This document shows, in pieces, positions 1 to 64,000 of a stretch of 64,000 bases of DNA. Below the pieces are notes generated by a model. It worked only from the letters and a program-made list of their open reading frames with translations. It searched no databases and had not been told where the DNA came from. The translations under genes were made by a program, and so were the position numbers. Within the stretch, counting starts at the first letter, position 1. Each line of letters starts with the position of its first letter. Source of the DNA: a virus; IMG/VR virus record IMGVR_UViG_3300031595_000166, positions 1-64,000 of that record; one strand, written 5' to 3'.

Positions 1-381
1 TTAATTTTCTAATTTTTCTTCTGTTGTTTCAGTTTCTGGTTTTAGCATTTTTAGATATGGAACTTCTCGTTTTATCTTTGGTTTTCTTGTTAGTATTATA
101 TTAGAACGCGTCATTATCATAAAATGACCATCTGAATAAAACATTGAATGATATTTCGTGCAACTTAATAATTCTTTTATTTCTTTACTACATTTAGTCG
201 CATTTTCTTCGTTGTATTCTAATTTATTTTCCAGTAAGAATTGGATCACATATGATGGTGAGTTAGATTGATCTTCAATAAAAAGGCTTCTTGATACTTT
301 ATATCCACCTTTAACTAAGGCTGTAATAGCCTTGTCTGCATAACTTTCTAACAAAAATGTTATTGTAAGTTTTATATTCAT
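1..381 (-). CDS. Hypothetical protein, paralogue of the gene at 48503-48856
   Basis: 126 residues, no recognised domain. The layout (beta strand, helix, a G-Y-x-V/I-S turn near residue 27, a second strand, then a K-Y-H-S-like segment and a M-x-x-x-S-N strand) matches the 117-residue protein at 48503-48856, including a similar K-L-x-N ending. I infer that the two are diverged paralogues of a small alpha/beta fold. The ATP-grasp gene lies 2 nt upstream, so they are probably co-transcribed. Function unknown. Confidence 0.7.
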   Translation of the reverse strand: MNIKLTITFLLESYADKAITALVKGGYKVSRSLFIEDQSNSPSYVIQFLLENKLEYNEENATKCSKEIKELLSCTKYHSMFYSDGHFMIMTRSNIILTRKPKIKREVPYLKMLKPETETTEEKLEN

Positions 382-383
382 TT

Positions 384-1142
384 TTATTTTTCCTCAACAA
401 TACAGGACGATTTCAATCCATCCAATACTGCAACTGAATCACATCCATATATGCCAGCCGCATATATAGGGTTTTCTTCAATAATTGCATACTTATCTTT
501 ATCATATCTTCCGAGATCAATTACAAAACTATCAACACATTGAACTCTTTCGTCTTTTAAGAGTTTATTTGTAAATGACACAACATCATTAAAATTGTTT
601 TGGTAATTCTTTGTAAGATTGAACTCTGCCGGTTGTTTTGAGATCTGCATTTGTTTTGTATGAAGCCAATAACAAGAACAAGATATTACTTCTCTGTTCT
701 TTACAACGCATCTGTATTCAGAAGTAAAACTCATAACATCTGATATTAAAACTGGCACCCTATCACTCAATGATGAGTTTAATTCTTTACCAGATCCATA
801 TACTTTTGCTGTAAAAACTTTATCATCTGCTGGTTTTATGAACTTTTCTGTTTCCACTAATCTTGCTTCACCTAAATTAGTAAAAATAACTTTTCTACTA
901 ACATATTCTTCTGGAAGTTTTGCGAGCCAATTTAGTGGATTACGAATAAGTTTCCAGCCCATTTGCTCTGCAATTGTTTCGCAAAACAACCATTCACCAT
1001 ATACGGCTCCAACTAATCCTTTACTTTTTAGATAGTCTGGAACTCGCCAGCTATCACTATATACTGACCAGCCAAGCGCCTGTGCAGTATTGATTAGTGT
1101 TCTGGTTTCAGACTTTATATTTGGTGTTGTGATTAGAAGCAT
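384..1142 (-). CDS. ATP-grasp domain protein (probable carboxylate-amine ligase type)
   Basis: About 252 residues. The C-terminal part carries the ATP-grasp signature: a hydrophobic strand with V-I-D-L-G, then I-I-E-E-N-P, which supplies the metal-binding E-x-N, then a short helix. This resembles phage and bacterial ATP-grasp proteins of the DUF4343 kind; these enzymes join a carboxylate to an amine or thiol through an acylphosphate. The substrate is unknown. I chose the ATG at 1142 because it lies 2 nt after the stop of the upstream peptidase gene; the longer frame would need a TTG and overlap that gene by 34 nt. Pairing with a dipeptidase-like gene hints at peptide chemistry, which is inference. 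Confidence 0.7.
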   Translation of the reverse strand: MLLITTPNIKSETRTLINTAQALGWSVYSDSWRVPDYLKSKGLVGAVYGEWLFCETIAEQMGWKLIRNPLNWLAKLPEEYVSRKVIFTNLGEARLVETEKFIKPADDKVFTAKVYGSGKELNSSLSDRVPVLISDVMSFTSEYRCVVKNREVISCSCYWLHTKQMQISKQPAEFNLTKNYQNNFNDVVSFTNKLLKDERVQCVDSFVIDLGRYDKDKYAIIEENPIYAAGIYGCDSVAVLDGLKSSCIVEEK

Positions 1143-1144
1143 TG

Positions 1145-1894
1145 TTATACCAAGTGAGAAAAGACCGGCGAACTCCAAACTAACTTTTCCATTGCAGCTT
1201 TATCGAGATATCGTGTTTTAATTGGATTTTGAATGAAACTTAGAATATCACCACCAGCATAACAATGATATGATTTAGACTGATTACTAATTGAAACACT
1301 ACGAACCGGATTTCCATCAACGAAGTGAAGCGCCGCGTGATCATCAATAGCGTATCCACTTTTGATATTGTTATCAAGCATTTCTTTTTCGTATGCTTCT
1401 CTTCGCATTTTTGAACTATAATGCGGGCAATTGCTATATGGCAAAATACCAAGACAAGGCATTACGCTGAGTTTTCCGGGCACGCTATCAGTAATGCATT
1501 CATCGAACCATACGACGCTACCAGCGCTTCCACCAGATAGGATGATACCAGCATCGTAAGCATCGCGCAAGGCGCTGTCAACTTTCCATTCATTCCATAG
1601 AATGATCATATTTCTGCTATGACCGCCACCAACAAAAACAATATCATTACTCATAATGATATCTTTTATATCTTTAGTGGGTGGATTAAATAATGAAAGG
1701 TATGATGGGATACAAGGGAACCTTTCAAAATATTTTTTAAAATAATTTATGTAGTCAGGATTATCTCCCGATGCTGTTCCTAAAAATAAAATACGAGGAT
1801 TAATTTTTTGGGATTGAGACAAAATATACAATTCAATAGACGGATTTTTATCGTCTAATCCACCAGAACCGATTGCAATTATTTGCTTGGGCAT
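1145..1894 (-). CDS. Peptidase S51 (dipeptidase E-like)
   Basis: 249 residues, full length for peptidase E. N-terminal strand I-I-A-I-G-S-G-G, an F-V-G-G-G-H-S-R-N motif near residue 87, and the nucleophile elbow S-G-G-S-A-G-S with the predicted catalytic Ser123. A later P-H-Y-S-S could supply the His region. Family members cleave Asp-X dipeptides or related substrates such as cyanophycin fragments. It is the first minus-strand gene after the plus-strand GIY-YIG gene and runs straight into the ATP-grasp gene. Specificity cannot be read from sequence. Confidence 0.8.
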   Translation of the reverse strand: MPKQIIAIGSGGLDDKNPSIELYILSQSQKINPRILFLGTASGDNPDYINYFKKYFERFPCIPSYLSLFNPPTKDIKDIIMSNDIVFVGGGHSRNMIILWNEWKVDSALRDAYDAGIILSGGSAGSVVWFDECITDSVPGKLSVMPCLGILPYSNCPHYSSKMRREAYEKEMLDNNIKSGYAIDDHAALHFVDGNPVRSVSISNQSKSYHCYAGGDILSFIQNPIKTRYLDKAAMEKLVWSSPVFSHLV

Positions 1895-1968
1895 TTTACT
1901 TTTTCTTTCATAAATCTACGCATTTTTTAGCATTATTTATGTAAATAATTTACATTTGGAAGACATAA

Positions 1969-2784
1969 ATGCATTACATATACTGTATCACGAACAAAAA
2001 TAACAATAAATCCTATGTCGGTCAAACTGAAAATTTAAAAGGACGCTGGTATAATCATAGGTATGATGGCAAAAAATTACGTAAAGGTCGTTCACATGCG
2101 TTTCAAAATGCTTTACATAAATATGGTAATGATGGCTTTACTTGGCAGGTTATAGAGACACACGACAATCTTGACGACACTAACGAAGCTGAAGAGTTTT
2201 TTATTGATTATTTAGATACGCTTGTTCCCAATGGATATAATATAAAAAGAGGGGGAAACAACCATAAACCTTCCGAAGAAACTAAAAAGAAAATTAGTGC
2301 AACACATAAGTCCCGTGGTACAAAACCACCATCACAATTAGGTGTCGCTCAAAGCGAAAAGAACAAAAAACATTTAAGTGAATTATTTTCTGGTGATGGC
2401 GCTGCTATGAAAAAAATAAATTCACAAACCGCAAAAATTATTTATTTAGAGTATTATAATAATATAGAAAATATAACAATGGAATATTTAACTAATAAAT
2501 ACAACCTTGCTATTAGAACAATAGCAGACATACTTCATAAAATTACTTGGAAGGATGCCACGAAAGATTTGCCAGATATTAATTTTGATGACCCAAAATA
2601 CAAAATGAAAAATATTAAAAATCCTTTTTCTGATGATGAAGTTAGAACAATTAGAAAAGATTTTGCTACCACCTCATTAAAACAAGGTGCGTTTATAAGA
2701 ATAACCGCACAAAAATATGACGCAAAAAGAAGCGGAATATACAATATAGTTAAAAATATTTCATATAAAAATGTGGTCTTATAA
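1969..2784 (+). CDS. GIY-YIG homing endonuclease with NUMOD-type DNA-binding tail
   Basis: 271 residues. Catalytic GIY-YIG module at the N terminus: Y-I-Y at 3-5, Y-V-G-Q-T at 16-20, Arg26 and a conserved Glu around 73-76. A NUMOD3-like S-E-E-T-K-K-K-I-S segment follows near residue 93, then two helix-turn-helix-like stretches. A GGAAG ribosome site lies 6 nt before the ATG. It is on the plus strand, opposite to its neighbours, and its stop abuts the stop of the next gene, as expected for a free-standing homing endonuclease inserted between phage genes. Confidence 0.85.
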   Translation: MHYIYCITNKNNNKSYVGQTENLKGRWYNHRYDGKKLRKGRSHAFQNALHKYGNDGFTWQVIETHDNLDDTNEAEEFFIDYLDTLVPNGYNIKRGGNNHKPSEETKKKISATHKSRGTKPPSQLGVAQSEKNKKHLSELFSGDGAAMKKINSQTAKIIYLEYYNNIENITMEYLTNKYNLAIRTIADILHKITWKDATKDLPDINFDDPKYKMKNIKNPFSDDEVRTIRKDFATTSLKQGAFIRITAQKYDAKRSGIYNIVKNISYKNVVL

Positions 2785-3084
2785 TCATAGTAATACTAAG
2801 TTTTTTACAACCTTATCCAAGTATTCACGCAAGTCATCTGGCGCGAATGCATTAATTAATTCTTGCTCATCACACATATCATTGATCCATTTGATGGTTC
2901 CAGCAATAGGATCGTAATATGGTGCCAGCGCATAACATCTTGGATCGCCAGAACCGTCATCAACACATTCAATTGGATCGCCAACAACAATTTCAAGCCA
3001 AAATCTATTATCTTCCATCCAAGGATACCTCTTATTGAAGTCTGCTTCGTATGTGCGACCATTGGAAGATTTAAAATAAATCAT
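2785..3084 (-). CDS. Hypothetical protein
   Basis: 99 residues, acidic, no recognised domain; W-rich middle and a C terminus ending K-N-L-V-L-L, a loose match to the hydrophobic C-terminal tail shared by many small proteins in this window. It converges on the GIY-YIG gene with no gap between stop codons. Upstream bases contain AAGGAAA, a possible ribosome site rather far from the ATG. Confidence 0.6.
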   Translation of the reverse strand: MIYFKSSNGRTYEADFNKRYPWMEDNRFWLEIVVGDPIECVDDGSGDPRCYALAPYYDPIAGTIKWINDMCDEQELINAFAPDDLREYLDKVVKNLVLL

Positions 3085-3200
3085 TTTAGAACGGTTTCCT
3101 TTTCAAGAGATACTTCCTAACAAGATTACTCGTTCTAATAAAATAGACAGCGGAATATTTCATTAGGTATTTACGAGCCAATAGCACAAAATAAGCGCTG

Positions 3201-3494
3201 CTATACTTTGGCGGATTCGGTAGCAATGGTTGACCTTGCTTCTGCAGATTTGGTAATTCTTGCATCGTGCTCATCTTTGATCCTTTGTAAATCTACAATA
3301 ATTACATCAATTGATTTAGACGCATTGATGAATGTTGTTCCCCACGAATGGGCGACTTTGTCTTGATTGGTGAAGGCATACGCTTGCCATTCATCGCCAA
3401 GGGTTTTCAATACACTTGAAACGGTATCAAAAAATCCCACAAAACTGTTATGAAAACGAACCATGTAAGAACGCATAATTAGGTGATCAATCAT
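3201..3494 (-). CDS. Hypothetical protein, probably translated from a leaderless mRNA
   Basis: 97 residues if started at 3494. The open frame extends upstream, but the promoter (-10 TATATT at 3501-3506) lies inside that extension. The ATG at 3494 is exactly 6 nt past the -10 box, the same spacing seen at 43054, 46658 and 54932, so a leaderless start is likely. The protein is helical, with a C-terminal segment rich in Ala, Lys and Glu resembling a coiled coil. Function unknown. The 116 nt after its stop hold no convincing gene. Confidence 0.6.
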   Translation of the reverse strand: MIDHLIMRSYMVRFHNSFVGFFDTVSSVLKTLGDEWQAYAFTNQDKVAHSWGTTFINASKSIDVIIVDLQRIKDEHDARITKSAEARSTIATESAKV

Positions 3495-3500
3495 CGTCAT

Positions 3501-3529
3501 AATATAATGACGGAATCTGCCCGTGTCAA
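3501..3529 (-). promoter_or_regulatory. Sigma70-type promoter
   Basis: -35 TTGACA (3524-3529, preceded by C), 17-nt spacer, -10 TATATT (3501-3506). The predicted start at 3494 coincides with an ATG, giving a leaderless message. It also separates the minus-strand gene from the divergent plus-strand gene. Confidence 0.75.
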
Positions 3530-3564
3530 GGTGCGTGCTGGTAATACAACGGCATACATATGCG

Positions 3565-3783
3565 ATGGATGATCTTCTAAAACTTGCCGATCTATTCAAT
3601 AAGGAAGTATCTAAGGATATGTTCGGAACCGTTTCATATGCCGATGAGGCGAAACAATTATCGTTATTGGCAGGGAAACTTCATTATCGTTCGGCTGAAC
3701 AAGCAGATCCTGAAAAGAAAAAACAACTTAGTAATGTTGCGAAAATGATATTGCAAGCAAGTGATATGTTGAAACGAGTGTAG
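3565..3783 (+). CDS. Hypothetical small helical protein
   Basis: 72 residues from the ATG at 3565; a longer GTG start at 3523 would read through the promoter region of the divergent gene and is less likely. Sequence is Leu/Lys/Asp-rich and helical (starts M-D-D-L-L-K-L-A-D-L) with no recognised motif. It is one of three plus-strand genes. No clear ribosome site is visible, so the start is uncertain. The stop is 3 nt from the convergent helicase stop. Confidence 0.5.
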   Translation: MDDLLKLADLFNKEVSKDMFGTVSYADEAKQLSLLAGKLHYRSAEQADPEKKKQLSNVAKMILQASDMLKRV

Positions 3784-3785
3784 AA

Positions 3786-5213
3786 TTATTTATTAACGAA
3801 GTAAATAGTGTCTTTGGAGCGGGTTAAGCAAACATAACGGATATTGCGTTCTTCTTGTTCTTCGGAAGGTCTAAATGATGCCTCCAATACGAACACATTA
3901 TTACGCTCCTTGCCTTTAAAACTATGTATAGTCGCGAAGACAACTTTACTATTATCATCGTCATCTCGAAACAATTCTTTGATATTGTTCTGAACATCTT
4001 CGATTGTTTTAGCATCTTCGCATAAATTTAACATACATTCATATTTGTCATATATCGTAGCAGGATTCCTTTTCTTTTCCAGCAACCGATTTACTTCCGA
4101 GTTCTTCCAAGTAGTTAGCCAATTGACAAACTCTTTTAAGTCTTTTTTGCCTGATTTCTTTATTAGGAATAATAATCCTTTGTCAATATCTTTGCCTTGT
4201 ATTTCGCTCGGTATCTTGTGTCGTAAGAATGACATACAATGTTTTACTAATGGCGCGTTGGTTCTTGACAAAATACAATCACCACCTTTTGCATATTCCA
4301 TTAATCTATCTTCTTTAATATAGATTATATTACCGTCTTTTGCATTTGGTGCGTGTTCAATATCAGGAACATATTTTTGTGCTAATTTGATTACTTTTTT
4401 TGGACAACGATATGATATTGGAAGTGGCAATACTTTTGCTTTTAGTCGATCTCTTACATTGAAAACGCCATTAATATCTACGCCGGCAAAATTAAAAATT
4501 GCTTGCCTGTCATCGCCCCAAGCGAATATTCGTCCAGTTTTTTTGCAAGCAGACAATGCCAATTCAATTTGTGATTTTGTTAAATCTTGTAATTCATCAA
4601 TTAACACATAATCATATTGTGATGACGGTAATCGGTTTATAACGCAGAACCAGATCATATCATTAAAATCAACAATTTCTCTTTGATCTTTACATATACT
4701 TAATATTTTAACTACTGTTTTAGTAAAAACATCTCTTTCTAATTCAAGTGGAATAACATCAAAATTATCCATCAATTCATCAATTTTTGATGGCGCGTCT
4801 GTTAGTGATGCTTTACATAACCCAACTGTTTTTTCCAAAAGAAACGCATCTCCCGCCGACAACCCACTGGGGAATAATTGGTATATGATATGTTTGACTT
4901 TATCTGGAACGATCTGAACTTTACCATAGCACGATCGTATAATTTTTAAACCTAACGAATGTAATGTAGAAACATCTACATATGATTTGTTTATTCTTTC
5001 TTCTAACTCAACCGCTATCGACTTAGAAAAAGCAACGGCTAAAACCTTGGAACGTTTATTCGGGATACGTTTTATTACTTCAATTAAAACTGACGTTTTT
5101 CCGGCGCCCGCCCTGGCAATTATTATGGTATGTTGCCCATTTTTACCATTTGCTATTTCCTCAAAAATCGCGTTTTGATATTGACTATATACTATTGGTG
5201 ATGGTTTAGCCAC
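3786..5213 (-). CDS. UvrD/Rep-like superfamily 1 DNA helicase
   Basis: 475 residues. Helicase motifs in order: Walker A G-A-G-K-T at 36-40; motif Ia V-A-F-S-K-S; T-L-H-S; Walker B I-D-E-L-Q-D; motif III W-G-D-D-R-Q-A-I-F; motif IV S-Y-R-C-P; motif V T-I-H-S-F-K-G-K-E; motif VI C-L-T-R-S. It is shorter than UvrD or Rep (about 670-720), so the inserted 1B/2B subdomains are reduced. Such phage helicases translocate 3'-5' on single-stranded DNA in replication or repair. The exact role is not determined. Confidence 0.85.
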   Translation of the reverse strand: MAKPSPIVYSQYQNAIFEEIANGKNGQHTIIIARAGAGKTSVLIEVIKRIPNKRSKVLAVAFSKSIAVELEERINKSYVDVSTLHSLGLKIIRSCYGKVQIVPDKVKHIIYQLFPSGLSAGDAFLLEKTVGLCKASLTDAPSKIDELMDNFDVIPLELERDVFTKTVVKILSICKDQREIVDFNDMIWFCVINRLPSSQYDYVLIDELQDLTKSQIELALSACKKTGRIFAWGDDRQAIFNFAGVDINGVFNVRDRLKAKVLPLPISYRCPKKVIKLAQKYVPDIEHAPNAKDGNIIYIKEDRLMEYAKGGDCILSRTNAPLVKHCMSFLRHKIPSEIQGKDIDKGLLFLIKKSGKKDLKEFVNWLTTWKNSEVNRLLEKKRNPATIYDKYECMLNLCEDAKTIEDVQNNIKELFRDDDDNSKVVFATIHSFKGKERNNVFVLEASFRPSEEQEERNIRYVCLTRSKDTIYFVNK

Positions 5214-5219
5214 AATTAC

Positions 5220-6125
5220 CTATATGTTTGTTCTGTATTTTAGCATTTGCTCAATCCAAGTCATAAACTCTTCATATGGCATATCAGATTTTGCTCTATT
5301 ACATATGCGACAACAACTAATACAATTATCCAATGTATAACCAAACTCATTATGAATTCGATCAATACCGTTATATGCTATTTCTTTTGGCGGACTACCA
5401 GCACTACTATTTAAATATATTTTAACCATTGTTGGGCTGCTATCACAATAAAAACAGTTTTTATATATTAAAAATATAAGTTGTTCTAATGATAAATCAA
5501 AAAATAACCGTCTTCTTTTAGCACTCGCAACATATGATCTAAATATATAATTAACCACTGCCATATTGTTAGGCAGTGTATTGCCAGCAGATATTAGTTC
5601 CCCTGTTTTACATCCACAACTTTTAGTTCCATTACGACGTAAATGAGTATGTGGGATATATATCTCTTTACCGCAATCACAAACACATAACCATTTTTTT
5701 ATATTTCTTCTATATTCCTTTACTAAAATATAACCAATTTTTCGATTTGTAAAATCCTCTTTGTTTCTAACTTTACATCCTGTATTACCGCAACTTTTTG
5801 TTTTTCCCTTTCGCAAACTTTTTCCATCAACAAAAGATATTTCACCACATTCACATAAGCACTTCCATTTTCCTTGTTCAAAAGATTTTACAATTAATTT
5901 ACCGAATACCTGACTTGTTAGATCGATTCGGGGCTGTGATATTCTACAATTACCACAAGTGGTGGTAGCGCCCTTTAATAATGAATATTTACTAATATCT
6001 TTTTCATTTCCGCAATCGCAAACACAATGCCATATCGGATAATTCTCATTTGACAATCTATATTGTGCTGTTAATTTTCCAAACTTTCTACCAATAAGAT
6101 CATCCGTTAATTTTATTTTCGACAT
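5220..6125 (-). CDS. HNH endonuclease with repeated zinc-binding modules
   Basis: 301 residues. The N-terminal two thirds has three modules of the type F-G-K-L ... W-x-C-x-C-D/E-C-G ... S-C-G, each a probable zinc site. The C terminus has the HNH core: F-Y-C-D, then N-G-I-D-R-I-H-N at about 250-257, then C-C-R-I-C-N-x-A-K. This architecture is common in free-standing phage homing endonucleases. Unlike the GIY-YIG genes it lies in the same direction as its neighbours. About 140 AT-rich bases without a gene lie upstream (6126-6265). Confidence 0.8.
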   Translation of the reverse strand: MSKIKLTDDLIGRKFGKLTAQYRLSNENYPIWHCVCDCGNEKDISKYSLLKGATTTCGNCRISQPRIDLTSQVFGKLIVKSFEQGKWKCLCECGEISFVDGKSLRKGKTKSCGNTGCKVRNKEDFTNRKIGYILVKEYRRNIKKWLCVCDCGKEIYIPHTHLRRNGTKSCGCKTGELISAGNTLPNNMAVVNYIFRSYVASAKRRRLFFDLSLEQLIFLIYKNCFYCDSSPTMVKIYLNSSAGSPPKEIAYNGIDRIHNEFGYTLDNCISCCRICNRAKSDMPYEEFMTWIEQMLKYRTNI

Positions 6126-6265
6126 ATTAAAACTCCTTAATTGTCTATATCAACAATCAAGCAGTTTTAACTAATTTTCCACTTCTTTTTTGATATAAAA
6201 TTACCTATAATAATGCTGTTTTATTGACAAAATTATATTTAATTTTATTCTATAAAAATCTGGAA

Positions 6266-6559
6266 CTAAATTTTAAATTTATTTAATAACTGCTGTCGCG
6301 CTAATTGAGATTCTTTATGATCTTGCTCTGCTTTCTTTTGTTTTTCTTCAAGTTTATTTATATAATAATCACATCCTTTTTTTACCGCTAACTCAAAAGA
6401 TTGATCTGCAAACGTGGGCTCATCCTGAGCATATAAATCAAAAGAAACTTGAAAATTATTTTTTTCATCAACGGAAATATGTAAAGATGCCTGTCTCGGG
6501 TAATAGTGATCTGATTTATGAAGTTCAAAAATACTTTTTAATAACTGATTGATATCCAT
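6266..6559 (-). CDS. Hypothetical protein with charged coiled-coil C terminus
   Basis: 97 residues. An N-terminal alpha/beta part is followed from residue 62 by a Lys/Glu/Gln-rich helix likely to form a coiled coil. A weak GGAG-like ribosome site lies near the ATG. Not recognised. Confidence 0.6.
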   Translation of the reverse strand: MDINQLLKSIFELHKSDHYYPRQASLHISVDEKNNFQVSFDLYAQDEPTFADQSFELAVKKGCDYYINKLEEKQKKAEQDHKESQLARQQLLNKFKI

Positions 6560-6593
6560 TAATTATCTCCTAAAATATATTGTTTTTAATGTT

Positions 6594-6929
6594 TTAAACA
6601 TTTTCTAACTCCTCATACAAGAAACTCTCGCTCTCAACAAGATCTCTCATCACAAGTAATCCCTTATCAAGCAATTCACCCTCGTTCTCAATAGGTATAT
6701 TCCACAAGCCAGCGCTAATCGCCCTAACTAATTTAGGATTTCTTGCGTTCCTCAATTCAATTAAATACTCGCCAAGCGTTATATCAAGTTTTGTTTTGTC
6801 AATCCAAAACTTACGGAATGTAGGAAGATATATATTTAGAATGTGAAAAATATCATTCCAATATGTATCTATTACATTCCAATACTCGTTTTTTGTTGTG
6901 GGAGATCTATATGTCTTCTGGCTCGTCAT
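6594..6929 (-). CDS. Hypothetical protein
   Basis: About 111 residues from the ATG at 6929; earlier ATGs at 6932 and 6974 are possible but increase the overlap with the upstream gene, which ends at 6907. Aromatic-rich N-terminal half (Y-W, Y-W, F-W) and a helical, acidic C terminus. No known domain. Confidence 0.55.
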   Translation of the reverse strand: MTSQKTYRSPTTKNEYWNVIDTYWNDIFHILNIYLPTFRKFWIDKTKLDITLGEYLIELRNARNPKLVRAISAGLWNIPIENEGELLDKGLLVMRDLVESESFLYEELENV

Positions 6930-7095
6930 CATATCGACCAGCATAATTCCTGTATGTGTTTTGTAAGTCTTCAACTAATTTAGTTAGATATTCACCATTA
7001 TTTTCGTTATTACGATCATCAATAATACATATTAGTTCGGTAAGCAATTTTTGCATACCGTATTGATCGAGTAATTTTTCGAGTTCTTTTCTCAT
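6907..7095 (-). CDS. Hypothetical small helical protein
   Basis: 62 residues from the ATG at 7095, which overlaps the upstream stop as ATGA. Leu/Glu/Lys-rich helices and an acidic end D-D-E-P-E-D-I. Not recognised; translational coupling with the gene at 7092 is likely. Confidence 0.55.
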   Translation of the reverse strand: MRKELEKLLDQYGMQKLLTELICIIDDRNNENNGEYLTKLVEDLQNTYRNYAGRYDDEPEDI

Positions 7096-7274
7096 ATACA
7101 ATTTTCGCCAATTCCTGTTACTTCAAGCCATTCTTTTTGCGGACTATCTTCTGACCATTCTGGAAAATGTCTTCCAACGCCTACTTTACAATTCACACAC
7201 TCCCAACCAATTACCGTTGTTTTACCATTACTTTTATTTGTGTGTATCACTTGCTTCCAGACATGGGGTTTCAT
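7092..7274 (-). CDS. Hypothetical protein with C-x-x-C motif
   Basis: 60 residues: H-V-W-K, then G-W-E-C-V-N-C-K, then S-E-D-S-P and a final E-N-C-I. One C-x-x-C suggests half a zinc site or a small treble-clef remnant. Overlaps both neighbours by 4 nt. Function unknown. Confidence 0.6.
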   Translation of the reverse strand: MKPHVWKQVIHTNKSNGKTTVIGWECVNCKVGVGRHFPEWSEDSPQKEWLEVTGIGENCI

Positions 7275-7441
7275 ATATCGATCTTTTTCTTCTTACCAGC
7301 ACTTTTTATCCTTACAATTTCTGCCATCAATGTATCTGTTATTGTATTGGCGAATTGTTCAATCCACGCCCTATACATTTCAGGCGTGGTATCGATTTCT
7401 GGTTTAGATTTTTTAGATTTTGTTGTTTTCTTTTTCGGCAT
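7271..7441 (-). CDS. Hypothetical Lys-rich small protein
   Basis: 56 residues from the ATG at 7441, just after the stop of the vWA gene; the longer frame reads into that gene. Both ends are basic (K-K-K-T-T-K-S-K-K and K-K-K-K-I-D-I) around a short helix. It could bind nucleic acid, which is only inference from charge. Confidence 0.5.
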   Translation of the reverse strand: MPKKKTTKSKKSKPEIDTTPEMYRAWIEQFANTITDTLMAEIVRIKSAGKKKKIDI

Positions 7442-7442
7442 A

Positions 7443-8144
7443 TTACTTTTTATCTGGTGTTCCAACAACTGGCGGAACAACTACTACTGGTGCTTGTGAT
7501 GTTTTGTCGAGATTGAAAAATCCAGTTTCACCAACATCTGCTGCATTCAATGAAGAATCCATACGATATTGCGTCAAGTTTTTGCTAATTAAATTATAAG
7601 TTTGACCTACACCAGCAGCCGTGGCAGCGAACTTCCTTGAATTATTTGTATTCATTCCAAGTGATTGGGAACCTTTGAAGGCGTCGATCCCGGCTCCTGA
7701 AAATACGAATAACCATGAGTATTTGTTCGTCTGATGCTGAACCATTTCTTTGATTTTATCAATGGCGAACTCCGTACTTGCGTTCTCTTCGCCATCTGTC
7801 ATAACAAGAACAATTATCTTACTTGGACGTTCATTTTCTGGCATTGCTGAAAGACGGGCACCTAATGAATTAACCGTTCTACCAACGCTATCTAATAGCG
7901 CAGTATATCCATTGCATACATATGTTGCTGGTGTTAAGTCCGCAACACTGTCTAATGGAACGAAGTCATGCACTAATTTATAGTCGGAAGCGAATGTTGC
8001 GAGCGTCAATACCGCTTCTCCCTTAACTTTTCGTTGTTCAGCAACGAAGGAATTAAATCCTTCTATTGTCTCTTTGCTCAATTTACCCATTGAACCACTA
8101 CGATCAAGTATAACTGCTATTGCTGTAAAATCTGGTTTTGTCAT
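7443..8144 (-). CDS. von Willebrand factor A (vWA) domain protein
   Basis: 233 residues from the ATG at 8144, which has a TAGGA ribosome site 7 nt upstream. Complete MIDAS metal site: D-R-S-G-S-M-G at 14-20, a Thr in Y-T-A-L-L-D-S and an Asp in M-T-D-G-E-E-N. The C terminus is a Val/Pro-rich tail. vWA proteins mediate metal-dependent protein binding and often partner with ATPases or assembly factors; the partner here is unknown. The open frame continues upstream without a stop, but that part belongs to a separate frameshifted gene. Confidence 0.8.
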   Translation of the reverse strand: MTKPDFTAIAVILDRSGSMGKLSKETIEGFNSFVAEQRKVKGEAVLTLATFASDYKLVHDFVPLDSVADLTPATYVCNGYTALLDSVGRTVNSLGARLSAMPENERPSKIIVLVMTDGEENASTEFAIDKIKEMVQHQTNKYSWLFVFSGAGIDAFKGSQSLGMNTNNSRKFAATAAGVGQTYNLISKNLTQYRMDSSLNAADVGETGFFNLDKTSQAPVVVVPPVVGTPDKK

Positions 8145-8152
8145 TGTATATC

Positions 8153-8465
8153 CTATTGTTTTATTGTATATGCTTTTCTTATGAAAAGACTTGTAAAATC
8201 TATTTGTTCTGCTCTTGGACAATCTGCTAAGGCTTCTAATACTGGTTCCAATGCAATCTCTGCATTTGGCAACTAATATATCCATTATTCTATCTCTATG
8301 TGCTCGTGTAAAATTATTATTGAAACAAGCACCATATTTTGCTAATTGGTTAGCGCAACTTTGTAAAAACTCTTCTGTGTTATCATCCCAATAATAAAAA
8401 TTACTCTCTAATGCATCAATTAGTTTTGTTGCTTCTTCTGGCGTTGTAGGGTTTTTCCATTTCAT
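8153..8465 (-). pseudogene. Frameshifted hypothetical gene (needs +1 shift at about 8273)
   Basis: The first 64 or so codons read in the frame of the vWA gene, but the following sequence is protein-like only in the +1 frame: E-P-V-L-E-A-L-A-D-C, then a stop TAG 8 nt before the vWA ATG. Skipping one G in TTA-G-TTG joins M-D-I-L to L-P-N-A-E and gives a coherent 103-residue helical protein. In the uncorrected frame the segment is Ser/Arg/Lys-rich and unconvincing. It may be a real mutation, a programmed +1 shift or a sequence error. Function unknown. Confidence 0.65.
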
Positions 8466-8773
8466 AATTTATACATTATATGTCGAATGTTTTTTGCGAT
8501 ACCAAAAAATCTACTTGGCTCTCCTAATATATATCCTGCTTGATTTTTATCAACTGCAAAATAATCACTTGAATTACCGACCGTGCATACTAAAAAATCA
8601 GAATAAAAACTATCCCATATAATTTTTGTAATTTGATCAACGGAAAGATCAATTGATAGTTTATCGAATATCTTTTTGGCAGAACGATCGTATTGATTAT
8701 GATCTGCTCCCATCTTTATATATCCAAGGACATCGGCGTCTTCAAGTAATTCTTCAATGATTTGTAATGTCAT
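8462..8773 (-). CDS. Hypothetical acidic protein
   Basis: 103 residues; Asp/Ile-rich N terminus (L-L-E-D-A-D-V-L-G-Y) and an alpha/beta remainder ending I-R-H-I-M-Y-K-L. No known domain. Overlaps the downstream gene start by 4 nt (ATGA). Confidence 0.6.
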   Translation of the reverse strand: MTLQIIEELLEDADVLGYIKMGADHNQYDRSAKKIFDKLSIDLSVDQITKIIWDSFYSDFLVCTVGNSSDYFAVDKNQAGYILGEPSRFFGIAKNIRHIMYKL

Positions 8774-8784
8774 TTTTGTGTTTC

Positions 8785-9063
8785 CTAATATAGGATCATT
8801 AGATTATTAATTTTTTCAATTAGGTGAGGACGATTAACTCTTATCGCTTCGAGATACCAATACATATCATCACATTGGCCCTTAGGGTCAAATACATTTC
8901 TCCAACTATTAGATTTAAAGGTCTCAAAAAAATATTTCACTATATCTTGATCGGATTGGTTAATAATCCTTGGATCGGTGGAATACCCTTTTGACCAACA
9001 GTGTTCCTCGTGATCTCTACAACGAATACATAATTTTATATTTAGATCTTTGCAAGTAGTCAT
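8785..9063 (-). CDS. Small Cys-rich protein, T-C-K-D-L family
   Basis: 92 residues. It starts T-C-K-D-L-N-I-x-L-C-x-x-C with a further H-C-W, so four Cys could hold zinc, and it ends N-L-M-I-L-Y, a form of the shared hydrophobic tail. The adjacent gene at 9060-9323 begins with the same T-C-K-D-L-D-I-x-L-C-x-x-C, so these are tandem paralogues. Function unknown. Confidence 0.65.
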   Translation of the reverse strand: MTTCKDLNIKLCIRCRDHEEHCWSKGYSTDPRIINQSDQDIVKYFFETFKSNSWRNVFDPKGQCDDMYWYLEAIRVNRPHLIEKINNLMILY

Positions 9064-9323
9064 GCTAATATCATTAATTGAAAGATTTTTGGATGATATG
9101 TTTCAAGTGTTTTGAGAAAATAAAAACTATAATTACGACCAGCAATTATAATGTCTGTCTGGTCTTCTTGGTATAATTTATTATATAATTCAATTATATC
9201 TTTTGTAGAAGAATGCAAGTAATGATCAGCAATATGCCTTTTATAATAACCGATATAACATCCGCCGCCCTTCCAAGAACACCATAAACATAATGGAATA
9301 TCTAAATCCTTGCAGGTAATCAT
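9060..9323 (-). CDS. Small Cys-rich protein, T-C-K-D-L family
   Basis: 87 residues; paralogue of the gene at 8785 through its N-terminal Cys cluster (C-x-x-C and a later C-Y). It ends F-Q-L-M-I-L-A, a degenerate version of the shared C-terminal tail. Stop-start overlaps of 4 nt on both sides show tight coupling. Confidence 0.65.
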   Translation of the reverse strand: MITCKDLDIPLCLWCSWKGGGCYIGYYKRHIADHYLHSSTKDIIELYNKLYQEDQTDIIIAGRNYSFYFLKTLETYHPKIFQLMILA

Positions 9324-9670
9324 ATCAATAGCATCAATTTATCAAAACGATTTATAAAAGTTTCTTTATCAAAATTATTCAATGAATATATTGTATTCTG
9401 TTTTATTGTATGTAAAAAACGATTGTCTCTTATTGTTGCAAGAACCGTATTCCCCAACTCATAATTTACATCTACTAAATATCCAATATCATTTTTTATA
9501 TTATAGACCATTATTTCTTCTGAAAATAATGTTCCATCGTTATTTATGATGATAGAATAATTATGATCCGCTGGAAGAATGAAGATGTCATTTCCGTAGC
9601 AAGACATTATATTTGTAGACAATAATAATAGTTCTTTATTACATACTTTACAAGTATATTTTTTACTCAT
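9320..9670 (-). CDS. Zinc-ribbon-like protein with shared hydrophobic tail
   Basis: 116 residues. N-terminal Y-T-C-K-V-C-N-K-E-L plus a later S-C could bind metal; the middle is beta-rich; the end is R-F-D-K-L-M-L-L-I, a good match to the shared tail. Member of a run of five small genes (8785-9980) that all end this way although their N-terminal parts differ. Confidence 0.65.
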   Translation of the reverse strand: MSKKYTCKVCNKELLLLSTNIMSCYGNDIFILPADHNYSIIINNDGTLFSEEIMVYNIKNDIGYLVDVNYELGNTVLATIRDNRFLHTIKQNTIYSLNNFDKETFINRFDKLMLLI

Positions 9671-9822
9671 ATTAGCAATAGATATTTTTCCAATTGTTCT
9701 GTTGTGAATTGTGTGCCATATAAAAAATTATATGCGCGAACATAATATTTTGGTTTAAGATATAAATCTTTTACCTTATTATAAGTTATGATGAACGATT
9801 TTAATTGATCGTCTTTTATCAT
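9667..9822 (-). CDS. Very small protein ending in the YLLLI tail
   Basis: 51 residues, ATG at 9822, overlapping its neighbours by 4 nt at both ends. A short alpha/beta body with Y-V-R-A-Y-N and then T-E-Q-L-E-K-Y-L-L-L-I. The next gene (9819) shares K-x-Y-V-R-x-x-N and the whole ending, so they are tandem duplicates. Confidence 0.65.
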   Translation of the reverse strand: MIKDDQLKSFIITYNKVKDLYLKPKYYVRAYNFLYGTQFTTEQLEKYLLLI

Positions 9823-9980
9823 ATGAGTAGTAGATATTTTTCCAATTGTTCGACTGTGAAGTTTGTATTACGAAAATTATTGAATATTCGAACATAGTTT
9901 TGTTTATTTACATAAAACTTTCCCGCCACTGTATAACCAGTAATAAATAATTTGAGTTCTTTATTTGGATTTGTGCTCAC
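9819..9980 (-). CDS. Very small protein ending in the YLLLI tail (GTG start)
   Basis: 53 residues starting with GTG at 9980 (S-T-N-P-N-K-E-L-K). It contains N-Y-V-R-I-F-N-N and ends V-E-Q-L-E-K-Y-L-L-L-I. Paralogue of the gene at 9667. The last codons use CTA CTA CTC where its partner uses CTA TTG CTA, so the ending is conserved as peptide rather than as DNA. Confidence 0.6.
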   Translation of the reverse strand: MSTNPNKELKLFITGYTVAGKFYVNKQNYVRIFNNFRNTNFTVEQLEKYLLLI

Positions 9981-9997
9981 TGTTTTATAGTATTTTT

Positions 9998-10951
9998 TTA
10001 TGGGGCTCCATACAACTCGTACGATTTAATAATCTCTGAAACATACCGCATTGTATCTCGGGCTTCTGATATTTCAATATATTCATTGGGCGATGAAGAA
10101 ACTGAATTATGATATCCGCAAGTCATATTAACCGCGTTTTTGCAAAAATCGCGTTTCTTGATTGCAACAACATCCGTGCTCATTCCACTGACTGGATTTC
10201 GTGGTAAACCAATATCATATGCAATTTCCAACAATCTCACTGCTGTTTCGTAATTTGCCAATACGCAACTTCCAATACGGATTACCAATTCATTTTGATG
10301 ATTTCCGCGATCTATTTGAGCCAATAACTCGAATTCTTTTAATTGTTCAAACGCAACCACCGCACTGCTTTTTAGCCCAACTTCCTCATCCGTTGGAAAC
10401 AAAATTCCCATATCATATCCAGTATTCAACGCAATCCAAGTTGCAATTGCAACACCGAGTCTATCATCTCCGCCAACCTGCAATTTGCAATCCTTATCCT
10501 GGATCACTCTTCGCATTTTACCATCATGTTCAATTGTCTTGATGACCGGCTCAACCTTTTGACTTGACAATTGGCTCTTTGTTCCAACATGCTCTTCTTC
10601 ACGATCTGCCATCCAAGCATATTCACCCATGATGCTATATCTACTACTATCGTGATCACGACAAACATCTGTATGTGCAACAAGGCAAACCTTTGGGTTC
10701 TCTCCTCGAATTGCAAGCATATTGTGAACTGTTGAATATCGCTTATCTTTCTTGATACGATCTGTCTGATATCCGTCTTCGTAGATAGTGAAGCCAGCGC
10801 GTCCGAGCACTTTACGGAGCCAAGCCCTCATCACCCATTCATCTGCCTTGCAGCATTGCATAATGTGATATTCGAAGGCACTAACATCCTTTGACTTCAT
10901 TTCTTCCTTAACAATCTGTTCCGCTTTTTCACTACCAGATGAATATGACAT
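9998..10951 (-). CDS. M20/M28-type zinc peptidase (aminopeptidase-like)
   Basis: 317 residues with the di-zinc peptidase signature in order: V-A-H-T-D-V; G-G-D-D-R-L-G; P-T-D-E-E-V-G (catalytic Glu and zinc ligand); A-Q-I-D-R-G; and C-G-Y-H-N-S-V-S-S near the end. All expected ligands are present and no signal peptide is visible, so it is probably a cytoplasmic aminopeptidase or dipeptidase. It is preceded by its own promoter and a 70-nt leader. Confidence 0.75.
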   Translation of the reverse strand: MSYSSGSEKAEQIVKEEMKSKDVSAFEYHIMQCCKADEWVMRAWLRKVLGRAGFTIYEDGYQTDRIKKDKRYSTVHNMLAIRGENPKVCLVAHTDVCRDHDSSRYSIMGEYAWMADREEEHVGTKSQLSSQKVEPVIKTIEHDGKMRRVIQDKDCKLQVGGDDRLGVAIATWIALNTGYDMGILFPTDEEVGLKSSAVVAFEQLKEFELLAQIDRGNHQNELVIRIGSCVLANYETAVRLLEIAYDIGLPRNPVSGMSTDVVAIKKRDFCKNAVNMTCGYHNSVSSSPNEYIEISEARDTMRYVSEIIKSYELYGAP

Positions 10952-11028
10952 TGTTTTCTTTTGCTTTCTCTTCCGCTTTGGAAGATAGTTTTACACATCG
11001 CCCAAAACACCTGCTTTGGGGCTCATCT

Positions 11029-11057
11029 AATCTAAGGCTCGCAACGCTCTGTGTCAA
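11029..11057 (-). promoter_or_regulatory. Sigma70-type promoter for the peptidase gene
   Basis: -35 TTGACA (11052-11057, preceded by C), 17-nt spacer, -10 TAGATT (11029-11034). Predicted start about 11022, giving a leader of about 70 nt before the ATG at 10951. Confidence 0.7.
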
Positions 11058-11073
11058 GTCTGCACGCAAACGC

Positions 11074-11541
11074 TTACATCAGGCGATACAATACCACATC
11101 TACCCTATGTAATTCATTTACAATCTTCTCGAAGTTTTCAATCATCTTATAATAATGTTCCCAATTTCCGGCCGCTAAACCACAACCAATATTAAACGGG
11201 AATGCGATACTCTCTAACTTTTCAATTTTTGCAATCTCTCGAAGGCATTGCCAAAAATATCCTTCTCGAACAATAGAACTATCGATCAATGATTTTTCAT
11301 CTGCTTTGCCGGGGTAATATTGACCACCGACTGAGATTATTTTACCACGAATAATTATGTGTCCGGGCAAGTCATCACCTTTTGCAACATACGGATATGG
11401 TCTATGCTGATAGATATTTGCTTCTGGAAAACGATCAAAAATAGATTTCGCCAATCCCGATGCTCCTCGTGAAACGCTGTTAGTCTGATGCACGATGAAT
11501 TGTTCTTTCGCGTCCAGTATGTTGCCGTTGATTATTTTCAT
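11074..11541 (-). CDS. Macro domain protein (ADP-ribose-binding)
   Basis: 155 residues, one macro domain. Hallmarks: I-I-N-G-N-I-L-D at 3-10, H-Q-T-N-S-V-S-R-G-A-S-G (the Asn and Gly-rich loop that cradle ADP-ribose), and F-P-F-N-I-G-C-G-L-A-A-G-N-W near residue 113, close to Poa1/ALC1-type proteins. Family members bind ADP-ribose or hydrolyse its derivatives, which could counter host ADP-ribosylation; that role is inference. Confidence 0.85.
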   Translation of the reverse strand: MKIINGNILDAKEQFIVHQTNSVSRGASGLAKSIFDRFPEANIYQHRPYPYVAKGDDLPGHIIIRGKIISVGGQYYPGKADEKSLIDSSIVREGYFWQCLREIAKIEKLESIAFPFNIGCGLAAGNWEHYYKMIENFEKIVNELHRVDVVLYRLM

Positions 11542-11552
11542 AATTAATCTCC

Positions 11553-11828
11553 CTACATCAACATTAGATACTTATCTAAATTATCCGTATTTATTCCCAA
11601 GTCTTCATTTATATATTTTAACATATGCGGTATATCTCCGTGTGTTTCATTACAAAAATAAATAAAACAACGAGCAAAATTATTCCACACATCCAGTTCT
11701 CTTTTAGAATAAACTTCAATCATTGCTTCCCATATAGAACTTACACGCCTACTATCTACATGCTCTATAAAATCTGTATCAACTATTGTAAATAGTTTTA
11801 CACTGTCGTGATCAAAACTTTGGAACAT
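11553..11828 (-). CDS. DTDF/NLNV family small protein with YLMLM tail
   Basis: 91 residues. Member of the largest small-protein family in this window: N-terminal M-F-x-S, then I-V-D-T-D-F-I-E, then W-E-A-M-I-E-V-Y and N-x-x-R-C, ending L-D-K-Y-L-M-L-M. Fourteen relatives lie in clusters elsewhere. There is no known domain; secondary structure looks like a short beta hairpin followed by three helices. Co-directional with three relatives up to 12963. Confidence 0.7.
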   Translation of the reverse strand: MFQSFDHDSVKLFTIVDTDFIEHVDSRRVSSIWEAMIEVYSKRELDVWNNFARCFIYFCNETHGDIPHMLKYINEDLGINTDNLDKYLMLM

Positions 11829-11832
11829 TTTA

Positions 11833-12165
11833 TCATACCAACATTAAATATTTTTCAACTTCATCAATGTTTATATTTAAATCTGAATAATGTTTATCAG
11901 TGGCAAGCATACGGATCATATCTTCATATATTGAAAATTTATTTTCAATACAATATTTTTTTAACGCAATTGCTAAGTTTCCATATACGTTTAATTCTTT
12001 TTTAGAATAAACATGAAAAATAGCGTGCCATATTGAATACCCTTCCCAATCATCAGTAAAATCTGAATCAGTTATTATATAATGATACGGGGCAATATAT
12101 AATGGATCGTCCTCATCAGAATATGATATTCCATCAATATATTTGGATTCGAACTTAATAAACAT
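11833..12165 (-). CDS. DTDF/NLNV family small protein with YLMLV tail
   Basis: 110 residues; I-T-D-S-D-F-T-D, W-H-A-I-F-H-V-Y, K-K-E-L-N-V-Y-G-N-L-A-I-A-L, ending V-E-K-Y-L-M-L-V. The family pattern is complete, with an insertion before the last helix. The downstream neighbour begins 4 nt after the stop. Confidence 0.7.
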   Translation of the reverse strand: MFIKFESKYIDGISYSDEDDPLYIAPYHYIITDSDFTDDWEGYSIWHAIFHVYSKKELNVYGNLAIALKKYCIENKFSIYEDMIRMLATDKHYSDLNINIDEVEKYLMLV

Positions 12166-12443
12166 TATTCTCTAATCAATCTCTGTAAAACAATATCCAC
12201 AATATAACTAACACTTGCCCCAGCCAATCCGAATAATATAAAATCGCGAAAACTAAATTGATCGAATGATAGCAGATATACTAAATATCCTGCATGGAAT
12301 CCAACACATGCGTAGCAAGAAAATAATTGGTAAAATAGTGGGTGCTGACGGATTAACCATATACGAGGCTTATCAAAAAGACTACTGTCTTTTATAATAA
12401 ATGTCAATCCATAGAACGCGAATAAAATTATTACTATATTCAT
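12165..12443 (-). CDS. DUF1360-like membrane protein
   Basis: 92 residues with about three hydrophobic segments (residues 1-17, 40-58 and 66-84) and a conserved-looking S-C-Y-A-C-V-G-F-H-A-G between them, as in DUF1360 proteins seen in phages and bacilli. Predicted inner-membrane location, function unknown. It sits inside a run of DTDF/NLNV genes. Confidence 0.6.
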   Translation of the reverse strand: MNIVIILFAFYGLTFIIKDSSLFDKPRIWLIRQHPLFYQLFSCYACVGFHAGYLVYLLSFDQFSFRDFILFGLAGASVSYIVDIVLQRLIRE

Positions 12444-12445
12444 TT

Positions 12446-12661
12446 TTACATCAACACAAGTAAATGTTCCACTTCTTCAAGTTTTATATTATGCAATTGT
12501 CTTCCGGTTCTAACAAGTCTATGTGCTTCAATCCATAAATCACCATTGAAAATTTCAATCAATGTTTTTATTGGGAATAGGTATTCTTCATTTAGTCTCG
12601 CCGTAGTCCATACAAGATCAACAAAATCTAAAAACTCTTTGATTTCTTCTGGCGTGCTCAT
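12446..12661 (-). CDS. Small protein with LLVLM tail (diverged family member)
   Basis: 71 residues. It lacks the N-terminal D-T-D-F block but keeps W-x-x-A, L-x-x-x-I-E-I-F and the end L-E-E-V-E-H-L-L-V-L-M, so it is probably a shortened relative of the genes around it. The start overlaps the upstream stop by 4 nt. Confidence 0.6.
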   Translation of the reverse strand: MSTPEEIKEFLDFVDLVWTTARLNEEYLFPIKTLIEIFNGDLWIEAHRLVRTGRQLHNIKLEEVEHLLVLM

Positions 12662-12963
12662 ATTAGCATCAAGTATTTCTGCACATCGTCTGCATATTTT
12701 TTATATTTTACACAACGATCTATATTGAATTTAATTAAATCATTCATATTATTCATATGAGTTTTACAAAAATATCTAAACGCTCTTACTAAATTGGCAC
12801 CAACATTTAGATTTCGTTTTTCATATACCTCTATAACCGCTTCGCCAATACCACCGCTCCCGACCCAATGAAGTATAATGTTTTCCACAAAATCTGTGTC
12901 AATTATCGTATAATGAATACATTTATTTATATCGTCGTGTTTGAATGTATATGATTGAAACAT
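12658..12963 (-). CDS. DTDF/NLNV family small protein with YLMLI tail
   Basis: 101 residues: M-F-Q-S, Y-T-I-I-D-T-D-F-V-E, G-E-A-V-I-E-V-Y-E-K-R-N-L-N-V-G-A-N-L-V-R-A-F, ending D-V-Q-K-Y-L-M-L-I. One of the clearest examples of the family pattern. The start is 1 nt after the phosphoesterase stop. Confidence 0.7.
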   Translation of the reverse strand: MFQSYTFKHDDINKCIHYTIIDTDFVENIILHWVGSGGIGEAVIEVYEKRNLNVGANLVRAFRYFCKTHMNNMNDLIKFNIDRCVKYKKYADDVQKYLMLI

Positions 12964-13764
12964 TTATATGTAAATTCTATTACAATTTTTGGGCTGTCCC
13001 CAATAACTGGCTTTGCCAGTGAAAGACAAAACGTTCCTTGCTAAATGTGCCGTGGATGCAGAATGTGTGTGCCCCGACAAAACAAGCAGTATTCTTTTCT
13101 TATGTTCAGACATAATGTTTTTTACTCGTTCTCCCAACTGATGATTTACATTATATGGAAGCCAGTATTTTCCAAACATTGTTTCTTGATCATTTGTGCA
13201 CTCCGCTGATATCGGAAAATGAGTTAACATATAAATAGTTCTATATTTTTCTAATGCGATTTTTAATTGTTTCTCTATAAAATCTGCACTGTCTAATGAC
13301 ATTTTTCTGCAATATTCAAAACGCTCTTCCCAAGACATTTTTTTTAATTCTGGTATCATATACCAATCGAATGTCCATTTGATATATTTCATATCCCCCA
13401 ACGAAAGATCATACCAGCCTTGTGTTCCAATAATTCCTACATCGTCTGCAAGTTCTAAAACACCTTCACGATCCATCCAATGAAGATTAGGATATTTATC
13501 ACATAGTTCATTTAACATGTCTTTTGTTTTTTGGAAACCAAGAATAAAATTACAATGATTACCCGTGATGAAGTATATAGGACAATCTATATGCCTTGCT
13601 AATTCCTCTAAATGATATCGAAGGAAAGAACTTGATATATCACCAGTAATAAATAACCCCGAAGCATTCTCTTTATTTATGGCGTGATACATTGCCCGTT
13701 TCGCCCAAGGCCAAGCGGAACTTAAATGTAAATCTGTATACCATAAATATTTTTTACTGTCCAT
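12964..13764 (-). CDS. Calcineurin-like metallophosphoesterase
   Basis: 266 residues with the full metal-site set: D-L-H near residue 11, G-D-I-S at about 37, G-N-H at about 66, T-H-F-P in the C-terminal half and G-H-T-H-S-A-S near the end. Family members cleave phosphomonoesters or phosphodiesters, including cyclic nucleotides and nucleic acids. No signal peptide. The substrate cannot be told from sequence. Confidence 0.85.
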   Translation of the reverse strand: MDSKKYLWYTDLHLSSAWPWAKRAMYHAINKENASGLFITGDISSSFLRYHLEELARHIDCPIYFITGNHCNFILGFQKTKDMLNELCDKYPNLHWMDREGVLELADDVGIIGTQGWYDLSLGDMKYIKWTFDWYMIPELKKMSWEERFEYCRKMSLDSADFIEKQLKIALEKYRTIYMLTHFPISAECTNDQETMFGKYWLPYNVNHQLGERVKNIMSEHKKRILLVLSGHTHSASTAHLARNVLSFTGKASYWGQPKNCNRIYI

Positions 13765-13776
13765 ACAATAATTCCA

Positions 13777-14061
13777 TTATAATAATATTAACAATTCTTC
13801 CAATCGCTCTAATGTTATATCGAATGGAAACTTTATTTTCTTTGACACACATTTTTCATATTCATGGGTTCCGCCGTTTTGGTAAACAAGGCATAAATCA
13901 TCAGCATACCAATATATAATATATTTAGTGCCACCCAATCTTCTATGAATACATTCTGCGTTTTTGTTTATATAAATAAAATGAGTGACTTCGCAATTGA
14001 CACAATACAGTCCGTTGTATTGCCAATCTTTATTGCATACTGGACAATTATGGAAAAACAT
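13777..14061 (-). CDS. Two-CxxC zinc protein with LLILL tail
   Basis: 94 residues from the ATG at 14061, just after the upstream stop; the longer frame overlaps that gene. N-terminal N-C-P-V-C-N-K-D then Y-C-V-N-C-E forms a probable zinc ribbon; the end F-D-I-T-L-E-R-L-E-E-L-L-I-L-L closely resembles the ends of the genes at 33408 and 33695, which also begin with paired C-x-x-C. Confidence 0.65.
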   Translation of the reverse strand: MFFHNCPVCNKDWQYNGLYCVNCEVTHFIYINKNAECIHRRLGGTKYIIYWYADDLCLVYQNGGTHEYEKCVSKKIKFPFDITLERLEELLILL

Positions 14062-14062
14062 T

Positions 14063-14314
14063 TTAGTATAATAACCTATATTTTTCACAATAATAATTAG
14101 CGTTCTCAATTCCGTCATCATCTACTATGACACGCCAAGTCATCGGAGGTAAAAGCGCTTGTAGTCTTATATGACTTTCACAAACTAAACAATTAAAATG
14201 TATAACATTAAAAGATATTAACCCAGCTCGTATATATTTTAGATTGTGTCCATACTTGGAAAGATATTCGATTGCTTCGTTGGGATCCTCTGTATATGGT
14301 ATTGTTGCAATCAT
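14063..14314 (-). CDS. Hypothetical I-P-Y-T protein (tandem duplicate)
   Basis: 83 residues: I-P-Y-T-E-D-P-N-E-A-I-E-Y-L-S-K-Y-G-H-N-L at the start, C-L-V-C-E-S in the middle and Y-Y-C-E-K-Y-R-L-L-Y at the end. The upstream gene has the same three blocks, so these are tandem paralogues, each with one C-x-x-C. Function unknown. Confidence 0.65.
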   Translation of the reverse strand: MIATIPYTEDPNEAIEYLSKYGHNLKYIRAGLISFNVIHFNCLVCESHIRLQALLPPMTWRVIVDDDGIENANYYCEKYRLLY

Positions 14315-14586
14315 ACTAATACTCTATACTTTTCACAATAAAACATAGCCGTTTCATTAAGATTATTGTCCACACATAATCTGTATTCTTTTTCTGAACC
14401 ACCATATCTTCCAAGAATAACTCTACTACCACATACTTTACATTTAAAATCCATACGCCAACGAATAGAATCACCATATTCATAACTAAATTTACTGTCT
14501 AAAATTAGGTTATGCCCATACTCTTTCAAGTATTCTATTGCTTTATTAGCGTCTTTTGTATATGGAATGGAAGCCCAAGTAATCAT
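14311..14586 (-). CDS. Hypothetical I-P-Y-T protein (tandem duplicate)
   Basis: 91 residues from the ATG at 14586, which overlaps the upstream stop as ATGA. Shares I-P-Y-T-K-D-A-N-K-A-I-E-Y-L, C-K-V-C-G-S and F-Y-C-E-K-Y-R-V-L-V with the downstream paralogue at 14063. Confidence 0.65.
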   Translation of the reverse strand: MITWASIPYTKDANKAIEYLKEYGHNLILDSKFSYEYGDSIRWRMDFKCKVCGSRVILGRYGGSEKEYRLCVDNNLNETAMFYCEKYRVLV

Positions 14587-14792
14587 TTTGACCAACCAAT
14601 AATAACACCATCAATTATAATAAAATTATTATCAGAATGATCGGATGGGTATGCGTAATCATGTTCGATTACTTCACCAAGTAAATTAATAAATTCATCA
14701 TAACCAATGAGTATCTTTTTTGGCTTATTTCCAGTTCCACTATGGAAGTTAGATATCATTGTGCGAATAGCGAGTAAGATTGTGTTATTCAT
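14583..14792 (-). CDS. Hypothetical small protein
   Basis: 69 residues, starting N-N-T-I-L-L-A-I-R and with a beta-rich end I-I-D-G-V-I-I-G-W-S-K. Not recognised. Coupled by overlap to the gene at 14311. Confidence 0.55.
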   Translation of the reverse strand: MNNTILLAIRTMISNFHSGTGNKPKKILIGYDEFINLLGEVIEHDYAYPSDHSDNNFIIIDGVIIGWSK

Positions 14793-14833
14793 CTTTTATA
14801 CCAATGTTTAATATTGGGCTGGAAACCGAATGG

Positions 14834-16714
14834 CTATTCCTCAATCATTGACATTAGTTCGTTTTCACTAATAATTTTAATACCAGCAGATCGTGCTTTA
14901 TTTGTTTTCAATGATGTGCTGTCTTCCGAAGCACATACCAAGTGTGTGCTTGCTTTTCCAATTGTTTTAGCATATTTTCCGCCAGCCTCTTCAATCATAA
15001 CCGCAAGATCATCTCGCTTTGTTGACGTTTTTCCGGTTATTGTTATAACAAACCCATTCAATTTTCCAGTATTACTCATCGTCTTTACCTTTATTCCTAA
15101 TTCTAATAACTCTTCAATAATTTTTCTATTCTTTTTTAATCCATCAAAAAGATTTTTAGCCTTCACAACTCCAAGCCCTTTCACTGCTTGCAAGCAATTT
15201 TCAGGCGCGTTCATAATTTTGTCAAGCGTATCCAAACCAGCATTCATTACAAACTTTATGGAACTGCGTCCAACCAATGGAATACTCAAACTTCCAAGGA
15301 ATGTATCTAATGGTATTTCCGTAATGCTCCACAATGACTTATAAACATTCTCTGCCGACTTCTTGCCCATCCGTTCCAGCCCTGCCAAGTCGTCCAGCGT
15401 CAATTTATACAAGTCCGCAGGCGTGGCAACGAGCCCTGCCTCGACCAACTTGTCAATCAATCCATCACCAACTTCCAAAACATTCAATCCGCTAATCCAA
15501 TTAGATATACGACCTTTTATTTGGGCAGGGCAACTATTAACATTCGTGCATTGAAGATTTTCACCATTCATTACCAAGTCGCCATTGCAAGTCGGGCAAT
15601 GTTTTGGTGCTTTGAATACTGTTCCAGTTCCATTAATCACTTCTTTAACGCTTGGTATGACATCGTTATTTCTTGCAACAATTACTCTTGCTCCAATATC
15701 GATTTCCATAGTTTCAAGAAACGACATATTGTAGCAACTTGCATTCGTTATTTTTGCGCCAGCAAGTTCAACTTCATCAAACACTGCTACTGGGGTTATA
15801 CGACCCGAGTTCCCACATTGTAATTTGATATCTCTAATAATTGTTTCCGCCTCCTCGTTCTCAAACTTTGCTGCTATGGATGCTTTTGGCTTGTTGTTAG
15901 TCATACCATAACTATCAAACTTACTCATATTATTATTTGATATAACCAAGCCATCAAGATCATATGGAATAGTATCTCTTATTTCATTTTGAAAACGAGT
16001 GAAGTATGCATATGTATCTTTTCCATTATCGAATAATGAGTAATCTGGTGTAGTAAATCCAAGTTTCTGTAAAAGATTAAACTGATCTACTAATGTTTTT
16101 AGTTCAACATCATCTGTTTGTATTTTATATACAAGTATATTTAAATACTGACAACCGCTCCCATCATAAGCTCTTGCTATACCTGATGCAGCATTTCTTG
16201 CAGACATATAATCTTTGAAGTGTTTTTGATGATTTGCTTTTGATAGAACAATCTCACCACGAATTGTTGCAGTAATGTTATTGGGAAGTGTTTTAGGAAC
16301 GCCTTGCATTTTTACAACATTAACTGTAATATCTTCACCGCTACCTGATTTTCCACCACGAGTAGCAGCAACAACTAATTTACCGTCTTCATACACAAGA
16401 CTAACGCTCAATCCATCAATTTTCCAAGTGGTAAAAAACCGCTCATCGAAACAATAATCTTTTGACCACTTTAAAAACTGTTCTTCTGTATTACATTTAT
16501 TGAGACTTCCCATCACCGAAGAATGTTTATATTTTTTCCATTCTGATACTGGTTCTGCGCCAATCTCAATTATTTCATTATCATTTGGGTCAAGTTTTTC
16601 AACTTCATCGTGCAATGCATCGTATGTTGCATCTGGCACAACTGGTTCGTCATTATAATAGGCTTCGCGCCATTTACGAAGCAGATTTTTCTTCGCTTCA
16701 ATTTGACTTGACAT
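14834..16714 (-). CDS. ligA: NAD+-dependent DNA ligase
   Basis: 626 residues, slightly shorter than bacterial LigA (about 670). Order of domains: Ia with Y-D-A-L; adenylation domain with the catalytic K98 in K-I-D-G; OB fold; four-Cys zinc finger (C-P-T-C ... C-x-x-x-x-x-C-P) around residue 380; helix-hairpin-helix region; C-terminal BRCT with I-T-G-K-T. It seals nicks between Okazaki fragments or during repair using NAD+. All core motifs look intact, so the phage carries its own ligase of bacterial type. Confidence 0.95.
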   Translation of the reverse strand: MSSQIEAKKNLLRKWREAYYNDEPVVPDATYDALHDEVEKLDPNDNEIIEIGAEPVSEWKKYKHSSVMGSLNKCNTEEQFLKWSKDYCFDERFFTTWKIDGLSVSLVYEDGKLVVAATRGGKSGSGEDITVNVVKMQGVPKTLPNNITATIRGEIVLSKANHQKHFKDYMSARNAASGIARAYDGSGCQYLNILVYKIQTDDVELKTLVDQFNLLQKLGFTTPDYSLFDNGKDTYAYFTRFQNEIRDTIPYDLDGLVISNNNMSKFDSYGMTNNKPKASIAAKFENEEAETIIRDIKLQCGNSGRITPVAVFDEVELAGAKITNASCYNMSFLETMEIDIGARVIVARNNDVIPSVKEVINGTGTVFKAPKHCPTCNGDLVMNGENLQCTNVNSCPAQIKGRISNWISGLNVLEVGDGLIDKLVEAGLVATPADLYKLTLDDLAGLERMGKKSAENVYKSLWSITEIPLDTFLGSLSIPLVGRSSIKFVMNAGLDTLDKIMNAPENCLQAVKGLGVVKAKNLFDGLKKNRKIIEELLELGIKVKTMSNTGKLNGFVITITGKTSTKRDDLAVMIEEAGGKYAKTIGKASTHLVCASEDSTSLKTNKARSAGIKIISENELMSMIEE

Positions 16715-16734
16715 TTTATTTTACAACTTTCTAA

Positions 16735-17145
16735 TTATAGCAATCGCAATCGTTTTATCGATTTGCTAACGGTGCTCTTAAGTATCGGAGATAGGCTTGC
16801 ACAAGTTTCGGTTCCCGGTTCAAGTTCCGTTTTCCCGTTATCTTTGACAACAAAAAAATTATCTTTACCAAACTCTATCTTCAACTCTTCCCATTCCTTG
16901 TCGTCCGCTTTCAGTATAATCTTCGTTGAGCCGTTTGTCAACCAGCGCGTGGTTAGCTCCGTATGATTTAATTCATTTTGAGGTAAGCAATGTAATTTTG
17001 CATTAATCGCCAGCGCCTTGAAGTAATGAATTAATGCATACTGTATCGAATGTCCAATTTGGGCGCCAGTCTTTCCAATACTCATACCCAATTCTTCTCT
17101 CACAATAATATACATTACCACTGGATCGTAAGTATTTTCAGGCAT
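16735..17145 (-). CDS. Pth2-type peptidyl-tRNA hydrolase
   Basis: 136 residues from the ATG at 17145. Pth2 fold markers: Y-I-I-V-R-E-E-L-G-M-S-I-G-K-T-G-A-Q-I-G-H-S (in two parts: catalytic Lys and the A-Q-x-x-H helix), then K-I-I-L-K-A-D-D-K-E-W-E and the T-E-L-E-P-G-T-E-T loop. The family releases peptides from tRNA and is mostly archaeal and eukaryotic but is found in large phages. The C terminus ends R-L-R-L-L. It fits a tRNA-recycling role together with the other translation genes here. Confidence 0.85.
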   Translation of the reverse strand: MPENTYDPVVMYIIVREELGMSIGKTGAQIGHSIQYALIHYFKALAINAKLHCLPQNELNHTELTTRWLTNGSTKIILKADDKEWEELKIEFGKDNFFVVKDNGKTELEPGTETCASLSPILKSTVSKSIKRLRLL

Positions 17146-17194
17146 CGTTTTTTCTCCCATCTTTTTACATCGTTATTCTTATACTGTGGAATGC

Positions 17195-17437
17195 CTAAAT
17201 CAACAAAAGATATTTTTCAACTTCGTCTTTATATTTTTCTGGTGTGTTCTCTTTATGGATTGCTTTAATTGACATATGAACTGATTTTTTTGCCCACCAT
17301 ACATAGCCACGAACTAAATTGGCTGCAACATTAAGATTTTTATATTCATAAACGGTGGCCATACTTATCCAATAACCTTCGCAAGCCTCTTCAAAATCGG
17401 TGTCATATAATATACCATCTTCCCATTTAATAAACAT
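17195..17437 (-). CDS. DTDF/NLNV family small protein with YLLLI tail
   Basis: 80 residues: L-Y-D-T-D-F-E-E, W-I-S-M-A-T-V-Y, Y-K-N-L-N-V-A-A-N-L-V-R-G-Y, ending E-V-E-K-Y-L-L-L-I. Adjacent to the relative at 17440, 2 nt away. Confidence 0.7.
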   Translation of the reverse strand: MFIKWEDGILYDTDFEEACEGYWISMATVYEYKNLNVAANLVRGYVWWAKKSVHMSIKAIHKENTPEKYKDEVEKYLLLI

Positions 17438-17439
17438 TT

Positions 17440-17745
17440 TTACATCAACATTAGATATTTTTCAATATCGTTTTTATATTTTGGATATAACGCATTATGC
17501 AATTCATTATCTCTCATTATATCTTCAATCGTTAGTTTCATATAAGGGTCAGGATCTCGCGAACAATATTCTGACCAATACTTGAATGCTAATGCCATAT
17601 TAGCGCCAACATTCTCGCCCCTAATCTCATACACTAAAAATATTCCATACCATCCACCCACACCACCAATAGGATTTGATATTGCCTCATAATTTACTTC
17701 GAAACCTGTATCTATAACAAAACCATTTTCTAGTTTTATGAACAT
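17440..17745 (-). CDS. DTDF/NLNV family small protein with YLMLM tail
   Basis: 101 residues: V-I-D-T-G-F-E-V, W-Y-G-I-F-L-V-Y-E-I-R-G-E-N-V-G-A-N-M-A-L-A-F, ending D-I-E-K-Y-L-M-L-M. The conserved Asp of D-T-D-F is Gly here. It starts 1 nt after the first long tandem paralogue stops. Confidence 0.7.
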   Translation of the reverse strand: MFIKLENGFVIDTGFEVNYEAISNPIGGVGGWYGIFLVYEIRGENVGANMALAFKYWSEYCSRDPDPYMKLTIEDIMRDNELHNALYPKYKNDIEKYLMLM

Positions 17746-17746
17746 C

Positions 17747-19411
17747 TCAGTTGCTCTTCTTAATCATCTCCTTGCAATCCGCAAGAAAATAACCTTTCAT
17801 CTGCGAGTAAATCATCTCGAAGAACTTCTCTCCGCTCTTTGGGAATGATTTCATCCAAGTTCCACCAATGAACTTCTTATGCGCTTCTTCCTTCACACTC
17901 TTTGCATTCTTCAAAAATGACATTAGATATTTACGATGGTATTCTTCTTTGCTGGCGTATTCCATTTCTTCCGATACAACGATGCTATTTAGGAATAGTT
18001 TTGCGAATGTTGTTCCGGCAAGTCCCTTGCCATGTCTCTTGTCAATATGATTCAATAGGTTAATTATACCGCCACCACCGAATGCTTTCAATTCTTCATC
18101 AATCTTTGGTTCAACAAGATCGAATACCGTTGGTGCTTTTGGCATAATTTCACTGCCATCTGGTTCCCAAGTATTTGCATAATCGTTTTCAGTTTGCCAT
18201 TTTGTTTTTGCAGCATTGTATATGACTTTACTTTCTGCAACTCGTTTTTCTGCTGCTTCATATAGTTCTCGTTTTATTTTGATCATATTATCAAGATCAA
18301 TGCATACATTTTTCTTGAAGTTTTCCGTCAATGACTTGATATTCATTGGAATGACTTTGATTGATGAAGTGTGCTCTCTTACTTCTATCGGATGATCAGC
18401 ATACGATGTTTCACCTTGCTTCAATAATTTTCTTGAAGGCTCATCAGGCATATAGTATTCATTCATTGCCCCATCAGAAGTGGCACGAACTTCAAGCCCA
18501 GACTTTTCTTTCAATACCTTTTTAAATGTAGCGAGTGTATCGGCATTGGAATTAGGATACATAGTATCTATCATCAATACTGGTTTCTTTGTATTTTTAT
18601 GAATTGCAAAACGAACCATACAACGGTTTAGCATCTTGGTTCCGTAGCCCGGAACCTCATCTTTATCCGATGATATATAGACTACGCCAACATACCTCGA
18701 TGATATTGATCCTATTAGTCCTCTTGATTGAGGCGCTGACCACGCTTGACAAGATGTTATACCACGCATAGATATCGTCCCAATATCCCAAGCCCCATCT
18801 TCACCGTATGAAGAAAAACATACTGTGTATTTTTTATTTGGCACATTGACGCGTGAAAAATCTTTGAACTCCTGATACTGTTCGATTTTCGTTGGTTTTA
18901 ACCCAAGTGCTTCTAATTCAGTCCATAGTTTATTTGCAACACGAAGAACTGCTTCATCTTTGCGAAAAACTGGATTCTTATCACCATTGAATAAATCAGA
19001 ACGAAGACGCATAACAACCTTACCGTCTTCAACTTTTATATACTCACTTAACCTTAGAGAATACGCAACTGTATCAATAAGGCTAATCATAGATTGAATG
19101 CTACAACATAATTCGTTTCTATTTTTCTCTGTTGATTTTAGTGCTGTTTCAAGATTTGAATATAACTTAGTTTTAAATGCATTCAACTCATAAATAATTT
19201 TATTGCCAAGATATGTTGCTGATGTTTTTGCCTCAGCGGTATTCATAATTTCGCAGGGTTCTTTGAAGTTTGCAAGTCCAATTTTTGGAAAGACTTTATC
19301 GATTTTATTCATATCCTTGAATACCTGATGGTTTTTGATCCATTCAGGGTATTTTCGTTTACCATTTATGATATAATCGATACCAGTAGATTTTTCTATT
19401 TGTGTGTTCAT
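17747..19411 (-). CDS. Tandem paralogue family protein 1 (unknown function)
   Basis: 554 residues. Shared plan with the four upstream genes: N-terminal P-x-x-I/F-x-x-H-x-x-F-K ... K-V-F-P-x-I-G-L-x-N; a middle core with V-x-F-S-S-x-G-x-x-G-x-W-D-I-x-T-x-S-M-R-G-I (in parts), S-C-Q-A-W, V-G-V-V-Y-I, K-M-L-N-R-C-M-V-R-F and D-T-M-Y-P; then a variable helical C terminus. The invariant Cys, Arg and Trp around S-M-R-G-I/S-C-Q-x-W could mark an active or binding site. Not recognised. Confidence 0.75.
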   Translation of the reverse strand: MNTQIEKSTGIDYIINGKRKYPEWIKNHQVFKDMNKIDKVFPKIGLANFKEPCEIMNTAEAKTSATYLGNKIIYELNAFKTKLYSNLETALKSTEKNRNELCCSIQSMISLIDTVAYSLRLSEYIKVEDGKVVMRLRSDLFNGDKNPVFRKDEAVLRVANKLWTELEALGLKPTKIEQYQEFKDFSRVNVPNKKYTVCFSSYGEDGAWDIGTISMRGITSCQAWSAPQSRGLIGSISSRYVGVVYISSDKDEVPGYGTKMLNRCMVRFAIHKNTKKPVLMIDTMYPNSNADTLATFKKVLKEKSGLEVRATSDGAMNEYYMPDEPSRKLLKQGETSYADHPIEVREHTSSIKVIPMNIKSLTENFKKNVCIDLDNMIKIKRELYEAAEKRVAESKVIYNAAKTKWQTENDYANTWEPDGSEIMPKAPTVFDLVEPKIDEELKAFGGGGIINLLNHIDKRHGKGLAGTTFAKLFLNSIVVSEEMEYASKEEYHRKYLMSFLKNAKSVKEEAHKKFIGGTWMKSFPKSGEKFFEMIYSQMKGYFLADCKEMIKKSN

Positions 19412-19412
19412 C

Positions 19413-21023
19413 TTAATTTATAACCTTTTTCATTTCAAGTTTAATGAACTCAATCATTAGTGAATATAAATACTCCGTGAATACTTCCATATTCACTGTT
19501 CGTGAGGCATGTGCTTGAACTTGCGGGGTAAGAACTGAGACTGCACGAGTAAATACTTTTTTTCTATTTATCAAAATATCCATTAGATATTTTCTGTAAT
19601 AGGACTTGCTATCTTTGTAGTTTTTACTACTTGTCGCTGGAAACACACTCATCATATGAAGTGATATGGCATCACAAAACGGTGTGAGCGCCACATTCAT
19701 CATAATGTTTTTTATGGTCTTTTTTATTTCGTCATTGACAATGGAATTACCATTATACACATCTTCCATCTTTTTAGAAAAGAACAATGGAAGGTTTGCC
19801 CTGAACCCACGAACATCTCGTTCAATTTCTTCTTTGCTATGTGTCAATAAGTAATACACATTGATATCTTCTTTTGATTTCAATGGTGTATCTTGATACG
19901 ACAACTCCCGATTGGAAACTTCGTTTCTAACCTTTTCTGATGGAGAATAAATATGTTTTATCTTATTCCCAAGTTCTGGTGCGTAATAGACTGGTAGTTT
20001 GGTTTTTGATTGAAGGATTTTTGTAAAAATACCACACACTTCTCTATCGTATTCAGGATACATTTTATCAATCAAAATGCAAGGCGCTCCTTCATCAGAA
20101 TCGATTGCATATCTTACAACACAACGACGCAACATCTTTGTTCCAAGATTAGAATATGTTGGATGATCGTCTGCTTTTACGCCTGATGTTAGGTAAATTA
20201 TTCCAACATACCTAGAAAGAATAGATCCTATTAGACAACGAGGATATTCTCCATCCCAACGCTGACAAGACTTTATTCCACGCATAGACATTGTAGCAAT
20301 ATCCCAAGCGCCAGCCTCACCTTCCGACGAAAAAACAACACTGTATTCTTTGTTTGGCATATTTTCTTTGCTGAAAACTTTGAACGGTTCCGTTGTTTCA
20401 AGATTTGTAAATGGGATATCAAGCGCAAGGCATCGTTCTTTCAACGCATTGAATATTCTGAATAGTGGTTCATCTACTCGAAAAATATTTTTACCTTCTC
20501 TTTGATCTGGTATATTTGCCACCAACTTTAATACTACCTTACCTTCCGTCATATGAACAGAACCGTTTATTACATTTGGATCATATGGGTCTGTATATGA
20601 TGACAATATACCAAGGATTTTTGACATAAAATATAGATCATTGACCTTTGATCTGTTTGCTTCGCGTTCTTCTTTTGGAGAAAGATATTGAATCCTATCC
20701 CCCATCATTGATGCGCTGTCTCTTGCATTGGTAAGAATACCAGACATTTTCTGCAAAAGATTGAAAACATAACCACCCTCTTTTTTTATGTTGTCGAATG
20801 CCTTGTCAATCTTTACCGTGTCAGAAAAATTAGGAAGCCCGATTGACGGGAAGACTTTGCTAACTTTTATTGGGTTCTTGAATAATGTGTGATCTTTTAT
20901 GAACGCTGGAATATTTTTATCTTTAAATAATTCCGTTGAAACTGGGATCTTTTTTGCCTGTTGTATTTTTTTAGTTTCTTTTATTTTATTAGTTTTTTCC
21001 ACGGTTATTTTTCTCCCAATCAT
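19413..21023 (-). CDS. Tandem paralogue family protein 2 (unknown function)
   Basis: 536 residues with a Lys-rich N-terminal extension of about 30 residues absent from its siblings. Core blocks: F-P-S-I-G-L-P-N-F, W-D-I-A-T-M-S-M-R-G-I, S-C-Q-R-W, V-G-I-I-Y-L-T-S-G, K-M-L-R-R-C-V-V-R-Y, D-K-M-Y-P. The ATG overlaps the upstream stop. The C-terminal half is helical and diverged. Confidence 0.75.
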   Translation of the reverse strand: MIGRKITVEKTNKIKETKKIQQAKKIPVSTELFKDKNIPAFIKDHTLFKNPIKVSKVFPSIGLPNFSDTVKIDKAFDNIKKEGGYVFNLLQKMSGILTNARDSASMMGDRIQYLSPKEEREANRSKVNDLYFMSKILGILSSYTDPYDPNVINGSVHMTEGKVVLKLVANIPDQREGKNIFRVDEPLFRIFNALKERCLALDIPFTNLETTEPFKVFSKENMPNKEYSVVFSSEGEAGAWDIATMSMRGIKSCQRWDGEYPRCLIGSILSRYVGIIYLTSGVKADDHPTYSNLGTKMLRRCVVRYAIDSDEGAPCILIDKMYPEYDREVCGIFTKILQSKTKLPVYYAPELGNKIKHIYSPSEKVRNEVSNRELSYQDTPLKSKEDINVYYLLTHSKEEIERDVRGFRANLPLFFSKKMEDVYNGNSIVNDEIKKTIKNIMMNVALTPFCDAISLHMMSVFPATSSKNYKDSKSYYRKYLMDILINRKKVFTRAVSVLTPQVQAHASRTVNMEVFTEYLYSLMIEFIKLEMKKVIN

Positions 21024-22549
21024 ACTAATTTAGCCACTGCCGGTTTGCTTGTCAATAATTCTTTTAATTGTAATTTAACATTATTAGAAACTAATGTCTG
21101 AGTTGGCGTTAATAACTTAGTTAATATTTCTGAATTGATTTTGTTCTTTTTTGACAATTTATAATACTTGTTTATTTTTCTAACACAAGATATTATTGCT
21201 TGTTTTGTATGTTTCTTAGCCAAGAAGGAAAAACATAATTGCTTCATATATTCGTCTGAACTCGTGATATCATTTTTTGATGTAGTTTCAATTAGTTTGT
21301 TTGCTATTTCATTATAATAACTTGCTACGATCTCAGACATACCGGGAGTTTTGATTATTCTTTTGAGACCAATTTTTATATCATTATTTTTAGTTATTGA
21401 TGACAGATCTACTGATTTTAGACCAGTATAACACTGATCGAATGTGGCTACCATCTGACGAAAACGAATATTTCTATTTTCGATATTTATTTCTAATTGA
21501 GGTTTTTTTACTCGAAGATCTTTTTTAGCAAAAACTGGTGTATCCATATAAGATTTTGTTCGTTTTGTAAGATTTTTTCTTATAGAATGATCTGGAAGGT
21601 ATAATTTATTTATTATATTCCAATCAGTATTTTGCATTGGCCACACTATGATATCAATCTTACTATTTGTTTTTTCTTTTATGAAGTTATAAAATAACTC
21701 TTTTACTTTCCCATCATACGATGGATACATTCTATCTATTATAATTACTGGTTTTTTAGTTTCACTATTTACAGCATATCTAACAATACATCTTTTGATC
21801 ATTTTTGATCCAAGATTGTTTATATTTTTGCCCGTTGTCAGATATATAATACCAACGCAAGGGTCAATAAGCGAACCAACCAGTTGTGTTTTGAATCTTC
21901 CGCTCCAACTTTGACAAGACACAATGCCACGCATAGACATCGTCGCGATATCCCATAATCCTTCTAATCCGTTTGATGAAAATACTATTTTATAATCTTT
22001 TGTTGGGACATTATCTATGCTAAATTGCTTGAAGGATGCGATAGTTTCGAGTTTTGGAAAATTAATTCCGAGCCTTTCGGATTTAGATATTTCACATACC
22101 TTGTTATATATTCTGAAAAGACTTTCGTTCTTTCTGAAAATCACTTTGCCAGTATTATCTGCTATATCAGATGATAGTTTTATCGATACTTTATTATTTT
22201 CATTATAAATGAAAGAATGATAGTAATGCTGATCTTTTACGTTTGCCAGTATCCCGCGCCAGTATAATAATTTATTTATTTTAGCGGCTTGTGCATCATT
22301 AATAGGCGCGTGGCGATACGCTGCATTAGCGAACCTATTGAACATAAGCTCACCTAATTCACTAATCAGGCTTTCAGCGCTTGTTTTTGTAATTTCAGAA
22401 TTATCGAACTTACAGGTTTCACTACAATTCGGCAATCCAATTGATGGAAAAACTTTACTAACTTTTGTTATTGATTTGAGTTTTTCATGTTCCGCAAGAA
22501 ACTTTGGAAGTTTTTCGTTTTTTAGAAACTCTTGAATGTTTGTCTGCAT
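21020..22549 (-). CDS. Tandem paralogue family protein 3 (unknown function)
   Basis: 509 residues: F-P-S-I-G-L-P-N-C at the N terminus; W-D-I-A-T-M-S-M-R-G-I, S-C-Q-S-W, V-G-I-I-Y-L-T, K-M-I-K-R-C-I-V-R-Y, D-R-M-Y-P in the core; a Lys/Asn-rich helical C terminus. It follows the fourth copy by 8 nt. Confidence 0.75.
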   Translation of the reverse strand: MQTNIQEFLKNEKLPKFLAEHEKLKSITKVSKVFPSIGLPNCSETCKFDNSEITKTSAESLISELGELMFNRFANAAYRHAPINDAQAAKINKLLYWRGILANVKDQHYYHSFIYNENNKVSIKLSSDIADNTGKVIFRKNESLFRIYNKVCEISKSERLGINFPKLETIASFKQFSIDNVPTKDYKIVFSSNGLEGLWDIATMSMRGIVSCQSWSGRFKTQLVGSLIDPCVGIIYLTTGKNINNLGSKMIKRCIVRYAVNSETKKPVIIIDRMYPSYDGKVKELFYNFIKEKTNSKIDIIVWPMQNTDWNIINKLYLPDHSIRKNLTKRTKSYMDTPVFAKKDLRVKKPQLEINIENRNIRFRQMVATFDQCYTGLKSVDLSSITKNNDIKIGLKRIIKTPGMSEIVASYYNEIANKLIETTSKNDITSSDEYMKQLCFSFLAKKHTKQAIISCVRKINKYYKLSKKNKINSEILTKLLTPTQTLVSNNVKLQLKELLTSKPAVAKLV

Positions 22550-22557
22550 ATTTCACT

Positions 22558-24141
22558 CTATGGAAGTGGTAAGGGTTCAATCTTTATTGCATTTCGTTTC
22601 TCTACAATTTTCTTCAACTCTTCTTTCATAGTACTATCCATTGCTGGCAAAACTTTTTTCATCAGTGGAATGAAGTTTCGTATTCCGAAACGTTCACCCG
22701 CTTTGAGATGAATATCACCATTCAATTTTTTGATTAATTCAGTTTTAATTTTATCAACAATAACATTTCTTTGATTGAAGAAACTATAATAGACTCTACG
22801 AATGTAGGTTTCCGAATTAGTAAATTGAGTTTTATCTACATTATCCACTATATGTTTTGCAATAGTGTTGCCAATATTATGTATTGAATTAATATAATTA
22901 TAGTTGTTCTTTGCTTTTATTAATTTCAATGCAGGTTTTATTGTTCTCGGAACTTCTGTTAGCGGAACCTCTTTCACTGCTTCAACGAAGGCTTTCGCAA
23001 AACTTTGAATAAACTTATTCTCTTTTTTCTTACTATTCTTGTTGAATAACTCTGATTGTTTATCTTTTTTGATCCCAGATTTATTATTAATTCTCATATC
23101 CTGATATGATTGAATCGCATCATATTCATCATATGCTTTTGATTTACCGTCCCTACCTGTTTCTCGTAATTTCTTTCTGATTGGATTCATTGGAAGATAT
23201 GAGTTTTTTATTAAATCGTTTCCCATATTTTCAGAATACAATACTTTGAACTTACCGTTAGTCTTTGTTTCCAAAAACTTTTTGAATTGATTTATTACCT
23301 TTGTATCATTGCTTGGATACATTCTATCCATTAGAATGTATGGTTTATTGTCTTTACCATTAATTACGAACCTGACAATGCAACGACGAACCATCTTGGT
23401 TCCGTATTCATTGAACTTACCACCAGTAGTTAGGTAAATAATTCCAACGAACGGATCAATAACCGATCCTATTGTGCAATGTTTGTATTCACCGCGATCC
23501 CAACTTTGGCAGGAAGATATACCACGCATTGACATGGTTCCTATATCCCAAGCACCATTCGCTCCGTCTGATGAAAATGCTATCTTGAAGCCGTTGTTTG
23601 GTATGTTGTCCGTGCTAAATGTTTTGAATGAATAAGCATTCTCCAATGTATCCAATCCAACGAAGTTCCCTTCGCGAAGCATTTCCGTTAGTTTGTTATA
23701 TACACGGAATAGGCTTTCGTTTTTACGAAAGACTGGTCTATTATCATCTTCGATTGTAATATTGTCAGATAGTTTTAATGAAACTCTCCCATTGTTAATT
23801 TGAATAATATCATTTGGTTTTTTTAGTTGAGCAAGAACTTCCGCTAAAACTATTAGACATTTATCACTTTGTGCTTTACGGTTTTTGTTTTTTATTGTTT
23901 TTTGGTATTTTTTTAACTCAACTATTCTATAATCGATTATATTAATAATATCACTAATCAATATTTTTGCGGATGCTTTTGCCTGCTCTGAATTATCAAT
24001 TGCGGCATCTTCAATACAATTTGGAAGTCCTATTGATGGAAAGACTTTTTTGATTGTCTTTACTTCCTTGAAGATAGGGTGATTTGAGAACCATTTAGGA
24101 TATTTTTTGTCTTTGAAGATTTGTTCTATTGGTGTTGCCAT
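22558..24141 (-). CDS. Tandem paralogue family protein 4 (unknown function)
   Basis: 527 residues from the ATG at 24141; the frame is open another 36 codons upstream, but that part overlaps gene 5 and is not conserved among the paralogues. Core blocks: F-P-S-I-G-L-P-N-C, W-D-I-G-T-M-S-M-R-G-I, S-C-Q-S-W, V-G-I-I-Y-L-T-T-G, K-M-V-R-R-C-I-V-R-F, D-R-M-Y-P. C terminus highly basic. Confidence 0.75.
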   Translation of the reverse strand: MATPIEQIFKDKKYPKWFSNHPIFKEVKTIKKVFPSIGLPNCIEDAAIDNSEQAKASAKILISDIINIIDYRIVELKKYQKTIKNKNRKAQSDKCLIVLAEVLAQLKKPNDIIQINNGRVSLKLSDNITIEDDNRPVFRKNESLFRVYNKLTEMLREGNFVGLDTLENAYSFKTFSTDNIPNNGFKIAFSSDGANGAWDIGTMSMRGISSCQSWDRGEYKHCTIGSVIDPFVGIIYLTTGGKFNEYGTKMVRRCIVRFVINGKDNKPYILMDRMYPSNDTKVINQFKKFLETKTNGKFKVLYSENMGNDLIKNSYLPMNPIRKKLRETGRDGKSKAYDEYDAIQSYQDMRINNKSGIKKDKQSELFNKNSKKKENKFIQSFAKAFVEAVKEVPLTEVPRTIKPALKLIKAKNNYNYINSIHNIGNTIAKHIVDNVDKTQFTNSETYIRRVYYSFFNQRNVIVDKIKTELIKKLNGDIHLKAGERFGIRNFIPLMKKVLPAMDSTMKEELKKIVEKRNAIKIEPLPLP

Positions 24142-24151
24142 TTGTGATCTC

Positions 24152-25507
24152 TTATAGGTATTTTGAATAGATTTCAGGGTATTTTTGTGGTTTTTTGGTT
24201 TTGAAAGGCTTATCCAGAAGTGGTATAATTTTCTTTGATGCCTCATCAACTATTTTTTGAGTTATATCTTTTGTTTTCGATGATTTACCTAACATATTTT
24301 TCTGAACTATTGATTTCAACATTGAATTTAGATTCTTTTTTATAGCACTAACATCTTTTAGAAGATCAGATTTAGACATATAATCGCGGTAACTCCAACT
24401 AATAAAATCTGCAACAGATTCCTGTAAATCACCATAATAATTATTATTTTTTATTTCTCTAAAATTATCTTTATACTCTTCTGGAATATCTGCCAGTTTT
24501 ATTTTTCTACAAGAAGAAGAAACGCTGTTTGCTATTTTTTCCTCAATATCAGAAACTAGATCGACCATATCATCTTCATCTTCATCTTCGTCGTCATAAT
24601 CAATTTCGGCATCACGATATGATCTATCATCCATATCTAATTTACTAACCACTTCGCTTGTAGGTATAACCATATTATTGCCAAAATAATTATGGTCGTA
24701 TCCACGAATTGGAAATTTGTTTTTAGTTTTTTCTTTTAGGAACAAAATAAATTGATCCATAATTGCTTTATTGTATTCAGGATACATTTGTTCAATGAAT
24801 AAATTAGGCTTTTTGTCTTTCTTATTTACAACGAACCTAACAACGCATCGGCGTAGCATTTTACTACCGTGCGATGTTTTTGTGCCAGATGAAAGATATA
24901 TAATACCAACGAACGGATCAACCATAGATCCAATTAGACTTTTAGATTGTGGTTTTCCCCATCCTTGACACGATTCAATACCACGCATAGATATTGTTGC
25001 AATGTCCCATAGTCCTTCCGCACCATCGGATGAAAAATGAATTGTGTGTTTGGCGTTTGGAATATTTACTGCACTAAATTTTTTGAATTGGCCAATAGTG
25101 TCCAATGCAGGTAAATTATAATTACAAGCCTGTTTTTGAATCTTATTATATACCTTGAAAACTCCTTCGCCGCGCTTAAATACAACTTTGCCGTTTTTAT
25201 CAACAACCTCTTTTGAAAGATTCAACGATATTTTGCCATCTTTTTCTACAATTGATTTATCAAGTATTTTGATTAAATCGGAATTTGCATTAGAATAATA
25301 AGATAGCCTATATTTCATATAGCCTAATAAATCCTTAGCCGTTTCCTTTATCTCTTGTGAGTTGTCAATATTTACAATCTTTTCGCTATTGGGTAATCCG
25401 ATCTCTGGAAAAATCTTTTTTATCGTCTTGACTGTCTTGAATATTTTATGTTTTTTTATAAACGATGGGAAGTCTTTTTTACTGAATATTTGTTTTACTG
25501 TTGGCAT
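24152..25507 (-). CDS. Tandem paralogue family protein 5 (unknown function)
   Basis: 451 residues, the shortest copy. Core blocks: F-P-E-I-G-L-P-N, W-D-I-A-T-I-S-M-R-G-I, S-C-Q-G-W, V-G-I-I-Y-L-S-S-G, K-M-L-R-R-C-V-V-R-F, E-Q-M-Y-P. It has an acidic Asp/Glu run near residue 310. As the most upstream copy it is presumably translated first. Confidence 0.75.
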   Translation of the reverse strand: MPTVKQIFSKKDFPSFIKKHKIFKTVKTIKKIFPEIGLPNSEKIVNIDNSQEIKETAKDLLGYMKYRLSYYSNANSDLIKILDKSIVEKDGKISLNLSKEVVDKNGKVVFKRGEGVFKVYNKIQKQACNYNLPALDTIGQFKKFSAVNIPNAKHTIHFSSDGAEGLWDIATISMRGIESCQGWGKPQSKSLIGSMVDPFVGIIYLSSGTKTSHGSKMLRRCVVRFVVNKKDKKPNLFIEQMYPEYNKAIMDQFILFLKEKTKNKFPIRGYDHNYFGNNMVIPTSEVVSKLDMDDRSYRDAEIDYDDEDEDEDDMVDLVSDIEEKIANSVSSSCRKIKLADIPEEYKDNFREIKNNNYYGDLQESVADFISWSYRDYMSKSDLLKDVSAIKKNLNSMLKSIVQKNMLGKSSKTKDITQKIVDEASKKIIPLLDKPFKTKKPQKYPEIYSKYL

Positions 25508-25510
25508 AGT

Positions 25511-25693
25511 TTATAGTCCTGTAATCTGTTTTCTATATACTGCTATTTGCTCTGCTGTTAGCTTATCCGAACTCTCTACGCGAACTGCGAATGGAAGCCT
25601 TGCTAATTCCCATTTTGCAACGCCCTCGTGATCGTATTCCCAGTATGCCATATCACCACGCGACGAAGTAATCATTAGAAAATAAGATTTCAT
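25511..25693 (-). CDS. Hypothetical small protein
   Basis: 60 residues: beta-strand start F-L-M-I-T-S-S-R-G-D-M-A-Y-W-E-Y-D, then a helix with Leu/Ala and A-E-Q-I-A-V-Y. Not recognised. Overlaps the upstream stop by 4 nt and precedes the five-paralogue cluster. Confidence 0.55.
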   Translation of the reverse strand: MKSYFLMITSSRGDMAYWEYDHEGVAKWELARLPFAVRVESSDKLTAEQIAVYRKQITGL

Positions 25694-26076
25694 TTGGTTT
25701 CTCCTAATTGAATAAAATCACAACCGCCGAACTTCAATAACAACTCTGGTATATGTTTCATATTCCAGCCAACTGCTTTTTCTTTCGTTTTTAGTTTTAC
25801 TTGCTCAGACAAGAAAATATACGCTCTATCAATCCATTGTTGTGGTAATGGTATTCCGCCTATATTTATATCTGCAATCCTCTTGTTTGCACCACCAAAA
25901 CCAGAATAAGTCATAAATCCAGAACGCAATAACCTAAATACTGATGATGATCTAAAATTAGAACCAGTTGCTTCTTCTGGAAGCACAAGGTTATATGATG
26001 GAATAACGAATGAATACTCGTTGCAAAACTCCATCATTTTTACTAACTGTTTTATTGTTGGCTGTCCGACAATCAT
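25690..26076 (-). CDS. Hypothetical protein
   Basis: 128 residues, alpha/beta, with P-L-P-Q-Q-W-I-D-R-A-Y-I-F-L and a C-terminal F-G-G-C-D-F-I-Q-L. No recognised motif. Overlaps both neighbours by 4 nt. Confidence 0.6.
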   Translation of the reverse strand: MIVGQPTIKQLVKMMEFCNEYSFVIPSYNLVLPEEATGSNFRSSSVFRLLRSGFMTYSGFGGANKRIADINIGGIPLPQQWIDRAYIFLSEQVKLKTKEKAVGWNMKHIPELLLKFGGCDFIQLGETK

Positions 26077-26438
26077 TTTATTAATCCGATATGTTTGAAT
26101 AATTCTGTATTGAACTCACCGAAGGTCTTGCCTTTAACAAGAACATCAGGTGTTAGCCAGCGAACGATACCTTCATCACTTTCAATTATTGTTCCTGTGT
26201 ATGATTTTGGTGTAAATACTTGAACCTGATATTCGCCATCTATGCGTTCAAAAATAAATTGAGGATCAGATATTGTTAGTCCTGTTTCTTCCAATGTTTC
26301 ACGGATGGCACATTGTTCGAATGTTTCATTTTCAAGGCTTTTTCCGCCGACCAGTCCAAAATCAGTATGATCGTTTCGGCGACTAATAGCCAAAACTTTA
26401 TCGTTTTCAATTATCAGAACTGTTGATGCTCGTTTCAT
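26073..26438 (-). CDS. Nudix hydrolase
   Basis: 121 residues. Complete Nudix box G-x5-E-x7-R-E-T-L-E-E-T-G spanning residues 32-53, with both catalytic Glu residues. These enzymes hydrolyse nucleoside diphosphates linked to another group (damaged dNTPs, NADH, caps). The small size and the V-L-I-I-E-N-D-K-V-L-A-I-S-R start suggest a MutT-like house-cleaning role; the actual substrate is unknown. Confidence 0.85.
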   Translation of the reverse strand: MKRASTVLIIENDKVLAISRRNDHTDFGLVGGKSLENETFEQCAIRETLEETGLTISDPQFIFERIDGEYQVQVFTPKSYTGTIIESDEGIVRWLTPDVLVKGKTFGEFNTELFKHIGLIK

Positions 26439-26441
26439 AAG

Positions 26442-26774
26442 TTATACCAATGTTAGATATTTTGCTAAGTTTTCTTTACCGTAGATTTTCTTATCATCTA
26501 ATTGTGTAATGTGTTGCCCATTGATCCAATATTCTGTATGACCATTGACCCATTCTTTTGCTGGGCCGTCTTCTCTATGAAGTTCGGCTTTACCATTTAT
26601 AAGGGAATAAGATCTTCTAACGCTCCTATCATAGTAATCTATGAATCCATTTTGTATGAAAATGCGAGAACTATTTCCGAATAATTCGTATAATTTTTTA
26701 TTCACAATAAAACAAGTCTGGTGAATTATGTGTTTTACTGTTTGTCCAACTCTAAATAATAGATTTTGTTGCAT
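26442..26774 (-). CDS. HREDGPA-type protein with single repeat and YLTLV tail
   Basis: 110 residues from the ATG at 26774. The N-terminal 60 residues are unrelated to the other repeat proteins; then A-E-L-H-R-E-D-G-P-A-K-E-W one repeat, then Y-W-I-N-G-Q-H-I-T-Q-L-D-D-K, I-Y-G-K-E-N-L-A-K-Y-L-T-L-V. This links the HREDGPA repeat family of 58-63 kb to the shared C-terminal tail. Confidence 0.7.
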   Translation of the reverse strand: MQQNLLFRVGQTVKHIIHQTCFIVNKKLYELFGNSSRIFIQNGFIDYYDRSVRRSYSLINGKAELHREDGPAKEWVNGHTEYWINGQHITQLDDKKIYGKENLAKYLTLV

Positions 26775-26776
26775 AA

Positions 26777-27748
26777 TCAATCTACTTTATACACATTAAC
26801 AAGAAAACTATTACTATCAACTTCAATCTTTTTCGAATCCTTGTTGCCCCAATTATCTGGCAACAATGCAATATGATTCGCAAGTAATTCTTTTTTCAAT
26901 TTATCTTTATATTTAGCAATAACATTTGCCTCTTTTGGCATACAGCAGATTTCAATCTCTACTCTATCTGTCAATTCCAATTCAAGTTCTTTTCGAACAT
27001 TTTGCAATGCAGATTTCAAGTCGGCAATAAATCCTTGCTCCAACAATTCAGGAGTTAAATTAGTGTCAAGAATGATTACCCCCGACCTGTTTGATGCAGA
27101 AGCATAACCCGCTTTTGATACGAACTCAACTTCAATATCACTCAATGTTAGATCAATATCGCACATTCTAACTGTTTCTTTATTTTCAAGCAGTTTATAC
27201 AAGTTTTTCCTATCGGCAAAACTCATTTTTGCCAATTCAGCTTTCAGTCCGTTTGCTTGCTTTCCAGCGCCACGCTTACCAAGAACTCGAAAATTAGGTT
27301 TCAATACCATATCGGTAAATTCATTTGCATTCTCAATGAATACAACTTTCTCAACATTCAATTCATCTCCAAGAATATTAGCATATTCGTTATGTTTGCA
27401 ATCAACATATACCATATAATTTTGAACTTGTTTGTCTGAATATAATACATACGCTGTGCGTAATGGCTGTCGATTACGGATCTTTACATCCGCACGAACC
27501 TTATGCCCCATCTCACACATATCGCGAATTGAACGCATACGATCAATCAATTCAAAATCAACATCGCTCAGTGGTAATTTATCTACACTGACGATAGTGA
27601 AGTTTGGATCGTTTTGATATTCCACCTGATACTCTTTGATCAGTTGTTCTGATTTATCGTCAATGGAATTGAATGACGCGAATGCTGTCCATTCCTGAAC
27701 GAATCCATTATCGTTTGTTGATTTGTAGCGAACTGTGTATTCACGCAC
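26777..27748 (-). CDS. Stand-alone C-terminal region of isoleucyl-tRNA synthetase
   Basis: 323 residues, GTG start at 27748 with GAAGGAAA 8 nt upstream. The sequence follows the end of IleRS of the DUF5915-containing type: R-S-I-R-D-M-C-E-M-G-H-K-V-R-A, I-R-N-R-Q-P-L, L-G-D-E-L-N-V-E-K-V, L-K-P-N-F-R-V-L-G-K-R, then D-T-N-L-T-P-E-L-L-E-Q-G and L-x-x-V-R-K-E-L-E-L. The Rossmann catalytic domain (HIGH, KMSKS) and editing domain are absent. It may pair with a split catalytic part outside this window or act alone on tRNA-Ile. Confidence 0.75.
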   Translation of the reverse strand: MREYTVRYKSTNDNGFVQEWTAFASFNSIDDKSEQLIKEYQVEYQNDPNFTIVSVDKLPLSDVDFELIDRMRSIRDMCEMGHKVRADVKIRNRQPLRTAYVLYSDKQVQNYMVYVDCKHNEYANILGDELNVEKVVFIENANEFTDMVLKPNFRVLGKRGAGKQANGLKAELAKMSFADRKNLYKLLENKETVRMCDIDLTLSDIEVEFVSKAGYASASNRSGVIILDTNLTPELLEQGFIADLKSALQNVRKELELELTDRVEIEICCMPKEANVIAKYKDKLKKELLANHIALLPDNWGNKDSKKIEVDSNSFLVNVYKVD

Positions 27749-27872
27749 GGTTTTTGTTTCCTTCGATTAGCCCTGTTGCATTCCAGTCTTTACCGCTAAC
27801 CCAATGCATTAGATTTGCAATACCAATTAGATTTTCTACCACGCCGGCACTACTGAATTGATCATTATGCAA
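27741..27872 (-). CDS. Possible small ORF between cupin and IleRS-like genes
   Basis: 43 residues if started at the TTG at 27872, which overlaps the cupin stop. Ends overlapping the GTG of the next gene. Contains V-E-N-L-I-G-I-A-N-L-M-H-W. The frame also extends upstream into the cupin gene in a different frame, which seems less likely. It fills an otherwise empty 116-nt gap; there is no ribosome site. Confidence 0.3.
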   Translation of the reverse strand: MHNDQFSSAGVVENLIGIANLMHWVSGKDWNATGLIEGNKNRA

Positions 27873-28344
27873 TTGCTTTGCTAAATTGTTTATAGTCCTT
27901 ATAGGACTTTGTAATCCTATTCCAAAATCCCCACGATCTGTTTTTCCTACTACCAGTGAAAAACAATGTCCATGGACCATCATTTTCATCAATCAATTCC
28001 ACTCGATGAAAATCGTTAGGCGTGAAAAAATTGAATGACAAGGGTTTTACAAAACGACGATATACCGTATCATCTGGTGCTCTGCGTTCTTCCCAGTATC
28101 CCTTTGTCAAAACGAAACTAAATGAAAAACTCGTCGGATGGTTGTGGAGAAGATACGCATATCCTCCAACATTATCAGTAATATCAATATCAAGATCACT
28201 ACTACGAAAATGATGAAGGAACAAGTTTCCCCGTTCCCTATCTTTCCATAATAGGTAATACCGTGTCAAGTATGGCTTGCCATCTGGCTTTGGAATTGTA
28301 ATATTAGGAATCTTTTTAACCAATGAACCAAGCACACTTAGCAT
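27865..28344 (-). CDS. Cupin-like protein
   Basis: 159 residues from the ATG at 28344, placed 7 nt after GGAG; an ATG 6 nt earlier is too close to that site. Cupin features: L-H-N-H-P-T-S-F-S-F (metal-binding His pair), V-L-T-K-G-Y-W-E-E strands, then N-D-F-H-R-V-E-L and G-P-W-T-L-F-F-T-G. Similar small cupins occur in phages and may act on sugars or be oxygenase-like. Preceded by a 220-nt structured leader. Confidence 0.65.
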   Translation of the reverse strand: MLSVLGSLVKKIPNITIPKPDGKPYLTRYYLLWKDRERGNLFLHHFRSSDLDIDITDNVGGYAYLLHNHPTSFSFSFVLTKGYWEERRAPDDTVYRRFVKPLSFNFFTPNDFHRVELIDENDGPWTLFFTGSRKNRSWGFWNRITKSYKDYKQFSKAIA

Positions 28345-28350
28345 TATCAT

Positions 28351-28566
28351 TCTCCATCTAAATTGTCGGGAACGCTGGAACCTTTACCAGTCGGCATTTA
28401 ACTTATCCAGTTCTCATTCTTATAGATTACGCTTTGCAATCTACCGCGTCTGGGCACATTCAGCGGCGAATGAAAGGGATTTGTTTGCTTGCGGGCACGC
28501 CTCTATCGAGACTTTCAGATATTTTCAACTTTGGACATTTACTTTATCTAAAAAACTCCGCTCCCT
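28351..28566 (-). ncRNA. Structured leader or stand-alone RNA with paired ends
   Basis: About 216 nt from the predicted start (28566) to the cupin ribosome site. Bases 2-8, GGGAGCG, can pair with CGTTCCC near the 3' end (28367-28373). Directly 5' of that strand is a CTGG/CCAG hairpin resembling a T arm, and an internal TAGATT/AATCTA hairpin lies near 28425-28445. No ORF fills the segment. It could be a leader controlling the cupin gene or an independent RNA. Confidence 0.45.
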
Positions 28567-28572
28567 GTTAGT

Positions 28573-28601
28573 ATTGTAAGCATTAGCCCGACACCCGTCA
28601 A
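28573..28601 (-). promoter_or_regulatory. Sigma70-type promoter
   Basis: -35 TTGACG (28596-28601, preceded by C), 17-nt spacer, -10 TACAAT (28573-28578). Predicted start 28566. Drives the structured leader and the cupin, IleRS-like and following genes. Confidence 0.7.
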
Positions 28602-29107
28602 GGGGCTTTGGGATATTGTTTTTTATCTTTATTGGAACCAACTCTTGGCATTTCAACGCCGAAGATAGTTCGGTATATCGTTGCAAGACATACTTCTGAA
28701 CAAGCAACTCTATTTGGTAAATCTTGTGTCTCGTAAGCCTTGTTCATATTACCAATTGGCTTTTGGCAATTGCAACATTTAGCCATACTTTTTAATGTTG
28801 TTTGTGCCCAGCGTTCAAGTTTTTCAATGTCTTTTTTATTGTGAGGATCGAATAATTGGCAGGAACCTTTGCCATCCGCATTTACAAGTGAAACGCTTTT
28901 TGTTTCATCCCAATATTTCTGATGCCACTCTTCAATCATACGAAGCGATACATTTACTGCATCAACAGGACTAACAAGGTTTTTTTGTTCGCCACTAAAC
29001 ATAACTGGAAGTATATCTTTGCCAGCGAACTTAGAACCACCACAACTAATCTCTACGAGTAGTCTATTGTCTTCATAACGTCTCTGGCGAGACACATAAT
29101 AACCCAT
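28598..29107 (-). CDS. Hypothetical protein with C-terminal zinc cluster
   Basis: 169 residues. N-terminal alpha/beta part, central W-H-Q-K-Y-W helix, then C-C-N-C-Q-K-P-I and later A-C-S-E-V-C-L, which together form a four-Cys zinc-binding set like a small treble clef. Function unknown. Starts 5 nt after the exonuclease stop. Confidence 0.6.
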   Translation of the reverse strand: MGYYVSRQRRYEDNRLLVEISCGGSKFAGKDILPVMFSGEQKNLVSPVDAVNVSLRMIEEWHQKYWDETKSVSLVNADGKGSCQLFDPHNKKDIEKLERWAQTTLKSMAKCCNCQKPIGNMNKAYETQDLPNRVACSEVCLATIYRTIFGVEMPRVGSNKDKKQYPKAP

Positions 29108-29112
29108 CGGTT

Positions 29113-29952
29113 TTACCTCAATCTCTCGAATGTTTCAATGAACCTGTTCCAATACTTATCTTCCAAGATAGTCTCGAACTCCATGTACTCGAACTCTTCC
29201 TTCAAGGAATCAAAATCAACTTCGTATTCACTAAATTGCAACTCTTCATCCTCTATGATTTTGAATGCAACTAATTGATTATTCAATGAATAGTTTGCTC
29301 TATTCTCTACTACGGAAAGAAACTCCGCTAACTTTTCTGGATCGCTTGCAATAGCAATAGCCTTCTTCTTACTAATCAATGATGGAATGTTATCGCTTGT
29401 ATCGCCATTCAATGTTAGGAATGTTAGGAAGTGATAGTCTGGCGGAACAACATAGCCTTTTAGATTATGACTAAATACTTTTAGATTATCATAACCTTTT
29501 TGTAATAACTGAATGTAATCCTTGTCCGATGATATAACTGTTAGATCCTCATCTTGCAATGTAGAAACTAATGTCGCAATAACATCGTCCGCTTCGTATC
29601 TATCTGATTTTACTTGGGTTATTGGAAGATATTTTAGCAACTTCAACATAATGTTGTATTGACGAAGGAAGTCATCGCGTTTCTTTTGCTTGTCTTCTGA
29701 TCCTACTTTGATGATTCTGTTAGATTTATATTCGGAATATAACTCTCTTCTAAAACAATTTTCCCCTTCAAGCGCGAAGAATACTTTATCAGGATCGAAT
29801 TGTTCAATCAATGCTCTGGTATTACGGAAAAAATTATATACTGCGGCGAAACTTTCTTTATCTTCGTCTTCTGGTTTTGGCTTACCGAATGTGATATTCG
29901 CCCTATAACTAAAATTTAAACCGTCAATCAGTAATACTTTGTCCTTGCTCAT
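29113..29952 (-). CDS. 5'-3' exonuclease / flap endonuclease
   Basis: 279 residues of the FEN/T5 exonuclease fold. Metal and substrate motifs: L-L-I-D-G-L-N-F at 7-14; R-R-E-L-Y-S-E-Y-K-S-N-R arch region; E-A-D-D-V-I-A-T and S-S-D-K-D-Y acidic motifs; G-D-T-S-D-N-I-P-S helix-hairpin region. It removes RNA primers or flaps and would work with the ligase at 14834. Confidence 0.85.
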   Translation of the reverse strand: MSKDKVLLIDGLNFSYRANITFGKPKPEDEDKESFAAVYNFFRNTRALIEQFDPDKVFFALEGENCFRRELYSEYKSNRIIKVGSEDKQKKRDDFLRQYNIMLKLLKYLPITQVKSDRYEADDVIATLVSTLQDEDLTVISSDKDYIQLLQKGYDNLKVFSHNLKGYVVPPDYHFLTFLTLNGDTSDNIPSLISKKKAIAIASDPEKLAEFLSVVENRANYSLNNQLVAFKIIEDEELQFSEYEVDFDSLKEEFEYMEFETILEDKYWNRFIETFERLR

Positions 29953-30064
29953 CAGTTTTCAATCTCGAATGGTGTCGTTTTCTAACATATCCTTCAACCG
30001 ACAAAATAACAATAATCAATAACGCTATGAATGCAATCTTGTGTCGGCGAATAAAATCAATCAT
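29924..30064 (-). CDS. Small single-span membrane protein
   Basis: 46 residues, ATG at 30064: basic start M-I-D-F-I-R-R-H-K, hydrophobic helix of about 15 residues, then basic R-K-R-H-H-S-R. It overlaps the start of the exonuclease gene by 29 nt in another frame. Positive charge at both ends of the helix leaves the topology unclear. No known family. Confidence 0.5.
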   Translation of the reverse strand: MIDFIRRHKIAFIALLIIVILSVEGYVRKRHHSRLKTDEQGQSITD

Positions 30065-30075
30065 CTAACATAATA

Positions 30076-30291
30076 CTATTTTATTGGAATATTGTCTGCC
30101 TCTTTTTTACTGACGAAGAAACTATGGCTCTTACTTTCTTTACATCTGACTAATACAACTTCTGGTTCGCATATCTCATAATCACCATCGTATGATGTCA
30201 TCACATCCATACCATCCGAATCTTCGTTTGGATCATCAAGATATAGTGATTTACATCCACAAAACGGGCACATTGTGATTTGATTTTTCAT
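30076..30291 (-). CDS. Small zinc-ribbon protein
   Basis: 71 residues: C-P-F-C-G-C-K-S-L near the start and a later R-C-K-E-S, a partial zinc ribbon like those of phage Lar/DksA-like small proteins, with an Asp-rich middle. Downstream of the 30301 gene with a 9-nt gap. Function unknown. Confidence 0.6.
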   Translation of the reverse strand: MKNQITMCPFCGCKSLYLDDPNEDSDGMDVMTSYDGDYEICEPEVVLVRCKESKSHSFFVSKKEADNIPIK

Positions 30292-30300
30292 TTTTATCCT

Positions 30301-30516
30301 TTACATTAGCAATAGATATTTTTCAATGTCTTCTTTATATTTAGAAGCGCTTGGAACTGTCAGACATAATGTATCAATATACATTGTAATACTTGTCGGA
30401 TTTATATTTCTATATATAGAATAAGCAATTTCTGCTGGGACATTCAATTCTTTTTTCTCGAACAATGCAATTGTGTCTTCCCAATTTAATCTTGCGTGTT
30501 CTTCATAATCAAGCAT
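30301..30516 (-). CDS. DTDF/NLNV family protein, short form, YLLLM tail
   Basis: 71 residues. Lacks the N-terminal D-T-D-F block; begins L-D-Y-E-E-H-A-R-L-N-W-E-D-T-I-A-L-F then K-K-E-L-N-V-P-A and ends D-I-E-K-Y-L-L-L-M. Overlaps the upstream stop by 8 nt. Confidence 0.65.
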   Translation of the reverse strand: MLDYEEHARLNWEDTIALFEKKELNVPAEIAYSIYRNINPTSITMYIDTLCLTVPSASKYKEDIEKYLLLM

Positions 30517-31297
30517 AATAAATTGCTTTCCTCAATGCAAGCATCAACTCGTTCTTTTTTTCATCATCAAGTTTTTCCAATACTTGATTTACCGCAATAC
30601 CAGCCCAACCGGCATTATCTTTCATACCAGTTGCAATTGCATTCTCGAATGCTGCTTTGCTTGTAGGATCACTCCACATTGACGCCATTAGGAATGCGCC
30701 CTTGTCATAATTTCTTTCAATTAGTTTTGGAATCTCGCTCGCTGCCAACGCAGGATTACTTATACGCATTCCTAAAAATGATGGACTCCACCAAAATACA
30801 GAACATTCATTCCATACATTGTGCCACCATTGTTCAATTAGAATCTCTCTATCTTGAATGTAAGCGTATGCAATCATACCTTCACGATATGTGGTTTTCA
30901 ACTTTAAATCATCACAACCAATTACTTGTTTATGTTTCAATAACCATCTGTATAATAGAACTTTACATTCTTTCAATTTAGAATTGGCAATGATATTAAA
31001 AATACCGCGTAATAGTTCGTGGCTTTCTTTTTCTTTATCATGTAATATATTATGTAGTATAAATCCAACTGCTGGAGCAATCCTTCTTCTATATTCCTCA
31101 TTAGAATCAATAAATAGATTTATAACATCAGTAGAAGTTCCACCGTTATGATGAATAATTGGACCGTTCAATCCCGGTTTATCAATTCTTTTTTTAATCA
31201 ACTCGGCAATCTCATTTGGATCAAAAGACTTTTTCATAGCCTTTACCCAAGGATCGCGTTTGATATAACTATCTTTTAGATCTTGTTGCTGATACAT
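30509..31297 (-). CDS. Hypothetical all-helical protein
   Basis: 262 residues, helical throughout, reminiscent of HEAT/ARM repeats though no repeat is clear. Trp-rich centre (Q-W-W-H-N-V-W, F-W-W-S-P-S). Possible alternative start at the Met in A-M-K-K-S-F-D-P. Not recognised. Confidence 0.6.
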   Translation of the reverse strand: MYQQQDLKDSYIKRDPWVKAMKKSFDPNEIAELIKKRIDKPGLNGPIIHHNGGTSTDVINLFIDSNEEYRRRIAPAVGFILHNILHDKEKESHELLRGIFNIIANSKLKECKVLLYRWLLKHKQVIGCDDLKLKTTYREGMIAYAYIQDREILIEQWWHNVWNECSVFWWSPSFLGMRISNPALAASEIPKLIERNYDKGAFLMASMWSDPTSKAAFENAIATGMKDNAGWAGIAVNQVLEKLDDEKKNELMLALRKAIYYA

Positions 31298-31305
31298 CTG
31301 ATACC

Positions 31306-31605
31306 TTAGTATGATTTCTTTTCTGCAATACTTCTTGCAACATCAACCAACGGTTCAAGTTCCGGTTCAATTGGAATTAGCTTTACTTTGCTTGGATCAT
31401 ATCGCCTACAACATACACAAGTTTTAGAATTGAACTTATTTACTAATTGAAGTATTGATTTTGATTGCCCGTTATCAATAAGTTTTTCGTTAATAAACGA
31501 CTTCAATAGCGCTGGGTTTTCAAAAACTGATTTTATCAATGCAGAAAACTCATGCTTGATCAATGATACCTTATCGCTTGGTGAAAAATCTGAAAACTTT
31601 GCCAT
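31306..31605 (-). CDS. Hypothetical protein with C-x-C-C motif
   Basis: 99 residues, helical, with T-C-V-C-C-R-R-Y near residue 62 and a Pro/Glu-rich segment P-I-E-P-E-L-E-P. No family recognised. One base separates its start from the upstream stop. Confidence 0.6.
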   Translation of the reverse strand: MAKFSDFSPSDKVSLIKHEFSALIKSVFENPALLKSFINEKLIDNGQSKSILQLVNKFNSKTCVCCRRYDPSKVKLIPIEPELEPLVDVARSIAEKKSY

Positions 31606-31606
31606 G

Positions 31607-31855
31607 TTAGTTCATTTCCTTTTTATTATCACTGTGTTCAGCACGAACAATTAGGTTGTTATTGTCCTTTGCAGAAACGAAAATAATCTTGTTTGGTAAA
31701 TTAATACGGAGGCTCTTGATATGTTTATCAAGGATTGCGTCTGCACATCGAATTAGGATTTTAGATCCAATGTCTTCATCTGGCGCAGACACTTCGATTG
31801 AACGATCGAGCATAACCGCTTCTTGACCAATTAGCATAAAAGACTGTGGTTTCAT
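31607..31855 (-). CDS. Hypothetical protein
   Basis: 82 residues, beta-rich (I-L-I-R-C-A-D-A-I-L, N-K-I-I-F-V-S-A-K). First gene after a promoter with an 11-nt leader carrying a strong GAGGAG ribosome site. Function unknown. Confidence 0.6.
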   Translation of the reverse strand: MKPQSFMLIGQEAVMLDRSIEVSAPDEDIGSKILIRCADAILDKHIKSLRINLPNKIIFVSAKDNNNLIVRAEHSDNKKEMN

Positions 31856-31872
31856 TGCACTCTCCTCACAAC

Positions 31873-31901
31873 AATGTAAGGCTCCGTGCCCGCCAAGTCA
31901 A
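31873..31901 (-). promoter_or_regulatory. Sigma70-type promoter
   Basis: -35 TTGACT (31896-31901), 17-nt spacer, -10 TACATT (31873-31878). Predicted start about 31866, followed by GAGGAG and the ATG at 31855. Lies just after the transporter gene. Confidence 0.7.
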
Positions 31902-31926
31902 TGTGGATGCTTGCGCCCAGTGTGCG

Positions 31927-32346
31927 CTACCGTCTTACAACCAGCGCGCCCACAATAATCAATGCCATACCAATAACTTTCATCATAGTTATCTGTTCTC
32001 CGAAGAATATCGAAGTCAAAATCAATGTTATTACAATTGGCGAAGTCATAGATATTGAATACAATGTAGCAACATTATTGCTATCACGAATAGCATATAT
32101 GAATGCAAGCCCTGCCATTGTTGCAGATAGCGTTGCAAGCATTGCCCACATTGCACCAATAACATTAAATGGTTGTGCTACCTTTGTAGAAAGAATGTAG
32201 ATATATATTGGTAATAATGCTATACCAACACAACAATTCACTATATGAATTTGAAACGGATGTAGATGTCTTGTTGCCAACTTTAAAAAGAAACTCCAAA
32301 ATCCATATCCAAGAATAGATATAATGATTAGGTATTTACTATTCAT
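31927..32346 (-). CDS. EamA/SMR-type half transporter
   Basis: 139 residues, four predicted membrane helices (about 5-22, 33-51, 62-85, 98-137 broken by G-E-Q-I). One EamA unit: G-Y-G-F-W-S-F-F-L-K-L at the start and I-F-F-G-E-Q-I-T before the last helix. The family exports small metabolites or drugs, usually as dimers at this size. Inner membrane. Confidence 0.75.
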   Translation of the reverse strand: MNSKYLIIISILGYGFWSFFLKLATRHLHPFQIHIVNCCVGIALLPIYIYILSTKVAQPFNVIGAMWAMLATLSATMAGLAFIYAIRDSNNVATLYSISMTSPIVITLILTSIFFGEQITMMKVIGMALIIVGALVVRR

Positions 32347-32347
32347 A

Positions 32348-33046
32348 TCACGACCACAAGTATTTTCTAATACCTAATACACGAATAAGCATTTCTTCTA
32401 ACTTATCTTCGTTTCTTTTATTAAGATTTTGTAAATTATCCCACAATTGTTTTGTATCAGGTGATTTACTTCGTTTTGCTTTACTCCAAGCAGTCATCGC
32501 ATCATCGGCTTCCTTATATTCGAGTTTTCGATCCTTATTCCACCAATGATAGATTGCATAGATTTCAGTGTATTTATCTAATTGCGTTTGTAAAATTGGT
32601 TCTTTTGCAACCTCTTCTGCTGTTGGCATATACATACGCTGACGCAATACGAAGTTAGTCAATAGATTGAATATCGCATATACCATTTTTGTATCGGTAT
32701 CAATATACCCGTGTCGGTAATGATCAGCATCTCCAATCTTATTCCTTTTTGGTTGGCGAAGATCAAGAATATGATCTCGCTCAATAATGAATGATATGAA
32801 CCAGTATTTGAAGTCGTGAAGTTTCCATCCAATTAGACTAAGCCAAGCATAACGAATGAATGTCGGAAGTGTTGATGCGAAAAAGAACTTCACGGGGTAA
32901 ATCTTTTTTAGGTGATCGTAATAGTCATCCCATGTTGGACTACCATCATCATTACCAAAATCTCTCATTGGCATAGCATTGCAGTGATCTGACATTCCTA
33001 ATTGTTTAGGATTTGGAAACTTGAAAATCTTTGTGAAGTATAGCAT
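32348..33046 (-). CDS. Hypothetical phage protein
   Basis: 232 residues with W-rich N-terminal half (P-T-W-D-D-Y-Y-D, F-I-R-Y-A-W-L-S-L-I-G-W) and a conserved-looking Y-R-H-G-Y-I-D-T-D-T-K-M-V-Y-A-I. C terminus charged and helical. It has the look of uncharacterised proteins from large phages; no function can be assigned. Confidence 0.6.
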   Translation of the reverse strand: MLYFTKIFKFPNPKQLGMSDHCNAMPMRDFGNDDGSPTWDDYYDHLKKIYPVKFFFASTLPTFIRYAWLSLIGWKLHDFKYWFISFIIERDHILDLRQPKRNKIGDADHYRHGYIDTDTKMVYAIFNLLTNFVLRQRMYMPTAEEVAKEPILQTQLDKYTEIYAIYHWWNKDRKLEYKEADDAMTAWSKAKRSKSPDTKQLWDNLQNLNKRNEDKLEEMLIRVLGIRKYLWS

Positions 33047-33414
33047 TATTTGACCAATTCCTCTCGTATCATAACTCCCAATTCATAAGCGAACTCTTCT
33101 CGATCATATTCGGATTTGGGATATCCATCGAAGCCTTTTTGAAAAGATCTAACCCAATTTGTATTCGTATCTAATAATTTTTCAATTGAATAACCGCGTC
33201 CGCTTGCTAAATGTTTTGGTATTTTTTCTTGATCTGCAAGCAACACACACGCTAATGCACAACAAGTTTGATCTTTTTTTGGTGCCCAGTGTTCTTTGCC
33301 TTTTGTAGATTTCCATTCAATTCCCCAAGATTGAATACCAAGTTTTATACCCTTTGTTGTAATGGTCTTTATAGCATTACGAATAATTTGTTCTCGTTCC
33401 CCATCAGTTAGCAT
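33046..33414 (-). CDS. Hypothetical protein
   Basis: 122 residues; W-G-I-E-W-K-S-T then Q-T-C-C-A-L-A-C-V-L-L, later R-G-Y-S-I-E. Helical C terminus. Not recognised. Confidence 0.55.
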   Translation of the reverse strand: MLTDGEREQIIRNAIKTITTKGIKLGIQSWGIEWKSTKGKEHWAPKKDQTCCALACVLLADQEKIPKHLASGRGYSIEKLLDTNTNWVRSFQKGFDGYPKSEYDREEFAYELGVMIREELVK

Positions 33415-33698
33415 AATATCAATAACTTTTCTAATTGTTTCGCTGTTTTGATATCAAACAATTTATAACCATCAAAAACTTTGATTAGCCTTTCCCTACG
33501 ATCAGGTGATGGAAACATATGCATTATGAATGTATGTTCTTGGCTCCATTCGATTGCATAAGGCTGAATATTTTTCATCGCATAACTAAATTTGGTTTCG
33601 TCTTCTTCGGTAAAATGTAATATATCACAATCATTACAATATTTATGGTCTAATTCTCCGCTACACCTAATGCAATGGATATTGGCTGGATGTTTCAT
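33408..33698 (-). CDS. Two-CxxC zinc protein with LLILC tail
   Basis: 96 residues. H-C-I-R-C then Y-C-N-D-C-D at the N terminus (zinc ribbon), ending Y-K-L-F-D-I-K-T-A-K-Q-L-E-K-L-L-I-L-C. Tandem paralogue of the gene at 33695; both also resemble 13777. Confidence 0.65.
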   Translation of the reverse strand: MKHPANIHCIRCSGELDHKYCNDCDILHFTEEDETKFSYAMKNIQPYAIEWSQEHTFIMHMFPSPDRRERLIKVFDGYKLFDIKTAKQLEKLLILC

Positions 33699-34048
33699 AT
33701 CAATATCAATAACTTTTCTAACTGCTCTTCTGTTCTAATATCGAATAACTTCCAACCATCAAGTTCGGCAATAGTACCATCCATATATTGACCTGATGTT
33801 TTTGATGTTTGGATCCATTCTTCTTTTAGAATAGTTGTTATTTTCTTATTATTAGGAATATCATATTCCCATCTAATTAGATATTTCAGGCTTATGGTTC
33901 GTTCCGCGCATCCCCAGCTTTTGTTATAAAACTTCGGATCGCCATAATATGTAATGGCGCAATCATCACATTTACTATTATATATTTGAGTTGCTTCCCG
34001 AGTTGTAGATTTACACGATATACAAAAATAGTTTTTATTCGTTGTCAT
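33695..34048 (-). CDS. Two-CxxC zinc protein with LLILI tail
   Basis: 117 residues. F-C-I-S-C then K-C-D-D-C-A, and the end W-K-L-F-D-I-R-T-E-E-Q-L-E-K-L-L-I-L-I. Paralogue of 33408. The last 14 residues match the ends of the tiny proteins at 9667 and 9819 although the rest differs. Confidence 0.65.
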   Translation of the reverse strand: MTTNKNYFCISCKSTTREATQIYNSKCDDCAITYYGDPKFYNKSWGCAERTISLKYLIRWEYDIPNNKKITTILKEEWIQTSKTSGQYMDGTIAELDGWKLFDIRTEEQLEKLLILI

Positions 34049-34223
34049 CTTCGTCCGTATCTTTATCTACCTCTTCAAGCAACTCTCTTTGCTCATTCTT
34101 TTGACCACCACGAGGTGTGTTTTTAGATTTCATCGGCGCCATACCAGCCACACGAGAACGCGCAGATATAACATTGGAATTGCGAGGAACGGATTTAGTT
34201 TTCTTCTTTTTGTTTTTAGACAT
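34035..34223 (-). CDS. Hypothetical basic-acidic small protein
   Basis: 62 residues: basic N terminus (K-N-K-K-K-K-T-K-S), Arg/Ser-rich middle, acidic end D-K-D-T-D-E-D-D-N-E. Probably disordered. Overlaps the 33695 start by 14 nt. Confidence 0.5.
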   Translation of the reverse strand: MSKNKKKKTKSVPRNSNVISARSRVAGMAPMKSKNTPRGGQKNEQRELLEEVDKDTDEDDNE

Positions 34224-34230
34224 TGCGAGC

Positions 34231-34480
34231 CTATGTTAGTATTAGATACTTTTCGATTTCATCGAGATATTTTGCATGGTCTTCATAATCTAATTTCCAA
34301 GATTTGAAAATTACTTGGAGCGGAAGGGTTTTATTTTCATTATCCCACATGAATGCTTTCACTAATGTTTTAGGAACATTCATATTACGATTTTCAATAA
34401 ATCTTGTTATCTCTACCCATGTAGCAACGCCCCCTAATTTATACATATATTCTTTTAGATCATCTTCATCTTTGGACATT
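34231..34480 (-). CDS. NLNV family small protein with YLILT tail
   Basis: About 82 residues from the ATG at 34480 (M-S-K-D-E-D-D-L). The frame is open to 34554, but the promoter -10 box lies inside that extension, so the longer form is unlikely. Pattern: T-W-V-E-I-T-R-F-I-E-N-R-N-M-N-V, ending E-I-E-K-Y-L-I-L-T. Confidence 0.6.
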
Positions 34481-34537
34481 TGTATCACCGTGTAGGGAAA
34501 ACTGCTAGGAACGGCTACCGCTTTGGCGCCGTTCCCT
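34481..34537 (-). promoter_or_regulatory. Hairpin leader upstream of the 34231 gene
   Basis: Predicted 57-nt leader. GGAACGGC pairs with GCCGTTCC (8 bp), and the very first bases AGGGAA can alternatively pair with TTCCCT just downstream. Two exclusive pairings of the 5' end suggest an attenuator-like or stabilising element. Confidence 0.45.
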
Positions 34538-34543
34538 GCTCTA

Positions 34544-34572
34544 ACAATAGCCATCGATTACCGCTTTGTCAA
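34544..34572 (-). promoter_or_regulatory. Sigma70-type promoter
   Basis: -35 TTGACA (34567-34572, preceded by C), 17-nt spacer, -10 TATTGT (34544-34549). Predicted start about 34537. Confidence 0.65.
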
Positions 34573-34864
34573 GCCCATAATAGTTGAGCAAGGTTTCGCT
34601 AAATAATGTCTGGTTGTGTATTGTTTGTTTATGACAAGATTGTTCTACAATCATCTGGCTTTGTTCATGTGATGAGCACGTCTGGCGAGGTTGCATCTCT
34701 GCGAGCACATATCACTGTGCGTTTTCGTGTTTGGAATGCCGTCGCATTATTTTGTTGTCGAGTTCAATGCCCTTTGAGTTTATCGCTCTTGGGTTATCAT
34801 TGCCAGCACACGATCGGAGATACATTACATATCAAGCGAGCGCGCCCAACTTTTGCTGGAAAAT
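34573..34864. other. 292-nt segment without a convincing gene
   Basis: No minus-strand ORF fits, and the one plus-strand frame (34606-34932) has no ribosome site and runs into the coding 3' end of the next gene. Short inverted repeats are visible: CCAGC/GTTGG with an AAAA loop next to the 34865 stop, GATTGT/ACAATC near 34645 and GTGAT/ATCAC near 34680-34715. It could hold a structured RNA; nothing matches the tRNA-like fold found elsewhere. Confidence 0.4.
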
Positions 34865-35110
34865 CTAGGTTTTACTTTCAAGTTTCCATACATCGTTTTG
34901 TAAATCAACGATCATATCATTTAAGTGCTTAATGCAATCCTTTATGTTTTCGTGTTCGCCTTCTTTGAATTCTGGCTTTGGATATTCATATCTTCCTTCT
35001 TTATTTTTTCCAATAATGTAAGACTTTATAATCCCGCCACAAAATACACACTTAATACCAGACTCTGTTTCTTCGGCTTCTAGTTTAGTTTTATTTTTTG
35101 TTTTACTCAT
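34865..35110 (-). CDS. Hypothetical protein with C-x-x-C and coiled coil
   Basis: 81 residues: basic/acidic start, K-C-V-F-C-G-G in the middle and a helical C terminus with heptad-like Leu/Ile/Val spacing. Overlaps the upstream stop by 4 nt. Confidence 0.55.
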   Translation of the reverse strand: MSKTKNKTKLEAEETESGIKCVFCGGIIKSYIIGKNKEGRYEYPKPEFKEGEHENIKDCIKHLNDMIVDLQNDVWKLESKT

Positions 35111-35817
35111 GGCGATGAGCTTACTTTTTTGATTGGCTTTGATTTTTTTACAATCGTGCCGCCTGCAATAGCTGGATTTGTTTTTGCTGGAACTGCACCA
35201 CTAATACTTCCACCACCAATATGATTTATAGAACCAGTTGATTTCGTAATGCTCTTTGAAGAAGAACTACTACTGGATTTCGTTGGTTTCAACGAACTTA
35301 GTTTATTTACTGCATCCTTCATTTTTTCTTCAATCGTTTTTTCTTTCTTTACAATCGGTTTGGAAGATAGATCAAGTTTCTTTGGTGTATATCCGACGGT
35401 CTTGAAAAACTCTTCTCTTGGTATCCTATAATATTTTATACCATCTTGTTCTGCGTTTTCTAACTTTGATATGTTTTCTCGAATGCGAACAATTGCATTT
35501 CCGCCATTAACATCTTGACCAATTATCCATATGGCTTTATGTAAAACATAATCTTTACCCGGAGCAGTGTGATCGAATGTTCTTGGCATATCCCACATAG
35601 AATCCATTTCAGAAAGAACAACGAATGCCTCTGTTGGTGAGATTGTCTTGGCAATATTTACCATATCGGGAAGGCTTAGATCACCAGCGCCGAGTTTTTC
35701 TCCTTGTAAATTATACCAGCCAGCATTGTTGATTATGCTGTTGTGTCGCATTTGATTATTTGATAGTCCGAAAGATTTGCATTTTATGTCTCCGAACATT
35801 GATTTTGTGAGTTTCAT
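35107..35817 (-). CDS. Hypothetical protein with Ser/Lys-rich disordered tail
   Basis: 236 residues. Residues 1-150 form an alpha/beta domain (M-F-G-D-I-K-C-K, A-F-V-V-L-S-E-M-D, A-I-W-I-I-G-Q-D); the rest is low-complexity Ser/Lys/Pro with a run of seven Ser. The tail suggests a flexible linker or scaffold-binding region. Not recognised. Confidence 0.6.
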   Translation of the reverse strand: MKLTKSMFGDIKCKSFGLSNNQMRHNSIINNAGWYNLQGEKLGAGDLSLPDMVNIAKTISPTEAFVVLSEMDSMWDMPRTFDHTAPGKDYVLHKAIWIIGQDVNGGNAIVRIRENISKLENAEQDGIKYYRIPREEFFKTVGYTPKKLDLSSKPIVKKEKTIEEKMKDAVNKLSSLKPTKSSSSSSSKSITKSTGSINHIGGGSISGAVPAKTNPAIAGGTIVKKSKPIKKVSSSP

Positions 35818-35827
35818 TTTGTTTCTT

Positions 35828-36112
35828 TCATAGTAGTAATAGATATTTATCTATTTCGTCTGCATACTTTTTATATTGGGGATTGAGTTGCTTATTTCTA
35901 AGGATCGCAAAATCTATACCATTCCCGAGTGCTTTATGATACCACACGAATGCTTTTATTAGATTAGGAATAACTGGTAATTTTCTTCGTTCATACGCCC
36001 TGATGACTGCGTCCGCAAGTTCTATTGATATTCCTTCGGTATTAACACTGGCTTTCTCTCGAAAATCAGTATCTACTATCAATGGAATATCTAACATATA
36101 TTCTACAAACAT
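35828..36112 (-). CDS. DTDF/NLNV family small protein with YLLLL tail
   Basis: 94 residues: I-V-D-T-D-F-R-E, A-D-A-V-I-R-A-Y-E-R-R-K-L-P-V-I-P-N-L-I-K-A-F, ending E-I-D-K-Y-L-L-L-L. Starts 1 nt after the gltX stop. Confidence 0.7.
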   Translation of the reverse strand: MFVEYMLDIPLIVDTDFREKASVNTEGISIELADAVIRAYERRKLPVIPNLIKAFVWYHKALGNGIDFAILRNKQLNPQYKKYADEIDKYLLLL

Positions 36113-36113
36113 A

Positions 36114-37523
36114 TTATATCAGTTGCTTTTGTATTCTGTTCAATACTACTTCTTTACCCATCACTCCCATTACTTGGAATAATTCAGGGCTTTGTGTCCG
36201 ACCATAAATCGCGCATCTTGTTGGTTGTCCGATCTCTTTTATAGTCATTCCATTTTGTGTTAGCCAATCATTTGTTGCCGTTCTAAGATTATTTTCCGTC
36301 CAATCATTTACGGATTGAAGGAATGTATTGAATGCGGATAGTTTTGTTTTGGCTTCTGGTGTGAGTATTTTTTCGACTGCTGATTGGTCAATGGAGATGT
36401 CGGAACGGAGAACTGGCTCTAACTCCGTTGCTGCGTCCAATAGTGTGCGGGCGCGTGTCCTCACCAGCGGTATTAGTGATGTAAGTCGTCTGGCGCAGAT
36501 GTCAATGCCACGGGCTGTAATGAATGGTAGGAGGTGATCGGCATACACATTATCTGGCGTCAATGTGTTGCTTTTCAGATGTTCATAATTTATGACCGAT
36601 GCCTTGACTGGATCAAACTTACCATCTTTACGAACACAATTTTCAAGTGAAAACTTTTCAATTAGTTCATTAATCGAAAACAATTCTTGATCTTTATAAC
36701 CAAAACCAAGTCTTGCAACAATATTCAATAGAGCTTGTGGTGTATATCCTAAATCTCGAAACTGGAAAACGCTTGCAGCACCATCGCGCTTCGATAACTT
36801 GGATCCTGATTGTGATAGAATGAGGGGGAGATGTCCTTGAATAGGTGGTTCCCACCCGAACGCTTGATATAGCATCAGTTGGCAATTTGCATTAACCATA
36901 TGTTCGCGTCCGCGAATAATATGAGTTATTTCCATTAGATGGTCATCAATAGTCGCACCAAAATTATACATTGCTTGACCATCAGATCGTATAATTATGA
37001 AGTCCTGATTTTCAAAATTAGGTGTGCGCACTGTCTTGAACACCTGATCATCATATTCAATATGACCATCAAGCGGAGCCTTAAATCTAATTACATAATT
37101 TTTAGTTCGATCGTATCCTTTGTCAATGCAGGTTCGTGGATATTTGAATACTGATTTTGGATTATTGGCTTCTATTTCTTTTCGTTGTCGATCTAATTCT
37201 TCTGGTGTGCAATAACAACGATATGCTTTACCTTCTTTGATTAATTGTTCTGCATAATGCTTGTAAATATCTTTGCGCTCGCTTTGACGATACGGAACAT
37301 CATTGCTTACGCCAATACCTTGTTGCCAATCTAACCCGAGCCAACGAAGACTATCGAGAATTGTATTTTCGCTTGCGTCCGATGATCTTTTTTGATCTGT
37401 GTCCTCGACCCTTACCAAGAAAATCCCATTGTGTTTCTTTGCAAGTAGCCAATTATATAGGGCTGTTCTAGCCCCGCCAATATGTAATGAACCGCTCGGA
37501 CTTGGAGAAAATCTTGTCTTCAT
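36114..37523 (-). CDS. gltX: Glutamyl-tRNA synthetase
   Basis: 469 residues from the ATG at 37523 (M-K-T-R-F-S-P-S-P-S-G); an upstream ATG would add five residues. Class I motifs: S-L-H-I-G-G-A-R-T (HIGH equivalent) near residue 13 and G-S-K-L-S-K-R-D-G (KMSKS equivalent). Length equals bacterial GltX, with the anticodon-binding C-terminal half present. It charges tRNA-Glu in the cytoplasm. A full-size synthetase is rare in phages and fits a giant-phage genome. Confidence 0.95.
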   Translation of the reverse strand: MKTRFSPSPSGSLHIGGARTALYNWLLAKKHNGIFLVRVEDTDQKRSSDASENTILDSLRWLGLDWQQGIGVSNDVPYRQSERKDIYKHYAEQLIKEGKAYRCYCTPEELDRQRKEIEANNPKSVFKYPRTCIDKGYDRTKNYVIRFKAPLDGHIEYDDQVFKTVRTPNFENQDFIIIRSDGQAMYNFGATIDDHLMEITHIIRGREHMVNANCQLMLYQAFGWEPPIQGHLPLILSQSGSKLSKRDGAASVFQFRDLGYTPQALLNIVARLGFGYKDQELFSINELIEKFSLENCVRKDGKFDPVKASVINYEHLKSNTLTPDNVYADHLLPFITARGIDICARRLTSLIPLVRTRARTLLDAATELEPVLRSDISIDQSAVEKILTPEAKTKLSAFNTFLQSVNDWTENNLRTATNDWLTQNGMTIKEIGQPTRCAIYGRTQSPELFQVMGVMGKEVVLNRIQKQLI

Positions 37524-37557
37524 TAGTTTTTCTTTCATTTCACATTTTTATTTTTAT

Positions 37558-37647
37558 CTAAATATACCAACAAGATGATGTATGTTCAATATTATCTAAA
37601 AGAAACATCATACCAATAACAAGTCCAACAATAATAAATAATACCAT
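37558..37647 (-). CDS. 29-residue membrane peptide
   Basis: ATG at 37647 with AGGAAG 7 nt upstream and only 13 nt after the predicted transcription start at 37660. Hydrophobic M-V-L-F-I-I-V-G-L-V-I-G-M-M-F-L-L followed by a polar end. The promoter, short leader and ribosome site make it the first cistron before gltX. Confidence 0.55.
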   Translation of the reverse strand: MVLFIIVGLVIGMMFLLDNIEHTSSCWYI

Positions 37648-37666
37648 TTTATCTTCCTACAATTAT

Positions 37667-37695
37667 AATCTAACCACTCCACCGCACCCCGTCAA
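37667..37695 (-). promoter_or_regulatory. Sigma70-type promoter for gltX
   Basis: -35 TTGACG (37690-37695, preceded by C), 17-nt spacer, -10 TAGATT (37667-37672). Predicted start 37660. Overlaps the last codons of the 37692 gene. Confidence 0.7.
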
Positions 37696-37940
37696 GCCAC
37701 ATCCTGCGACAACGCAATACACTTTTTACAATTTACTTTACTCGGCCAGCAAATCCATCCCCACAACCTATACCATTTCTTTTGCACATTGTTTTTAGCG
37801 CACAATGGTAAGTTTTCCTGAACATTAGCCAAGTGGAATGTCTTATTCTCTTTATTCATTCTTTTAGAATGCTCAACGATATTATCATCAGCATTTTTTA
37901 TTGATTTATTGACTTCTTTTATACTGTATTTTTTTCCCAT
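37692..37940 (-). CDS. Hypothetical protein
   Basis: 82 residues from the ATG at 37940. Lys/Asn-rich N-terminal half, then L-P-L-C-A-K, a Trp-rich stretch W-Y-R-L-W-G-W-I-C-W and C-K-K-C. Five Cys may bind metal. Its start overlaps the 22-codon ORF at 37919. Confidence 0.5.
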   Translation of the reverse strand: MGKKYSIKEVNKSIKNADDNIVEHSKRMNKENKTFHLANVQENLPLCAKNNVQKKWYRLWGWICWPSKVNCKKCIALSQDVA

Positions 37941-37987
37941 TCTCCACCAACAACCTTCCACCAACGAACGCGAATGTTATTACTCAT
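37919..37987 (-). CDS. 22-codon ORF, remnant of the neighbouring family
   Basis: ATG at 37987 overlaps the upstream stop as TAATG. Encodes W-W-K-V-V-G-G-E-W-E-K, nearly the same as G-K-V-V-G-G-E-W-V-K in the protein at 38217, from a 24-nt near-identical DNA segment. Probably the tail end of a decayed tandem duplicate. Confidence 0.4.
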   Translation of the reverse strand: MSNNIRVRWWKVVGGEWEKNTV

Positions 37988-38287
37988 TATGCTTTTCTCC
38001 AATCATAACTTTGATCTGGTAATCTCGTGTATTTTACCTTATTCCAATAACCTAACATATTAGGGTTATCAATCTCCCACTCCTCAATTGAGACAATTCT
38101 ATCACCATTATTCAGGAGATACTTATCTCCTGCTTGTTTTGCATCATTAAGTGATTGATGAACACTAAGCATGTCATCACATTCGCCATTGCCATAGAAT
38201 AATATAAATACACTATTCATTTTGTTATGATTTCTCCAAGTGTAAAAGATGGTTCTGATTTTACCCATTCTCCACCAACAACCTTCC
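37939..38287. repeat. Direct repeat pair of about 24 nt
   Basis: Bases 37939-37962 and 38263-38286 are near identical (both begin CCATTCTCCACCAACAACC). They encode the K-V-V-G-G-E-W segment of two relatives in different contexts, marking a tandem duplication with later frame decay. Confidence 0.6.
37987..38220 (-). CDS. Hypothetical protein, M-N-S-x-F tandem paralogue
   Basis: 77 residues from the ATG at 38220 (ATGA overlap with the upstream stop). M-N-S-V-F-I-L-F-Y-G-N-G ... L-N-D-A-K-Q-A-G-D-K-Y-L-L ... I-E-E-W-E-I. Upstream neighbour has the same order of blocks, so these are tandem duplicates. Confidence 0.6.
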   Translation of the reverse strand: MNSVFILFYGNGECDDMLSVHQSLNDAKQAGDKYLLNNGDRIVSIEEWEIDNPNMLGYWNKVKYTRLPDQSYDWRKA

Positions 38288-38468
38288 CCCAACTCACATT
38301 ATATTCCACCGCCCCAATATACCATTCAAAAATATTTACATATTTTGATTTCCATCCAGCCAGCAATATTTCATCACCATATTTCATAGCCTCATCCAAT
38401 GACAAGAAAATTGGCGTGTTATTGTCTTGGTATCCGTTGCCCGGAATTACTTGAAAGATACTATTCAT
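38217..38468 (-). CDS. Hypothetical protein, M-N-S-x-F tandem paralogue
   Basis: 83 residues: M-N-S-I-F-Q-V-I-P-G-N-G, L-D-E-A-M-K-Y-G-D-E-I-L-L, I-F-E-W-Y-I, then W-G-K-V-V-G-G-E-W-V. Paralogue of 37987. Alpha/beta, function unknown. Confidence 0.6.
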   Translation of the reverse strand: MNSIFQVIPGNGYQDNNTPIFLSLDEAMKYGDEILLAGWKSKYVNIFEWYIGAVEYNVSWGKVVGGEWVKSEPSFTLGEIITK

Positions 38469-38637
38469 TTTTCATCTCATCCTTTACCCATTCAATCAAT
38501 TCTATAATAAAATTACACTTACCATTATTTTCGTGATCGTAATCTGACATTGAGGTAATATAAGGATCGCCGGCGTTTTGTATCATTTGAAGTTCGGATT
38601 TCAAGTGTTCAAGTAATTTTTGCTGGAATGTTATCAT
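38461..38637 (-). CDS. Hypothetical small helical protein
   Basis: 58 residues, ATG at 38637, overlapping neighbours by 4-8 nt. Helical start F-Q-Q-K-L-L-E-H-L-K-S-E-L and end F-I-I-E-L-I-E-W-V-K-D-E. Position and overlaps support a real gene. Confidence 0.6.
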   Translation of the reverse strand: MITFQQKLLEHLKSELQMIQNAGDPYITSMSDYDHENNGKCNFIIELIEWVKDEMKNE

Positions 38638-38906
38638 TGTAATATCAATAACTCATTATGTCTTTCACAAACTGCCATCGCTTCTTCTTTTGTGTCAAAC
38701 TTACAATCATCTGGCGTGCTATTGCCAAAAATAGTAATATCACTTGTACGAAGATTTTTGGTCAGAAAACGAATATTACCATTATTGACAATATATAATA
38801 TATTATAATATAATTCATTTTTTACGGAAGCAACGGAATACTTATATGGCACAAACCAAGTTTCATTCCATTTATGTTGATGCTTACCTCCATATACCCA
38901 TTCCAT
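38634..38906 (-). CDS. VCERHYELLILQ family protein
   Basis: 90 residues, first of five tandem relatives. Shared layout: M-E-W start, aromatic beta-rich middle, then D-D-C-K-F-D-T-K-E-E-A-M-A-V-C-E-R-H-N-E-L-L-I-L-Q at the end (given here in one-letter parts). No known domain. The L-L-I-L-Q end is another version of the shared tail. Confidence 0.65.
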   Translation of the reverse strand: MEWVYGGKHQHKWNETWFVPYKYSVASVKNELYYNILYIVNNGNIRFLTKNLRTSDITIFGNSTPDDCKFDTKEEAMAVCERHNELLILQ

Positions 38907-38914
38907 AATAAATC

Positions 38915-39208
38915 CTATTGCAAAACCAGTCGTTGATTATATCTTTCACAAGCTACCATTGCTTTTTCTTTTGTGGCAAACTTATGATCTGGTCGAAGAC
39001 CATTGTTATTTAGTAATGTTGTAGATACTGATCTTTTATTTAGCCAATGTATTTCGATATCGTCGATATGATTTTGACAAACCATAGTGCACCACCAACC
39101 GTTATTTGCTACACCTTGATACATCACACTATAAGTGTAAAATCCTTCGCGAGCAACAAAATAATGTAAATAACAATTATTCTCTTTTGCTATTGACCAT
39201 TCTAACAT
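38915..39208 (-). CDS. VCERHYELLILQ family protein
   Basis: 97 residues; most diverged copy: starts L-E-W-S-I-A, ends K-A-M-V-A-C-E-R-Y-N-Q-R-L-V-L-Q. The middle keeps W-W-C-T-M-V and an N-G-L-R-P-D-H-K-F block. Confidence 0.65.
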   Translation of the reverse strand: MLEWSIAKENNCYLHYFVAREGFYTYSVMYQGVANNGWWCTMVCQNHIDDIEIHWLNKRSVSTTLLNNNGLRPDHKFATKEKAMVACERYNQRLVLQ

Positions 39209-39217
39209 ATTATTTCC

Positions 39218-39499
39218 TTATTGTAATATCAATAACTCATAATGTCTTTCACAAACGGCTTTTGCTTCTTCTGGCATCTTGAAAAAACAATCATCTGGCA
39301 AACTATCAACCCTACTTGTAATACAATGCATATGAAGTCTGTCTGACAGATATCCGCCCAAACTTTTTGGCGGAGTATAAACTATATACCACCCACTTTT
39401 ACTATATTGTAAATATACAATGTCATACCATCCACGATCTGTATTTGATATATATCGGTCATCACCACTCAATGCATCACTATCATATTTCCATTCCAT
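39218..39499 (-). CDS. VCERHYELLILQ family protein
   Basis: 93 residues from the ATG at 39499 (M-E-W-K-Y-D). Middle: W-Y-I-V-Y-T-P-P-K-S-L-G-G-Y-L-S-D-R-L; end A-K-A-V-C-E-R-H-Y-E-L-L-I-L-Q. The longer frame to 39544 overlaps the upstream gene and is not conserved. Confidence 0.65.
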   Translation of the reverse strand: MEWKYDSDALSGDDRYISNTDRGWYDIVYLQYSKSGWYIVYTPPKSLGGYLSDRLHMHCITSRVDSLPDDCFFKMPEEAKAVCERHYELLILQ

Positions 39500-39507
39500 A
39501 GTAAAAC

Positions 39508-39774
39508 CTATTGTAAAATCAATAATTTGTGATGGCGTTCGCATATCTCTTGCGCTTCTTCTTTCGTGGCGAACTCACAATTAGATTGTAGTCCTTGTGC
39601 TTCTGCTATTCCATAACCGCATTCTATGTTAAGATTATTAGATAGGAAGCCACCGAGCATATCTGGTGGATTATATGATGAACACCACTTGCCATAATAA
39701 CTAATCACACAATAATCATTTCCATCATCAAGATGTGCTTCCCAATAACCTGTATCAGTTTCTAACCAATTCAT
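39508..39774 (-). CDS. VCERHYELLILQ family protein
   Basis: 88 residues from the ATG at 39774 (M-N-W-L-E-T-D). Y-W-E-A-H-L-D-D, Y-N-P-P-D-M-L-G-G-F-L-S-N-N-L and the end A-Q-E-I-C-E-R-H-H-K-L-L-I-L-Q. Confidence 0.65.
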   Translation of the reverse strand: MNWLETDTGYWEAHLDDGNDYCVISYYGKWCSSYNPPDMLGGFLSNNLNIECGYGIAEAQGLQSNCEFATKEEAQEICERHHKLLILQ

Positions 39775-39785
39775 TTTTAGAACCC

Positions 39786-40049
39786 TTATTGCAAAATTAG
39801 TAATTTGTAATGTCTTTCGCAAACTTCCATTGCTTGTTTTTTGGTCGTGAATTGACAATTAGTTTTTAACGGATCGCCATAATAAGTTTCTATACGAAGT
39901 CTATTTGATAGATAGCCAGCATACCTATTTAGATTTGGGGTATAATTAGCGACCCAAAATCCATCCCTAACAAAAACCCTGTAATCATGATCGAAGTCAT
40001 CTTTGAATGGATGAGCCTCATAATGAAATCTCTTAGGGATCCATTCCAT
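39786..40049 (-). CDS. VCERHYELLILQ family protein
   Basis: 87 residues: M-E-W-I-P-K-R-F, Y-T-P-N-L-N-R-Y-A-G-Y-L-S-N-R-L, end A-M-E-V-C-E-R-H-Y-K-L-L-I-L-Q. Directly abuts the methyltransferase stop. As the most upstream copy it is probably the founder position of the array. Confidence 0.65.
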   Translation of the reverse strand: MEWIPKRFHYEAHPFKDDFDHDYRVFVRDGFWVANYTPNLNRYAGYLSNRLRIETYYGDPLKTNCQFTTKKQAMEVCERHYKLLILQ

Positions 40050-40889
40050 TTAGAAACCTATACACTGTGCTGTTGGCAGTCGGGCTTTCATAATTTTGAC
40101 TGCGTCGGGGTTATTATCTATCATTACATAACCACGATTATTATTCTCTGCTGATTGCCCAAGGGAACCGCTTCCAGCAAAAAAATCTAATACTATATCA
40201 CCTTCATTAGAATGAACTTTGACTATACGATCTAAAACACCAAGTGGCTTCTGCGTTGGGTAATTTTGCTTTTCCTTACCCATTGTTGGAACGATTGTTT
40301 TGAACCAAACATCTGTTGGAGTTTTACCACGCTCTGCTTTTTCTTTTCCCACAAGTCCGGGCGCGAGATATGGAATACGATCCATTGCATCAAAATTGAA
40401 AACATATCCGCCTTTATTTGGATTCATCGCATAAAATAAAATCGTGTCGTGTTTTGCTGGCCATTTACTTTTTGATCTGGCTCCGTAGTCATAAGCCCAT
40501 ATTAATTCATTGACAAACCTATGGCGTCCGAGCATCTTGTCCAATGCAACCTTGATATAATGAACTTCTCTGTAATCTAAATGGACGAACAATGCTCCGT
40601 TGTCTGTTAGACAATGCAATGATGCTTCTATGCGTGGCATAAGGAATGCTGGGAAGTCATCGAACTTATCGTTGTAGATATTTGATGAGCCTTCTGCTTC
40701 TGTTGTTATGAATTGTTTTCCAGCGAATCCTGTTCGATCGCCTTCGCCATCTGTTGCTTTGACTTTTATTCTTTTGCGTTGTTGAACTTTTCCAGTCGAG
40801 AACGGACTATCGATGTAGATTAGTCGTGCAAAATTATTAGGAAGTGTCGGTAGCACTTCGAGATTATCACCGAGAATTATTTGTTTCAT
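40050..40889 (-). CDS. DNA N4/N6-amino methyltransferase (beta-class order)
   Basis: 279 residues. Catalytic motif near the N terminus reads I-D-S-P-F (residues 26-30) in place of the usual D/N/S-P-P-Y/F. The C-terminal S-adenosylmethionine motif is D-I-V-L-D-F-F-A-G-S-G, followed by G-Y-V-M-I-D-N-N-P. Motif IV before motif I indicates the beta class, as in type III Mod or CcrM-like enzymes. It could protect phage DNA from host restriction. The gene for a likely nuclease ends 17 nt upstream. Confidence 0.85.
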   Translation of the reverse strand: MKQIILGDNLEVLPTLPNNFARLIYIDSPFSTGKVQQRKRIKVKATDGEGDRTGFAGKQFITTEAEGSSNIYNDKFDDFPAFLMPRIEASLHCLTDNGALFVHLDYREVHYIKVALDKMLGRHRFVNELIWAYDYGARSKSKWPAKHDTILFYAMNPNKGGYVFNFDAMDRIPYLAPGLVGKEKAERGKTPTDVWFKTIVPTMGKEKQNYPTQKPLGVLDRIVKVHSNEGDIVLDFFAGSGSLGQSAENNNRGYVMIDNNPDAVKIMKARLPTAQCIGF

Positions 40890-40906
40890 ATGTATATACC
40901 TGTTAA

Positions 40907-41428
40907 TTAATAGGAATTATATATTCCTATATTTATTTTTGTTTCACCAATAATATCAATAAGTTGGCTTACTTGTTTTGTATGTTTTGATGCCATATTT
41001 TTGCAATCAGCAAGTATATTTTGCATCATAATTTTTAACTCAGGATGCTTACGACCTTCTTCAATTGCATTTAGTGTTTCTTGTTTCAGATTATTTTCTA
41101 CTACTTGATATGCGCTTATTTTATTTATAGACAATGTCGCACATTCGAATTGATTTTCTGTATGTTGTCCTCGCTTTTTTTTACTAACTAAATTGACAAT
41201 AACATTAGGTGGAACAACATACCAAGCATTATCTTTGCTATTATATACAACTAACGGAATATATTTCACCGCTCTTACTTGATTAATAGTTTCAACTGCT
41301 TCTTTTATTTCTCCGTTATCATCGCCAAAACAAAAATCACCATCTACTTTATTTTTTGATTTTGACGCACCAGTGATCTGCATATAGTATTTCTCTGCCG
41401 ACAAACCACTATTAGATATACCACTCAT
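40907..41428 (-). CDS. Putative PD-(D/E)XK restriction-type nuclease
   Basis: 173 residues. K-V-D-G-D-F-C-F-G ... G-E-I-K-E-A at residues 28-43 followed by a strand with Y-I-P-L-V-V-Y fits the PD-(D/E)XK core (acidic residue, then E40-x-K42). The adjacent methyltransferase strengthens a restriction-modification reading. C-terminal half is helical. The assignment rests on motif pattern and context only. Confidence 0.5.
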   Translation of the reverse strand: MSGISNSGLSAEKYYMQITGASKSKNKVDGDFCFGDDNGEIKEAVETINQVRAVKYIPLVVYNSKDNAWYVVPPNVIVNLVSKKKRGQHTENQFECATLSINKISAYQVVENNLKQETLNAIEEGRKHPELKIMMQNILADCKNMASKHTKQVSQLIDIIGETKINIGIYNSY

Positions 41429-41435
41429 AAATAAC

Positions 41436-41804
41436 CTACGATATCCTCGCTAAATCTTCAACACTCACATACATCTCAATCGCATTCTTTGCGCCTTTGA
41501 TTAGATCACGCGATATCTTTTCACCTGTTGCATACGAAAGATCTATCATGTATTTTTCAGTCAATCTCCAACCACCATCATTTTCTTTGCTAAACTCATA
41601 CATAACTTCTTCTTCGGTAGGATCTCTTCGCAACCACCAACACCAACGACTGTTCATCCGCTTCTTCAATGATGCCCTAATCTTATCCATCGTCTCTTTA
41701 TATCGTGTTTCTTTTCTTGCTTTCGCCCAAGCAAGATATTTTTCCGCAATATGAACAACTTCCTTCGGATCCATTTTAACTAATGATGTATTTGGACAAG
41801 TCAT
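41436..41804 (-). CDS. Hypothetical protein
   Basis: 122 residues, helical, with a basic-aromatic patch R-W-C-W-W-L-R-R-D-P-T-E-E-E. Not recognised. A start at the internal Met (M-D-P-K-E-V-V) is possible. Confidence 0.55.
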   Translation of the reverse strand: MTCPNTSLVKMDPKEVVHIAEKYLAWAKARKETRYKETMDKIRASLKKRMNSRWCWWLRRDPTEEEVMYEFSKENDGGWRLTEKYMIDLSYATGEKISRDLIKGAKNAIEMYVSVEDLARIS

Positions 41805-41811
41805 TTTATCC

Positions 41812-42204
41812 TCACTTCAATAATAAACACACATCGCATTGACATCTAAACCAACCACCACTGGGAACAATCGTGCCCGGACGACCACATCGTTCGCAAG
41901 TCTTTGCGCTTTGCTCTTCTGCTTCGTTGATGGCTTGCGTCATTTCATCCGTCTCTGCTGACATATACCAGCGCAACATTCCAAACTTTTCCTTGCATTG
42001 ACTTGCTTTATATTTTCCGCGTTCCTCTTCTGGCAATGCTAAAATCATTGCTTCAAGTTTTGCTGATAGCGCCTCTGTTAGCAAGAACCAACCATCCCCA
42101 TATGAGAAACCAAACCGCATCAATGATTTACTTGATGGGTCAATCGCACTCACATATAGATTAGGATATGCTTTGATTAGTGTTTCTTCAAGTTCTTTTT
42201 TCAT
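41812..42204 (-). CDS. Phage protein with C-terminal zinc cluster
   Basis: 130 residues. G-D-G-W-F-L-L-T-E near residue 36, K-E-K-F-G-M-L-R-W-Y near 72, then C-E-R-C-G-R-P-G ... R-C-Q-C-D-V-C at the end, giving five Cys for metal. Proteins with this K-F-G-x-L-R-x-Y plus C-x-x-C-G layout are widespread in phages and uncharacterised. Confidence 0.7.
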   Translation of the reverse strand: MKKELEETLIKAYPNLYVSAIDPSSKSLMRFGFSYGDGWFLLTEALSAKLEAMILALPEEERGKYKASQCKEKFGMLRWYMSAETDEMTQAINEAEEQSAKTCERCGRPGTIVPSGGWFRCQCDVCLLLK

Positions 42205-42494
42205 TGTTTCATATACTCTTTTTCAATGGCACGCAGGTTCTTTGTCAGGAGAATATCTTGTTGATCTTTACTTAAATCAATCCGTGTAATGTTTCTTTCA
42301 TTTATATTTCCGCGAAACACAACAAAACAATAATCATAATAGATATCCTCATCAAAATCAAACTCTTTTTCTACCCAACCTCTTGCGCCATCAATAACTA
42401 ATTCTGGTGCGGAATAAAATCCGATAGCACAATGATCTGTTTCACCATCATCATTTTTAATATCAACCGATAGATAGTAAATTGTATTGTTCAT
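42201..42494 (-). CDS. Hypothetical protein
   Basis: 97 residues, beta-rich then a Lys/Glu-rich helix. Overlaps the downstream start by 4 nt. Not recognised. Confidence 0.55.
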   Translation of the reverse strand: MNNTIYYLSVDIKNDDGETDHCAIGFYSAPELVIDGARGWVEKEFDFDEDIYYDYCFVVFRGNINERNITRIDLSKDQQDILLTKNLRAIEKEYMKQ

Positions 42495-42521
42495 TGGAAA
42501 ATATATCCCTTCTTGCCATCT

Positions 42522-42722
42522 TTATCTCGAAGTAAAATAAATTACACTAAACATCAGCATCGTAAATATACTGAATGTCATCATATAAGAAAGAAAATCT
42601 TCCTTTGTCTGATCACGATTTCCTAAAATATATCTTCGTATTAGCCAAAATGCACAAGCCAGTGGCAATCCGGGGATACCAACGATAGCGTAAATCCATA
42701 GAATTACATTATGTCTGTTCAT
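42522..42722 (-). CDS. Two-span small membrane protein
   Basis: 66 residues from the ATG at 42722 (ATGA overlap). Two hydrophobic helices (about 7-28 and 46-62) flank a basic-acidic loop with R-R-Y and R-D-Q-T-K-E-D. Possible holin-like layout, but nothing else supports lysis. Confidence 0.55.
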   Translation of the reverse strand: MNRHNVILWIYAIVGIPGLPLACAFWLIRRYILGNRDQTKEDFLSYMMTFSIFTMLMFSVIYFTSR

Positions 42723-43054
42723 TGAACACTTATCATAATATATAGTATGAACCAAACAACTTTACAAGCAACATGCAAAATCTGATCTACATGAATGTTA
42801 TATTTGCCTTCGCATTTGAAAAAATCGATCCAAAAATGTGCAATTGTTTCTGCAATGCCAAGCCAAACATTTTGTGTAATCAATGCAACTGCGCCACCGT
42901 GTATTAGGGCATGGCTCAATAACCAATACTGCCACGGGACGGATTTTTGTAATGCCGTATTAGCGTTTCGATTTTTATTGATCGCAGTAGCATCGCCTTG
43001 CAATGGGAAGTCGCATAGGGCGTGCGCGGCAAGTAGGAAGAATAGGATTATCAT
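42719..43054 (-). CDS. DUF3307-like membrane protein, leaderless start
   Basis: 111 residues with hydrophobic helices; starts F-F-L-L-A-A-H-A-L-C-D-F-P-L-Q-G-D, the His/Asp-rich pattern of DUF3307, and later H-A-L-I-H-G-G-A-V-A and H-F-W-I-D-F-F-K. Predicted inner membrane; conserved His residues could bind metal. The ATG lies exactly 6 nt after the -10 box. Confidence 0.7.
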   Translation of the reverse strand: MIILFFLLAAHALCDFPLQGDATAINKNRNANTALQKSVPWQYWLLSHALIHGGAVALITQNVWLGIAETIAHFWIDFFKCEGKYNIHVDQILHVACKVVWFILYIMISVQ

Positions 43055-43060
43055 CTGCTC

Positions 43061-43089
43061 AATGTAAGGCGCCGTGTGGCTGTTGTCAA
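43061..43089 (-). promoter_or_regulatory. Sigma70-type promoter, leaderless message
   Basis: -35 TTGACA (43084-43089, preceded by C), 17-nt spacer, -10 TACATT (43061-43066), then GAGCAG and the ATG at 43054. Confidence 0.75.
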
Positions 43090-43099
43090 GACGCCGGTG

Positions 43100-43405
43100 T
43101 TAGATTAGTAAAAGATATTTATCTACTTCTTTGGAATATTTATGATATTGTAATATCTGGCATTTGATATCATTGACGGCATCGCTCAATGATATATTCG
43201 GATATTTATTTTTGAACCATCTAAATCCAAGCGCTAAATTATGTGCAACATTTAGATTTCTTATCTCATATACATCAATAATATGTATTGTTAGACTAAA
43301 TCTTACTGCACCATAACAATATGCGTTTCCACCTGTGTCTTCAAAATCGTCATCTATAATTGTGTAAATATCTTGTTGAACATCGCGAGAATAAGACCTA
43401 AACAT
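43100..43405 (-). CDS. DTDF/NLNV family small protein with YLLLI tail
   Basis: 101 residues: M-F-R-S, I-I-D-D-D-F-E-D, T-I-H-I-I-D-V-Y-E-I-R-N-L-N-V-A-H-N-L-A-L-G-F, ending E-V-D-K-Y-L-L-L-I. Overlaps the aminotransferase stop by 8 nt. Confidence 0.7.
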   Translation of the reverse strand: MFRSYSRDVQQDIYTIIDDDFEDTGGNAYCYGAVRFSLTIHIIDVYEIRNLNVAHNLALGFRWFKNKYPNISLSDAVNDIKCQILQYHKYSKEVDKYLLLI

Positions 43406-44420
43406 TGTTCAATCTTTTTACAACTTCAATCAATACTTCTTTTTCGACTGCAAGGTTCATCCTAATATAACCATCTTGTCCGCCGAAGTGTTTCCCATCC
43501 GCAACATTCACTTTGGCTTTCTCAAAAACATCTGGACGCAAACATTTTGACCATAGGAACATCCCCGGCACATCAACAATATCCTCTGGCACATCAAGAA
43601 TATCTTTACGAATAGATTTGATTATGGTCTTGTTTTCAATTAGTCCTTCTTGACATCGTTGAATAAAAACATCATATGTTTCTTTTTGTTCGAGGTCGGT
43701 TAGCAATTCAAGAACAATGCTTTGACTAATTGTTGATACACCAACTGTCATCATTTCAATATATTCTTGGATCAGGTGGTAGAACTCGGGATTATTGCAA
43801 ACTGCTATTCCAACGCGAAGTCCTGATAATCCTAACCCCTTGCTAATAGAATATATCTGCACATCACCTAATGATCCGAACCCTTCATATTTAGGAAAAT
43901 ATATTGGTGAGTTATATACCTCATCTAATATAAACGGAATATCGAGATCTTTATGCCAATACGCTAAATGCTTTGCTTGTTCAGCGGTTATCATATACCC
44001 ATCTGGATTTCTTGGTAAAACCGCAAGATATGCATTATAATCACTTTGATCGCTAACTTGTTCAAGATTGTGGGCTTGAATAATTGGGGGTAATAAACAC
44101 CAATAAGGTGATGATAGTCCTAATTTTTTTTTACCTAATTTATTTAAAGCGTAGAACACCGCCCCCAAGCAATTTTTTGCTCCATTACATATAACTACTG
44201 GTGCTTGGTATTTATTTTCTAAAAACTTTACCAATGGCGGGTAGCCAGTAGGCTGTTGATATTCACACTTGTTATTTGAATATAAATCAATATTTAATTG
44301 ATTTTGAGATCGATATAAATCTAGTGTGGTAAATAGAGCATCACGAACTATACGCGCTTCACCAACGGCGAGATCAATAGTACCATCAAAAAAATTATTT
44401 TTAACTAGAAAATTATTCAT
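43398..44420 (-). CDS. PLP-dependent aminotransferase, class I/II
   Basis: 340 residues, fold type I. N-C-L-G-A-V-F-Y-A-L binds the phosphate region, I-L-D-E-V-Y-N-S carries the Asp that pairs with the pyridine nitrogen, and S-I-S-K-G-L-G-L-S-G-L-R-V-G holds the Schiff-base Lys. A C-terminal Arg-containing Y-I-R-M-N-L would bind the substrate carboxylate. Amino-donor specificity is unclear. Metabolic role in a phage is unusual. Confidence 0.8.
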   Translation of the reverse strand: MNNFLVKNNFFDGTIDLAVGEARIVRDALFTTLDLYRSQNQLNIDLYSNNKCEYQQPTGYPPLVKFLENKYQAPVVICNGAKNCLGAVFYALNKLGKKKLGLSSPYWCLLPPIIQAHNLEQVSDQSDYNAYLAVLPRNPDGYMITAEQAKHLAYWHKDLDIPFILDEVYNSPIYFPKYEGFGSLGDVQIYSISKGLGLSGLRVGIAVCNNPEFYHLIQEYIEMMTVGVSTISQSIVLELLTDLEQKETYDVFIQRCQEGLIENKTIIKSIRKDILDVPEDIVDVPGMFLWSKCLRPDVFEKAKVNVADGKHFGGQDGYIRMNLAVEKEVLIEVVKRLNNV

Positions 44421-44439
44421 AATTTGATATATATCCAGT

Positions 44440-45105
44440 ATGATTACTATCTATAAAATTACCTGCCTCGTAAATAAAAAAATCTACATTGGGCAAACTA
44501 AAAATAAAATTGAAAAAAGGCTTAACTATCATAAATGGTCTGCCAGACGGCAAAAAATGAGTTGCCCTAAATTAGAAAAGGCTATAAATTATTATGGTGC
44601 AGATAATTTTGTTATTGAACAATTGGCTAATACTGAAACTCGCGAAGAAGCCGATCTTCTTGAAGAAGAATACATATCAAAATATGATAGTATCAAACTT
44701 GGATATAATATACAATCGGGCGGAACCGGTGGTAATAGAGTTATTGTTGGATCTAAAAACCCCAATGCTAAACTAACTGATCAACAAGTAAATGAGATAC
44801 GGATATTGCTTGACAATAAATCTATAAAACAAAAAGATATAGCAGATAAGTATGATGTTCATACAACTACTATTCAGCGAATATCATATAATGTTGGCTG
44901 GCACGAAAATGATATCAAGCCAACACGCAGAAAACAACGCTCCATAAAAAAATGGACTACACTCACTGAGGAAAAGGTAAAAGAGATAAAAACACTTTTG
45001 AAAGAAGAAAAGATGGATATAATTGATATAGCCAATCTATATGGCGTATGCTACGCTAGTATTTCACACATCAAAAATGAACGCACTTGGAAACATGTTA
45101 AATAA
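44440..45105 (+). CDS. GIY-YIG homing endonuclease
   Basis: 221 residues on the plus strand. I-Y-K-I-T at 4-8, Y-I-G-Q-T at 16-20, Arg27, then E-A-D-L-L-E-E-E-Y-I with the catalytic Glu. C-terminal half has two similar helix-turn-helix blocks (Q-K-D-I-A-D-K-Y-D-V and I-I-D-I-A-N-L-Y-G-V), typical DNA-binding tails. It sits between an aminotransferase and the small-protein cluster and converges on the latter, like the copy at 1969. Confidence 0.85.
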   Translation: MITIYKITCLVNKKIYIGQTKNKIEKRLNYHKWSARRQKMSCPKLEKAINYYGADNFVIEQLANTETREEADLLEEEYISKYDSIKLGYNIQSGGTGGNRVIVGSKNPNAKLTDQQVNEIRILLDNKSIKQKDIADKYDVHTTTIQRISYNVGWHENDIKPTRRKQRSIKKWTTLTEEKVKEIKTLLKEEKMDIIDIANLYGVCYASISHIKNERTWKHVK

Positions 45106-45110
45106 ATTAC

Positions 45111-45398
45111 TCATATTAGCATCAAGTATTTCTCGATTTCTTTATCGTATAAGTGATTGGTGAATTCGGTTGCGAGTTTTAGGATGTCATTTGTGCTACG
45201 AGATTGCACAAACGCAATACCACGCGCTAAATTAGCAGCAATATTCAGTCCTCTTCTATGGTATTCGAAAACTATTGCTTCCCAATAAGAATTAGCACCA
45301 ATAGTAATACTAAAATCAGTATCAATAATAGTTATTATGAATGTATAACCACTAATGCTTTTATATGGATCATATTTCCAATCTAATGATTTTAGCAT
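45111..45398 (-). CDS. DTDF/NLNV family small protein with YLMLI tail
   Basis: 95 residues: I-I-D-T-D-F-S-I, W-E-A-I-V-F-E-Y-H-R-R-G-L-N-I-A-A-N-L-A-R-G-I, ending K-E-I-E-K-Y-L-M-L-I. First of four tandem copies up to 46277. Confidence 0.7.
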   Translation of the reverse strand: MLKSLDWKYDPYKSISGYTFIITIIDTDFSITIGANSYWEAIVFEYHRRGLNIAANLARGIAFVQSRSTNDILKLATEFTNHLYDKEIEKYLMLI

Positions 45399-45694
45399 TA
45401 TAATAACATCATATATTTCTCGATCTCTCGATCGTATTTATTATGTGTAAATTTGATCATATACTCGAAGGCTGTCGGGAAATTCAATCTATCAACAATA
45501 TATCTATATGTCAAACACAAGTTCTTTGCAACATTCAATTGTCGCTTCTCATATTCTTTTGCGACGGCTTCCCAAAAAGTATTTTCGCGAACCAAGGCAC
45601 AAAAATCAGTATCAGTTATTTCAAAACTATACCGATAGTTATCCGCTGGCGGTGGAACTTCACTATCATTTAGTAATTTGATTGATTGAAACAT
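45398..45694 (-). CDS. DTDF/NLNV family small protein with YMMLL tail
   Basis: 98 residues: I-T-D-T-D-F-C-A, W-E-A-V-A-K-E-Y-E-K-R-Q-L-N-V-A-K-N-L-C-L-T, ending R-E-I-E-K-Y-M-M-L-L. One-base overlap with its downstream copy (TAATG type). Confidence 0.7.
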   Translation of the reverse strand: MFQSIKLLNDSEVPPPADNYRYSFEITDTDFCALVRENTFWEAVAKEYEKRQLNVAKNLCLTYRYIVDRLNFPTAFEYMIKFTHNKYDREIEKYMMLL

Positions 45695-45970
45695 TTATAG
45701 CAACATCATATATTTTTCGAGTTCTTCGCGATATGGTTTTATGTTGGGAGTGTATTTTATAACAAAACTATATAACTCTTGTTTTGTAATGTAATCAGGT
45801 TCATACTTTTGAATTGCAGTCAATAAATTTTTGACGACATTTAGATTTCGCCGTTCATATACTTCTATTATAGATTGCCATAAAAATTTACTACTATGAA
45901 CTTCAATGAAGTCATCATCAATAATTTTCCACTCTTTTTTAGAATGATTGTATTCGTAAGAATTATACAT
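45695..45970 (-). CDS. DTDF/NLNV family small protein with YMMLL tail
   Basis: 91 residues: I-I-D-D-D-F-I-E, W-Q-S-I-I-E-V-Y-E-R-R-N-L-N-V-V-K-N-L-L-T-A-I, ending E-L-E-K-Y-M-M-L-L. Abuts the copy at 45398. Confidence 0.7.
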   Translation of the reverse strand: MYNSYEYNHSKKEWKIIDDDFIEVHSSKFLWQSIIEVYERRNLNVVKNLLTAIQKYEPDYITKQELYSFVIKYTPNIKPYREELEKYMMLL

Positions 45971-45974
45971 TTGA

Positions 45975-46277
45975 TTATACCAACATCAAGTATTTATCAA
46001 CTTCATCACTGTACTTAGCAAACTCTGGCTTAGTCTTGTAATATTCATATGTCTCCACAACATTTGGATTATTTTGAATATAGACCGCTAAGTTAGCAGG
46101 AACATTTAGATTGCGACGCCCATATACATCAACGATTGCTTCGAAGACCGACCAACAGTCAGCCGTTTCTTCAAAATCAGTATCAATGATTCTGATTGAC
46201 ACTGACAATAAAACTTCTACGCCAGATTGTTTTTTGTCATTCTTAGTTTTGACGATTGGTTCGGCGGCGAGGAACAT
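45975..46277 (-). CDS. DTDF/NLNV family small protein with YLMLV tail
   Basis: 100 residues: I-I-D-T-D-F-E-E, F-E-A-I-V-D-V-Y-G-R-R-N-L-N-V-P-A-N-L-A-V-Y, ending E-V-D-K-Y-L-M-L-V. Directly follows the deaminase gene. Confidence 0.7.
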   Translation of the reverse strand: MFLAAEPIVKTKNDKKQSGVEVLLSVSIRIIDTDFEETADCWSVFEAIVDVYGRRNLNVPANLAVYIQNNPNVVETYEYYKTKPEFAKYSDEVDKYLMLV

Positions 46278-46658
46278 TTAGAACCTAAAATAAGTATCAG
46301 TGTTATTATGTGGAAACCAGCATCCGTATTCATTGGGGCTTATTGAATAATAAACTTTCTTTACGCGCTTGGCTCGTAGCACATTGGCACAATCAGGGCA
46401 AGGTCGTGCGATAGCCAGTGAATTATCACGACGCAACATTCTAACTATATAGAATACTCCGTTAAAATCGATCTTTTTTGCAGTTCGATATTCCGCGTGG
46501 GCTTTTCGATCTGGTTCAGCCACTGGCGAATTGGGCGCGCCTACAATAACACCGTCGTTTCTTACACATAGAGCACCTACCTTAAACGATCTTTTATCGT
46601 CTTTGGAAAGAGCAATTTTTTCTGCAAGATCAAAATAATAGCGGACTGAACTGCGCAT
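46278..46658 (-). CDS. Cytidine/deoxycytidylate deaminase, leaderless start
   Basis: 126 residues from the ATG at 46658. Zinc and catalytic motifs: H54-A-E (E56 catalytic) and P-C-P-D-C (C87, C90). The dCMP deaminase fold makes dUMP for thymidylate synthesis; with only the short form present it could also be a cytidine or RNA-directed deaminase. A longer frame to 46709 runs through the promoter. The ATG is 6 nt after the -10 box. Confidence 0.8.
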   Translation of the reverse strand: MRSSVRYYFDLAEKIALSKDDKRSFKVGALCVRNDGVIVGAPNSPVAEPDRKAHAEYRTAKKIDFNGVFYIVRMLRRDNSLAIARPCPDCANVLRAKRVKKVYYSISPNEYGCWFPHNNTDTYFRF

Positions 46659-46664
46659 ATGGTC

Positions 46665-46693
46665 AAGGTAAGGCTCGGACGCTGGCTTGTCAA
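46665..46693 (-). promoter_or_regulatory. Sigma70-type promoter, leaderless message
   Basis: -35 TTGACA (46688-46693, preceded by C), 17-nt spacer, -10 TACCTT (46665-46670), then GACCAT and the ATG at 46658. Confidence 0.7.
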
Positions 46694-46753
46694 GCCCGGA
46701 CGCCCACACAAAACTACATACCTAAAAACTCAATGATATCAAGTAGTTATCTG

Positions 46754-46828
46754 TCGGACGAGGGAGGCTCGAACTCCCGACCTGCGATTTATAAGTCCGC
46801 TGCTCTAAACCTGCTGAGCTATCGTCCG
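46754..46828 (-). tRNA. tRNA-Ile (anticodon UAU)
   Basis: 75 nt to the discriminator A. Acceptor CGGACGA/TCGTCCG (7 bp), D stem GCTC/GAGC, anticodon arm GCGGA-CTTATAA-ATCGC with anticodon UAU, T arm GGGAG-TTCGAGC-CTCCC. The inner anticodon stem has a G-U and an A-A mismatch, a little irregular. CCA is not encoded. It would read AUA, a codon favoured by AT-rich phage genes but rare in many hosts. Confidence 0.85.
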
Positions 46829-46840
46829 GTATTCAAAACT

Positions 46841-47260
46841 CTAAAACTGTAAATCGCCTTCCAACACCGCCTTATTATTCACAACGCTAACAATCTTCTT
46901 ATACTCACTAAAAACTTCCGGCAATGGATTGACCGCAGCAACTTCAACCTTCTTCACTTCATACCCCAACGCCTTTACCAATGCTTCCTTATCATTCTCT
47001 GCAATATCCACACCATACTTATTCGGCAACACTTTCAACGCCTCAGCATCAAAAATCACTCTCGTATTCACAACAAAATCCGTAATGTATAATACGAATA
47101 ATGATGTTCCAACTCTATGCTTGGCGCTTATTACATATAAGCCTGACGACAACATTATATTGACTTTTCGATTTTGTTGCTTATTCTTTTGAGTTTTATT
47201 AGCACGATGAGGATGAGCACAAACAAGTTCACCACATAGATGGCATTGATTTTTATTCAT
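46841..47260 (-). CDS. Hypothetical protein with C-x-L-C-G ... C-x-H-P-H-R motif
   Basis: 139 residues. N terminus Q-C-H-L-C-G-E-L-V-C-A-H-P-H-R-A is nearly the same as that of the protein at 49757 (C-Y-L-C-G-Q-M-I-C-E-H-P-H-R), a probable compact zinc site. A basic linker and an alpha/beta domain follow. The shared head on two otherwise different proteins suggests a targeting or docking module. Confidence 0.65.
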   Translation of the reverse strand: MNKNQCHLCGELVCAHPHRANKTQKNKQQNRKVNIMLSSGLYVISAKHRVGTSLFVLYITDFVVNTRVIFDAEALKVLPNKYGVDIAENDKEALVKALGYEVKKVEVAAVNPLPEVFSEYKKIVSVVNNKAVLEGDLQF

Positions 47261-47261
47261 A

Positions 47262-47570
47262 TCATTTACCCTTCAACAATAGATATATATTTACCAAACT
47301 ATCATACTCTTCAAGCAAGTCAGGATACTCTTCTTTGACAAACTCTCGTAGATATCCGAGGGAGTGGCAACTAGTAAAATACTTACTCATCACTAATTCG
47401 CGAATAGCATCCTCGGGCAAAATCCCCTGCCTCTTCGCCAGATCCATATAACTCTTCAATCCTTTATACTTGATGCCCATCACTAATTCGCGAATAACAT
47501 CCTCGGGCAAAATCCCCTGCCTCTTCGCCAGATCCATATAACTCTTCAATCCTTTATACTTGATGCCCAT
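47262..47570 (-). CDS. Hypothetical protein with exact internal duplication
   Basis: 102 residues. The first 60 are two copies of a 30-residue unit (M-G-I-K-Y-K-G-L-K-S-Y-M ... R-E-L-V) differing at one position; then L-R-E-F-V-K-E-E-Y-P-D-L-L-E-E-Y-D and the end Y-L-L-L-K-G-K. The R-x-x-x-x-E-x-x-P-x-L-L-x-x-F/Y-D block is shared with the next two genes upstream. Confidence 0.65.
   Translation of the reverse strand: MGIKYKGLKSYMDLAKRQGILPEDVIRELVMGIKYKGLKSYMDLAKRQGILPEDAIRELVMSKYFTSCHSLGYLREFVKEEYPDLLEEYDSLVNIYLLLKGK
47389..47568. repeat. 90-bp tandem duplication inside a coding region
   Basis: Two adjacent 90-bp units, 47389-47478 and 47479-47568, with one visible difference (GCATCC against ACATCC). 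In frame, so the protein gained 30 residues. Near identity shows a very recent event. Confidence 0.85.
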
Positions 47571-47785
47571 TATGCCAGCACATTCATTTCATCGAACCAT
47601 TGCAATAATTGTGGATAGTTCTGTTCCATATGCTTACGAATCCTCATCATATTATGATGAATGTTTCCGTTATGAGCACACTTGATTGAATTACGATATG
47701 CCGTCTTGACATCAAGAAACTTATACTTGATCTCGTAATCAAGCACCTGTTCTACTGTGCCAAGCAATGGGTAATTGGAAAACAT
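47570..47785 (-). CDS. Hypothetical protein, P-x-L-L-x-W-F-D family
   Basis: 71 residues: helical, with R-K-H-M-E-Q-N-Y-P-Q-L-L-Q-W-F-D-E-M-N-V-L-A. Paralogue of 47785 (same end) and of the last third of 47262. One-base overlaps on both sides. Confidence 0.6.
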   Translation of the reverse strand: MFSNYPLLGTVEQVLDYEIKYKFLDVKTAYRNSIKCAHNGNIHHNMMRIRKHMEQNYPQLLQWFDEMNVLA

Positions 47786-48018
47786 TACACTAACACCAGT
47801 AATCCATCAAACCATTCCAAAAGAATGGGATTATTTTTTTCAATATGTTCGCGTATAGCTGGCATAACAACATCTTTACCAGTCTTATTTTTTTTATAAT
47901 TATTCCATTCCTTTACCAAGAAACTGTATCCTGTTTTCGTATCCCAATTATGTTCAGGAGCATATTTGCTCATAAACCATTCAATATTATCATATGGGGT
48001 AATTTTTGTCGTAGACAT
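47785..48018 (-). CDS. Hypothetical protein, P-x-L-L-x-W-F-D family
   Basis: 77 residues: R-E-H-I-E-K-N-N-P-I-L-L-E-W-F-D-G-L-L-V-L-V at the end, a variant of the shared hydrophobic tail. Function unknown. Confidence 0.6.
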   Translation of the reverse strand: MSTTKITPYDNIEWFMSKYAPEHNWDTKTGYSFLVKEWNNYKKNKTGKDVVMPAIREHIEKNNPILLEWFDGLLVLV

Positions 48019-48021
48019 AAA

Positions 48022-48105
48022 CTACACCTTTGAATCAACCAGATGACTCAATACTGGAATGATGAATACCATTACGAATAGTAATACAATACCTACAACC
48101 ATCAT
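48022..48105 (-). CDS. 27-residue membrane peptide
   Basis: ATG at 48105 with a strong GAGGAAA ribosome site 8 nt upstream. Almost wholly hydrophobic: V-V-G-I-V-L-L-F-V-M-V-F-I-I-P-V-L, then H-L-V-D-S-K-V. Overlaps the upstream stop. One of seven tiny membrane peptides in the window. Confidence 0.6.
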   Translation of the reverse strand: MMVVGIVLLFVMVFIIPVLSHLVDSKV

Positions 48106-48347
48106 TGCTTTGTTTCCTCAACCACCGCAACAACGCCACCAGCCTTCGCCAGACGTGCCCGTTGCTTCTTTGCGCCAAGCCCCACGCCGAGCCTAGAATC
48201 AAGCATAGCGACCTTTTGCGCAGTGGTCAAGCTCTCGTAGCCCGTCTGTCGTTCAAGCGCTTCCTCGCGCTTGTGCTTTGAATTATCGGGACGAGGACCG
48301 CTACCGTCAGGATGCTTACGATTATTGTTTTGTCTTTTGCCGGGCAT
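48102..48347 (-). CDS. Hypothetical basic protein
   Basis: 81 residues; Arg/Lys/Asn-rich N-terminal half (K-R-Q-N-N-N-R-K-H-P) and an Ala/Gly/Lys-rich C-terminal half. Likely nucleic-acid binding or virion-associated by composition only. Confidence 0.5.
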   Translation of the reverse strand: MPGKRQNNNRKHPDGSGPRPDNSKHKREEALERQTGYESLTTAQKVAMLDSRLGVGLGAKKQRARLAKAGGVVAVVEETKQ

Positions 48348-48362
48348 TTGATTTATCTCCTT

Positions 48363-48495
48363 CTATAATTTCCAAAATGAACGATTGAATGAACACTTCT
48401 TGCAGATAGCAGAAACCTTGGTTCCTTCGTGAGAGCCACCGTCATCACGAATGATTGCAGAACCAACTTCTAATTTTCCATATTAGCCAAGTCAT
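48363..48495 (-). pseudogene. Frameshifted small gene (C-x-x-C protein)
   Basis: ATG at 48495 with AAGGA 5 nt upstream opens a frame that stops after 16 codons, but the +1 frame then reads E-V-G-S-A-I-I-R-D-D-G-G-S and C-K-K-C-S-F-N-R-S-F-W-K-L to a stop at 48363. Skipping one A in AAA-A-TTA restores a 43-residue protein with one C-x-x-C. A one-base change in an A/T run is the simplest explanation. Confidence 0.5.
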
Positions 48496-48502
48496 ATGAT
48501 CC

Positions 48503-48856
48503 TTAATTTAGTTTCTTATCAGTATTAGTAGCCTTCAATTCAGGAACACCAGCATTACTTGCAATCCACATAGTGTCTAATGCAAACACTGTAATGATCA
48601 CGGAATAATGTTTGCCTTTTGCGCCATTGATGATTGACATCACATCAGTATTCAACTCATTTACAGCGAACTCTTTACCAGACAATCGTTCTACGCGCAA
48701 TGCAATCAATACACTAAAACCATTATCAGATTTTAAACTGGTTGCTTTCCCATCAGCAGCAGATATAGCATAGCCTCGTTCAACCAATTTAGCAACAACG
48801 ATTTCTTCATAGGAAGCGTCAGGTGCAGTGATCCACAGGTGATATGTTTTGTTCAT
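48503..48856 (-). CDS. Hypothetical protein, paralogue of the gene at 1-381
   Basis: 117 residues: L-V-E-R-G-Y-A-I-S, F-S-V-L-I-A-L-R-V-E, K-H-Y-S-V-I-I, M-W-I-A-S-N-A-G and the end K-K-L-N match the order of blocks in the gene at 1-381. Function unknown. Confidence 0.65.
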   Translation of the reverse strand: MNKTYHLWITAPDASYEEIVVAKLVERGYAISAADGKATSLKSDNGFSVLIALRVERLSGKEFAVNELNTDVMSIINGAKGKHYSVIITVFALDTMWIASNAGVPELKATNTDKKLN

Positions 48857-49788
48857 TTGTCTGCCATAAAATTACTTGCAATATCAGCTCCGGGAACATG
48901 TGCTGTCAATTTCATAATAACAATTAGCGCAATGACCGTCAATACATAAGACGCAATTGTAATAACTATTTGCCTTGCGTTCATAATATCTGGATGCTTA
49001 TATTTCTTGATACGTTCAGCCTTATACTTTTCATAAAAACTAAGATCTTGACCCCACTTTGCTTTAAAAGTCGCATTACGATTTTCAAGATCTTCCATAT
49101 CGGTTCTTGAATGCTTACGATTAAGATAGATACCAATCAGATCTAATAGCCCAAGACCTGCAACGAACCCCATAAGTCCAATATGAAACTTGAACAATAC
49201 AAAAATACAAGCGACAACGGAAAGACTCATACATATCATGCCAACTTTTTCACTGATAGACATAGCGATTGTTTTCATAACCTGCCCGCCATCGAGCATG
49301 CCTAATGGGAAGCAGTTGAATAAATTCAGCATCGCCATCCATCCAGCAGCGGCAGCAAGCATTGGCAATCCAGTGATTAGGTATGCAACATATGTTGCAA
49401 TCGCCAATGCTAATCCTCCGATTGGTCCAGCCAATGCAATGAATGCGTTATCAGCATATGTCTTATATTTGTCTTCGGCAATCGCTACTCCTCCAATGAA
49501 TGGAAGAAAATAGAATCCCTTGGTTCGAATGCCTTTTAGTTTCATCGCAAAAACATGCGAAGATTCATGGAATCCCAATGCAATAACAAGTAGCAGAGCG
49601 AATTTCCAAGTAAAAAGGTATGCATATGAGGCAAAACTAACAGCAAACAAGCCAACCTTGATTAGCTTTGTCATCTTCAACAACTTAGGAAGATATGTTA
49701 AGATCTTTGCTCCAAACTTTGCAAGCAATCCCCAAAATCCAGTTTTAGACTTTTTTTCAACCGTCGAATTCATAACCGCTGAATCCAT
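48853..49788 (-). CDS. M50 (site-2 protease-like) membrane zinc protease
   Basis: 311 residues from the ATG at 49788, which has AGGAAGG 4 nt upstream. Zinc motif H74-E-S-S-H78 in a membrane helix, second metal ligand Asp166 in L-D-G-G. Further helices near 43-60, 116-150, 172-208 and 275-298. Family members cut membrane-bound proteins within the bilayer. It may process a membrane-anchored phage or host regulator; the zinc-finger gene upstream is the natural first candidate partner. Confidence 0.8.
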   Translation of the reverse strand: MDSAVMNSTVEKKSKTGFWGLLAKFGAKILTYLPKLLKMTKLIKVGLFAVSFASYAYLFTWKFALLLVIALGFHESSHVFAMKLKGIRTKGFYFLPFIGGVAIAEDKYKTYADNAFIALAGPIGGLALAIATYVAYLITGLPMLAAAAGWMAMLNLFNCFPLGMLDGGQVMKTIAMSISEKVGMICMSLSVVACIFVLFKFHIGLMGFVAGLGLLDLIGIYLNRKHSRTDMEDLENRNATFKAKWGQDLSFYEKYKAERIKKYKHPDIMNARQIVITIASYVLTVIALIVIMKLTAHVPGADIASNFMADK

Positions 49789-50848
49789 GGAACCTTCCTG
49801 TACTCTGTTGCTGACCATATGTAGTTATACTTGGCGATGATGAGTTTTTCAACTTATCAGCCAATTCACCATAACTTTTTGTCTGAGTAAACAACACTTT
49901 GCCATCATCTGGATCATAAGTGATCTTGATATCCTGCTTCATTGATTTACGGAATAGCCTATATGCGTGCTTTGGATTTACTCGGAAGTACAGCATTGCA
50001 CGCTTGATCTCGGTCATAAGTTCATTCTGATAGCAGATACGATCTGGAACACAATCATCGTTATCCCAAGACGAATATTGACCTCTGCGAGACAGTTTAC
50101 AACTGATAGTATAATACTCTTCAAGAGTGTCATAAACTGTATGGATTGTTAATCGCTCCCAGTCTTTGGAAACATAGGATGAGTATCCAGTGCCATAATA
50201 CGAAGTATTCTGAATCGATGAAACTTCATTCGTCCAAAACACAACTGTAAAATCTGAATACCTACCAGACTTCGATGAACTGCTAGCAGAACATACTTGA
50301 TTTAGTTCTCGGAACTTATACTTTTCAAGTGATTGAAGCGTTGGCTTCTTTTCTGATTTTGATATTACGGATGACCATGTAGTCTCGGTTGATTTTGGTG
50401 TGCTCGTAGTTGTTGTAATATCTGAAACTCTAACGAGAGCAGCAGAAGACGCTTGTGTTGCGGAGGATACATTGTCTTTGATTTGTGCTGTATATGCGTG
50501 AGTTTTCAAGTGATTGGTTAGATAGTTGACATGGATATTGGCAGTGCATAGACTACACTTTACCCAGTCTTTGACATTAGAGAGATTGCTTGGCTCTGTC
50601 ATTGGCTTTGTCTCTTTTGGAAAATCACGGTTTTGAATTGATAGCGGGTTGCCATCATCATCAAGAACATCTGAATGACTGTCTGTATATGTAATATGAA
50701 CCTGCTCGCCAAGTTTCTCACCCAACGCAAGGGATGAATTGCGGTCATGAATATTATGATTCTGATTATTGAAACTGCTTCGGGATTGATTGCGATGAGG
50801 ATGTTCGCAGATCATTTGCCCGCATAAGTAGCATATACCTTGTATCAT
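49757..50848 (-). CDS. Zinc-finger protein with C-x-L-C-G head and C2H2-like motif
   Basis: 363 residues. Head C-Y-L-C-G-Q-M-I-C-E-H-P-H-R shared with 46841; then a disordered Asn/Ser-rich part; K-C-S-L-C ... H-L-K-T-H-A at about 100-120 is a C2H2-like finger; a Ser/Thr-rich linker; and a C-terminal folded domain with Y-R-L-F-R-K-S-M-K. No membrane helix. Its end overlaps the M50 protease start by 32 nt. Confidence 0.65.
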   Translation of the reverse strand: MIQGICYLCGQMICEHPHRNQSRSSFNNQNHNIHDRNSSLALGEKLGEQVHITYTDSHSDVLDDDGNPLSIQNRDFPKETKPMTEPSNLSNVKDWVKCSLCTANIHVNYLTNHLKTHAYTAQIKDNVSSATQASSAALVRVSDITTTTSTPKSTETTWSSVISKSEKKPTLQSLEKYKFRELNQVCSASSSSKSGRYSDFTVVFWTNEVSSIQNTSYYGTGYSSYVSKDWERLTIHTVYDTLEEYYTISCKLSRRGQYSSWDNDDCVPDRICYQNELMTEIKRAMLYFRVNPKHAYRLFRKSMKQDIKITYDPDDGKVLFTQTKSYGELADKLKNSSSPSITTYGQQQSTGRFHGFSGYEFDG

Positions 50849-51081
50849 TACTTTATTCCATGCGCAAGAAGAATTGCGGCAAGGGCTTTCTGTTGTGCCT
50901 TGCGTTCGCGCTTGCGTTGTTTCTTTGACTTTGGAACAACGGAATACTTACAACAAGTTGGGCAACGACCATCAAGATATACTTGATTCTTCTTCTTGTC
51001 TGGATCAAGAACTTTTGATTGGCAGACACGGCAGATTAGCCCATAGCAGTAGTCGATTGTTTGAATTAGTTGTGGTTCCAT
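50848..51081 (-). CDS. Small zinc-ribbon protein with basic C terminus
   Basis: 77 residues: Y-C-Y-G-L-I-C-R-V-C and R-C-P-T-C-C form a four-Cys ribbon, then a Lys/Arg-rich helix (K-S-K-K-Q-R-K-R-E-R-K). Likely nucleic-acid binding. One-base overlap with the next gene. Confidence 0.6.
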   Translation of the reverse strand: MEPQLIQTIDYCYGLICRVCQSKVLDPDKKKNQVYLDGRCPTCCKYSVVPKSKKQRKRERKAQQKALAAILLAHGIK

Positions 51082-51153
51082 TTTTGTTATGCTTGGAATA
51101 TAGCCATTGGCTGTGGCAATGTCAATGTGTGTTGGTGTAAGCTAAAAACTAAG

Positions 51154-51289
51154 AAAGGCACAAAAATCTAGCAGCGTTTTCCGACCTGATGTGATGTATA
51201 GGTTCATTCGGTAAGTTCCTGCAATCGCCGGAAGACCGAGGAAGTTATATTTCACGACCGGAAGCGGTGCTTATGATTTTAGTGCCCTT
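51154..51289 (-). ncRNA. Structured RNA or terminator closing the tRNA-like array
   Basis: A 15-nt inverted repeat (51154-51168 with 51275-51289, one T-T mismatch and one G-U) closes a 136-nt segment with inner hairpins TCGGT/ACCGA, TTCC/GGAA and CCG/CGG. The outer stem is followed by CTTAGTTTTTAG, so it could be a 3' processing or termination signal for the array. It does not fold like the four tRNA-like units. Confidence 0.5.
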
Positions 51290-51309
51290 GCTTATCTAAA
51301 AGAATAAAT

Positions 51310-51386
51310 TGGTGAGGAAGCCTGAGGCGAGGCAGGATTTCAATATCCGAAGATATTGCGATCTAACAATCTTGATCTACTTCCCC
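51310..51386 (-). ncRNA. tRNA-like RNA 4 (no anticodon)
   Basis: 77 nt. Acceptor GGGGAAG/CTTCCTC with G2-U71, D stem GATC/GATC with a 10-nt loop lacking the usual GG, then G, then an 18-nt hairpin CAATATC-TTCG-GATATTG in place of the anticodon arm, variable AAAT, T-like arm CCTG/CAGG, A73 and encoded CCA. The hairpin has 7 perfect pairs and a UUCG tetraloop, so no anticodon can be presented. Confidence 0.75.
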
Positions 51387-51387
51387 A

Positions 51388-51463
51388 TAGTGACGCTACG
51401 TCCGATGAAGGAACGACTTACTGATCCAAGGATCAGTCGAGCTTCTGTTTACTCCATAGCGCC
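51388..51463 (-). ncRNA. tRNA-like RNA 3 (no anticodon)
   Basis: 76 nt. Acceptor GGCGCTA/TAGCGTC with G2-U71, D stem GAGT/GCTC, hairpin ACTGATC-CTTG-GATCAGT (7 bp, CUUG loop), variable AAGT, T-like arm CGTTC-CTTCATC-GGACG (5 bp), A73 then CTA. One base separates it from unit 4. Different sequence from the other units but the same fold, so pairing is preserved by compensating changes. Confidence 0.75.
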
Positions 51464-51483
51464 GTAATAAAAACTATAAAACT

Positions 51484-51556
51484 TCGTGAGCTCGTTCCGT
51501 TTGAGGGAAGCCTCTTAATCCGAAGACTAAGCGAACGTTCTGCATTCTGCGAGCCC
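51484..51556 (-). ncRNA. tRNA-like RNA 2 (no anticodon)
   Basis: 73 nt. Acceptor GGGCTCG/CGAGCTC with G2-U71, D stem GAAT/GTTC, hairpin CTTAGTC-TTCG-GATTAAG (7 bp with one G-U), variable AGGC, T-like arm TTCC-CTCAAAC-GGAA, A73 then CGA. The T loop CTCAAAC is close to the canonical TTCAAAC. U-rich spacers flank the unit. Confidence 0.75.
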
Positions 51557-51567
51557 ATAATAAAAAC

Positions 51568-51639
51568 TGGTGAGGTGATCCGGTATAAGCGGAATTTCCT
51601 TGCGCGAACGCACGGCGATCTCTCTTGATCTATCACCCC
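51568..51639 (-). ncRNA. tRNA-like RNA 1 (no anticodon)
   Basis: 72 nt. Acceptor GGGGTGA/TCACCTC with G2-U71, D stem GATC/GATC, hairpin CCGTGCG-TTCG-CGCAAGG (one mismatch), variable AAAT, T-like arm TCCG-CTTATAC-CGGA, A73 and encoded CCA. First unit after the promoter, about 32 nt into the transcript. Confidence 0.75.
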
Positions 51640-51677
51640 GTCTTTCGGTCATTCACTTTCGCGTCCGACTTACCTAC

Positions 51678-51706
51678 AATCTAAGTCTGCTACCTGCCGT
51701 TGTCAA
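51678..51706 (-). promoter_or_regulatory. Sigma70-type promoter of the tRNA-like array
   Basis: -35 TTGACA (51701-51706), 17-nt spacer, -10 TAGATT (51678-51683). Predicted start about 51671. No start codon with a ribosome site follows, so the promoter serves the RNA array. Confidence 0.75.
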
Positions 51707-51710
51707 CCCC

Positions 51711-51950
51711 CTACTTGCGTAGTTGGATGCCGCCGTTCTTCCCGCGTGGGCAGTGAAGCTCGGGACGACTTGCCACATACATACTGATGATAGCCACTGC
51801 GCCACCGACTGTCAAGCCGTTAGCCTCGGCAATCTCATTAGCAAGCGCCGTCGAACCAATGGTTCCGCCATTTGGAATTGCCGCATTGATGCGTGTCTCA
51901 ACAACATCAAGAAAATTACTAATCGTATCAATTACAACTTGTTTGCTCAT
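51711..51950 (-). CDS. Small helix-turn-helix-like protein
   Basis: 79 residues from the ATG at 51950, 8 nt after GAGGA; the longer frame starts with GTG inside the ribosome site. I-G-S-T-A-L-A-N-E-I-A-E-A-N-G-L-T-V-G-G resembles a helix-turn-helix, with a basic end R-G-K-N-G-G-I-Q-L-R-K. Similar in layout to the leaderless gene at 54720. Might regulate the adjacent array. Confidence 0.6.
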   Translation of the reverse strand: MSKQVVIDTISNFLDVVETRINAAIPNGGTIGSTALANEIAEANGLTVGGAVAIISMYVASRPELHCPRGKNGGIQLRK

Positions 51951-51973
51951 AGTTTTGTTCCTCACTTACAATC

Positions 51974-52002
51974 AATGTAGCCACTGCCAACCGCCCTGTC
52001 AA
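51974..52002 (-). promoter_or_regulatory. Sigma70-type promoter
   Basis: -35 TTGACA (51997-52002, preceded by C), 17-nt spacer, -10 TACATT (51974-51979). Start about 51967, then GTGAGGA and the ATG at 51950. Confidence 0.7.
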
Positions 52003-52014
52003 GCCCCCGCCACA

Positions 52015-52125
52015 TCACTTTTTATCAGTGTAATAACCCATATATCCAGTAATACATCCAGTGAAAAACCCAATCACTATGATTACTACCGCGCATTCGA
52101 TTATACTTATTGCATCCATTGTCAT
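52015..52125 (-). CDS. 36-residue membrane peptide
   Basis: ATG at 52125 (or 52119): A-V-V-I-I-V-I-G-F-F-T-G-C-I-T-G-Y, then Y-Y-T-D-K-K. Single membrane span, overlaps the upstream stop by 4 nt. Confidence 0.5.
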   Translation of the reverse strand: MTMDAISIIECAVVIIVIGFFTGCITGYMGYYTDKK

Positions 52126-52301
52126 TTCCCTAATACCCGCTTTACCAACCGACCAACCATAACGAACGGATATGCTATCGCACAAGCAACTGCAAGCACA
52201 ACCGTTTCACTAAGACCATTATCTTTCGGTCGCCTTTTTTTTTCTTCCGATAGACAATGACCTTGTTCTTGAATCGGCTTTATTGGTCGTCTTGTTGCCA
52301 T
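52122..52301 (-). CDS. Small membrane protein with basic N terminus
   Basis: 59 residues from the ATG at 52301. K-K-R-R-P-K-D then a hydrophobic segment V-V-L-A-V-A-C-A-I-A-Y-P-F-V-M-V and R-L-V-K-R-V-L-G-K. Possible single-span protein. Confidence 0.5.
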   Translation of the reverse strand: MATRRPIKPIQEQGHCLSEEKKRRPKDNGLSETVVLAVACAIAYPFVMVGRLVKRVLGK

Positions 52302-52343
52302 TTTATTTCTCACTTTTTCACTTAGGATCAATTTACATCAAAA

Positions 52344-52466
52344 TCAAACTACGGAATCATTACCGTCATCATTACCGTCTTTACCACGACGATCTCCAAT
52401 TTGCAATAAAAAACCAACGCCTAAAATAATACCAATGAATACAATATAACCAGTTATAAACAACAT
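52344..52466 (-). CDS. 40-residue membrane peptide
   Basis: ATG at 52466: I-V-F-I-G-I-I-L-G-V-G-F-L-L, then a polar Asp/Gly/Arg tail D-R-R-G-K-D-G-N-D-D-G-N-D. Single span with an acidic tail. Starts 4 nt after the upstream stop. Confidence 0.5.
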   Translation of the reverse strand: MLFITGYIVFIGIILGVGFLLQIGDRRGKDGNDDGNDSVV

Positions 52467-52470
52467 ATTA

Positions 52471-52941
52471 CTACTCCAACTCCACTCTACATTGTCCATC
52501 AATAAGGCTGGCATAAATACCGAACCCCTTCAACATATCCAATATTTTAGCACCAATCTCTCTTGTGAAGACCGGAGATTTAATATTACCATACAATATA
52601 TCTCTACATCCTACGATACTGATTTTAGTTATTTCTCTCATAGATTTTATTGCTGGTACTCTATCTTGCTCAGGAAACCCAAGCATTCTGATCCTTACGC
52701 CAGAATCAGGCTCAACATAATCTCCCAAGTTGATTTTTTGAACTGGTCGCTCACCTAATTTATTTTGACCAGTGAAAGACGGATTTTCTTCCATTGGAGT
52801 AATTGTTCCAATGGCAGATTGAATATTTCCAACAACATTTGCAGCGATCTGCGCAATGTCCATAATCTCTTTGGAAGAAAGACTACGATTGAGTTTTACG
52901 TGAAAAATACCGTTTTGATTTTCATTTTTGATTTCGAACAT
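52471..52941 (-). CDS. Protein with ribosomal L7/L12-like C-terminal domain
   Basis: 156 residues from the ATG at 52941. The last 60 residues (A-I-K-S-M-R-E-I-T-K-I-S-I ... C-R-D-I-L ... F-G-I-Y-A-S-L) follow the L7/L12 C-terminal pattern K-V-I-K-x-V-R-E-x-T-G-L-x-L-x-x-A-K-x-x-V. The N-terminal half is unrelated. If real, it could dock on translation factors; the match is by pattern only. Confidence 0.5.
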   Translation of the reverse strand: MFEIKNENQNGIFHVKLNRSLSSKEIMDIAQIAANVVGNIQSAIGTITPMEENPSFTGQNKLGERPVQKINLGDYVEPDSGVRIRMLGFPEQDRVPAIKSMREITKISIVGCRDILYGNIKSPVFTREIGAKILDMLKGFGIYASLIDGQCRVELE

Positions 52942-52943
52942 AA

Positions 52944-53132
52944 TTAATCCCATTGTTTATCTATTCGTGCCAACATAATCTTATCATACTCTTGTTCTTC
53001 CCAGCCACAATTTTTCAACACCAATCTAAAATCGATCAATGCTTGCTTTACTTCCTCAACGCTTCTTGCTTTGGCAAAAATATCCGCTTCCAATCTTGCT
53101 ACTGTATCGAATGGAATCTTATATTTTGACAT
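52944..53132 (-). CDS. Hypothetical small helical protein
   Basis: 62 residues from the ATG at 53132 (M-S-K-Y-K-I-P-F-D); helical, with W-E-E-Q-E-Y-D-K-I-M-L. Overlaps the upstream gene by 14 nt. Confidence 0.5.
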   Translation of the reverse strand: MSKYKIPFDTVARLEADIFAKARSVEEVKQALIDFRLVLKNCGWEEQEYDKIMLARIDKQWD

Positions 53133-53637
53133 CAACCATTCCGATCTCTTGAATTGTATGCAATGGACAATCAATATTAGAAGTGTTCTTCATATAAATA
53201 TCATACTGCTCAATAAGTTTCTTGGCGTTCTCTAATGTCTTATTGGCATTTGTAATTGTAATTTGTTCTTGAACTGCCAAGAGATATTTTGGATCTGTAT
53301 CTTTATTAGAAGGCGGACCATCCAATGATTCTTTCAACTGTGAATATCTTGATGATATGGAGTGTCGTTGTAGTGGTGGCGGAACTTCTAAATAATCAGG
53401 TAAAAACTCATATATTTGTTCTGCTGCTACTGGTGTTGGCGGCTGTGTCAATGGAATCGTAAATCTATTACCATAGGGCTTCTTAGATTTTTTCTGTTCT
53501 ACTTTTACTGGTTCTTTCTTTTGCCTTACACCAATGTTTTCTTCAATCTTTTCAATGACATACTCAACGGCTTTTTCTTCTTTATTGAATGCTAATCCGT
53601 TTGGTTGATTATTTTCATAATGAACATATACATACAT
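53119..53637 (-). CDS. Hypothetical protein with Pro-rich middle
   Basis: 172 residues. Beta-rich start Y-V-Y-V-H-Y-E-N-N, Lys-rich linker, P-L-T-Q-P-P-T-P-V and V-P-P-P-L segments, then a helical end. Not recognised. Confidence 0.55.
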   Translation of the reverse strand: MYVYVHYENNQPNGLAFNKEEKAVEYVIEKIEENIGVRQKKEPVKVEQKKSKKPYGNRFTIPLTQPPTPVAAEQIYEFLPDYLEVPPPLQRHSISSRYSQLKESLDGPPSNKDTDPKYLLAVQEQITITNANKTLENAKKLIEQYDIYMKNTSNIDCPLHTIQEIGMVDVKI

Positions 53638-53650
53638 AATATATCTCTTT

Positions 53651-54475
53651 CTAATCTATAACTATAACTTTATTGTTTTTCTTCTTGCATTTATTATTCC
53701 ATTCATCAATCGTCCATCCGTATTCTTTTATGATGGATGACCAATGCTCATCATATGTTTTTTTATCGAATGTCCTCGCCAACTCACACAAGTCATTGAA
53801 TTTCGCTCTTTGCGTTGTCTTCATATCGAATGAAGATCTAATCGGATCTGCTTGCAGATCTTTCTTCAATTCTTTGATTCTATTATCACGATTGGCATTG
53901 ATTTCTTCTTTGATCAATGGTAGTAGATCTTGCTCGTGTAATGTTGGATGCAGTGCTTTTACTTTGGCTGTTGCTTTTAGCTCATCAATTTGATATCGAA
54001 GGTTCTTATTAGACTCTCTGTATTGATCAATGGTATTGATTAGTGTTTCCGTAGATTTTTGTTCTTGTCGTTCGGATCTTCTTCCCTGTTCAACTCCAAG
54101 GAGGAACGCAATGTTTAGAACGATATCAATAACTTTGATATTGCTTTTATTTTGTTTTTCAATATTCTTTTCTGTGAATTGATTTTTCGGGGAAGGAAAA
54201 GATTGAAGTTCTTGTTTGCCAAGATTGTATCCTTCATAGTCGAAGGACTTAATATTATTACGATCTAATCTGTATGCTTTACGAATTATGTCTTTTAGAG
54301 GATCGATTAGTTTTTTATATTGAATGAGTGCGGAAGGATCATCCGGCCACTTCTTCATCTTCTTTTTCTTTTGAGCTTCTTGTGCTGGTGCTACTACTGC
54401 CGCCGTTGTTGAGACGCCAGACAAGTCTGCACGCATTTGATCCAATGGATTCTGTTGTCGAAGAGGATTATTCAT
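53651..54475 (-). CDS. Hypothetical coiled-coil protein
   Basis: 274 residues; Ala/Lys-rich start, long charged helices (Y-R-E-S-N-K-N-L-R-Y-Q-I-D-E-L-K-A-T) and a helical end with W-T-I-D-E-W-N-N-K-C-K-K-K. Could be scaffold or virion associated, by composition only. Confidence 0.55.
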   Translation of the reverse strand: MNNPLRQQNPLDQMRADLSGVSTTAAVVAPAQEAQKKKKMKKWPDDPSALIQYKKLIDPLKDIIRKAYRLDRNNIKSFDYEGYNLGKQELQSFPSPKNQFTEKNIEKQNKSNIKVIDIVLNIAFLLGVEQGRRSERQEQKSTETLINTIDQYRESNKNLRYQIDELKATAKVKALHPTLHEQDLLPLIKEEINANRDNRIKELKKDLQADPIRSSFDMKTTQRAKFNDLCELARTFDKKTYDEHWSSIIKEYGWTIDEWNNKCKKKNNKVIVID

Positions 54476-54748
54476 TTAGCATCTTCGTATTTGTGTATTG
54501 ATCAATACTTCACATAGACGAGCAATGATTTTAGAACGCCTAATGACTTCCGTTTTATCAAGTTTCTTGAATAGATTGAAAACATCAATCTGAGCATCTT
54601 GATTGCTACCAGTTGCAATTGCATCCACAACATTATAGAACTGTTCTGGTTCGAACTTGCCGAAGTGATTTTCTAAGTCTAATGTTAGACCGTATGGTGT
54701 GAATATAGATTGAAAACGATTAGGACGCCGAGAGTTGCGTGATTGCAT
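54476..54748 (-). CDS. Hypothetical helical protein
   Basis: 90 residues from the ATG at 54748 (M-Q-S-R-N-S-R-R-P-N-R-F); the longer frame reads through the upstream gene. Basic start, then F-E-P-E-Q-F-Y-N-V-V-D-A-I-A and a basic end. Not recognised. Confidence 0.55.
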   Translation of the reverse strand: MQSRNSRRPNRFQSIFTPYGLTLDLENHFGKFEPEQFYNVVDAIATGSNQDAQIDVFNLFKKLDKTEVIRRSKIIARLCEVLINTQIRRC

Positions 54749-54932
54749 ATCTACCACCTTTACCTGCAATGATATGACCGTCATTTGCTACTGTTTCTGC
54801 AATAGCAATGCGAACGGATCTTGGAACATTATGGTTCTGTAATTCTTTGTCTGCAATACCTCTGGCGTCATAACCGCCACCGTATTGCTGCATAATATGT
54901 GTGTATAATTTTATTGCATCTATAAGGTTCAT
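54720..54932 (-). CDS. Small winged-helix-like protein, leaderless start
   Basis: 70 residues: A-R-G-I-A-D-K-E-L-Q-N-H-N-V-P-R-S-V-R then I-I-A-G-K-G-G-R-Y-A-I-T-Q-L, the helix plus beta-wing pattern of small DNA-binding proteins. The ATG is 6 nt after the -10 box. It resembles the 51711 protein in layout. Confidence 0.6.
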   Translation of the reverse strand: MNLIDAIKLYTHIMQQYGGGYDARGIADKELQNHNVPRSVRIAIAETVANDGHIIAGKGGRYAITQLSAS

Positions 54933-54938
54933 AGGAAC

Positions 54939-54966
54939 AATGTAAGCCTTTTTTGGGCGTTGTCAA
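54939..54966 (-). promoter_or_regulatory. Sigma70-type promoter, leaderless message
   Basis: -35 TTGACA (54961-54966, preceded by C), 16-nt spacer, -10 TACATT (54939-54944), then GTTCCT and the ATG at 54932. Confidence 0.75.
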
Positions 54967-54972
54967 GCCCCG

Positions 54973-55012
54973 AAAATGAAAAGACCCTACAATGGCGCTT
55001 TGCCGTAGGGTC
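54973..55012 (-). terminator. Rho-independent terminator
   Basis: GACCCTAC pairs with GTAGGGTC (8 bp), with an inner GGC/GCC pair, and on the minus strand the stem is followed by TTTTCATTTT. It would end transcription coming from 55.2 kb before the next promoter. Confidence 0.75.
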
Positions 55013-55253
55013 AGTTATCCGAAGTTAATTCGCCCTGAGGAGAGACAATCCTGTTAGGCTTTCTCGACATAAGATCGGAATGTCAAGGCTAGTTATAGTG
55101 TGCCAACACTTTCTTTCTTGATGCAAGTAATAATTCAACGATGATCCTCTTTGGAGTATTGAATTACTTTGCGCGAACCTAATTGAAGATAGGTTCTAAT
55201 AACCCCGAGCATGATCGGGGAAGTCTTTGTGTATGCGCGCACGCGCGTGCATA
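55013..55253 (-). ncRNA. Structured intergenic RNA region
   Basis: 241 nt without a gene. On the minus strand, in order: CG-rich GCACGCGCGTGC, hairpin CCCCGA/TCGGGG, hairpin GAACCTA/TAGGTTC, a TGCGCG/CGCGCA pair that can close both of these as a branched unit of about 75 nt, and AAGTAATTCAA/TTGAATTATTACTT with a bulge. The branched unit has a T-arm-like stem next to the closing stem, loosely like a tRNA. Purpose unknown. Confidence 0.45.
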
Positions 55254-55517
55254 TTATAGTTCTACTTGTATGTAGCCAGCAGATCCCGGAATGCCGGGAG
55301 TCAATTCCGAATATCCCGGTTCGGGAGAATATCCGGCATTGAAGTTGATCCTATCAGTATTGAACTCGTGTGCTAAGGCATTGATTTGCATCAATGTGAT
55401 TGACTTAAGACTTGGCGGGCGAAACCGGAATCCAGTTTTATACTCTTCCCAATCAACAACTTTTCCAATAACTTTCTCAACTCGTTCTTGGTATTCTGAT
55501 TTTTTTGACTTTGCCAT
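55254..55517 (-). CDS. Hypothetical protein
   Basis: 87 residues: Lys/Ser start, W-E-E-Y-K-T-G-F-R-F-R-P-P-S, then a Gly/Pro/Tyr-rich end. Not recognised. One-base overlap with the upstream gene. Confidence 0.55.
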   Translation of the reverse strand: MAKSKKSEYQERVEKVIGKVVDWEEYKTGFRFRPPSLKSITLMQINALAHEFNTDRINFNAGYSPEPGYSELTPGIPGSAGYIQVEL

Positions 55518-55903
55518 TACAGTTGTCTTTCTTTCAATAACTGTTCTACTTCTTCTTCGGCTGCAATAATGAACGGATCTTTTCCTGGTGGAGGAATATA
55601 CGCGCCTGTATATACTGTTTCTTTCACAACCCTATATTTCTTTTGCCCCGTCTGTTCTAATGTGGTTCTGTATTTTTTGTATTCGAGCATCTTATTTTTC
55701 AAACGCTCAATATGCTCCCCGACAAACATCATACCATAAACTAAACACTTTGCACCAAAATAAACCGGGAACAATATCCACGCCCAAGAATTCGCCGCCA
55801 TCATATCAAAATTATCATATTTCTCTTTGCTAAACCATGAGCAAGCAAAATACATACCAAGTGATATAACATTATAAATCGCTAAAATAATTAGCAGTTC
55901 CAT
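55517..55903 (-). CDS. Membrane protein with two N-terminal helices
   Basis: 128 residues. Hydrophobic helices at about 2-20 and 40-60, then a charged cytoplasmic-type domain with E-H-I-E-R-L-K-N-K and E-E-E-V-E-Q-L-L-K-E-R. Function unknown. Confidence 0.6.
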   Translation of the reverse strand: MELLIILAIYNVISLGMYFACSWFSKEKYDNFDMMAANSWAWILFPVYFGAKCLVYGMMFVGEHIERLKNKMLEYKKYRTTLEQTGQKKYRVVKETVYTGAYIPPPGKDPFIIAAEEEVEQLLKERQL

Positions 55904-56097
55904 TAGATCTTACCATCAATGGCATCATCATAACATCGCACGAATGCTTTACCAATCTCAGTATCGTTCTGAATTTCGATCAGCAAGTCTTGCAATGAAT
56001 AGTCCCTACCATCAAGATCAATGAACGGCGCCATTGTCTCGGCAGGTTCGTCCTCAATCCAAGTCTGCAACATTTCAATAGCAGTATCACGATCCAT
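55903..56097 (-). CDS. Hypothetical acidic small protein
   Basis: 64 residues, helical and acidic (W-I-E-D-E-P-A-E-T, D-G-R-D-Y-S-L-Q-D). Overlaps the 55517 start by one base. Not recognised. Confidence 0.55.
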   Translation of the reverse strand: MDRDTAIEMLQTWIEDEPAETMAPFIDLDGRDYSLQDLLIEIQNDTEIGKAFVRCYDDAIDGKI

Positions 56098-56103
56098 TTG
56101 CTT

Positions 56104-56199
56104 TCACCCAATTATCGTTAATATTTTCCATATTGCAACTGATGCTAACCCTAACAACATCATTACCCATATCAACGCTGTGTCAGTTTTTTTGCTCAT
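56104..56199 (-). CDS. 31-residue membrane peptide
   Basis: ATG at 56199: K-K-T-D-T-A-L-I-W-V-M-M-L-L-G-L-A-S-V-A, then W-K-I-L-T-I-I-G. Single span; overlaps the end of the upstream gene by 17 nt. Confidence 0.5.
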   Translation of the reverse strand: MSKKTDTALIWVMMLLGLASVAIWKILTIIG

Positions 56200-56377
56200 T
56201 ATTCCCGCCTTGTGTTATCTCAGACGAATATTGTCTGTGTCTAACACAATACGAACATGGGCAGTCTTCTTCACCCCACCATTTACTAAGCCCTATCTTT
56301 TGACAAACCCAATAGAATCTGTGGAAAAGAATGTTTTCGTCAATCCAATCGAGTAAATGAATGATCCATAGTTTCAT
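56183..56377 (-). CDS. Small aromatic/Cys protein
   Basis: 64 residues: L-W-I-I-H-L-L-D-W-I-D-E-N, F-Y-W-V-C-Q-K, then C-P-C-S-Y-C-V-R-H. Three clustered Cys plus one earlier could hold a metal. Not recognised. Confidence 0.55.
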   Translation of the reverse strand: MKLWIIHLLDWIDENILFHRFYWVCQKIGLSKWWGEEDCPCSYCVRHRQYSSEITQGGNNEQKN

Positions 56378-56378
56378 T

Positions 56379-57377
56379 TTAGGCGGATTTTTGTTCGTAA
56401 ATTGGCATTACATTGACTGCTACTTCTTGAATAATGAACTCGCCCGCCTTATACTTTACCAACGCGTGCTCCAACGATGTCTGATATGAATCAAAAAACG
56501 ATTTGATTTCATTACCAGAAACAATAGCATATCGACCTTTCAGAAACTTATTCATTAGCATATCAGGAAGCGCCTTTTGAAAAACTTCATAGTTCGCTTG
56601 CTGTTGAGCATTAGAAAAAGAATACTTAGGAGTCTTCTTTACTTGTGCCGAGTCTTCTCTTGCTGGCTCACGAACAAAATCCTGACCAGCCTTTACCCAT
56701 TCAGCAAACTCATTACTATCACCATACTTGATGAGGTCTTTTGGATTAGAAACAACCGTAGGGCGAGACATTTGTAATGAAACACTTTCATTATTCTTAC
56801 TACTAAGATCTGCTTCCGTAAATGCCGGTGCATCTTTGATATCGCAAGTAATAGAACCAGTACAAGAACCTGTAAGATCTTTTTGAGTAGAAACTCTTGG
56901 ATACATACGATCAACAATCTCTGTCATAATTTGAACATGAGTTTTACCACGAGTATCGATTTGACGAGGCTTATCGGCATTTGCAATCCATTGCTTAGCA
57001 GCCTTGGCAACACGAGCGGGGATATGATACGCCCATTTGTTTTTATACTGTCGTTCAAGATATCCTTTACTCAGACACGAGACTTCTTCAAAACGAGCAA
57101 GAATATCATTCATAATCATTCGACTAATAACATGACCGGATTCTGGCATCTTCTCAACAAACATAATAGCAGGACTATCCTGCAAACGACCTTCTGCAAT
57201 CTTTCGTCCAAGCGCTTTCTTGAACTCATCTTTGGGATGCATTGTTGCAATGCTGTATTTGATTACATTGCCAGCACGATCAAGCGATGTCATAAGACAA
57301 GCGATAGGATCGCCGCGCTTTTGACCTTGCCGTGGAATGGACCGAAGATAGTATGTGCGAGTGTTGTGAGTATTCAT
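56379..57377 (-). CDS. Hypothetical protein
   Basis: 332 residues from the ATG at 57377 (ATGA overlap with the upstream stop). N-terminal beta-rich domain (T-Y-Y-L-R-S-I-P-R-Q-G-Q-K-R-G-D-P-I), a helical middle with K-A-A-K-Q-W-I-A-N-A, a linker with two Cys (C-T-G-S-I-T-C) and an alpha/beta end. No known family. Confidence 0.6.
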   Translation of the reverse strand: MNTHNTRTYYLRSIPRQGQKRGDPIACLMTSLDRAGNVIKYSIATMHPKDEFKKALGRKIAEGRLQDSPAIMFVEKMPESGHVISRMIMNDILARFEEVSCLSKGYLERQYKNKWAYHIPARVAKAAKQWIANADKPRQIDTRGKTHVQIMTEIVDRMYPRVSTQKDLTGSCTGSITCDIKDAPAFTEADLSSKNNESVSLQMSRPTVVSNPKDLIKYGDSNEFAEWVKAGQDFVREPAREDSAQVKKTPKYSFSNAQQQANYEVFQKALPDMLMNKFLKGRYAIVSGNEIKSFFDSYQTSLEHALVKYKAGEFIIQEVAVNVMPIYEQKSA

Positions 57378-57703
57378 TTGCTTTTTTTGCCTTTGTTGAA
57401 CCAAGTTTCCATTACATCTGCTAACCAAGATACATCAATGTCAGTGTCGCCGGTGTTTCTGACTTCTTCTAATGCTTCTTTCTTGAAGTCTATTGCTTGT
57501 TCTGTATCAGAACTAATTACACAATCTACCATTATCGTTTCGAGAATTGCTTGTCGTATTAGTCTTACTTGATCTTTGGCATATGTATGAACTGATGAGA
57601 CATCAATAACCCACTTACCAATCATCATAGATGTTGATCCACTTGGATTAGTTTTTGTTTTTACGACTTTGGTAATGTATGCTTTGGCTTCTTTTGGTGT
57701 CAT
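57374..57703 (-). CDS. Hypothetical protein
   Basis: 109 residues: P-K-E-A-K-A-Y-I-T-K-V-V-K, G-K-W-V-I-D-V-S-S-V-H, a helical middle and W-F-N-K-G-K-K-S-K at the end. Not recognised. The tRNA-like gene lies 17 nt upstream. Confidence 0.55.
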   Translation of the reverse strand: MTPKEAKAYITKVVKTKTNPSGSTSMMIGKWVIDVSSVHTYAKDQVRLIRQAILETIMVDCVISSDTEQAIDFKKEALEEVRNTGDTDIDVSWLADVMETWFNKGKKSK

Positions 57704-57720
57704 AATAATTTCCTAATTAG

Positions 57721-57822
57721 GTTCTTGTGCTGGATTCGAACACAGCATTTCTTATCGAAAGAGATATCGCTTTGATGTCTCATGATTTCGGCAAGCGTCC
57801 TCCCGGTTAGACGACCAAGAAC
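57721..57822 (-). ncRNA. tRNA-like RNA with an abnormal central arm
   Basis: 102 nt. Acceptor GTTCTTG/CAAGAAC (7 bp), D arm CGTC/GACG with a 10-nt GG-containing loop and T-like arm TGCTG/CAGCA around TTCGAAT are all clear. The 48 nt between D and T arms contain no 5-bp/7-nt anticodon arm; instead GAGACATC/GATATCTC (one mismatch, AAAGC loop) and TTTC/GAAA hairpins. The predicted transcription start is the first acceptor base. It may be a non-decoding relative of the array at 51.3 kb or a rearranged tRNA. Confidence 0.6.
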
Positions 57823-57828
57823 ACTTCC

Positions 57829-57857
57829 AATATAAGCACTGACTAACGACTTGTCAA
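57829..57857 (-). promoter_or_regulatory. Sigma70-type promoter of the tRNA-like gene
   Basis: -35 TTGACA (57852-57857, preceded by C), 17-nt spacer, -10 TATATT (57829-57834). The position 6 nt after the -10 box is 57822, the first base of the acceptor stem. A strong hairpin (GTTGGAACGCAA with TTGCATTCCCAAC) between this promoter and the 57950 stop may end the upstream transcript. Confidence 0.7.
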
Positions 57858-57949
57858 GGTGTAAGTTGATGTAGGCTTTTGGGGTATGCCCGCCTACGGA
57901 GACACTCGTTGGGAATGCAACATTTCATTGCGTTCCAACCCCGTAAATC

Positions 57950-58411
57950 TTAGAGAACGATCGTGTCAGCAGTCTTCTTCGTTTTGAGTGCGTTATACTT
58001 TTCGATAGTTGCCGGCGTAGAGTTTCGGACACCTCCGCCCGCACCCTTAAAAATAATGTATTTACCGGCTTCACCACCAGTTGATTCAAACAACTTACTC
58101 TCAGCGCGAATATAAGTCTTGATGTTTTCAAGCATCTTCGTTTCCTTGCCGGACGCAACGGTCATAGACCCGAACGCCTTCAATGCAAGGCTATTCAGAT
58201 CAATCAACTTGCTTTCTGCATTTGGCATACGAGCAAAAACGCTTTCAACTGCCTCGGCAATGCCAGCAGTATCCTCAACGGTTGAAGCAAGATACGCAAC
58301 AAGTTCTGCACGAAGCATTGTCATCGTTGCATCAACATTGACAACACCATTCTCAACAAGCAACTCAACCTTGTTCCACTTCACGCCCGATCCAACATTC
58401 TCATTCGCCAT
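57950..58411 (-). CDS. Hypothetical protein
   Basis: 153 residues, less AT-rich than its neighbours. Helical N-terminal two thirds (Ala/Val/Leu-rich, A-E-L-V-A-Y-L-A-S-T-V-E-D) and a Gly-rich loop K-G-A-G-G-G-V-R-N near the end. Composition resembles an abundant structural or DNA-binding protein, but no family is recognised. Confidence 0.6.
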   Translation of the reverse strand: MANENVGSGVKWNKVELLVENGVVNVDATMTMLRAELVAYLASTVEDTAGIAEAVESVFARMPNAESKLIDLNSLALKAFGSMTVASGKETKMLENIKTYIRAESKLFESTGGEAGKYIIFKGAGGGVRNSTPATIEKYNALKTKKTADTIVL

Positions 58412-58513
58412 AGGAATACCCAGCCTTTCTTAGTTTTGTTTTTGGCTTACCGCCACCTGACTCAACTAACCTAACCAGCGTCCCGAAACCCGCAAGAGGG
58501 TGAGGCAACTTTT

Positions 58514-58699
58514 TTAGCGTAGCAATTGCTGTGCCCGTCTACGCCACTTGCATCGAAGACTACTTAGATCATTCAGCGCTTCGCATACTGCTTGCTGCTC
58601 AATAGCCAGATCCTTATGACCTGAAAGATCACATGTGATTCGATAGGTCATCACACCAACCCCTAAGTAATGATACCAAGTTGAACATTCACATGACAT
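58514..58699 (-). CDS. Hypothetical small Cys-containing protein
   Basis: 61 residues: S-C-E-C-S-T-W, Y-R-I-T-C-D-L-S-G-H, and a basic end C-K-W-R-R-R-A-Q-Q-L-L-R. Internal ATG (M-T-Y-R-I) is an alternative start. Uncertain. Confidence 0.45.
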   Translation of the reverse strand: MSCECSTWYHYLGVGVMTYRITCDLSGHKDLAIEQQAVCEALNDLSSLRCKWRRRAQQLLR

Positions 58700-58711
58700 T
58701 ATAGTATTCTT

Positions 58712-59122
58712 TCATATCAGCAACAAAAACTTTTGCAAGTTTTCTTTTCCATAGATGTGTTTGTTATCAAGTTGAGGAATGTATTTACCATTGATACAGT
58801 ATTCAGTTCCTCCATCAACAAGCTCAATGGCAGGTCCGTCTTCTCGATGAAGTTCGCCATTGAGATACCAAGATTTGTATCCATTAGCATATTCAACAGC
58901 AGGTCCGTCTTCCCGATGACGATTGCCATTGAGAAACCAATGTTTGGTTCCATTAGCATACTCAATAGCAGGACCGTCTTTCCGATGACGTTTGCCATTG
59001 AGATACCAACATTTGTCTCCATTAGTATACTCAATAGCAGGTCCATCTTCTCGATGGTATTTGTTATTGAGATACCAGCGTTTGGTTCCATCAGCACTGA
59101 CTTTACATTCAGGCTTATTCAT
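58712..59122 (-). CDS. HREDGPA-repeat protein (4 repeats) with FLLLI tail
   Basis: 136 residues. Four 23-residue units of the type G-x-K-x-W-Y-L-N-G-K-x-H-R-E-D-G-P-A, MORN-like beta hairpins, then Y-C-I-N-G-K-Y-I-P-Q-L-D-N-K, I-Y-G-K-E-N-L-Q-K-F-L-L-L-I. Proteins with this repeat are common in large phages and some bacteria; function unknown. First of three head-to-tail copies joined by ATGA overlaps. Confidence 0.75.
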   Translation of the reverse strand: MNKPECKVSADGTKRWYLNNKYHREDGPAIEYTNGDKCWYLNGKRHRKDGPAIEYANGTKHWFLNGNRHREDGPAVEYANGYKSWYLNGELHREDGPAIELVDGGTEYCINGKYIPQLDNKHIYGKENLQKFLLLI

Positions 59123-60215
59123 ATCAGGAGTAAAAACTTTTGCAAGTTTTCTTTTCCATAGATTCGTTTGTTATCAAGTTGTGGAATGTGTTTATCATTG
59201 ATATAGTATCGAGTTTCTCCATCAGCATACTCAACAGCAGGACCATCTTCTCGATGAAGTTCGCCATTGAGATACCAATATTTGTCTCCATTAGAATACT
59301 CAATAGCAGGACCATCTTCTCGATGAAGTTCGCCATTGAGATACCAATATTTGTCTCCATTAGAATACTCAATAGCAGGCATCGTCAATCCAGTTTCTGG
59401 ATTGATTCCTTCCCGATGATATTTGCCATTGAGACACCAGTATTTGTCTCCATTAGCATCCTCAATAGCAGGACCATCTTCTCGATGAAGTTTGCCATTG
59501 AGATACCAAGATTTGCCTCCATCAGCAAACTCAACAGCAGGTCCGTCTTCTCGATGACGATTGTCATTGAGATACCAGCGTTTGGTTCCATCAGCACCGA
59601 CTTTACATTCAGGCTTATTCATATCAGGAGTAAAAACTTTTGCAAGTTTTCTTTTCCATAGATATGTTTGTTATCTAATTGTGGAATGTGTTTGCCATTG
59701 ATCCAGTAGTAAGTTCTACCATCAGCATACTCAATAGCAGGTCCGTCTTCCCGATGATATTTGTCATTGAGATACCAAAATTTGTTTCCATTAGCAAACT
59801 CAACAGCAGGTCCATCTTCTCGATGACATTTGCCATTGAGATACCATTCTTTGTCTCCATTAGCAAACTCAACAGCAGGTCCATCTTCTCGATGACATTT
59901 GCCATTGGAATACCATTCTTTGCCTCCATTAGCATACTCAATAGCAGGTCCATCTTCTCGATGCCATTTGCCATTGAGATACCATTCTTTGTCTCCATTA
60001 GCATGCTCAACAGCAGGTCCGTTTTCACGATGAAGCCTGTCATTGAGATACCAGCGTTTGTCTCCATTAGCAAACTCAACAGCAGGTCCATCTTCTCGAT
60101 GCCATTTGCCATTGAGATACCATTCTTTGTCTCCATTAGCATGCTCAACAGCAGATCTGTCTTCTCGATGAAGTTTGTCATTGAGATACCAAGATTTGTC
60201 TCCATCAGCACCGAC
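58790..60215. repeat. Coding tandem repeats of 69 bp in three genes
   Basis: About 16 copies of a 69-bp unit, recognisable on the plus strand by TCTTCTCGATG and GCCATTGAGATACCA, encode the HREDGPA repeats. Further copies lie at 61199-61753 and 62266-62676. High similarity within genes suggests ongoing slippage or unequal recombination. Confidence 0.8.
59119..59622 (-). CDS. HREDGPA-repeat protein (5 repeats) with FLLLI tail
   Basis: 167 residues; five repeats, the third carrying an 8-residue insertion (I-N-P-E-T-G-L-T). Same Q-L-D-N-K, I-Y-G-K-E-N-L-Q-K-F-L-L-L-I end. Nearly identical first residues (M-N-K-P-E-C-K-V) to its two neighbours show recent duplication with change in repeat number. 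Confidence 0.75.
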   Translation of the reverse strand: MNKPECKVGADGTKRWYLNDNRHREDGPAVEFADGGKSWYLNGKLHREDGPAIEDANGDKYWCLNGKYHREGINPETGLTMPAIEYSNGDKYWYLNGELHREDGPAIEYSNGDKYWYLNGELHREDGPAVEYADGETRYYINDKHIPQLDNKRIYGKENLQKFLLLI

Positions 60216-60236
60216 TTTACATTCAGGTTTATTCAT
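59619..60236 (-). CDS. HREDGPA-repeat protein (7 repeats) with FLLLI tail
   Basis: 205 residues, the longest copy, with seven repeats. Adjacent units are almost the same at DNA level (W-Y-L-N-G-K-W-H-R-E-D and W-Y-L-N-G-K-C-H-R-E-D pairs), so repeats expand by tandem duplication. Same head and tail as 58712 and 59119. Confidence 0.75.
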   Translation of the reverse strand: MNKPECKVGADGDKSWYLNDKLHREDRSAVEHANGDKEWYLNGKWHREDGPAVEFANGDKRWYLNDRLHRENGPAVEHANGDKEWYLNGKWHREDGPAIEYANGGKEWYSNGKCHREDGPAVEFANGDKEWYLNGKCHREDGPAVEFANGNKFWYLNDKYHREDGPAIEYADGRTYYWINGKHIPQLDNKHIYGKENLQKFLLLI

Positions 60237-60240
60237 ATAA

Positions 60241-60552
60241 CTAACAACGAGGGAAGTGTGGATGTTTCTGCCAATCAGTCAATAGTTCATTTGCTCTTTT
60301 CTCTGCATAATCAAGTCTTTTCACAACGCTTACGAATGCAGCGAAGTCTTTCCTTGGCATACAATATCTTGAATGCGCCGGGACAAAATCATCATTGTCA
60401 ATTTGAGTTGTATCATAGAACGATACATCTTCATGACCAAGATATGATATGCTGAACTTGTGTTTCAAGAATAGCTTCTGTAATGCTTCAAGTTCTTTTT
60501 GATCTTCGCCATGTTCAAGTCTTGGGGTTGTTGCTACTTTAATGTATACCAT
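60241..60552 (-). CDS. Hypothetical protein
   Basis: 103 residues from the ATG at 60552 (M-V-Y-I-K-V-A-T-T-P); the longer frame overlaps the upstream gene. Beta-rich start, F-S-I-S-Y-L-G-H-E-D-V-S-F-Y, D-F-A-A-F-V-S-V-V-K and a helical end. Not recognised. Confidence 0.55.
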   Translation of the reverse strand: MVYIKVATTPRLEHGEDQKELEALQKLFLKHKFSISYLGHEDVSFYDTTQIDNDDFVPAHSRYCMPRKDFAAFVSVVKRLDYAEKRANELLTDWQKHPHFPRC

Positions 60553-61193
60553 TTGTTTTCCTTTTTGAATCGTTTGTCTTGCAATGCTCTGCGCACCGCT
60601 GAATATGAACAATTTACTCCTGTATTGAATACAATATAGTGAATATCACTTGCTGTCAAGTTATTATGATCTGCGTAATATCCTACAACATTTGCCACAA
60701 TATCCTTCATCGTTGCAATCTTCAACGAAAGATCAATAGGCTTTCTTTGCGTTCTTACTGTAATCTCTTTGTTATCTGCTGTAAATGCTTTTCTAATCTG
60801 ATATGTCCCAATGCTAACTCTCTCGAACATATAGTAGTTATTAGACAGGGCGTGCTGGACATTGCTATACTTATGATATATGCTATTGCTTTTCCATCCA
60901 AGCCCTTCAAGTTTTGTAATGATATCAACAATATGCATTGGACTTGAAGCAGAAAGAACTTGGAAAATCAATGATGATACTGACTTGGTATTGATTTTCT
61001 TTGGCTCAACCTTGCGAATATCTTTTGCTTGGCGAAGCCTCTTTTCTTGACGAGCAAAACTCAATGCAAGTTTTCTAATATCTGATAGTTTTACTTTCTT
61101 GCTTTTCTTTTTTACTGGAACATTACCCCAATAGAAGACTGGTTCTTCTTCTACCTCAATATTCATGGAATTGTAATGTTTTTGCCAGTTCAT
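60534..61193 (-). CDS. Protein with two winged-helix-like domains
   Basis: 219 residues. After a basic linker, residues 70-135 (S-L-I-F-Q-V-L-S-A-S-S-P-M-H-I-V-D-I-I-T-K-L ... Y-Q-I) and 155-219 (T-A-S-D-I-H-Y-I-V-F-N ... V-R-R-A-L-Q-D-K-R-F) each show a helix-turn-helix plus wing. The first resembles HARE-type/HB1 winged helices. Likely a DNA-binding regulator. Confidence 0.55.
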   Translation of the reverse strand: MNWQKHYNSMNIEVEEEPVFYWGNVPVKKKSKKVKLSDIRKLALSFARQEKRLRQAKDIRKVEPKKINTKSVSSLIFQVLSASSPMHIVDIITKLEGLGWKSNSIYHKYSNVQHALSNNYYMFERVSIGTYQIRKAFTADNKEITVRTQRKPIDLSLKIATMKDIVANVVGYYADHNNLTASDIHYIVFNTGVNCSYSAVRRALQDKRFKKENKWYTLK

Positions 61194-61198
61194 TTTTT

Positions 61199-61753
61199 TT
61201 ATACTAATAGCAATAATTTTGATAGATTGTTTTTCCCGTAAATATTCTTGTCGTCCAACGACTCAATATGATTGCCATTGATCCAGTATCGAGTTTCTCC
61301 ATTAGCAAACTCAGTAGCAGGTCCGTCTTCTCGATGACGTTTGCCATTGAGATACCAGCATTTGATTCCATCAGCACACTCAATAGCAGGTCCATCTTTC
61401 CGATGATGTTTGCCATTGAGATACCAATATTTGTCTCCATTAGCATACTCAATAGCAGGTCCGTCTTCCCGATGACGTTTGTCATTGAGAAACCAGCATT
61501 TGATTCCATTAGCATACTCAATAGCAGGTCCGTCTTCCCGATGACGTTTGTCATTGAGATACCAATGTTTGCTTCCATTAGCATCCTCAATAGCAGGACC
61601 ATCTTCTCGATGAAGTTTGCCATTGAGATACCAAGATTTATTTCCATTAGCATACTCAACAGCAGGTCCGTCTTCTCGATGAAGTTTGCCATGAAGATAC
61701 CAGCGTTTGGTTCCACTGCTATTGTCAATTATGCATTCAGGCAGTACAATCAT
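61199..61753 (-). CDS. HREDGPA-repeat protein (6 repeats) with LLLLV tail
   Basis: 184 residues; starts M-I-V-L-P-E-C-I-I-D, unlike the M-N-K-P-E-C copies, with six repeats and the end S-L-D-D-K, I-Y-G-K-N-N-L-S-K-L-L-L-L-V. Separated from the other copies by the winged-helix gene. Confidence 0.75.
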   Translation of the reverse strand: MIVLPECIIDNSSGTKRWYLHGKLHREDGPAVEYANGNKSWYLNGKLHREDGPAIEDANGSKHWYLNDKRHREDGPAIEYANGIKCWFLNDKRHREDGPAIEYANGDKYWYLNGKHHRKDGPAIECADGIKCWYLNGKRHREDGPATEFANGETRYWINGNHIESLDDKNIYGKNNLSKLLLLV

Positions 61754-62061
61754 TTTTCAACTCTGAGATTCTTTCCATACTTCTGATTACAAGATTTGAT
61801 CCAAGCGTTCAATAATGCTTCCATGCTTTTTGGATCTCCGCTTGCGGAACGAAAAGATATTCCAACATGATAGGAAACGCTCCAAGGAAAAACTTCACCA
61901 ATCCAAGATTTGTTCTTATTATCCAACAAGAATGCATCCAATTTTGCCATCGCTTCATCTTGAAGCGAATTATTCTCATATACCTGAATAACAATATCGA
62001 ACAATGCTGCACCAGCACGACGAATTGTAATACAGATATCGTTAGACGAGTGTTGTGCCAT
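61750..62061 (-). CDS. Hypothetical protein
   Basis: 103 residues from the ATG at 62061. R-R-A-G-A-A-L-F-D-I-V-I-Q-V-Y-E-N-N-S-L resembles the W-x-A-I-x-x-V-Y-E-x-R-N-L block of the DTDF family, but the rest does not. Ends K-Y-G-K-N-L-R-V-E-K. Confidence 0.55.
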   Translation of the reverse strand: MAQHSSNDICITIRRAGAALFDIVIQVYENNSLQDEAMAKLDAFLLDNKNKSWIGEVFPWSVSYHVGISFRSASGDPKSMEALLNAWIKSCNQKYGKNLRVEK

Positions 62062-62269
62062 CGTAATACCCACTTAGCGCATCGAACACAATTTTTTGCT
62101 TATCCTTATCGACCCACTTCAAACCATCGAATGTTTTGATATATACGACAACATCATTCAACAATTCAATGACATCGCCAGTGTTATACATAACACGCCT
62201 AACATTTGAATTGATGCAGATTAGTTCTGATGCGCCGTTGTCATAATGACGAATAATGTATTCTTTCAT
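62042..62269 (-). CDS. Hypothetical small protein
   Basis: 75 residues, beta-rich (Y-I-I-R-H-Y-D-N-G-A, V-I-E-L-L-N-D-V-V-V-Y-I). Overlaps neighbours at both ends. Not recognised. Confidence 0.55.
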   Translation of the reverse strand: MKEYIIRHYDNGASELICINSNVRRVMYNTGDVIELLNDVVVYIKTFDGLKWVDKDKQKIVFDALSGYYDGTTLV

Positions 62270-62676
62270 ATCAGCAACAAAAACTTTTGCAAGCTTTCTT
62301 TTCCATAGATTCGTTTGTTATCGAGTTGTGGGATGCGTTTATCATCGATCCAGTATCGAGTTTCTCCATCAGCATACTCAACAGCAGGACCATCTTCTCG
62401 ATGAAGTTTGCCATTAAGATACCAAGATTTGTCTCCATTAGCATTCTCAATGGCAGGTCCGTCTTCCCGATGACGATTGTTATTGAGATACCACCATTTG
62501 CTTCCATTAGCATCCTCAATAGCAGGTCCGTCTTCTCGATGAAGTTTGCCATTAAGATACCAAGATTTATTTCCATTAGCATACTCAATAGCAGGTCCAT
62601 CTTCTCGATGCCATTTGCCATTGAGATACCAGCGCTTGGTTCCATTAGCATCAATGCTACATTCAGGCTGGCTCAT
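62266..62676 (-). CDS. HREDGPA-repeat protein (4 repeats) with FLLLI tail
   Basis: 136 residues, starting M-S-Q-P-E-C-S-I, four repeats and the Q-L-D-N-K, I-Y-G-K-E-S-L-Q-K-F-L-L-L-I end. Overlaps the cREC gene stop by 4 nt. Confidence 0.75.
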   Translation of the reverse strand: MSQPECSIDANGTKRWYLNGKWHREDGPAIEYANGNKSWYLNGKLHREDGPAIEDANGSKWWYLNNNRHREDGPAIENANGDKSWYLNGKLHREDGPAVEYADGETRYWIDDKRIPQLDNKRIYGKESLQKFLLLI

Positions 62677-63083
62677 TCCATGCTCAGCTCTCGAATAACT
62701 CTTTTCAGCATATCGCCAGAAAAATTATCCATTTTGGTATGAAGACCAACGCTATTCAGCTTATCCATCATATACTTTGCACCATATGGATTGTATGAAT
62801 GAACGATTGCACGATGGAACCATTTCTCTTCCGGCACATGATGAATCATATAATCAACGAAGTATGCTCCGTGATACTCAGTCTTACGACCATCAGGCTC
62901 TTCACGAATATCATCAAGATCATGATCGAGTAATGCAAGACCAATTGGTTTGGTAAAATTAGAAACGATATCAATACCTTCTTCAACATTGAAGGCGTGT
63001 AATGTATCGTGCCCAGCAGACGAAAGATACTTCTCTGCCAACTCGTGTCTAATGTCTTGATCATCGAGGAATAGGATATACAT
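62673..63083 (-). CDS. Cyclic-phosphate-type receiver (cREC) domain protein
   Basis: 136 residues. F-L-D-D at 5-8 and L-L-D-H-D-L-D-D at 51-58, followed by a D-G-R-K-T-E loop, are typical of the stand-alone receiver-like cREC domain. Known cREC proteins are linked to RNA-repair or cyclic-phosphate processing. No output domain is attached. With tRNA-like RNAs nearby a role in RNA end metabolism is possible, as inference. Confidence 0.7.
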   Translation of the reverse strand: MYILFLDDQDIRHELAEKYLSSAGHDTLHAFNVEEGIDIVSNFTKPIGLALLDHDLDDIREEPDGRKTEYHGAYFVDYMIHHVPEEKWFHRAIVHSYNPYGAKYMMDKLNSVGLHTKMDNFSGDMLKRVIRELSME

Positions 63084-63221
63084 CTACTTCAATTTCCTTA
63101 GAAAGGCAACTAAATCATCCCAGTCTTTTTGACGTTTTTTCATTCGTCTAACAATAAAAAAAACACAAGCGAATGCAATAATAATTACAATCCAAAAAAT
63201 CAAAAAGAATAGATCAATCAA
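63084..63221 (-). CDS. 45-residue membrane peptide (TTG start)
   Basis: Likely TTG start at 63221 overlapping the upstream stop. L-F-F-L-I-F-W-I-V-I-I-I-A-F-A-C-V-F-F-I-V, then a basic R-R-M-K-K-R-Q-K and amphipathic helix. Single span with a cytoplasmic basic tail. Confidence 0.5.
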   Translation of the reverse strand: MIDLFFLIFWIVIIIAFACVFFIVRRMKKRQKDWDDLVAFLRKLK

Positions 63222-63480
63222 TCGAAACAACTTTCTTCTTGACTGTTCTCTTTTTAGGCTTCTCTACTTTTTTCGGTTCTTCCTTATTTGGAATGCCAAG
63301 ACGGACATTCAGTTCCTTATAGAACTCTTTCTTTGACCAACCGTATGCCGCAAAATATGAATCAATGGCTTCGGTAAATGCAATATGCTTTATCGCACCG
63401 GACTCATATTTCCTACAATTCTTATTCAGACAATCAACAAGTTGATTGAATTGTTCTTCCGAACCTCTACCATTAGCCAT
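63214..63480 (-). CDS. Hypothetical protein with basic C terminus
   Basis: 88 residues from the ATG at 63480. Helical body with A-Y-G-W-S-K-K-E-F-Y-K-E-L, then a Lys/Pro-rich tail (K-K-R-T-V-K-K-K). Likely nucleic-acid contacting. Confidence 0.55.
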   Translation of the reverse strand: MANGRGSEEQFNQLVDCLNKNCRKYESGAIKHIAFTEAIDSYFAAYGWSKKEFYKELNVRLGIPNKEEPKKVEKPKKRTVKKKVVSID

Positions 63481-63482
63481 TA

Positions 63483-63647
63483 TCAATTCTCCAATGGAAT
63501 ACGAAACTTCCTTAACATCTTACCACGACGGGGCTTTCGTTGTGGTTCGTCATCAAAATACTCGTCGTATTCAAGTTCAATATCTTCTTGCTGAGGTTGA
63601 AGATCCATTTGCTCGTTATTGATTTGATTCTGCTTATTAGGAGACAT
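63483..63647 (-). CDS. Hypothetical acidic-basic small protein
   Basis: 54 residues, ATG at 63647. Gln/Asn-rich start, acidic middle E-D-I-E-L-E-Y-D-E-Y-F-D-D-E, basic end R-K-P-R-R-G-K-M-L-R-K-F-R. Two bases separate it from the next ATG. AAGGAAA lies well upstream of the start. Confidence 0.5.
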   Translation of the reverse strand: MSPNKQNQINNEQMDLQPQQEDIELEYDEYFDDEPQRKPRRGKMLRKFRIPLEN

Positions 63648-63782
63648 GGTTAAATTTGATTTCCTTTTGTTAGATTATGATGTTAGAAAAATTGAACTAA
63701 TACAATTTGTCCAAGGTGAAGTTTTATTACGCTTGCTAATCTCTATTGAGATTCTACTGCCATACGAGTAGATAGTTCCGGA

Positions 63783-64000
63783 TTAACAGGGTAGTTCTGA
63801 TTGTGATGCTTTTTGTTCTTCATTTGCTGGTTCTTTCGCTAATCGCTCAACCATCTCAGATAGCATATCATTTTCGAACTTCAACTGAGAAGCCCGAGCC
63901 TCTGCGAATGTAAGAGCGTATTTGACCTTGTCAAGCTCTATGTTGAGGTCGGATACTGCAAGTAGGTGTGTGATTCTTTGCTTATGAAGTTTTTTTCGTA
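63783..64000 (-). CDS. Partial coiled-coil protein (start beyond window)
   Basis: Last 72 codons of a gene whose start lies to the right of the window. Charged helix with V-S-D-L-N-I-E-L-D-K-V-K-Y-A-L and M-L-S-E-M-V-E-R-L-A-K-E, ending S-E-L-P-C. Heptad-like spacing suggests a coiled coil. The 135 nt between its stop and the 63483 gene hold no clear feature. Confidence 0.6.
   Translation of the reverse strand, partial: RKKLHKQRITHLLAVSDLNIELDKVKYALTFAEARASQLKFENDMLSEMVERLAKEPANEEQKASQSELPC

Follow-up and report, generated by a model that had tools for sequence, protein, structure and literature searches.

Mimics of tRNA are known as such from the 3' ends of plant viral RNAs, from tmRNA and from YrlA. 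Bacterial Y RNAs such as YrlA are non-coding RNAs with a tRNA-like domain, and their protein partner is TROVE/Ro. Phages are known to bring along tRNAs and a few synthetases of their own, which help decoding or make up for tRNAs lost to host defence. TROVE and a tRNA-like partner have also been mentioned in jumbo phages (PMC7824862).

In the present study, a tandem array of tRNA-like units was analysed in the DNA of a large virus that is uncultured and almost certainly a phage. The window, i.e. the whole stretch of DNA under analysis, comprises 64 kb of an IMG/VR record of 157,262 bases (record G000). Like YrlA, the array is a tRNA mimic in a predicted non-coding RNA, but its units are tandem, CCA-ended and without an Rfam match. 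Identity with a Y RNA was rejected, as the TROVE protein is absent from G000 (a fragment) and from a second array-bearing virus, G011. With the tRNA-like structures of plant RNA viruses and with tmRNA the array shares cloverleaf mimicry, an acceptor-like CCA end and the absence of normal decoding. Unlike the plant viral structures, it resides in a bacterial DNA virus, has three or four tandem units and does not form the 3' end of a genomic RNA; unlike tmRNA, it has no tag ORF, and ARAGORN finds no tmRNA. CsrB-type sponge RNAs and type III antitoxin RNAs carry tandem structured binding units in one RNA, which is the way in which the array is proposed to work, but the array units are tRNA-derived, and neither a toxin partner nor a CsrA motif was identified. 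Nuclease-evading phage tRNAs have an altered anticodon loop yet still decode (PMC10264068), whereas in the array the loop is eliminated.

Results

Cloverleaf units without an anticodon loop

The array consists of four units on the minus strand of the window:

51568-51639, minus strand: unit 1, cloverleaf without an anticodon loop, UUCG cap, 3' end ACCA
51484-51556, minus strand: unit 2, UUCG cap, 3' end ACGA
51388-51463, minus strand: unit 3, CUUG cap, 3' end ACTA
51310-51386, minus strand: unit 4, UUCG cap, 3' end ACCA, 1 base past unit 3

Four minus-strand cloverleafs at 51310-51639 had been proposed by a sequence-only reading of the same DNA, and both their coordinates and their anatomy proved correct. 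Each of the four units has 7/7 acceptor pairs, a 2-nt link, a 4-bp D stem followed by one G, a 7-bp stem with a tetraloop (TTCG, TTCG, CTTG and TTCG in units 1-4), a 4-nt variable region, a T-like arm and A73, followed by CCA, CGA, CTA and CCA, respectively. The 7-bp stem of unit 1 contains a single G.A mismatch, and the T arm has 4 bp except in unit 3, where it has 5 bp. As had also been read earlier, G1-C72, a G2-U71 wobble and A73 are present in all four. The layout of 7-bp acceptor, D arm and T arm is that of tRNA (RF00005). Together with three units from G011 described below, however, all seven lack the 7-nt anticodon loop and have the 7-bp stem plus 4-nt loop instead; likewise, in 7/7 units the D loop is without GG (no G18-G19) and the T loop opens with C, not T54. 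The units had earlier been described as lacking an anticodon arm. The arm is in fact present and it is the loop that has been swapped for a tetraloop, so that "lacking an anticodon loop" is the more exact wording. In agreement with the earlier view, the units very probably cannot decode.

When both strands of the 64-kb window were scanned for the cloverleaf layout, the four units scored 31-33, compared with 29 for the next match and 26 for the best of four whole-window shuffles. The minimum-energy fold of each unit was either the cloverleaf or lay no more than 3 kcal/mol below it; a rival fold competes with the cloverleaf when unit 4 is folded singly. ARAGORN called none of the units. No Rfam covariance model (4227 families) matched the array, and RF00005 gave no match there at E<=10. 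A group I intron, RNase P RNA, tmRNA and a riboswitch were rejected, Rfam having no match near the array. A coding reading was also rejected, since the array of G011 contains nothing that corresponds to the 67-aa GTG ORF at 51433-51636 and it is the stems that are conserved.

A syntenic array in a second virus and covariation of the stems

A search with the downstream M50 peptidase identified G011, a 406-kb virus contig. Its locus L142 contains three units at a place syntenic to the window array:

L142 6142-6217: unit of the second array
L142 6231-6306: unit of the second array
L142 6320-6394: unit of the second array

G000 and G011 are collinear across the whole window, mostly at ~70-85% nucleotide identity, and the genes flanking the array are ~72-76% identical. 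BLASTN between the two arrays gave no match, and an array that is unaligned amid alignable flanks indicates that the fold has persisted through turnover of the sequence.

Covariation was assessed on an alignment of the seven units that was fitted to the model. Standard pairs occupied 95.5% of the pair cells, against 57% in shuffles, and both sides had changed in 18 of the 22 pairs (double compensatory changes). The covariation score was 1.05 and fell to 0.07-0.19 when the partners were slid by 1-3 columns. RNAalifold, predicting its own structure on this model-fitted alignment, returned the same 22 pairs. With a blind MAFFT alignment, RNAalifold recovered three of the four helices (D, 7-bp and T) and missed the acceptor, which a gap misplaces. 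The internal covariation that the sequence-only reading had pointed out was thus borne out in an independent genome, where homologues with compensatory changes do exist. We regard it as virtually certain that the array is a real, conserved structured RNA.

A predicted larger RNA around the units

Further elements were found on both sides of the units:

51678-51706, minus strand: promoter-like site TTGACA-N17-TAGATT ahead of the RNA (10/12 in a consensus scan)
51640-51669, minus strand: conserved leader GTCGGACGCGAAAGTGAATGAcCgAAAGAC, abutting unit 1, with a small GAAA-capped hairpin
51150-51294, minus strand: conserved rod-like 3' domain, closed by UAAG.AAGGGCAC / GUGCCUUUCUUA and followed by a U-run, GUUUUUAGC
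51097-51125, minus strand: second promoter-like site, for the downstream zinc-ribbon gene (11/12 in the window and in L142)
50848-51081, minus strand: gene of a 77-aa protein, next downstream, carrying a repeated C-x2-C pair and a basic tail, 76% identical in G011

The TTGACA box is common to G000 and L142, the second hexamer being weak in L142. Just 5' of the first unit, 21 nt of the leader (GTCGGACGCGAAAGTGAATGA) are identical in both genomes; taken alone, the leader folds weakly. The rod is 145 nt long, with fold z-scores of -4.3 in the window and -5.0 in L142, and its consensus fold comprises 36 pairs, five of them with double changes. Its closing helix exhibits a compensatory change between the genomes (GGCAC/GTGCC versus GGCGC/GCGCC). 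A terminator scan found no classical terminator, and the U-run after the rod is the probable 3' end of the RNA. Since the downstream gene has a promoter-like site of its own, the array is suggested to be its own transcription unit. The promoter-like site, leader, units, rod with U-run and separate downstream promoter together favour the reading as one RNA, and the array looks like the core of a single RNA of roughly 500 nt that would be transcribed in this form. The 77-aa protein had no Pfam match.

Searches for further members were made with several parts of the locus. Real matches were confined to G011 both for the leader motif, looked for in IMG/VR and in GTDB genomes, and for the rod motif, looked for in IMG/VR. 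The DNA pattern TAGATCAAGAN{2,10}GATCG gave, among the IMG/VR matches listed, chance matches only and no cloverleaf. Model R1 had no match in the ten related virus records; R2, a covariance model built from all seven units, detected no further arrays in these records, only canonical tRNAs as judged by ARAGORN, mostly tRNA-Glu. The array had no blastn match in the INPHARED phage collection. Of the neighbouring proteins, one of 363 aa retrieved no relatives when used as query, and an alignment-based search with the 77-aa protein retrieved G011 only.

Descent from tRNA-Glu

The combination of G1-C72 and G2-U71, present in 7/7 units, occurs in the related viruses in 10/10 tRNA-Glu but in only 1/28 other tRNAs. 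The 4-nt variable loop (no residue 47), also found in 7/7 units, is shared by 9/10 tRNA-Glu of the related viruses, but also by 5/13 tRNA-Arg and 2/5 tRNA-His. Outside the arrays, the top R2 matches in the relatives were mostly canonical tRNA-Glu genes, and canonical tRNA-Glu genes were again the best matches in huge phages. Isotypes were also compared by their mean identity to each unit over the acceptor, D stem, position 26, variable loop and discriminator; Glu came first for every one of the seven, with Lys tied to two decimals for unit 3. One unit outside the window (Lc) is 90% identical to one phage tRNA-Glu with the anticodon and T arms left out. The window units are more diverged from tRNA-Glu (mean 42-49%), and their origin is therefore argued from the acceptor signature, the variable loop and their homology with the L142 array.

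The canonical phage tRNA-Glu (related viruses L154-L160; huge phages LR756502 and LR745206) have the same 7-bp acceptor with G1-C72, mostly A73 plus CCA, a 4-nt variable loop like that of the units, and the D stem GUCU/GGAC that is also found in the L142 units; in the close relatives they have G2-U71 as well. Where they carry an anticodon loop of 7 nt on a 5-bp stem, the units carry a tetraloop on a stem of 7 bp. The units further differ in having no D-loop GG, a C first in the T loop and, in three cases, CGA or CTA at the end, and in lying all within one predicted non-coding transcript. We are highly confident that the units were derived from tRNA-Glu of the phage lineage.

A phage glutamyl-tRNA synthetase

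The window also encodes a synthetase for glutamate:

36114-37538, minus strand: full-length glutamyl-tRNA synthetase (GluRS), comprising a catalytic domain, an anticodon-binding domain and the motifs HIGG and KLSKR

The assignment is based on Pfam matches (tRNA-synt_1c, 2.4e-90; Anticodon_2, 3.2e-26) and on matches to solved GluRS structures (1e-92). Among 12 related records, several of which are fragments, full-length GluRS was found in two, G000 and G011, which are also the only array-bearing ones; the ten relatives have neither array nor GluRS. ARAGORN found no ordinary tRNA-Glu in G000 or G011. In 6/10 relatives tRNA genes lie near the R2 matches, and five of these six have tRNA-Glu. As G000 and G011 are close relatives sharing a syntenic block, the co-occurrence of array and GluRS counts as one evolutionary event. 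Viral contigs outside the clade that bear GluRS, huge phages included, are devoid of arrays, and their tRNA-Glu is either ordinary or missing. A match to Acinetobacter gltX was set aside as a viral GluRS because its DNA looks bacterial. In our judgement a functional link between the array and GluRS is plausible, falling just short of an even prospect. The sequence-only reading, right about the structure, had overlooked this link as well as the tRNA-Glu origin and the larger RNA.

The phage GluRS itself (window 36114-37538, minus strand; G011 359051-360463) is a mosaic between the two viruses. The catalytic half is ~50% identical, with no BLASTN match between G000 and G011, and the anticodon-binding half has 73-97% identity, which suggests catalytic-domain exchange or unequal constraint. 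The window further encodes, at 26777-27748 on the minus strand, a stand-alone protein that resembles the C-terminal domain of isoleucyl-tRNA synthetase without the catalytic part (DUF5915, 1.8e-33; IleRS structures, 1e-17), and the same genome has a tRNA-Ile(UAU) at 46753-46828.

The units were compared with a list of GluRS determinants in tRNA-Glu (PMC9976931). U11-A24 is present in 3/7 units; the other four, which are the window units, have A11-U24, a known variant (PMC4381286). U13.G22 and A46 are each present in 5/7 units. The letters at positions 34-36 read UUC, the Glu anticodon, in 5/7 units, but they lie inside the UUCG tetraloop and not in an open loop; they may be a coincidence, UUCG being a favoured cap. 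Four of the seven units encode CCA, and three have lost C75. In tRNA, contacts of G18-G19 and T54 build the elbow, and class I synthetases approach the inside of the L. The features kept and lost are better explained by a ligand that is bound along the inside of the L than by one of RNase P, EF-Tu or the ribosome.

Other gene content of the virus

The virus also encodes a complete glyoxylate shunt as auxiliary metabolism, with malate synthase at L005:1190-2758 (record base ~125,190) and isocitrate lyase at L005:8182-9444 (record base ~132,182). An R2K-clade ATP-grasp ligase, an S51 peptidase and a Pth2 peptidyl-tRNA hydrolase (window 384-1178, 1145-1894 and 16735-17160, minus strand), together with a T4 Rnl1-like RNA ligase (L002:6943-8016), constitute a rich translation and RNA-repair set. 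A fused nucleotidyltransferase-Nudix protein and a nicotinate phosphoribosyltransferase (L003:707-1732 and L002:19263-19997, minus strand) suggest a phage NAD-salvage pathway. Five DUF6745 proteins at window 37692-63083 form an expanded family, and a group I intron at L004:15665-15876 (minus strand) is barely over the Rfam threshold.

Discussion

From the observed structure, conservation, tRNA-Glu origin and co-occurrence with GluRS we infer a possible mode of action. The phage would transcribe a dedicated non-coding RNA of ~500 nt bearing three or four tandem tRNA-Glu-derived cloverleafs, and the units would be kept within it as repeated protein-binding sites. Offering several sites at once, the RNA would then act as a decoy and compete for a protein that binds tRNA-Glu, GluRS being the most likely one. 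The phage GluRS would be the partner that the RNA regulates or, with greater likelihood, would stand in for a host enzyme that the decoy affects more strongly, and glutamate charging would thereby come under phage control, to the presumed benefit of the phage. That an RNA with tRNA-Glu-like units acts as a decoy or sponge is our tentative reading; the more specific version, in which the arrays seize or inhibit host GluRS while phage GluRS takes over charging, is doubtful. The mimics may be poor ligands of GluRS, which normally requires U34 U35 C36 A37 in an open anticodon loop; the phage's own GluRS is an unexplained difficulty for GluRS as the target, and the GluRS-bearing huge phages without arrays count against the GluRS link. 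Among the roles listed in the sequence-only reading, a synthetase decoy fits best. Decoys for EF-Tu, RNase P or the CCA-adding enzyme fit less well, because the elbow signature is absent from 7/7 units and C75 is lost in 3/7, and bait for anticodon nucleases is hard to reconcile with the removed cleavage loop.

Other explanations start from the same features. If phage GluRS charged the units, the resulting Glu-RNA might feed a non-ribosomal transferase or ligase, for which no anticodon is needed; the CCA of 4/7 units, the kept G1-C72, A73 and D-arm features and the GluRS gene of the array-bearing genomes are in line with such a substrate. However, 3/7 units end in CGA or CTA, neither GluTR (haem-pathway use of Glu-tRNA) nor FemAB was found in G000 or G011, and GluRS is strongly anticodon-dependent (PMC9976931), which makes this explanation quite improbable. 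The loss of C75 in 3/7 units and the absence of GluTR and FemAB are also why we favour a decoy over an amino-acid donor. The units could alternatively serve against host defence by occupying a tRNA-targeting effector that is unable to cleave them without an anticodon loop, effectors of this kind being anticodon nucleases, acceptor-end nucleotidyltransferases and acetyltransferases. The genome also has a T4 Rnl1-like RNA ligase and PTH2, and by analogy phage tRNAs evade anticodon nucleases via loop changes (PMC10264068). Those known phage tRNAs restore decoding, though, which the units cannot do, and anticodon nucleases mostly read the very loop that is missing, so that an anti-defence decoy appears unlikely.

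A structural role would make the cloverleafs compact nuclease-resistant domains or processing signals, with the leader and the 3' rod as the functional parts of a scaffold or ribonucleoprotein. Sequence conservation is indeed higher in the leader and in parts of the rod than in the units, the unit number varies (four versus three) and C75 is not kept. Yet this leaves unaccounted for both the co-occurrence with GluRS and the kept tRNA-Glu acceptor pairs, discriminator, variable-loop length and D-arm features, and we consider it rather unlikely. Finally, with tRNA-Glu in the tRNA clusters of related viruses and few tRNAs in both array genomes, the units might be taken for decaying tRNA-Glu pseudogenes of a former cluster. 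The strong compensatory covariation contradicts this, since decay breaks stems and does not re-pair them; moreover, the same 7-bp stem and tetraloop recur in 7/7 units, and leader, rod and synteny are conserved. The units can hardly be pseudogenes.

The sequence-only reading knew of no described class with this design, and searches of Rfam and of the open-access literature were negative, the latter yielding no description of anticodon-less phage tRNA arrays. A dedicated phage RNA carrying tRNA-Glu bodies in tandem, each without an anticodon, appears to be new as a kind, represented by two genomes and with a function that we infer. ARAGORN and Rfam overlook this conserved class of tRNA-derived RNA in viral genomes. 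A tRNA-Glu body without its decoding part, in tandem and alongside GluRS, points to a non-translational use of tRNAs by phages, and the array suggests a mode of phage interference with tRNA charging that was not known before. If the decoy reading with GluRS as its target is true, host GluRS would be inhibited and phage GluRS substituted for it, which would place an essential step of translation under phage control and establish a new class of regulatory RNA.
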